Below, one piece after another: positions 1 to 5,722 of a stretch of 5,722 bases of DNA (position 1 is the stretch's first letter; every line of letters starts with the position of its first letter). Source of the stretch: Chloroflexota bacterium (lineage in GTDB: Bacteria > Chloroflexota > Anaerolineae > Promineifilales > Promineifilaceae); NCBI GenBank assembly GCA_008501785.1, contig QQUD01000584.1, forward strand, positions 1 through 5,722. Direction: 5' to 3'. A program made the translations under genes and the position numbers. The notes under the pieces are model-generated. The model did no database searches, had not been told where the DNA came from, and saw only the letters and a program-made list of their open reading frames with translations.

Positions 1-776
1 CCTTTCAAAATGAGCATGAGACCGGTCGCAGATTGCAGCTTTGCTTGGAATTCGATAATTTGATTAGCGATTTTTGTTTTGCCATTTGCCAGTGCGTCTC
101 GTCGTGCTTTCTCTTGCCGCACCATCCAGCCCATTAGTTCATCGAGCAGAACAGTTTTGGGGATGGGGTGGAAAACGGCCGTTTCTCCCTCCGCAATCTG
201 TGCATACAGCTTGTCAATATGACGGGCAATCACACGTGGTTTGTGTGGTTCAGGCGGGCGCTGTTGATGGAGATGTTGGAAGAAAACGGCCGTTTCTGCC
301 ACCGTCGCTCCGACTTCATCCGCTAACCGTTTTTCGACAAGTGCTGGGTCAGCGCCAAAATGGTGAATGGAACGGCCGTAATCCGCCAAAACCTCCAAAT
401 GTTGCAGCAAAGGGTCTAAAAATCCATCTTCAGGCAGCGCCGCCACCCCAAAATAGATTGGCGTCCATCCACCTAGATTACGTGTTAAAAAGCTCGGGTC
501 TTTGAAAAACTCGATAGGCACCAGCCGATCTGTAAATGTGCTTATCAGGTGGTTTTCGGGATGGTCAATCGCTAATAAATTTTCAATCGTTGGCTGCTGA
601 TATAGTTTGTTAATCCAGACTGTTTCTGCTGCCAGAGTTGGACGCTGTCCTAAAATTTGTATCTTTTCACCCCGTGGCACTGGTAGCGGCGGCTTTAAAA
701 ATGACACAATTTCTGGGCGATTTAAAGGGATACCAATCACAGCATAATGATTATTCTGTGTAAAATCTGTATTCAT
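1..776 (-). CDS. Unrecognised protein, 3' end outside window
   Basis: This frame is open from an ATG at 774-776 to the left edge: 258 codons without a stop, so the C-terminus is missing. I do not recognise the family. The protein starts MNTDFTQNNHYAVIGIPLNR and shows no signal peptide or obvious membrane segment, so it is probably cytoplasmic. The visible part mixes hydrophobic and charged stretches. The last 40 or so residues (RQEKARRDALANGKTK onward) are strongly charged and look helical. Two purine-rich ribosome-binding sites precede the start: GAGGAGG (790-796), 13 nt away, and AGGAG (779-783), only 2 nt away. It lies downstream of, and on the same strand as, the GH13 gene, separated by 213 nt of repeats, so co-transcription is possible but not shown. 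Two AACGGCCGTT palindromes inside it are both read as Thr-Ala-Val, and a shorter ACGGCCGT (372-379) is read as Tyr-Gly-Arg-Ser. The continuous frame makes it likely to be a real gene; its function is unknown. Confidence 0.75.
   Translation of the reverse strand, partial: MNTDFTQNNHYAVIGIPLNRPEIVSFLKPPLPVPRGEKIQILGQRPTLAAETVWINKLYQQPTIENLLAIDHPENHLISTFTDRLVPIEFFKDPSFLTRNLGGWTPIYFGVAALPEDGFLDPLLQHLEVLADYGRSIHHFGADPALVEKRLADEVGATVAETAVFFQHLHQQRPPEPHKPRVIARHIDKLYAQIAEGETAVFHPIPKTVLLDELMGWMVRQEKARRDALANGKTKIANQIIEFQAKLQSATGLMLILK
174..183. repeat. Iterated palindrome AACGGCCGTT, copy 1
   Basis: Perfect 10-bp palindrome inside the unrecognised gene, read there as Thr-Ala-Val within GETAVF. The flanks extend the symmetry to AAACGGCCGTTT. 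Confidence 0.85.
285..294. repeat. Iterated palindrome AACGGCCGTT, copy 2
   Basis: Perfect copy 111 nt from copy 1, in the same codon phase (Thr-Ala-Val within AETAVF) and with the same extended flanks GAAAACGGCCGTTTC. An imperfect relative, AACGGCCGTA, lies at 371-380. Confidence 0.85.
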
Positions 777-812
777 TTCTCCTCTCGTTCCTCCTCAAGA
801 TTCGCAGCAAAT

Positions 813-860
813 TCGTGATCGTGGTTATCACTCGTGATCGTGGTCGTAATTCGTGATCGT
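813..860. repeat. Three TCGTGATCGT direct repeats, 19-nt period
   Basis: TCGTGATCGT occurs at 813-822, 832-841 and 851-860, exactly 19 nt apart, and once inverted at 880-889. Each copy contains GATC (817, 836, 855), with further GATC at 882 and 888. The array sits between the GH13 stop and the start of the downstream minus-strand gene, i.e. in the latter's leader or promoter region. A spacing of about two helical turns would suit repeated protein-binding sites on one DNA face, but no known operator is recognised. Confidence 0.75.
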
Positions 861-889
861 AATCGATTTCTTTTCGATTACGATCACGA
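851..889. repeat. Perfect 16-bp hairpin with 7-nt loop
   Basis: TCGTGATCGTAATCGA (851-866) pairs without mismatch with TCGATTACGATCACGA (874-889) around the loop TTTCTTT. The left arm contains the third 19-nt-period repeat. No U-tract follows on either strand, so it is not a standard Rho-independent terminator. It could act as an mRNA processing or stability structure between the two minus-strand genes, or as a protein-binding site. Confidence 0.8.
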
Positions 890-907
890 TCAAGAAAATT
901 TAGAACT

Positions 908-969
908 TGCGGTTATGTAAACCGCAGAAAGTTTTTGGATGAAAAAGAAGCAATTTCTCTGCGGTTTAC
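908..969. repeat. Nested, mutually exclusive inverted repeats
   Basis: GTAAACCGCAGA (917-928) is the exact reverse complement of TCTGCGGTTTAC (958-969), a 12-bp stem with a 29-nt loop. The first arm can instead pair locally: TGCGGTT (908-914) with AACCGCA (920-926), a 7-bp stem with a 5-nt loop. The two folds cannot coexist. The position just past the GH13 stop codon suggests 3' end formation or a switchable structure, but neither fold is followed by a U-tract on the minus strand. Confidence 0.6.
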
Positions 970-989
970 TCAAGTAATCGGCTGAAAAC

Positions 990-2621
990 TTATTCGCTAT
1001 ATTCCAAAAACTTCTTGCCGATTACATAAAGGTCAAACAACAGCCCTTCATTTGGGCGTAAATGTAACACACCCTCTCTAACAGGTTCTGGTTTATCGCC
1101 AACTGTTGACAAAAGCAATCGATCTACATCAACAGGTAACTCCCATGATTGTGGCTGGTTGCTAAAGTTGAGTGCAATCAAAAATTGCTGTTTGCCATCC
1201 GTTCGCATGTAAGTGAATAAATCGTCGGGTGAATCAATCGATTGATATGCTCCAGAATGCAAAGCGGGGTTGTCCTGACGCAGTTTCAGCAGCTTCCGTG
1301 TCATTGTGAGTATGGAAGTTGGGTCAGATTGTTGGGTGGTGGTGTTAACGGCCGTTCTATTCTCGCCTACCGGCAGCCACGGCATCACATCTGGCTCACA
1401 AAATCCCGCATTTTCGCTGCCATCCCACTGCATCGGTGTTCTTTCTGGGTCTCTGCCCAGACCAATACCTGGGACAAAAATTTCCCAGGGGTCTTGCACA
1501 CGATCTGGCGGAATAATGCCATCCATCATCCCAGTTTCATCCCCGTAATACACCGTTGGCGTACCGCGCAGTGTGAGCATCATCATCATGGCTAAACGCG
1601 CTTGTGCTGTGCCGACCCGGCTGGCAACGCGGTGCTGATCATGATTGCCCAATACCCAATTTGGCCACGCACCTACGGGCAGCACCCGCTCGTATTCTTC
1701 GACCAGCGCCCGCACGGTTGTTGGATTCCAATCTGCAAAGATGAGGCGGAAGTTGAAGGGGAGGTGGAACTCGGAACGGCCGTTTTCAATATCCCCATAA
1801 TGCTTCACTAACTGTGGAAATGGCAAATTGATCTCACCAATCAGCACCTTATCTTCAAACTCATCTGCCACCTCCCGCAGCCACCGATTAAAGAGATGAA
1901 TATCAGGAATATTTTTGGTATGTAATTCAATCACTTGTTTTGATGGGTCCATCCCTGGCTGCCAATTGGGATTGGGCGGATTATCTCGAAATTGGGTATC
2001 TTTCATTACCCGATACGACACATCCACCCGGAACCCATCCACACCGCGATTAAACCAAAAGCGCAGCACATCCAGCATTGCCGTCTTGACTTCAGGATTG
2101 CGCCAATTCAAATCAGGTTGCTCTTTCAAAAAAGAATGCAAATAAAATTGACCCGTCGCTTCATCCCACTCCCAGGCTGACTTGCCATCAAATCGGCTGA
2201 GCCAGTTGTTTGGTGGTCCTCCATCTGCTGCTGAATCGCGCCAAATATACCAGTCTCGCTTGGCGTTATTTTTTGAACTGCGCGATTCAAGAAACCATTC
2301 ATGCTGATCTGATGTATGATTGGGTACAAAATCAAGAATGATCTTAAGATCATGGTCATGCACGTCCGAAATCAGCGCATCCATATCTTTCAATGTGCCA
2401 AACATCGGATGAATTTCTAAATAATCGCTCACATCGTATCCAAAATCAGCCATAGGCGAAGGATAAATTGGAGAAATCCAGATTGAGTGAACCCCCAACC
2501 ATTTCAAATAAGGCAATCTTTGTTTAATGCCTTGTAAATCACCAATGCCATCCCCATTGCTATCTTGAAAGCTGCGAGGATAAATTTGATAAACGACCCC
2601 AATTTGCCACCAATTCTTCAT
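990..2621 (-). CDS. GH13 alpha-glucosidase / oligo-1,6-glucosidase
   Basis: Complete 543-residue glycoside hydrolase family 13 enzyme that hydrolyses short alpha-glucosides such as maltose, isomaltose or related oligosaccharides by a retaining mechanism. Visible landmarks, in order, are the Ca-site loop DSNGDGIGD (20-28), region I DFVPNH (97-102), GFRVD with nucleophile Asp200, IGE with acid/base Glu263, and GNHD with transition-state Asp328. The C-terminal beta domain begins near residue 440. The protein starts directly with the barrel (MKNWWQIGVVYQIYPRSF) and has no signal peptide, so it acts in the cytoplasm on imported sugar. The ATG at 2619-2621 is supported by AAGGAGT (2626-2632), 4 nt away. 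The gene diverges from the LacI regulator with a shared operator between them. Length is usual for the oligo-1,6-glucosidase group. GH13 subfamily and exact substrate cannot be fixed by eye; the AglA role is inferred from context. Two AACGGCCGTT palindromes fall in it, encoding NGR near residue 281 and TAV at 423-425. Confidence 0.95.
   Translation of the reverse strand: MKNWWQIGVVYQIYPRSFQDSNGDGIGDLQGIKQRLPYLKWLGVHSIWISPIYPSPMADFGYDVSDYLEIHPMFGTLKDMDALISDVHDHDLKIILDFVPNHTSDQHEWFLESRSSKNNAKRDWYIWRDSAADGGPPNNWLSRFDGKSAWEWDEATGQFYLHSFLKEQPDLNWRNPEVKTAMLDVLRFWFNRGVDGFRVDVSYRVMKDTQFRDNPPNPNWQPGMDPSKQVIELHTKNIPDIHLFNRWLREVADEFEDKVLIGEINLPFPQLVKHYGDIENGRSEFHLPFNFRLIFADWNPTTVRALVEEYERVLPVGAWPNWVLGNHDQHRVASRVGTAQARLAMMMMLTLRGTPTVYYGDETGMMDGIIPPDRVQDPWEIFVPGIGLGRDPERTPMQWDGSENAGFCEPDVMPWLPVGENRTAVNTTTQQSDPTSILTMTRKLLKLRQDNPALHSGAYQSIDSPDDLFTYMRTDGKQQFLIALNFSNQPQSWELPVDVDRLLLSTVGDKPEPVREGVLHLRPNEGLLFDLYVIGKKFLEYSE
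1347..1356. repeat. Iterated palindrome AACGGCCGTT, copy 3
   Basis: Perfect copy in the GH13 gene, read as Thr423-Ala-Val425 within a polar, probably surface-exposed stretch (NRTAVNTTTQQS). Confidence 0.85.
1775..1784. repeat. Iterated palindrome AACGGCCGTT, copy 4
   Basis: Perfect copy in the GH13 gene, read in another codon phase as Asn280-Gly-Arg282, just before the conserved HLPFNF segment. Confidence 0.85.
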
Positions 2622-2638
2622 GTTTACTCCTTAAACAC

Positions 2639-2667
2639 TTGACATCAATTACACCGTGTTATATAGT
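2639..2667 (+). promoter_or_regulatory. Sigma-70 promoter for the LacI regulator
   Basis: A perfect -35 TTGACA (2639-2644) and a near-consensus -10 TATAGT (2662-2667) are separated by exactly 17 nt. Transcription would start near 2674, placing the operator at about +3 to +18, where a bound repressor would block initiation. The regulator is therefore expected to repress itself. With no clear terminator after lacI, the transcript may continue into the binding-protein gene. Confidence 0.75.
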
Positions 2668-2692
2668 ATACACAAATTGGAACCGGTTCCAA
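2665..2692 (-). promoter_or_regulatory. Divergent promoter for the GH13 gene
   Basis: On the minus strand, TATACT (2665-2670) makes a good -10, and TTGGAA (2687-2692) a moderate -35 at 16-nt spacing. The -35 lies inside the operator and the -10 overlaps the opposing -10 by 3 bp. Transcription would start near 2658, giving a leader of about 37 nt to the GH13 ATG. Confidence 0.55.
2677..2692. promoter_or_regulatory. LacI-family operator TTGGAACCGGTTCCAA
   Basis: A perfect 16-bp palindrome with a central CCGG, matching the typical LacI/GalR-family operator layout (AACCGGTT core centred on CG). It covers the GH13 -35 and the expected start region of the lacI transcript, so one site can control both divergent genes. 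The neighbouring LacI protein is the obvious ligand. Confidence 0.85.
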
Positions 2693-2760
2693 CTGAAAAA
2701 ACCACCTAATCTGAATTTTCTTTTTTTTAGCAATTTTGATTGTTACTTCTTAAGAGGAAG

Positions 2761-2765
2761 AGGAG
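2761..2765 (+). promoter_or_regulatory. Ribosome-binding site fixing the LacI start
   Basis: AGGAG lies 5 nt before ATG 2771 at the end of a purine-rich run. It decides the start, because the frame stays open upstream to a TTG at 2639 inside the promoter. Translation from there would add 44 residues unrelated to LacI proteins and would begin upstream of the predicted transcription start. Confidence 0.85.
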
Positions 2766-2770
2766 AACTG

Positions 2771-3784
2771 ATGGCAAATATAACCATCAGAGATGTTGCC
2801 AAAAAAGCAGGCGTAGGTGTCGGAACAGTATCACGTGTATTAAATCAAAGTCCTTCTGTCAGTGAATCAACGCGTGAGAAAGTTCTATCAGCCATTGCAG
2901 AACTCAAATACACACCAAGCCCAATTGCTCGCCGTTTATCGTTAGGTAAAACGATGACGATTGGCGTCATTACGCCCTTTTTTACCCGCAGCTCATATGT
3001 TGAACGTTTACGAGGCGTAGAATCAGTTTTGTCTCAAAGCGAGTACGACTTCATTATTTATAATGTCGAGACGGTCGAACGCCGGGATAAATATTTCCGT
3101 GAAATACCGCGACGAGAGCGCATTGATGGGATGATGATCATGTCCCTCCCCCCCACAAATGAAGACGCCCAACGTTTTGCAGATGCGCAAGTTCCCACGA
3201 TTTTAGTCGATGCTTCACATCCCCATATCAGCCGCGTCATGATTGATGATGTGGATGGCGGTTATAAAGCAACAATGCATCTAATTGAGCTAGGTCATCA
3301 AAAAATTAGCTACCTCAGCGATTACATGAAAAACTGTCCGTTTCATTTCACTCCTGTGCAAGATCGCTATCAGGGCTATCGGAATGCGTTAGCAGATGCA
3401 GGAATTGAATATAACCCTGCGTATTACAAACAAAGTGAATTAAGTGAGCAAGAAGCACAGCGCATGGCTTTAGAAGTTCTATCTTTACCTGATCCACCAA
3501 CGGCAATTTTTGCATATAGCGACACACAGGCGTTTGGCGTGCTGCGGGCTGCGCAAGAGTTGGGCATTGAAGTGCCTGAGCAGTTGTCAATAATCGGATA
3601 CGACGATATTGAGCTGGCGGAATATTTGAATTTAACCACGATACGTCAAAATTTGTTTCTATCAGGTGTCAAAGGGGCTGAGTTGATGTTAACGGCCGTT
3701 TCCGGCCACAACACACCACCACAACAAGTCATATTACCGACCGAATTGGTACAAAGACGCACAACCGCCCCACCTGTTCAATAA
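2771..3784 (+). CDS. LacI-family transcriptional regulator
   Basis: Complete 337-residue LacI/GalR-type regulator, the usual length. The N-terminal helix-turn-helix spans residues 5-25 (TIRDVAKKAGVGVGTVSRVL) and starts right after the initiator, as is standard. The hinge helix with ARRLSLG lies at about 50-60. The periplasmic-binding-protein-like sensor domain fills roughly 62-330 and includes family landmarks DGMMIM (119-124), DDVDGGY (159-165), IFAYSD (246-251), IIGYDDI (274-280) and LTTIRQN (288-294). It most likely represses the divergent glucosidase gene and itself until an alpha-glucoside or derivative binds. The perfect palindrome 79 bp before its start is the probable operator. It precedes the binding-protein gene by 171 nt on the same strand, matching AglR-type regulators of alpha-glucoside loci; the ligand is inferred from context only. 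Confidence 0.95.
   Translation: MANITIRDVAKKAGVGVGTVSRVLNQSPSVSESTREKVLSAIAELKYTPSPIARRLSLGKTMTIGVITPFFTRSSYVERLRGVESVLSQSEYDFIIYNVETVERRDKYFREIPRRERIDGMMIMSLPPTNEDAQRFADAQVPTILVDASHPHISRVMIDDVDGGYKATMHLIELGHQKISYLSDYMKNCPFHFTPVQDRYQGYRNALADAGIEYNPAYYKQSELSEQEAQRMALEVLSLPDPPTAIFAYSDTQAFGVLRAAQELGIEVPEQLSIIGYDDIELAEYLNLTTIRQNLFLSGVKGAELMLTAVSGHNTPPQQVILPTELVQRRTTAPPVQ
3691..3700. repeat. Iterated palindrome AACGGCCGTT, copy 5
   Basis: Perfect copy near the 3' end of the LacI gene, read as Thr308-Ala-Val310. A further partial match, ACGGCCGT, lies at 5041-5048 in the binding-protein gene. Confidence 0.85.
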
Positions 3785-3844
3785 ATCTAGTAACAAGCTA
3801 CTGTCCTAAAGGGCAAACATTCGACACCACACGACCATATATAT

Positions 3845-3869
3845 AAGGAGGTGAATGAAACCAAAATAG
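3845..3869 (+). promoter_or_regulatory. Orphan Shine-Dalgarno and 4-codon mini-ORF
   Basis: AAGGAGGTGA (3845-3854) is a 10-nt perfect match to the anti-Shine-Dalgarno end of 16S rRNA, right after an AT-rich run. It is followed at once by ATG AAA CCA AAA TAG (3855-3869), encoding only MKPK. It lies about 100 nt before the real start of the binding-protein gene. It may be a ribosome standby site, a leader mini-ORF or a remnant of a lost gene; spacing to this ATG is too short for efficient use. Confidence 0.4.
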
Positions 3870-3901
3870 AAAATAGTCAAAAACCTAATCAAAATTCAAT
3901 T

Positions 3902-3924
3902 GTTTGTTTTGTTTTGTTTTGTTT
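3902..3924 (+). repeat. TTTTG microsatellite in the SBP leader
   Basis: GTTT is followed by three GTTTT units (3906-3920) and a final GTTT, a short pentanucleotide tract 32 nt before the binding-protein start. Such tracts can gain or lose units by slippage. Each TTGTTT could serve as a weak -35 with CTTAAT (3929-3934) as a poor -10, but no good promoter spacing is present. Confidence 0.7.
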
Positions 3925-3933
3925 AACACTTAA

Positions 3934-3946
3934 TCCTTAAGGAGGA
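3934..3946 (+). promoter_or_regulatory. Ribosome-binding site of the binding-protein gene
   Basis: AAGGAGG (3939-3945) lies 10 nt before ATG 3956, strong but slightly distant. It overlaps the palindrome TCCTTAAGGA (3934-3943). CTTA plus TCC (3929-3936) can also pair with GGATAAG (3944-3950), leaving part of the site in the loop, so accessibility may depend on RNA folding. Confidence 0.65.
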
Positions 3947-3955
3947 TAAGAAAAC

Positions 3956-5722
3956 ATGCATACTCGAAAATTATGGAGTTTACTTGCGCTCTTCCTCGCC
4001 CTTTCGCTCATTTTAGTAGCGTGTGGTGGCGGCGCAGAAGAAGAACCAGCCGAACCGGCTGATACCCCAGCCGAACCGGCTGATGAGCCAGCAGATGAGC
4101 CAGCAGAAGAAACCGATGCTGGCACAGAAGAAATGGCTGAAGTTAGCTTTGATATGGCACCAGGCGGGTTCCTGGAACGTGCGGTTGCCGGTGAATTTAC
4201 TGGAACAACCGTAACTGTCGATGGTGCTTTTGAAGGCAATGATGTCGATGGTGTGAAGTTTAACGAATCGATGAAAGCATTTGTCGAAGCCACGGGCATC
4301 ACTGTCAACTACGTTGGCAGTAAAGAGTTCGAAGGCTCGATTGCCATTCGTGTTGGTGCAGGCGATGCACCAGACATCGTGGACTTCCCACAGCCCGGCC
4401 TGTTCGCCAACTTCGTGCGCAGTGGCGATGTTAAACCGGTAGATTTCATCTCAGATGAATGGTTGTCACAGCAATACAACCCCGGTTGGCGTGAATTTAA
4501 CACGGTTGACGGTGTTGAATCTGGTGTGATGCATCGCTACTCCGGCAAGAGCCTGGTGTGGTATCCAAAAGCCGCCTGGGACGCAGCCGGCTACGAGATT
4601 CCTGAAACCTGGGATGAACTGGTTGCTTTGACACAGACGATTGCTGATGACGGTGACACCGCCTGGTGTATCGGAATCGAATCCGGCGCAGCTACCGGCT
4701 GGGTAGCTACAGACTGGACAGAAGACATGATGCTGCGCACCACCTCCCTGGAGAACTACGATGCCTGGGTGGCTGGTGAACTGCCGTTTGATTCACCCGA
4801 AGTGAAGAACGCCATCGAGACCTGGAGTGAGGTCTGGTTCAATGACGATTATGTGAATGGTGGCCGTTCCTCCATCGTATCCACCTTCTTTGGTGATGCG
4901 CCAGGAGCGATGTTCCAAGACCCACCACAATGTTGGCTGCATCGTCAGGCCAACTTCATCACCAGCTTCTTCCCTGAAGGGACAGAATATGGTGTAGATT
5001 ATGACTTCTTCTACCTGCCGCCAGTGGATGATGCTTACGGACGGCCGTTCCTGGTCGCCGGTGACCTGATTGCCATGTTCAATGATCGACCAGAAGTGCG
5101 CGCGTTGATGGAATACTTCACCACGCCACAGTCGACCAGCGGGTGGTTAGAAGGTGGTGGTGCTATTTCTGCTCATCAAACAGCCACACAAGACATGTAT
5201 GGTTCCGATTTGGACTACGGTGTTTCTCAACTGGTAGCCAATGCTACCAGCTTCCGTTTTGACGGCTCAGACCTGATGCCCGGCGAAGTCGGCGCAGGCT
5301 CCTTCTGGGAACAGGTTTCCAGTTATGTTGCTGGTTCCATTGACCTGGATACAGCTATGGCTGAAATTGATGCTTCCTGGCCTGCTGGTACTGCTGGTGT
5401 CGAAAGCGTCACCGAAGAACCGGCAATGTCAGATGCTGGTTTTGCCGTTATGCCTGGTGGTGCTTTGGAAGAAGCCTTAACCGGTGCATATGAAGGCACA
5501 ACCGTAACCGTTGATGGTGCTTTTGAAGGCAATGATGTCGATGGTGTGAAGTTTAACGAATCAGTGAAAGCCTTTGTTGAGGCCACAGGCATCAATGTCA
5601 ACTACGTTGGCAGTAAAGAGTTCGAAGGCTCGATTGCCATTCGTGTTGGTGCAGGCGATGCACCAGACATCGTGGACTTCCCACAGCCCGGCCTGTTCGC
5701 CAACTTCGTGCGCAGTGGCGAT
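3956..5722 (+). CDS. AglE-like sugar-binding lipoprotein, tandem domains, partial
   Basis: The frame is open for 589 codons to the right edge. Residues 1-22 form a lipoprotein signal peptide ending in lipobox LVAC, with Cys23 as the lipidated residue, followed by a Glu/Pro/Ala/Asp tether (about 27-62). Domain 1 (about 83-476) is an ABC-transporter solute-binding protein of the alpha-glucoside (AglE) type. It shows GDAPDIVDFPQPG (136-148), WCIGIESGAATGW (237-249) and CWLHRQ (326-331); Cys238 and Cys326 could form a disulfide. A linker of about 35 residues follows, then a second domain starts at about 514, offset by exactly 431 residues, and runs out of the window. Both domains are preceded by a similar PGG-x-LE-x-A segment. 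It would capture alpha-glucosides outside the membrane for a permease, expected downstream, to feed the GH13 enzyme. Typical relatives have one domain of about 400-450 residues, so this fusion is unusual. The AglE assignment comes from recalled family motifs. Confidence 0.9.
   Translation, partial: MHTRKLWSLLALFLALSLILVACGGGAEEEPAEPADTPAEPADEPADEPAEETDAGTEEMAEVSFDMAPGGFLERAVAGEFTGTTVTVDGAFEGNDVDGVKFNESMKAFVEATGITVNYVGSKEFEGSIAIRVGAGDAPDIVDFPQPGLFANFVRSGDVKPVDFISDEWLSQQYNPGWREFNTVDGVESGVMHRYSGKSLVWYPKAAWDAAGYEIPETWDELVALTQTIADDGDTAWCIGIESGAATGWVATDWTEDMMLRTTSLENYDAWVAGELPFDSPEVKNAIETWSEVWFNDDYVNGGRSSIVSTFFGDAPGAMFQDPPQCWLHRQANFITSFFPEGTEYGVDYDFFYLPPVDDAYGRPFLVAGDLIAMFNDRPEVRALMEYFTTPQSTSGWLEGGGAISAHQTATQDMYGSDLDYGVSQLVANATSFRFDGSDLMPGEVGAGSFWEQVSSYVAGSIDLDTAMAEIDASWPAGTAGVESVTEEPAMSDAGFAVMPGGALEEALTGAYEGTTVTVDGAFEGNDVDGVKFNESVKAFVEATGINVNYVGSKEFEGSIAIRVGAGDAPDIVDFPQPGLFANFVRSGD
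4046..4105 (+). repeat. Low-complexity tether coding repeats
   Basis: An 18-mer, CCAGCCGAACCGGCTGAT, occurs at 4046-4063 and 4067-4084, a 21-nt (7-codon) offset. GATGAGCCAGCA occurs twice back to back (4082-4093, 4094-4105). They encode the Pro-Ala-Glu/Asp-rich spacer between the lipid anchor and the first binding domain, and probably vary in length between strains. Confidence 0.75.
4199..4429 (+). repeat. Domain repeat, first copy
   Basis: This segment is repeated in frame at 5492-5722 (offset 1293 nt). The 5' part (4199-4302) differs at about one base in ten, mostly at silent positions. From 4303 to 4429 the two copies are identical over 127 nt. It encodes the N-terminal lobe of the binding domain. 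Confidence 0.95.
5492..5722 (+). repeat. Domain repeat, second copy (runs off window)
   Basis: Second copy of 4199-4429. The identical block begins at 5596 and continues to the last base, so its true right end is unknown. Confidence 0.95.

Follow-up and report, generated by a model that had tools for sequence, protein, structure and literature searches.

The window analysed here, a stretch of 5,722 nucleotides, ends within the gene of a predicted solute-binding lipoprotein, which lies directly downstream of a regulator gene; a gene for a GH13 enzyme is divergent from the latter. The features discussed below are the following.

990–2621, minus strand: divergent gene for an enzyme of the GH13 alpha-amylase family (Pfam Alpha-amylase, E 4.9e-134)
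2679–2690, between the divergent GH13 and lacI genes: palindrome GGAACCGGTTCC, a possible LacI-family operator
2771–3784, plus strand: LacI-family regulator (Pfam LacI and Peripla_BP_3), directly upstream of the receptor gene
3939–3945, plus strand: ribosome-binding site AAGGAGG, read in the sequence
3956–4021, plus strand: lipoprotein signal peptide, residues 1–22 of the translation, with a hydrophobic stretch before LVAC
4022–4024, plus strand: lipobox cysteine C23, the predicted lipid anchor (LILVAC followed by GGG; LVAC is residues 20–23, by reading)
4025–4150, plus strand: acidic stem rich in Pro, Glu and Ala, residues 24–65 of the translation
4151–5389, plus strand: first solute-binding domain (SBP_bac_1, Pfam PF01547), residues 66–478 by the family profile
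4303–4429, plus strand: first copy of an exact 127-base repeat
5390–5443, plus strand: inter-domain linker of 18 residues (479–496), placed by the family profile and by likeness to the linkers of complete tandem relatives
5444–5722, plus strand: start of the second solute-binding domain, residues 497–589, cut by the window end (profile positions 6–92 of about 412)
5596–5722, plus strand: second copy of the exact repeat, ending at the last base of the window

The palindrome is a single perfect match, with 0.22 matches expected when up to two mismatches are allowed. No NCBIfam model, among the best 25, reached its cut-off for the GH13 enzyme. At the opposite end of the window, a frame on the minus strand (3–776, 258 residues, cut by the window start) has no Pfam match at E 0.001.

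The receptor frame (3956–5722, plus strand) begins with ATG and stays open for 589 codons, running off the window end without a stop. A first-pass annotation had read two solute-binding domains in this one frame behind a single lipid anchor, and both points stand: no stop interrupts the linker, and one signal peptide with its lipobox, called by the usual lipobox rule, is followed by no second signal. The limits then proposed for the first domain (residues 83–476) are close to those of the family profile, by which domain 1 is complete and domain 2 is represented by 93 residues. The Pfam match to SBP_bac_1 (residues 99–393, E 5.3e-24, 86.2 bits against a cut-off of 26) covers the first domain only, about one fifth of the second being present. 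In the DNA the restart of the domain is seen as a direct repeat (4173–4429 and 5466–5722) of 257 bases, 91% identical, whose spacing of 1293 bases corresponds exactly to the 431 codons noted earlier. The 22 mismatches are confined to the initial 130 bases and end at 4302/5595; up to that point the linker and the beginning of domain 2 are distinct from the first copy.

Two other origins of this arrangement were considered and rejected. A low-complexity chance repeat does not apply to a repeated segment that is a folded domain, and an erroneous fusion of two neighbouring genes is contradicted by the frame being open through the linker and by the lack of a signal peptide on the second copy. Over about 85 residues domain 2 is a repeat of domain 1, which, taken with 105 complete two-domain homologues among the matches listed, excludes chance. 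The translated linker of the window, which lay outside the scored linker pairs described below, resembles by eye the linkers of the complete relatives P0001–P0005; since the junction is at the same time unlike the first copy, a chance or chimeric join is not likely.

The best match, P0001 (912 residues), shares the layout of the window's protein. The first protein search contributed the best 120 of 5849 matches, and a second, with the long frame of locus L012 as query, 26 further proteins from the best 120 of 239 matches. A domain profile, with more than 300 positions required per domain, was applied to these 146 proteins and the window: 110 have two domains, 35 have one and two have three. 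Complete pairs of domains number 105 among the matches listed, in lipoproteins of about 910 residues that end with domain 2 and that, where an organism is named, belong mostly to Chloroflexota, the two-domain P0070 carrying the source label Halothiobacillaceae. Copy number varies from one to three plus a cut fourth, with three complete copies in P0122 and three plus a fourth cut short by the contig end in P0121, the protein of L012. Among 24 species-representative loci, one complete copy is present in 17, two copies in three, and three plus the cut fourth in L012, while three loci stop at a contig end inside the gene; 23 of the record titles name Chloroflexota groups, and one, of the single-domain locus L023, Spirochaetaceae. 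Sampling of 396 genomes from the class gave at least 129 with a related gene (E ≤1e-60) and at least 13 with a full-length tandem, that is a match covering both query halves; these are lower bounds, as no more than two candidates per genome were scored. Of 400 genomes sampled from the phylum and scored in the same way, 22 gave matches at E ≤1e-150, and tandems over both query halves occur in G001 and G080. The design had been called uncommon, which is fair as regards species but not as regards protein databases, where the family is large. The tandem design is real and recurrent in Chloroflexota.

The two domains of one protein are generally very similar. Their identity has a median of 97.1% (range 53–100%) over the 105 complete pairs among the matches listed, and in 75 of these no same-position match to another protein is as high. 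At the DNA level, copies were compared in 12 tandem loci. In four of them (L001, L004, L017 and L034) the cores are 99.1–100% identical, with exact runs of 1075–1197 bases and fourfold-site differences of 0/171, 0/179, 0/181 and 1/174, respectively; the nearest first domain of another locus differs at 33–55% of such sites. Identity in these four loci drops sharply at the upstream domain edge: in L017, the first 20 codons differ at 11 of 12 fourfold sites and codons 60–420 at none of 182. Locus L027 holds an exact run of 479 bases inside a core of 94.5% identity, and the cores of the other seven loci range from 94.0% (L028) down to 68.6% (L032). Homogenisation is not universal. In L032, 59 of 122 fourfold sites differ between the two domains, more than the 64 of 156 between its first domain and the nearest one of another locus; the domains of L026, L037 and L039 differ at 37–41%; and four of the 105 proteins (P0062, P0073, P0074 and P0078, at 53–55%) fall below 60% identity.

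The linkers allow the age of the tandem to be separated from the age of its cores. Among proteins with more than 92% internal identity, to which the scoring was confined, linkers of pairs with cores 90–98.5% identical score 106.8 against each other and 75.3 against their own stem, and those of pairs at 85–90% score 74.5 and 59.7 (shuffles about 12 in both classes). The two values converge at 80–85% core identity (61.1 versus 57.6) and reverse at 70–80% (45.9 versus 51.9); by falling core identity, the linker–linker score beats both own comparisons in 4 of 6, 7 of 13, 18 of 47 and 146 of 617 pairs. Inheritance of the linker is clear for close pairs only. At the domain edges (alignment columns 6–12; 814 pairs of 78 proteins) identity averages 33.5% between first domains, 21.9% between second domains and 24.4% between first and second ones, a positional signal that is weak and, between second domains, absent, so that the argument is carried by the close pairs and their linkers. 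Close relatives share the linker though their cores differ, which places the tandem before their split and the cores after it, as in concerted evolution by recombination. We consider it likely that the window contains the 5' two thirds of a lipoprotein of about 910 residues with two or more domains, a receptor of CUT1 type whose copies are homogenised by recombination. Gene conversion and unequal crossing-over between the copies would keep the cores alike and change copy number.

A rival reading has many recent and independent duplications of a one-domain gene in place of an older tandem under conversion. Single-domain genes are common, the inheritance of linkers fades in distant pairs, and in a tree of 256 domains the two domains of a protein are sisters in 72 of the 105 pairs (67 with support of at least 0.9) and not sisters in 33. 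A fresh duplication should, however, be uniform along its length, and within a pair divergence is much higher at the edges and in the linkers than in the cores, with the sharp border seen in L017; the linker shared by close relatives and the single exact run within the more diverged core of L027 likewise speak for conversion. As a general account we regard repeated duplication as unlikely, though distant members may have duplicated independently.

By sequence resemblance, the lipoprotein would capture an alpha-glucoside or a similar sugar as the receptor of an ABC importer of CUT1 type, with the LacI regulator in control. The AglE or alpha-glucoside name comes from source annotations and the GH13 neighbours; ligand and stoichiometry are putative, by resemblance. 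Two BPD_transp_1 permeases are encoded by separate genes downstream of the tandem receptor in L001, L004, L012 and L017; a GH13 gene also lies downstream in two of these four loci, but not in L012 or L017. The lipobox cysteine (C23 of P0001) is conserved in at least 90% of 50 tandem relatives. A structure predicted for domain 1 of the window itself, with 18 close sequences as input, was of poor quality at a mean pLDDT of 47.8, and structural work relied instead on a model of P0001 built from 50 tandem sequences including P0001 itself. Its region equivalent to the stem has pLDDT below 50, and with a pTM of 0.51 the tandem model has no fixed arrangement of domains. The two domains would fold separately on either side of a flexible linker, each catching ligand and docking to a common permease pair, which would give two equal sites per anchor.

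The nearest folds of the domain include the oligosaccharide receptors BxlE, RafE and GacH, and identical domains would suit a repetitive ligand, so that the tandem might be thought to hold one long or multivalent glucan across both sites and not two small ligands. Such bridging is doubtful given the loose domain arrangement in the P0001 model and a linker length that varies from 5 to 21 residues in the 12 loci.

The first-pass annotation had suggested that several sites on one anchor could raise ligand capture or offer different specificities to one permease, in the manner of GlnPQ. The gain in sites is plausible; differing specificities are unsupported for the window's protein and, as an explanation of the tandem, improbable. 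In the seven best complete relatives (P0001–P0007) the two domains are 95.4–99.8% identical, and each of the 62 positions invariant in domain 1 of 50 tandems is occupied by that residue in domain 2 of 90% or more of these proteins, which argues against different specificities and for more equal receptor sites per anchor. Divergence beyond the 93 residues seen of the window's second domain is conceivable, and the idea may hold for the diverged minority of four pairs in 105. In P0073 and P0074 the divergence is inherited by position, with 91% identity between first domains, 80.5% between second domains and 54% within a protein, and P0138 joins a domain of the window's family to a different SBP_bac_1 domain, its second being the only one to fit the family profile.

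It is very improbable that the true gene has one domain and that the restart of the domain reflects a spurious loop in the assembly graph: an end right after 127 repeated bases is the signature of a graph node at k=127 and one complete domain is the state of 17 of the 24 species-representative relatives, but the copies differ at 22 of 257 overlapping bases, the window's linker resembles those of complete tandem relatives, and tandem genes stand on contigs of 3.99 Mb (L028) and 5.35 Mb (L032), with source contigs of up to 5.0 Mb for the two-domain P0002. The largest k-mer is usually 127 in SPAdes and MEGAHIT, and the contig of relative L018 is itself named k127; with the exact match of that length, this points to an assembly stop at the repeat as the cause of the window end. 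The contig probably breaks inside the gene because of the long repeat that homogenisation of the copies created. The homogenised repeat, the identical block and the end of the contig are then probably one phenomenon, a link that the first-pass annotation did not draw. Besides the window, 20 proteins have one complete and one incomplete copy, and in 18 of them an end of the protein falls within a copy, as would follow from assemblies breaking there. In the tree, P0094 and P0103 lie nearest to domain 1 of the window; they have a single domain each, on contigs of 3.7 and 1.7 kb, and may be true one-domain proteins or products of repeat collapse. Collapse does not account for every one-domain gene, since that of L048 lies on a contig of 2.4 Mb.

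Each domain of the window's protein shares fold and sequence family with receptors of the AcbH, BxlE and RafE type, which have one domain per protein where the window's family has two. Several domains serving one importer are known from other systems. In OpuA one domain is fused to each of two transporter subunits. OpuA of Lactococcus lactis is similar in having two substrate-binding domains for one transporter (PMC11065425), whereas the window's family carries both on one free lipoprotein. Work on GlnPQ of the same species describes two substrate-binding domains that are joined by a 14-residue linker, fold and bind independently, differ in ligand and affinity, bind amino acids and are fused to the transmembrane domain (PMC8025302). 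Two domains on one chain with a short linker (14 residues there, 18 in the window) are common to both, but the window's family is a separate lipoprotein with, in close relatives, near-identical domains of the sugar class. Fusion to a transmembrane domain as in GlnPQ is not seen in the complete relatives, in which the protein ends at domain 2 and the permeases are separate genes. A literature search, conducted mostly outside subscription journals, found no paper on tandem SBP_bac_1 lipoproteins.

Tandem receptors extend beyond this family. Genome G001, the source of L001, also encodes at L055:1601–4174 a tandem SBP_bac_1 lipoprotein of another, glucose/mannose-type family. It has 857 residues, with 83% identity between its halves, and a permease-like frame (650–1579) lies beside it. 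In a scan of all SBP_bac_1 genes in three genomes such a second tandem was found in G001 and none in G080 and G258. Among relatives of the L055 protein, 90 of the best 120 (of 390 matches) have two domains, and the 88 complete pairs (P0147 onwards) have a median identity of 86.9%, with 33 exceeding both same-position matches, a weaker homogenisation than in the window's family. Lipoproteins P0244–P0266, of about 770 residues, have precomputed domains of the ChvE/xylose receptor class and appear to join such a domain to a glucose-type SBP_bac_1 domain, that is, two importer classes on one anchor. In the four of these listed by a profile search (P0244, P0250, P0255 and P0262), and in P0241, the glucose-type domain forms the C-terminal half. 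In P0254 Pfam confirms the ChvE-type half; the other half, which has no Pfam match, is 76–87% identical to one-domain genes of eight genomes. A search of 298 genomes of the class with P0254 as query gave no hybrid (at most three candidates per genome scored), and the eight matching at E ≤1e-200 do so in the C-terminal part, in frames of 435–533 residues.

Protein kinase domains are fused to one or two SBP_bac_1 domains in P0142, P0145 and P0224, the last having two receptor domains and P0145 also SBP_bac_3; these are possibly receptor kinases sensing sugars. P0146 (1226 residues) matches SBP_bac_1, beta-helix, SBP_bac_3 and oxidoreductase molybdopterin-binding domains. A receptor domain at G155:C776:4102–5403 lies inside an open frame of 1566 residues, and further long frames occur at G311:C1:2111135 (779 residues) and G285:C5:897823 (812 residues).

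We suggest tentatively that multi-receptor lipoproteins are a general device of Chloroflexota, comprising homotypic tandems in at least two families with one to at least four copies, and heterotypic fusions in which ChvE/xylose-type and glucose-type domains of different importer classes share one anchor. Recombination would adjust the number of copies, which selection may favour as a means of setting the dose of receptor sites.

Tandem receptor domains as such are already known, and the interest of the present family lies in their recombination-driven homogenisation and in their recurrence. In the papers found, such domains were studied where fused to the transporter. Our data suggest that short-read assemblies break in genes of this kind or may collapse them, so that multi-domain receptors are probably under-counted. 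A free lipoprotein with near-identical domains separates the number of sites from specificity, the two being mixed in GlnPQ, and within the family natural receptors with one, two or more domains are available to compare.
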